8,060 nucleotides of DNA from Acidobacteriota bacterium. Lineage in GTDB: Bacteria > Acidobacteriota > Terriglobia > Acidoferrales > 2-02-FULL-67-57. Each line of letters begins with the position of its first letter. Positions within the stretch are counted from its first letter, which is position 1. The DNA lies in contig JACQTG010000220.1 in assembly GCA_016210895.1 (NCBI GenBank), positions 1-8,060 on the forward strand, given 5' to 3'. This document shows, one piece after another, positions 1-8,060 of the stretch. The notes beneath the pieces were generated by a model. It made no database searches and had not been told where the DNA came from. It saw only the letters and a program-made list of their open reading frames with translations. A program made the translations under genes and the position numbers.

Positions 1-140
1 AAGCCTTTTTCCGCCAGCGTAGCCGCCACATCGTGGGTGTGGAGGACGCGAAAGCCTTTCTCCGCCGCTTTGCGCTCTACGGCCGCCACGGCGGCTTCCA
101 CCGACTGCTTGGTTTCAATCGTATACTCGAAATTCTCCAT
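1..140 (-). CDS. DUF302 domain protein, N-terminal part (runs off the window)
   Basis: Reading leftward from an ATG at 140, the first 46 codons are visible; the gene continues beyond base 1. The product begins MENFEYTIETKQSVEAAVAA and continues into a KGFRVLHTHDV segment. The early YTIET strand, a helix rich in Ala/Val/Glu and the GFRVLHTHDV strand are the usual opening of DUF302 proteins, small alpha/beta proteins of uncertain function often found near redox or sulfur genes. No signal peptide is seen, so it is probably cytoplasmic. The start is supported by AGAAGGGG lying a few bases upstream. It is the last visible gene of the minus-strand redox cluster, separated from the four-cysteine protein by about 150 bases. 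The family call rests on recognising the N-terminal pattern only. Confidence 0.7.
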   Translation of the reverse strand, partial: MENFEYTIETKQSVEAAVAAVERKAAEKGFRVLHTHDVAATLAEKG

Positions 141-175
141 CGTAGCCCCTTCTCTGGTTTTATTTGTTTCTCGCG

Positions 176-192
176 CGGGGGACATGCCCCCG
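176..192. other. Short GC hairpin between the DUF302 and four-Cys genes
   Basis: The arms CGGGGG (176-181) and CCCCCG (187-192) form a perfect 6-bp stem around a 5-base loop. On the minus strand it lies after the four-Cys gene and about 36 bases before the DUF302 start. It is followed by an A-rich rather than T-rich stretch, so it is not a typical intrinsic terminator. It may act as a weak processing or attenuation structure. No other signal was recognised in 141-292. Confidence 0.3.
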
Positions 193-292
193 GCCCTCAT
201 GACACAGAGCTCTTGGACATCGTACCCCAGCGGTTAGTCCTCCTGGCGGGCTTGTGTCGCTGCCGGTGGCCTACCCTCCGGTCGTCCGGCCC

Positions 293-628
293 TCAGTGAT
301 TCTGGCGGGCAGCCTCGGCTTCCCGTTGGCCTGCGGTGCGGAGCAACCAGGCGACGTACTGCTCCGCCAGATCGGATTGCTGCGCGGCCAGGTCCCAGCC
401 CTGGGTATTGACGTGCTGGCAGGGGAAAGCTTCCTCCTGATAGTCGGACGGCACAAAGGGGCGCATGGGACACCAGCCACAACGATCCTCTTCTCGCTCC
501 TTGCTCGCCTGGCCATAGCGCAGGCAGGCGTAGGTGTGCTCGAAGAAATTGGACAGGCGGTGCCGGCGGATTTCTTCCGCTTCGGCCCCTAAACGTCGGG
601 CCATTTCGCGTTTGTCCACGCCGCTCAT
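293..628 (-). CDS. Hypothetical protein with four conserved-looking cysteines
   Basis: A 111-residue soluble protein with no signal peptide or membrane segment. I do not recognise the family. Its N-terminal third is a basic/acidic helix (residues 5-30). Four cysteines follow: Cys35, Cys50, Cys53 (in RCGWCP) and Cys70 (in FPCQHV), with His72 beside the last. The C-terminal third (80-109) is an Ala/Gln/Glu-rich helix. The Cys-x14-Cys-x2-Cys-x16-Cys spacing would suit a zinc site or an iron-sulfur cluster, but neither is proven. The ATG at 628 has AAGGA about nine bases upstream. It lies 64 bases after cytochrome c gene 1 on the same strand and is probably co-transcribed with it. The reading frame is credible from its start signal, operon position and non-random composition; its function is unknown. 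Confidence 0.6.
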   Translation of the reverse strand: MSGVDKREMARRLGAEAEEIRRHRLSNFFEHTYACLRYGQASKEREEDRCGWCPMRPFVPSDYQEEAFPCQHVNTQGWDLAAQQSDLAEQYVAWLLRTAGQREAEAARQNH

Positions 629-692
629 CGCTCGGTTTCCTTCGCTGGCTTCCGCCGACAGGCGCCCGAAGCGCGGACGTGCCGGCTGGCAG

Positions 693-1028
693 CTACTTTT
701 TCGCCAGGCTGCGCACGTAGGCGATCACGTTCGCCAGCTCCTCCTCCGTCATTCCTTTCACCGGCTTCATCTTCCCCGTGCCTTCGGTAATCTCCTTGTG
801 CAGGTCGGCGTCGCTCTTGGCCTGGACTTCCTTCGCGCCCAGGTGGTGCATCTCGACCTTCATCATCTTGGCGATGGCATCCTTGCCTTCGCCGGCTGCG
901 CCGTGACAGGTGGCGCACTTCTTGGTGAAGACGGCCTTGCCTGCCGCCGCATCACCGCTGCCCACCAGCAGCGCCGGTGCCGCCATTGCCATGACCAGGA
1001 CCAAGCCCAGGGTTTGCCAGCGTGTCAT
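693..1028 (-). CDS. Small periplasmic class I c-type cytochrome (paralog 1, Met-ligated)
   Basis: A 111-residue exported monohaem cytochrome c, expected to shuttle electrons in the periplasm. Residues 1-28 are a signal peptide with an LVLVMAMAAPALLV hydrophobic core. The haem motif CATCH gives Cys38, Cys41 and axial His42. The GTGKMKPVKG loop supplies Met87 as the likely sixth ligand. The last helix (LANVIAYVRSLAKK) is the typical C-terminal helix of this fold. The start is well supported: GGAGG lies five bases before the ATG. It is a gap-free, equal-length paralog of the cytochrome at 1945-2280, with about 61 of the last 83 residues identical by hand count. It lies 54 bases after the zinc-ribbon gene. 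I found no convincing promoter of its own, so it probably shares the OsmC transcript. The redox partner cannot be named. Confidence 0.9.
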   Translation of the reverse strand: MTRWQTLGLVLVMAMAAPALLVGSGDAAAGKAVFTKKCATCHGAAGEGKDAIAKMMKVEMHHLGAKEVQAKSDADLHKEITEGTGKMKPVKGMTEEELANVIAYVRSLAKK

Positions 1029-1082
1029 CGTTTCCTCCTCGTTGGGTTTCGCCTGCCCGTAGTCTACCTAATAAGAATGATT

Positions 1083-1262
1083 TCAAGCCGCACGCCGGCG
1101 CGCCAGAGTTCGGCGTTCGGTGGCTTTCTTGGCCAGCACGAGCGGGCGCGTCGCCAGCTGCCGCAGGCGCGTCCAGCAGTTCGGACATTGCGTCCCGCGT
1201 TCAGTTTGCGCCAGCAACGCGGCTAGCCTCGGGAGTTTCGCTCCACAGATTGGGCATTCCAT
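1083..1262 (-). CDS. Small zinc-ribbon protein, 59 residues
   Basis: A tiny cytoplasmic protein that opens with MECPICGAKL and has a second CPNC pair 21 residues after the first. The two Cys-x2-Cys knuckles (residues 3-6 and 26-29) are a classic zinc ribbon, here probably a four-Cys zinc site. The tail is strongly basic (RRTLARRRAA), which could contact nucleic acid or an acidic partner. Two in-frame ATGs stand side by side, at 1265 and 1262. The Shine-Dalgarno GGAGG (minus strand, 1272-1268) is two bases from the first and five from the second, so I chose 1262. It starts about 14 bases after the OsmC stop, and its binding site fills that gap, so the two are almost certainly co-transcribed. 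Function is unknown; a regulatory or chaperone role is only a guess. Confidence 0.75.
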   Translation of the reverse strand: MECPICGAKLPRLAALLAQTERGTQCPNCWTRLRQLATRPLVLAKKATERRTLARRRAA

Positions 1263-1276
1263 CATTTCCTCCCTCT

Positions 1277-1729
1277 TTACCCAAGGGGTGCCGGGGCGAT
1301 TACTTCCAGCCGTGCCTGCACGCGCACGGGAACGGACAAGGCATTGGCGACGATGCAGGCGTGTTCGGCCTTTTCCAGCAATCGCTCGGCGAGCGGGATA
1401 TCGCTTTCCTTTTCGAGCGTCACGCGTGGACGAATCACCACTTCCGTGAACCGATAGCCTTTGCCCGGAACGCGCTCCAGGTGCGCTTCGGCCTCGGCCT
1501 GGTAGCCGACGAGGGTCAGGTTGTTCCGCTCCGCCACCGCGAGCAGCGTGCTCAGAAAGCAACTGCCGGCGGCAAACACCAGTAACAACTCCGACGACCA
1601 CAAGCCGGCCTCGCCGCCGAATTCCGGCGGAGCCGAAAACTTCACCGGCTCGCGCACCCCCGGTGCTTCGGCCCAGCCGATCTTGTCATTCATCCAGGTG
1701 ACAGAGACCTTGTAATTGTGCGTCTCCAT
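1277..1729 (-). CDS. OsmC/Ohr-family protein
   Basis: A 150-residue cytoplasmic protein of the OsmC/Ohr fold, a family of thiol-dependent hydroperoxide reductases and relatives. The two signature cysteines are present: Cys57 in the helix AAGSCFLSTLLAVAE and Cys125 in AEHACIVANAL. The WSSELLLVFAAGSC segment matches the family's central helix and the length is typical. It could detoxify organic peroxides or be a less characterised OsmC-like protein. The ATG at 1729 was chosen because homology begins there (METHNYKVSVTW), AGGGG lies eight bases upstream, and the possible 40-residue in-frame extension to 1849 has no family resemblance and would cross a predicted promoter. It heads an apparent unit with the zinc-ribbon gene and cytochrome 1. 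A sigma-54-like promoter and a binding-site hairpin lie directly upstream. Confidence 0.88.
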   Translation of the reverse strand: METHNYKVSVTWMNDKIGWAEAPGVREPVKFSAPPEFGGEAGLWSSELLLVFAAGSCFLSTLLAVAERNNLTLVGYQAEAEAHLERVPGKGYRFTEVVIRPRVTLEKESDIPLAERLLEKAEHACIVANALSVPVRVQARLEVIAPAPLG

Positions 1730-1737
1730 TCTGTTTG

Positions 1738-1753
1738 CCCCTGTCGTGAGGGG
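1738..1753 (-). promoter_or_regulatory. Hairpin covering the OsmC ribosome binding site
   Basis: On the minus strand CCCCT (1753-1749), a six-base loop and AGGGG (1742-1738) form a perfect 5-bp stem. AGGGG is the only good Shine-Dalgarno for the ATG at 1729, eight bases away, so the hairpin would hide it in any RNA that reads through from upstream. An RNA starting at the sigma-54-like promoter (predicted +1 near 1744) would lack the left arm and leave the site open. The pairing is visible; the effect is inferred. Confidence 0.4.
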
Positions 1754-1755
1754 AC

Positions 1756-1770
1756 GCAAGCCGATAACCA
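1756..1770 (-). promoter_or_regulatory. Sigma-54-like promoter (-24/-12) for OsmC
   Basis: The minus strand reads TGGTTATCGGCTTGC. TGG at -24 and TTGC at -12 match the sigma-54 consensus, and the GG-N10-GC spacing is exact; the intervening CAC of the consensus is not kept. The predicted start near 1744 leaves a leader of about 15 bases containing the AGGGG binding site. Its position between cytochrome 2 and OsmC, downstream of a sigma-54 activator gene, adds weight. Confidence 0.5.
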
Positions 1771-1850
1771 TTTGTCCAGTGGGTGTCTGTGTCCTTAGTC
1801 GATTCAAAACAAACAAGATAGTAGCTTTTGCTAGGCGCGCCATTTCCATT

Positions 1851-1923
1851 CCCGTTGCGGGTCTTGGGCAGAAAGCCCTCTACTGCGCCAAAACCCGCAG
1901 AAGACACTACGACCGCGAGCGGG
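1851..1923 (-). other. Set of mutually exclusive hairpins after cytochrome c gene 2
   Basis: Several overlapping stems share the same bases. On the minus strand CCCGC (1923-1919) can pair with GCGGG (1898-1894), which is followed at once by TTTTGG, a weak terminator shape for the cytochrome transcript. CTGCG (1900-1896) can instead pair with CGCAG (1887-1883) around GGTTTTGG. TGCGGGT (1899-1893) can pair over seven bases with ACCCGCA (1862-1856), enclosing an inner GGGC/GCCC hairpin. CCCG/CGGG at 1861-1851 is another option. It may be a terminator or attenuator, or a DNA operator; this region holds no gene that I can support. Confidence 0.4.
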
Positions 1924-1944
1924 ATAGGAAAGTGGTGCAAGGAG

Positions 1945-2280
1945 CTACTTCTTGGCCAGTGTACGAACGTAGGCGATGACGTTGGCCAAGTCAGCGTCGG
2001 TCAGGCCCTTGACCGGCTTCTTTTTGTCCGTGCCTTCGGTGATGACCTTGCTCAGGTCGGCGTCGCTCTTGGCCTGAATTTCTTTGGTGCCGAGGTGACG
2101 CATCTCGACCTTGAGCATCTTGGCAATTTTCTCGTTGCCTTCGCCGTTGGGGCCATGGCAGGACGCGCACTTTTTGGCGTAAAGTGCTTTGCCGGCTTCG
2201 GTCTCGCCGGCTCCAACCAGCCAAGTCCCTGAGATGATAACGAGCAGAGCAATCAGTCCAGCAAACCCTGCGTATCGCAT
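1945..2280 (-). CDS. Small periplasmic c-type cytochrome (paralog 2, lacks the usual Met)
   Basis: A 111-residue exported monohaem cytochrome c. Residues 1-28 form a signal peptide (hydrophobic LIALLVIISGTWLVGA). CASCH gives Cys38, Cys41 and His42; the last helix is LANVIAYVRTLAKK. It is a paralog of the cytochrome at 693-1028, but where that copy has GTGKMKPVKG this one reads GTDKKKPVKG, so the expected axial Met87 is Lys. Met55 and Met60, present in both copies, are other possible ligands; otherwise the haem would be Lys-ligated, five-coordinate or water-ligated. The start is sound: GGAGG lies five bases before the ATG. The gene sits 81 bases after the sigma-54 regulator gene, with a strong sigma-54 promoter in the gap, so it is the most likely direct target of that regulator. 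It may transfer electrons or sense ligand or redox state. Confidence 0.9.
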   Translation of the reverse strand: MRYAGFAGLIALLVIISGTWLVGAGETEAGKALYAKKCASCHGPNGEGNEKIAKMLKVEMRHLGTKEIQAKSDADLSKVITEGTDKKKPVKGLTDADLANVIAYVRTLAKK

Positions 2281-2337
2281 TGCTTCCTCCTCTGCCTCCG
2301 TCAGCTTAGATGGGCGAGGGCCCCAGGTGTTGCCTCG

Positions 2338-2353
2338 GGCAATTACGATGCCA
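2338..2353 (-). promoter_or_regulatory. Sigma-54 promoter (-24/-12) for cytochrome c paralog 2
   Basis: The minus strand reads TGGCATCGTAATTGCC. TGGCA at -24 and TTGC at -12 match the sigma-54 consensus with exact GG-N10-GC spacing. The predicted start is near 2327, giving a leader of about 47 bases before the ATG at 2280. It lies directly after the gene for a sigma-54 activator. A 13-base dyad TTGCC-CGA-GGCAA (2342-2330) overlaps the -12 element and could bind a protein or fold. Confidence 0.75.
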
Positions 2354-2361
2354 TTCGCAGG

Positions 2362-3789
<1,428 letters not shown>

Positions 3790-3794
3790 CGGCC

Positions 3795-4118
3795 TCACTC
3801 CCGCGCCACGCGCAGGCGGGCCTCGAGGCGCTGGGCGTGCGCCAGGATTTCGCCGAGCAGGCTGTGTTCTTCCTCGCTCAACTCCTCTGACTCCCGCAGC
3901 AGGTGGAGCGAGGCCAGGATACCGGCCAGACGGTTGCGCAGGCTGTGGGCTTGCGTGCGGGTGAGCCCGTTGGGGCTGGCGGCGAGGTCACGCGCCAGGG
4001 CGTTGAACTCTTGCCCTACCTCGCCCACCCGATCCGTGCGGCTGGCAAAGCCGACTTGCGGGCGCTGACCCGTCTGCAACCGCTCAAACGCTTTGCGCAA
4101 CTCTTCCACCCAACTCAT
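3795..4118 (-). CDS. Stand-alone HAMP + DHp-like protein without ATPase domain
   Basis: A 107-residue soluble protein with no membrane segment. Residues 5-45 resemble a HAMP domain: amphipathic helix, TGQ turn, then GEVGQEFNALARDL, as in the second HAMP helix. Residues 52-105 resemble a histidine-kinase dimerisation/phosphotransfer helical hairpin, with an H-box-like AHSLRNRLAGILASLHLL carrying His58, a turn at ESEELSEEE and a second long helix to the C terminus. There is no N box, DxGxG or G2 motif, so it cannot bind ATP as a kinase does. Its TGA is interleaved with an alternative GTG start of the regulator gene, implying joint translation. It could be a histidine phosphotransferase (as Spo0B and ChpT use DHp-like folds), a dimerising adaptor, or a phosphatase of the regulator. 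The usual acidic residue after the His is Ser here, as in PhoQ. The domain call is by eye. Confidence 0.75.
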   Translation of the reverse strand: MSWVEELRKAFERLQTGQRPQVGFASRTDRVGEVGQEFNALARDLAASPNGLTRTQAHSLRNRLAGILASLHLLRESEELSEEEHSLLGEILAHAQRLEARLRVARE

Positions 4119-4153
4119 AGACGGCTTCTCGCTGTCGGTCTTCCTGTCGCCAA

Positions 4154-4162
4154 TGCTATGAT
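4154..4162 (+). promoter_or_regulatory. Extended -10 sigma-70-type promoter for the globin kinase operon
   Basis: TGCTATGAT fits the extended -10 pattern TGn-TATAAT with one mismatch; no good -35 is present, as is common for extended -10 promoters. The predicted start is near 4169, about 41 bases before the ATG at 4210. An alternative sigma-54-like candidate at 4168-4183 has GG-N10-GC spacing, but its flanks are poor. Confidence 0.4.
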
Positions 4163-4174
4163 GAGCACGGCCTC

Positions 4175-4203
4175 ATTATGGCTTGCGAAATGAATGGCGG
4201 CAA
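4175..4203 (-). promoter_or_regulatory. Sigma-70-type promoter for the HAMP-DHp/regulator operon
   Basis: On the minus strand TTGCCG (4203-4198) and CATAAT (4180-4175) are separated by 17 bases, four and five matches to the -35 and -10 consensus. The predicted start is near 4168, with a leader of about 50 bases to the ATG at 4118. The footprint overlaps the plus-strand promoter, so only one polymerase could occupy the region at a time. Confidence 0.4.
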
Positions 4204-4209
4204 GCGGCG

Positions 4210-5892
4210 ATGGACAATCTCCTGGAGGAAATGAAGAGTTACATCGGCTGGACGGAGGCCGATGCGCGTCTGCTGGTTGAGGTGGGGCCGGCGCTCGAAC
4301 CCCACCTGCCCGCCCTGGCCGACGTGTTCTACGAGAAGATTCTCGAGAACCCGAACGCGGCGCGGGTTTTGAGCGGCCCGGAGCAGTTGCGGCGTCTGAA
4401 GGGGACGCTGCAGCAGTGGGCGCGGGGGCTGTTCGGTGGGCGCTACGAGCAGGCCTACGCGGAAGAGCGGATGGACATTGGGCAGCGGCACGTGCGCGCC
4501 GGTGTGCCGCAGAAATACGTGATCAGCGCCATGAACGTGGTGCGGGTTTTCCTCCTCAAGGCGGTGGACCAGGCGCTCGGCGACCCGGCGCGCGCCGCCG
4601 ACACCAAGCGCGCTCTGAACAAGATCCTGGACCTCGACCTAAACCTGATGTGCGAGTCTTATTTCGAGGCCAGCGTGCGCGAGCTGCGCGCGCTCAACGC
4701 GCGGCTCGAGGCCGCCAACCTGGAGTTGGCCGAGTTGAGCCGCGTCAAAGACGAGTTTCTCGCCCACACCTCGCACGAGCTGCGCACTCCCCTTAACTCC
4801 ATTCTCGGCTTCAGCAAGCTCATCCTCGACGGCCTTTGCCAGAGCCACGAGGAGGAGCGGGAGCTGATGCGCGAGGTGTTTGACAGCGCACAGCACCTGC
4901 TGGGCATTGTCAACGACATCCTCGACATCGCCAAGATCGAGGCCGGCAAGCTGAAGCTTGCGCCCGGGCGGGTCGAGCTGCGGCCGCTGTTCGACCAAGT
5001 GCTGGCGGTGGTGGCCGTGCAGGCGGAATCCAAACAGTTGAAGCTGGTGGATGAAAGCGCCGGACGGGCCCTTCCGCTTGTCTACGCCGACGAGAACCGG
5101 CTCCGCCAAGTGCTCATTAACCTGCTCGGCAACGCGGTGAAGTTCACCGACGAGGGCTGGGTGACCCTGCGGGCCCACAGCGACCGGGTTCCCGGGCATA
5201 TCCTGGTTGAGGTCCAGGACACCGGCATCGGCATTCCGCTCGAGCGGCAAGCCGAGCTCTTCGAGAAATTCAAGCAGGTGGACACCAGCTTTACTCGCCG
5301 GCACGGCGGCAGCGGCTTGGGGCTGGCCATCAGCCGCAGGCTGGTGGAGATGATGGGCGGGCGAATTGAACTGGAGAGCGGCGGCGAAGGCCTGGGCACG
5401 ACCGTGCGCTTCACCGTACCGCTCCATACGCCCATCGAAGACCGACCGCACCGGGCCAAGCAGGAAGCCTTGGCCATTGCCGGCCCGGCGGAGGGTGTGC
5501 GCATCCTGGTCGTCGACAATGACCCCAGCTTCCGCCGGTATATGCGGGACTTACTCGTGCGACAGGGGTTCGCCGTGGTGACGGCGGGGAGCTTTGCCGA
5601 TGCGCTCGACGCAGCCGAGCGGTTTCATCCCGCGCTGGCCGTGGTGGACTGGGCCTTGCCCGTTAGCCCCAGCCGCGCCTACGGCGACGGCATCGACCTG
5701 ATCGCGACCTTCCGCCACCGCTTCTCGCTGCCCGCGATCCTGGTAACCGGACACAAGCCTTCTGTTGCCCTAGCGCAGGTACGGAAAGCCGACTTGACGC
5801 CACCACCTCCCGTCCTCCGCAAGCCGGTGGAAACCGACGCCTTGCTGGAAACGGTGCAGAAACTGCTTCAGAGCCCGGCCCGACGCATCTAG
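4210..5892 (+). CDS. Globin-coupled hybrid histidine kinase (protoglobin-HisKA-HATPase-REC)
   Basis: A 560-residue cytoplasmic sensor with no membrane segment. Residues 1-155 form a protoglobin-type haem domain; the segment IGQRHVRAGVPQKYVISAMN supplies the likely proximal His94, so it should bind O2, CO or NO. A short coiled coil (155-180) leads to HisKA with phospho-site His189 (HTSHELRTPLNSILG). The ATPase domain has an N box with Asn308, DTGIGIP (337-343), an F box (FEKFKQVD) and GGSGLGLAI. A C-terminal receiver (430-555) has acidic Asp436/Asp438, acceptor Asp480, Thr513 and Lys538, making this a hybrid kinase that needs a His phosphotransfer partner. Its beta3-alpha3 loop is longer than usual. 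I chose the ATG at 4210, where globin homology begins; an in-frame TTG at 4183 has no binding site. It is divergent from the regulator operon, and the next gene follows after three bases. Confidence 0.93.
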   Translation: MDNLLEEMKSYIGWTEADARLLVEVGPALEPHLPALADVFYEKILENPNAARVLSGPEQLRRLKGTLQQWARGLFGGRYEQAYAEERMDIGQRHVRAGVPQKYVISAMNVVRVFLLKAVDQALGDPARAADTKRALNKILDLDLNLMCESYFEASVRELRALNARLEAANLELAELSRVKDEFLAHTSHELRTPLNSILGFSKLILDGLCQSHEEERELMREVFDSAQHLLGIVNDILDIAKIEAGKLKLAPGRVELRPLFDQVLAVVAVQAESKQLKLVDESAGRALPLVYADENRLRQVLINLLGNAVKFTDEGWVTLRAHSDRVPGHILVEVQDTGIGIPLERQAELFEKFKQVDTSFTRRHGGSGLGLAISRRLVEMMGGRIELESGGEGLGTTVRFTVPLHTPIEDRPHRAKQEALAIAGPAEGVRILVVDNDPSFRRYMRDLLVRQGFAVVTAGSFADALDAAERFHPALAVVDWALPVSPSRAYGDGIDLIATFRHRFSLPAILVTGHKPSVALAQVRKADLTPPPPVLRKPVETDALLETVQKLLQSPARRI

Positions 5893-5895
5893 CCG

Positions 5896-6312
5896 ATGCC
5901 TACCGTTCTCATCGTCGAGGACAACCCCAGCGTGGCGAAATTCTACGCCCTGGCGCTCGAGCGTGGCGGTCGGATGCACGCCCTGCGGGTCAGCACGGGA
6001 GAGGAAGCGCTGGCGCGGGCGCAGGCAGGGGAGGTGGACCTGGTGCTGTTGGATATTTCTCTCTCCAGCTTCACCTACCAGGGCCGTATCATTGATGGCC
6101 TGCAGCTATCCCATCTGTTGAAGAGCGACCCGCGCACCGGACACATCCCTATCCTGCTGGCCACGGCGCATGCGATGGAAGGCGATCGCGAGCGCTTTCT
6201 GGCGGCTTCCGGGGCCGATGGATACTTGCAGAAGCCGATTTACGACCCCCAGGTTTTAGTAGAGAAGGTCAGGAGCTTGCTAGGGCAATCTGGCCGGCGC
6301 AATTTGGGCTAA
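5896..6312 (+). CDS. Single-domain response regulator (DivK-like)
   Basis: A 138-residue stand-alone receiver with no output domain. Acidic pocket Glu8/Asp9 (IVEDN), acceptor Asp53 (LVLLDIS), Thr90 (LLATAH) and Lys113 (QKPI) are all present, so it should be phosphorylated normally. The loop after Asp53 is about seven residues longer than in a typical receiver (SSFTYQGRIIDG), echoing the lengthened loop in the kinase's own receiver. The start codon lies three bases after the kinase stop, so the two are translationally coupled and the kinase is the obvious phosphodonor. Such proteins act as phosphate sinks, shuttles or allosteric partners. It could take phosphate away from the sigma-54 regulator branch or signal to an unseen target. 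The short gap leaves no room for its own promoter. Confidence 0.92.
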   Translation: MPTVLIVEDNPSVAKFYALALERGGRMHALRVSTGEEALARAQAGEVDLVLLDISLSSFTYQGRIIDGLQLSHLLKSDPRTGHIPILLATAHAMEGDRERFLAASGADGYLQKPIYDPQVLVEKVRSLLGQSGRRNLG

Positions 6313-6423
6313 AAGACCCATTCCAGCGCCCTTGAACCCACCCTCGGGCCAGGTGACCTTTCGTCAGCCAGCCTAACATCTTTTGTTGTAGGCAGTTAAA
6401 GCTGCTCCCCGCTGATGGTTTTC

Positions 6424-6438
6424 TGGAACAGCGCGTGC
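6424..6438 (+). promoter_or_regulatory. Possible sigma-54-like promoter before the degenerate receiver
   Basis: TGGAACAGCGCGTGC has TGG at -24 and TGC at -12 with GG-N10-GC spacing. The first T of TTGC is missing. The predicted start near 6450 would give an 18-base leader holding the AGAGGTGG binding site at 6453-6460. The match is weaker than the two minus-strand candidates and could be chance. Confidence 0.3.
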
Positions 6439-6452
6439 CATTGCGAGACCAG

Positions 6453-6460
6453 AGAGGTGG
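6453..6460 (+). promoter_or_regulatory. Ribosome binding site that fixes the start of the degenerate receiver
   Basis: AGAGGTGG lies seven bases before the GTG at 6468. The earlier in-frame GTG at 6435 has no comparable site upstream, so 6468 is the preferred start. Confidence 0.5.
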
Positions 6461-6467
6461 AAGCATA

Positions 6468-6911
6468 GTGCAGAGGCGGAATCACCAACCCACACAGGCT
6501 GGGACCGCCAGGAGGGCCGCCACGAAACCGGAGAGGCCCCGCGTTCTCGTGCTGGGTTCGCGCGCAGCTTTTCGTCCGCTCTTCGATGCGCTGGAGGCAG
6601 AGCACAGCTTTCAGTTCGACTATGTTACGGATGTGTCGACCCTCCCCACCTATTTGGCTAGCCACGCCCCCAGCGCGGTTTTGCTCGAAGCCGAGCCTCG
6701 GGCACAGACCGCGCGGGAGCCGCTTGCTTGGTTGGACACGCTGAAGAGAGAAACACCGGTGGTCGTGCTGGCTTCGCGGGACGACGTACCCTTCTACTTG
6801 GCGGTGATGGAGCGGGGGGCCTTTGACTACTTTACCGCGAGCACACCGCTGCGGGACGTCACTCGCGTGCTCGAAAATGCCATTCGCTGGCACCAACACC
6901 AAGCCGCTTAG
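6468..6911 (+). CDS. Degenerate receiver-like (pseudo-REC) protein
   Basis: A 147-residue protein with a basic, low-complexity N-terminal tail (1-24) followed by a receiver-like alternating fold: RPRVLVLGS, AVLLEAEP, PVVVLASRDD, GAFDYFTAST and a final helix. The key sites are changed. The acidic pair is Gly/Ser, the phospho-acceptor position in AVLLEAEP is Glu74 instead of Asp, Ser103 replaces Thr, and the invariant Lys position is Ala124. It should not be phosphorylated in the usual way. The Glu could mimic a permanently phosphorylated state, or the domain may be only a protein-binding module. It starts 155 bases after the DivK-like gene on the same strand. A weak sigma-54-like promoter lies in that gap, which otherwise holds nothing I recognise. 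An in-frame GTG at 6435 is the alternative start. Confidence 0.75.
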   Translation: MQRRNHQPTQAGTARRAATKPERPRVLVLGSRAAFRPLFDALEAEHSFQFDYVTDVSTLPTYLASHAPSAVLLEAEPRAQTAREPLAWLDTLKRETPVVVLASRDDVPFYLAVMERGAFDYFTASTPLRDVTRVLENAIRWHQHQAA

Positions 6912-6974
6912 GTACTTGCTGATGCCCCACGGCCAAGCCGGCGACAACCAAAGGCGCACGGCAAGGATCCTTTT

Positions 6975-7004
6975 TTGAACTAATGACAGAACTAGGGGTA
7001 AGAT
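6975..7004 (+). promoter_or_regulatory. Sigma-70-type promoter for the decaheme cytochrome
   Basis: TTGAAC (6975-6980) and TAAGAT (6999-7004), four matches each, are separated by 18 bases. The predicted start is near 7011, giving a leader of about 64 bases. The leader begins almost at a 10-base perfect palindrome, GTTGATCAAC (7018-7027), itself flanked by CGGT and ACCG, which could be an operator or an RNA hairpin. A T-run after AAGGATCC at 6971-6976 may weakly terminate upstream transcription. Confidence 0.4.
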
Positions 7005-7074
7005 TACGCACGGTCAAGTTGATCAACAACCGGTCGGCGGCCTCCGCGCTGCCCCGCAGAAAGGGAGAACGACC

Positions 7075-8028
7075 GTGAGAATCGGACATGTTTCGCGCTT
7101 TCGTCTCCAATATGTCCTGTTTGTCCTCATGCTCACTCTGGGCCTGGGGGTTTTTCTCGCCGCCAACCCTCGTCAGCGTATGGGGGTCAAGGCCCCGTCA
7201 GGCAACCCCGCCGAGTATGTCGGCGGCGAGGAGTGCGCCGCCTGCCACGCTGACATCGCCGAGGCCTTCCAGAAGAATCTCCACTACAAGACCTGGAACG
7301 ACACTTCGCTCGACTGGAGCCAGCGCGGCTGCGAGGCCTGCCACGGGCCGGGGCGCGAGCACATTGAGACGGGCGGCGACATCACCAAGGTGTTCAACTA
7401 CAAGGAAGTGTCGGCGCAAAAAGTCTCCGACGAGTGCTTGAGCTGCCACTTGCAGGCGGAGGAGCATTCAAACTTCCTGCGCGGCGAGCACGGACTGAAT
7501 ACCGTCTCCTGCATTGAATGCCATTCCGTCCACAATCCTCGGGTGCGCTCGCCGCTGCTCAAGGCCACGCAGCCGGCACTTTGCTATTCCTGCCACGGGG
7601 AGGTGCGTCCGGAGTTCAACAAGCCCTTCCGCCACCGCGTCCGCGAAGGCTTGATGGCCTGCACGGACTGCCACAACCAGCATGGCGGCTTCAACGTTCG
7701 CCAGACGCGCGAGGCCACCGGCACCGACTTGGTCTGTTACACCTGCCACGCCGATAAGCAGGGGCCGTTCGTCTTCGAGCATGCGCCCATCAAGGTGGAA
7801 GGCTGCACCATCTGCCACACCCCGCACGGCTCGGTGAACGCGCGCCTGCTCAAGCGCTCTCAACAGCATCTGCTCTGCCTGGAGTGCCACTCCGACCTGC
7901 CTGACGTTCCCGGCACGGCGCCCGGAACTCCCAGTTTCCACAATGTCACGACGGCCCGCTTCCGCAATTGCACCACCTGCCACGTCAACATTCACGGCTC
8001 GAATGTACATCGATTCTTCTTTGAATAG
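7075..8028 (+). CDS. DmsE/MtrA-family decaheme c-type cytochrome
   Basis: A 317-residue exported multihaem cytochrome. An N-terminal hydrophobic segment (residues 11-30) is a signal peptide or signal anchor; no lipobox Cys is seen. Ten CxxCH motifs follow, with first cysteines at residues 54, 86, 121, 146, 170, 196, 221, 244, 268 and 299. Further histidines suit bis-His ligation. Length and haem count match DmsE/MtrA proteins, which sit in the periplasm or within an outer-membrane barrel and carry electrons across the envelope to extracellular acceptors, or inward in PioA-type systems. The GTG start is supported by GGGAG seven bases upstream. The next gene begins 10 bases after the stop, as expected for an MtrA-MtrB pair. 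A named symbol is withheld because DmsE, MtrA and PioA cannot be told apart here. The direction of electron flow is unknown. Confidence 0.93.
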   Translation: MRIGHVSRFRLQYVLFVLMLTLGLGVFLAANPRQRMGVKAPSGNPAEYVGGEECAACHADIAEAFQKNLHYKTWNDTSLDWSQRGCEACHGPGREHIETGGDITKVFNYKEVSAQKVSDECLSCHLQAEEHSNFLRGEHGLNTVSCIECHSVHNPRVRSPLLKATQPALCYSCHGEVRPEFNKPFRHRVREGLMACTDCHNQHGGFNVRQTREATGTDLVCYTCHADKQGPFVFEHAPIKVEGCTICHTPHGSVNARLLKRSQQHLLCLECHSDLPDVPGTAPGTPSFHNVTTARFRNCTTCHVNIHGSNVHRFFFE

Positions 8029-8038
8029 GGGCATAGCC

Positions 8039-8060
8039 ATGTTCCGACGCATCCTTGTGT
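8039..8060 (+). CDS. Start of the next gene, probably the MtrB/PioB-like barrel partner
   Basis: Only seven codons are visible (MFRRILV), with an AGGGG site seven bases upstream of the ATG and a start 10 bases after the decaheme stop. The Met-Phe-Arg-Arg-hydrophobic opening suits a signal peptide. DmsE/MtrA-family genes are commonly followed by an MtrB/PioB outer-membrane beta-barrel gene, so that is the expected product, but the identity is inferred from position only. Confidence 0.45.

Follow-up and report, generated by a model that had tools for sequence, protein, structure and literature searches.

A putative phosphorelay in which a bare HAMP-DHp protein would link a haem-globin kinase to a sigma-54 regulator

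The 8,060-nucleotide stretch of DNA analysed here (the window) encodes a haem-globin histidine kinase and, divergently, an NtrC-type regulator coupled to a small histidine-bearing protein, raising the question of how, and through which receiver, the sensor might reach the regulator. The best reading of these sequences is a His-Asp-His-Asp relay in which the donor receiver would be either REC1, a stand-alone protein, or the receiver fused to the kinase. In its most specific form, a four-step phosphorelay in which a HAMP-DHp phosphotransferase is what remains of the regulator's own kinase and REC1 is the first-choice donor, we advance it tentatively, giving it a little less than an even chance.

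In this proposal, the haem-globin kinase would bind a gas (O2 or NO) and, as its relatives suggest, autophosphorylate on His189. The phosphoryl group would pass to a receiver, REC1 by first choice and the fused receiver also or instead where present, then to His58 of a putative HAMP-DHp dimer and finally to the regulator's Asp54. The regulator would then activate sigma-54 promoters, one of them probably ahead of the neighbouring cytochrome c gene. The parts, their conservation, their linkage and the kinship of the DHp/regulator pair to a canonical HAMP kinase/NtrC pair are observed, whereas the signal, the dimer, the target and every phosphotransfer step are inferred.

The locus and its parts

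The window contains two divergent operons, one with the DHp and regulator genes and the other with the kinase and REC1 genes, the latter two separated by 3 nt (Table 1). The regulator gene starts at ATG 3789 or GTG 3798; the DHp stop codon lies 5 nt upstream of the ATG, and a start at the alternative GTG makes the two genes overlap, bearing out the coupling of the two genes proposed in the sequence-only reading. The four residues named there, kinase His189 and Asp480, DHp His58 and regulator Asp54 (correct in ATG numbering), are all present. The REC1 gene and the gene for a receiver-like protein lacking the phospho-acceptor aspartate were overlooked in that reading. The regulator has the REC, Sigma54_activat and HTH_8 domains of the NtrC family.

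Table 1. Features of the window, with positions counted from its first nucleotide.
Feature	Position	Strand	Description
Small c-type cytochrome	1945..2280	-	Cytochrom_C E 1.3e-13; possible regulator target
Sigma-54-promoter-like site TGGCATCGTAATTGCC	2338..2353	-	57 bp ahead of the cytochrome c start
NtrC-type sigma-54 regulator	2362..3798	-	REC (Asp54), AAA+ and Fis-type HTH; Pfam
HAMP-DHp protein	3795..4118	-	107 aa; His58 in HSLRNRLAGI, Asn62 at H+4; lacks a catalytic (CA) domain
Protoglobin hybrid histidine kinase	4210..5892	+	560 aa; globin, HisKA (His189), HATPase_c, C-terminal REC (Asp480); Pfam
REC1, stand-alone receiver	5896..6312	+	138 aa; complete canonical active site E8, D9, D53, T90, K113; Pfam E 2.6e-18
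Receiver-like protein without phospho-acceptor aspartate	6435..6911	+	Response_reg E 0.03; optional neighbour
DmsE-family decahaem cytochrome c	7075..8028	+	TIGR03508 E 1e-78, 264.4 bits (cut-off 192.2); neighbour, only putatively a module member

The kinase matches Protoglobin (Pfam E 3.8e-39), HisKA, HATPase_c and Response_reg, and its residues 3-153 match the globin-coupled histidine kinase 5ohe (E 1.3e-29). An alignment of 22 kinases, that of the window among them, shows no variation at H189, D480, T513 or K538, and a larger alignment retains His189 in 120/120. His94, presumably the haem ligand as in the family, is kept in all 119 rows with a residue at that position.

The same module, with the layout NtrC <- DHp / kinase -> REC1, was found in five further genomes (G743, G770, G865, G272 and G502), a recurrence that argues against a chance arrangement; the predicted co-occurrence of DHp protein, kinase and regulator was thus borne out. 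Regulator relatives are 81-83% identical in G743, G770 and G865 and 65-66% in G272. Among 249 genomes of the order of G272, a kinase at E <= 1e-120 and a DHp-only match of family strength (E about 1e-50) were each detected only in G272 and G502, the next DHp match (4e-26) lying inside a 397-aa frame. By equal length of the longest contig, 13 of the 51 closest kinases (12 besides that of the window) were paired with a DHp-only protein, as were 0/68 more distant kinases; a chance control with jittered lengths gave a mean of 0.18 and a maximum of 3. The pairing is not universal, which counts against a relay: in a 396-genome sample of the phylum, the DHp-only protein was present in just one of three genomes with the globin kinase. 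These large searches scored only the top-ranked candidates per genome, and completeness is not stated for the comparison genomes. A scan of genome contigs with the kinase alignment was left out of the neighbourhood argument; general hybrid kinases are among the matches listed, and the best-scoring one listed is 43% identical over residues 139-553, with up to 51% on shorter pieces. The window kinase, used as query without a positive control, gave no match at E <= 1e-68 in 188 genomes of another phylum, that of a Myxococcota contig, a negative that carries no weight.

The HAMP-DHp protein and its likely origin

The HisKA match of the DHp protein (E 5e-5, 23.6 bits) falls under the Pfam cut-off of 26.9, and HAMP is not matched by the window protein alone; among 48 family members at E <= 0.01, HisKA was detected in 41 and HAMP in 13. 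Compared with the PDB, the family profile matched HAMP(Af1503)-EnvZ DHp chimaeras over positions 5-99 (best E 3e-5). An AlphaFold2 model (pLDDT 88.7) has helices at residues 3-15, 23-26, 30-46, 54-77 and 82-104, the last two of which are predicted, by sequence and model, to form a DHp-type hairpin bearing the histidine. The chain ends at residue 107, just ahead of the regulator ATG, and contains no catalytic ATPase domain.

A search with the single protein returned only one relative besides itself and a four-sequence profile returned 165, so the low first count reflects sensitivity and the protein is not an orphan. Of 120 relatives listed, 107 are at most 150 aa long, too short for an ATPase domain. 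Alignment of these 107 rejects a chance frame or pseudogene: His58, whose loss was specifically looked for, is kept in 106, and Asn62 in all. Neither Spo0B nor ChpT families appeared in Pfam searches with the window protein (E <= 1) or the 48 members (E <= 0.01), or among PDB matches of the profile (E <= 1), though the protein may be distantly related to them.

The nearest full-length relatives of the DHp protein are HAMP-HisKA-HATPase kinases, with a related NtrC gene adjoining in 10/14 loci. These canonical pairs (L127-L134 and L139-L144) have the H-box HEIRNPLAGI or HDIRNPLAGI, their NtrC proteins are 62-71% identical to that of the window over the stretch compared, and the module NtrCs are placed among them in a tree. 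Judged by eye, the canonical kinases have an apparently membrane-bound N-terminus. The stub shares with them the HAMP-DHp part and the neighbouring NtrC gene, and differs in lacking both the ATPase domain and that N-terminus. Because of this kinship, it looks like the regulator's own kinase after loss of sensor and ATPase.

Two of the conditions named in the sequence-only reading as refuting the relay, a canonical kinase for the regulator and loss of His58, were checked in relatives and did not refute it: His58 is kept as described above, and no orthologue of the canonical kinase was found in G743, G770, G865, G272 or G502. No canonical-grade HAMP kinase was detected in the DHp-bearing genomes, where the best-scoring kinases share 32-37% identity with a canonical kinase, as against 51-69% among canonical kinases. 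Each of the five does have 7 to 24 other kinase matches, which counts against the relay, and given this number a non-orthologous kinase may serve the regulator. A conventional hybrid kinase with an Hpt partner was considered and rejected, since no Hpt was found in G743, G770 or G865 (completeness unstated) and Hpt matches in G272 and G502 lie only inside frames of at least 746 aa. Hpt matches were found in G103 in one frame of 765 aa, and in G175 also in frames of 138 and 254 aa.

The idea that an ATPase-less DHp protein acts as phosphotransferase thus fits the retention of His58, the Hpt searches, the lack of an orthologous kinase and the co-occurrence. A serious rival is a phosphatase role: the HAMP-DHp protein would serve solely as phosphatase or tether for the regulator, which another kinase or small-molecule donors would phosphorylate, with the kinase and REC1 controlling the DHp protein. 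An Asn at H+4 of HisKA kinases is linked to phosphatase activity, and here it is invariant (107/107); an acid at H+1 is thought to help phosphorylation by ATP, and it is lost in 57/59 DHp proteins of the window's class, a loss that would equally suit a phosphotransferase. The many other kinases in DHp genomes could supply the phosphate, PhyT was itself initially taken for a phosphatase, and this alternative is nearest to the logic of NmpRSTU, in which the globin kinase turns output off (PMC6211767, PMC11841059). Against this stand the histidine still kept in all but one relative and the want of an orthologous kinase for the regulator in the five related genomes, and we consider a phosphatase unlikely, at perhaps one chance in four.

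Far less probable, to the point that we would be surprised by it, is a split kinase, in which His58 receives its phosphate directly, in trans, from the catalytic domain of the globin kinase, and the DHp protein passes it to the regulator. CheA3/CheA4 of Rhodobacter offer a precedent (PMC3591291), and in 6/6 modules the DHp protein without a catalytic domain adjoins a kinase having one. That kinase, however, retains a complete HisKA with its histidine in every aligned sequence, as well as receivers, all superfluous in a split scheme, and the window's class has lost the H+1 acid.

Two candidate donor receivers

For the phosphotransferase reading, the remaining question is which receiver would feed His58. 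The order originally drawn, His189 to the kinase's own Asp480 to His58 to Asp54, omitted REC1, which is present in all six modules. All residues of that order are present, but it cannot be the general form, because the kinases of G272 and G502 lack the fused receiver while both genomes keep the DHp protein and regulator; the fused receiver is found in the window, G743, G770 and G865. REC1 is our first choice as the sole receiver common to all six modules. It directly follows the globin kinase in six aligned loci (the window, G272, G502, G103 and two of G175), with invariant active-site residues, and also follows the kinase in G743, G770 and G865. An aspartate-less receiver homologue comes after REC1 in G770 and G865, and a search of the G743 locus at E <= 1e-5 detected none.

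Several observations count against REC1. It is likewise found with globin kinases that have no DHp-only partner (G103 and G175), and NmpT, in the corresponding position, has been called a likely phospho-sink (PMC11841059). Its switch residue, three before the Lys, is aromatic (Tyr/Phe) in 6/6, whereas that of the fused receiver is aliphatic in 52/52 of the closest kinases. By eye, helix 1 differs clearly between REC1 and the NtrC receiver when these are compared along with the fused receiver, and given this it is not obvious that one DHp protein could serve both; we weigh this comparison only as a doubt.

With REC1 as a phosphate sink, as proposed for NmpT, phosphate would take the fused-receiver route as first drawn. 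Asp480 and Lys538 are kept in 118/118 kinases with a fused receiver, which is present in 13/13 contig-paired kinases, and an aliphatic switch position fits a non-allosteric shuttle by the features of the CckA receiver (PMC9981736), so that the fused receiver looks more shuttle-like than REC1. It is nevertheless atypical, its acidic pair being Asp-Asn (D436-N437, with N in 115 of the 118 sequences with a residue there), and besides G272 and G502, the kinases P0072 and P0073, 72% identical over the aligned part, likewise end without a receiver. We regard this route as improbable, somewhat more so than the phosphatase.

Output, precedents and meaning

A sigma-54 factor was found in 6/6 genomes. 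The site TGGCATCGTAATTGCC before the window cytochrome c gene was equalled by 34/1000 shuffles, a perfect site 52 bp before the cytochrome gene of G743 by 0/1000, and a site at 53 bp in G770 by 7/1000; no convincing site preceded the cytochrome gene of G865 (127/1000). Three of four loci thus have a sigma-54-like site ahead of this cytochrome gene, and a homologue is on the same strand downstream of the NtrC gene at about 0.08 kb (G743), 0.5 kb (G770) and 1.0 kb (G865), which suggests that this neighbour is a candidate target. No convincing sites were found upstream of the second cytochrome (693-1028) or of the decahaem gene, nor in the DHp/kinase gap.

The sequence-only statement that no described system has this arrangement proved too strong, as NmpRSTU of Myxococcus appears, by analogy, to be the nearest precedent, and Spo0 and SdrG-PhyT-PhyR share the topology. 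In Spo0, a kinase feeds a single receiver, a kinase-derived phosphotransferase and then the regulator, and Spo0B keeps its C-terminal domain; we know of no DHp-type phosphotransferase as small as a bare HAMP-DHp. The proposed relay would resemble Spo0F-Spo0B-Spo0A and CckA-ChpT-CtrA in placing a dimeric DHp-type phosphotransferase between intermediate and output receivers, but the window protein has an N-terminal HAMP and stops after the hairpin, whereas ChpT retains a Bergerat-fold domain at its C-terminus, with no ATP observed in it (PMC3433190). SdrG-PhyT-PhyR of Sphingomonas has the order of parts proposed here, kinase, single-domain receiver, kinase-derived phosphotransferase and regulator; there, PhyT is membrane-anchored with a catalytic domain thought degenerated (PMC5898713), PhyR works via NepR and EcfG rather than sigma-54, and the sensors differ too.

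NmpRSTU places a protoglobin kinase, receivers, a HisKA protein and an NtrC-type regulator in one pathway, with oxygen keeping output off in the model (PMC6211767, PMC11841059); the likeness is drawn from these papers rather than from Nmp sequences. Shared with the system of Myxococcus xanthus are a soluble Protoglobin-HisKA-HATPase kinase on top (as also in the AfGcHK homologue of Anaeromyxobacter), a stand-alone receiver encoded directly after it, a HisKA protein serving an NtrC-type sigma-54 regulator, and oxygen-utilisation genes with sigma-54 sites; the divergent regulator gene is shared with Anaeromyxobacter. By contrast, NmpS is an active REC-HisKA-CA kinase, while the window holds in that slot a HAMP-DHp protein with neither REC nor CA, which, having no CA, cannot act as its own kinase. 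Where NmpT has two receivers, REC1 has only one, and NmpU is not described as a hybrid. In G103, the NmpS-like slot holds a HisKA-CA protein without REC.

What is new here is the output side shrunk to a bare HAMP-DHp. It is conceivable, though we lean against it, that a canonical pair of HAMP kinase and NtrC became, where it stood, the output half of a relay, with the sensor and ATPase of its kinase lost and the remaining stub now fed by the haem-globin kinase by way of a shared receiver. Gas control would then have the opposite sign to that in the NmpRSTU model, and the HAMP would be left as a dimer clamp or gate for some input; in a plain relay, too, a kinase-activating ligand would switch output on, opposite to that model. 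There may be a natural series from two-component pair to relay: a full HAMP kinase beside NtrC, a soluble kinase whose ATP-box residues are altered (G103), class I DHp-only proteins with the original kind of H-box, and class II DHp-only proteins changed much further. All four, which may be evolutionary steps, have an NtrC-type gene as neighbour, and all but the first also have a globin kinase and a receiver of the same kind beside them. A handful of small soluble proteins would allow each of three points to be addressed: the donor receiver, the rewiring and the direction of gas control. The globin kinase/DHp/NtrC cluster is conserved in uncultured relatives of Acidobacteria, and in it the stub probably passes phosphate from sensor to regulator.

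Gene layout and the DHp protein family

The window carries a divergent pair of gene sets, with the DHp, NtrC and cytochrome genes running leftwards and the kinase, REC1, receiver-like and decahaem cytochrome genes rightwards. The residues named in a sequence-only reading (His189 and Asp480 of the kinase, His58 of the DHp protein, Asp54 of NtrC) are correctly numbered in the window, confirming that observation; REC1, which starts 3 nt after the kinase stop, had gone unnoticed. A second small c-type cytochrome of 111 aa, similar to the first, is encoded at 693-1028, with an OsmC-like gene (1277-1849) between the two.

Genes of the two divergent sets
Feature	Coordinates	Strand	Remark
Small c-type cytochrome	1945-2280	leftward (-)	111 aa; beyond NtrC
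NtrC-type regulator	2362-3798	leftward (-)	behind DHp gene
HAMP-DHp protein	3795-4118	leftward (-)	107 aa
Protoglobin hybrid kinase	4210-5892	rightward (+)	560 aa
REC1, stand-alone receiver	5896-6312	rightward (+)	
Receiver-like protein	6435-6911	rightward (+)	without aspartate
DmsE-family decahaem cytochrome	7075-8028	rightward (+)	

The 107-aa DHp protein is real and conserved. A single-sequence search returned one relative, and a four-sequence profile returned 165. Residues were counted in the best 120 of these 165, 107 of which are at most 150 aa long; the 13 longer ones were left out. Among these short relatives His58, whose loss in homologues had been considered telling, is kept in 106/107, and Asn62 in 107/107. 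Among the matches listed, class I proteins (HDIKNPLAGI kind, 43/107) all have Asp at H+1, class II proteins (HxLRNRLAGI kind, 59/107, the window's included) have a non-acidic H+1 in 57 cases, and the remaining five carry other residues at the class-dividing position. At E <= 0.01, 41 of 48 members matched HisKA, 13 matched HAMP and none matched the Spo0B or ChpT family.

Conservation of the module and relatives of the DHp protein

Genome searches gave five further loci with the module, in each of which the NtrC gene follows DHp and REC1 follows the kinase. Three genomes (G743, G770 and G865) combine a class II DHp protein with a kinase carrying the fused receiver; G272 and G502 combine a class I DHp protein with kinases of 419 and 418 aa, respectively, without it. 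Class II identities to the window were 81-83% for NtrC, 76-78% for the kinase, 68-74% for REC1 and 50-58% for DHp. The spacing between the DHp and NtrC genes is 2-12 nt in class II modules, against 36 nt in G272 and 145 nt in G502, where the NtrC gene leaves the contig after 89 codons.

Among 249 genomes of the order of G272, a kinase at E <= 1e-120 and a DHp-only protein at family strength were each found in G272 and G502 only. Speaking against full kinase-DHp linkage is a 396-genome phylum sample, in which three genomes (G103, G175 and G272) had such a kinase and G272 alone a DHp-only protein. Pointing indirectly to a common contig, the longest contig of 13/51 closest kinases (the window's included) equals in size that of a DHp-only protein, compared with 0/68 more distant kinases; jittered lengths gave 0.18 pairs on average and 3 at most. 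The count is a lower bound (at least 13 pairs), since only 105/107 short DHp proteins of the best 120 of 165 entered. In G175 a longer globin kinase (~690 aa) occurs twice (loci L123 and L124), followed by REC1 and accompanied by a co-oriented NtrC-type gene; the searches reported no DHp-only match for G175.

The full-length proteins closest to the DHp protein are kinases of HAMP-HisKA-HATPase architecture, whose N-terminus looks membrane-bound by eye. An NtrC gene adjoins the kinase, within ~230 nt, in 10/14 best-scoring loci, and its product shares 62-71% identity with the regulator of the window across the stretch compared; the other four had none within the ~1 kb examined. A tree built from 18 NtrC sequences, without the G502 fragment, places the module NtrCs among those encoded beside full-length kinases (node 99/99) and the class II NtrCs in one clade (100/100); it is compatible with either one or two losses of the catalytic domain in classes I and II. 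At E <= 1e-18, 44/399 genomes gave a single match, DHp-only in 4 of them and within a frame of at least 318 aa in 40, and none held both forms. A canonical kinase for the regulator elsewhere in the genome, a possibility raised earlier, was not found in the five DHp genomes, whose best-scoring matches to a canonical kinase were 32-37% identical versus 51-69% among canonical kinases; in the four genomes whose NtrC gene is complete, the next-best NtrC was 43% identical. These absences are weak evidence because scoring covered only the top candidates of each genome and genome completeness is unstated, and given 7 to 24 kinase matches per DHp genome, NtrC may still have an unrelated kinase as its partner.

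In G103 the place of the DHp protein, next to a globin kinase and a REC1, is taken by a soluble HisKA-HATPase protein of 231 aa whose G1 box has Asp replaced by Asn and Gly by Pro. This module (locus L122) is flanked by what we take to be genes for a ScdA/RIC-like protein (6850-7581) and a hemerythrin-like protein (12438-12926), a hint of NO or oxygen stress.

Candidate donor and proposed role of His58

Neither the globin kinase nor REC1 has a DNA-binding output, and the neighbour of NtrC, the DHp protein, lacks an ATPase; with both halves incomplete, a relay would complete both, in a topology like that of Spo0F-Spo0B-Spo0A. Our best guess from the sequences is that the DHp protein acts as a phosphotransferase. 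Hpt searches gave nothing in G743, G770 and G865, and their matches in G272 and G502 lie solely inside frames of at least 746 aa. The main rival, a phosphatase role, is consistent with the invariance of Asn62 and the loss of the H+1 acid in class II.

For a phosphotransferase, the interpretation first put forward, His189 to Asp480 to His58 to Asp54, is partly supported: the DHp step stands as a best guess, but the fused-receiver route is not general, being absent from the G272 and G502 kinases. In the general form His58 would receive its phosphoryl group from REC1, a donor weakly favoured because every one of the six modules encodes it, even the two that lack a fused receiver, and because its active site is canonical (E8, D9, D53, T90 and K113, complete and invariant across 6 aligned loci). 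The fused receiver, with an Asp-Asn acidic pair (N437 in 115/118 sequences with a residue there), ranks weakly below REC1 as donor, missing as it is from two of six modules, although its switch residue, aliphatic in 52/52 closest kinases, fits a shuttle, whereas that of REC1 is Tyr/Phe in 6/6. CckA-type receivers are described as able to shuttle without an aromatic switch residue (PMC9981736), and NmpT, the positional counterpart of REC1, is called a likely phospho-sink (PMC11841059).

Two kinases, P0072 and P0073, which share 72% identity with that of the window in the aligned part, end before the receiver, a sign that even close relatives may do without it. By eye, the loop between acceptor aspartate and DG motif is longer than usual in alignments of both receivers, and the receiver-like protein has neither acidic pair nor acceptor aspartate. 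Its homologues (40-42%) come after REC1 in G770 and G865, and it may be a pseudo-receiver modulating the relay.

Candidate target and described pathways

Sigma-54-like sites precede the cytochrome c gene in the window (57 bp away, 3 mismatches, equalled by 34/1000 shuffles), in G743 (52 bp, no mismatch, 0/1000) and in G770 (53 bp, 2 mismatches, 7/1000), with nothing significant in G865 (127/1000). A sigma-54 factor gene was present in 6/6 genomes searched.

The sequence-only reading knew of no described system with this arrangement; a close one exists in NmpRSTU of Myxococcus, whose components are much alike (a protoglobin kinase, NmpU; a receiver protein, NmpT; a HisKA protein, NmpS; and an NtrC-type regulator, NmpR) and whose regulon is oxygen-related (PMC6211767, PMC11841059). 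In that pathway the receiver of NmpS and the first receiver of NmpT are substrates of NmpU, but NmpR is not; NmpS autophosphorylates with NmpR as its only phosphorylation target, and in the authors' model NmpR is held off by oxygen (PMC6211767, PMC11841059). Compared with NmpS, the DHp protein is without the receiver and catalytic domain, so NmpRSTU logic cannot hold unchanged. SdrG-PhyT-PhyR (PMC5898713) and CckA-ChpT-CtrA (PMC3433190) share the proposed relay topology, a split-kinase precedent exists (PMC3591291), and autophosphorylation of AfGcHK is enhanced by oxygen (PMC8697598). Acidobacteria MAGs and a single Candidatus Xenobia MAG supply the nearest named relatives of the globin kinase.

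Among the literature matches listed (titles and abstract starts, mostly outside subscription journals), neither a HAMP-DHp-only phosphotransferase nor an acidobacterial globin relay is described. Over positions 5-99 the profile of the DHp family aligns with HAMP-EnvZ DHp chimaeras, engineered proteins deposited in the PDB, and the protein appears to be a minimal HAMP-DHp construct, like those chimaeras, made by nature.
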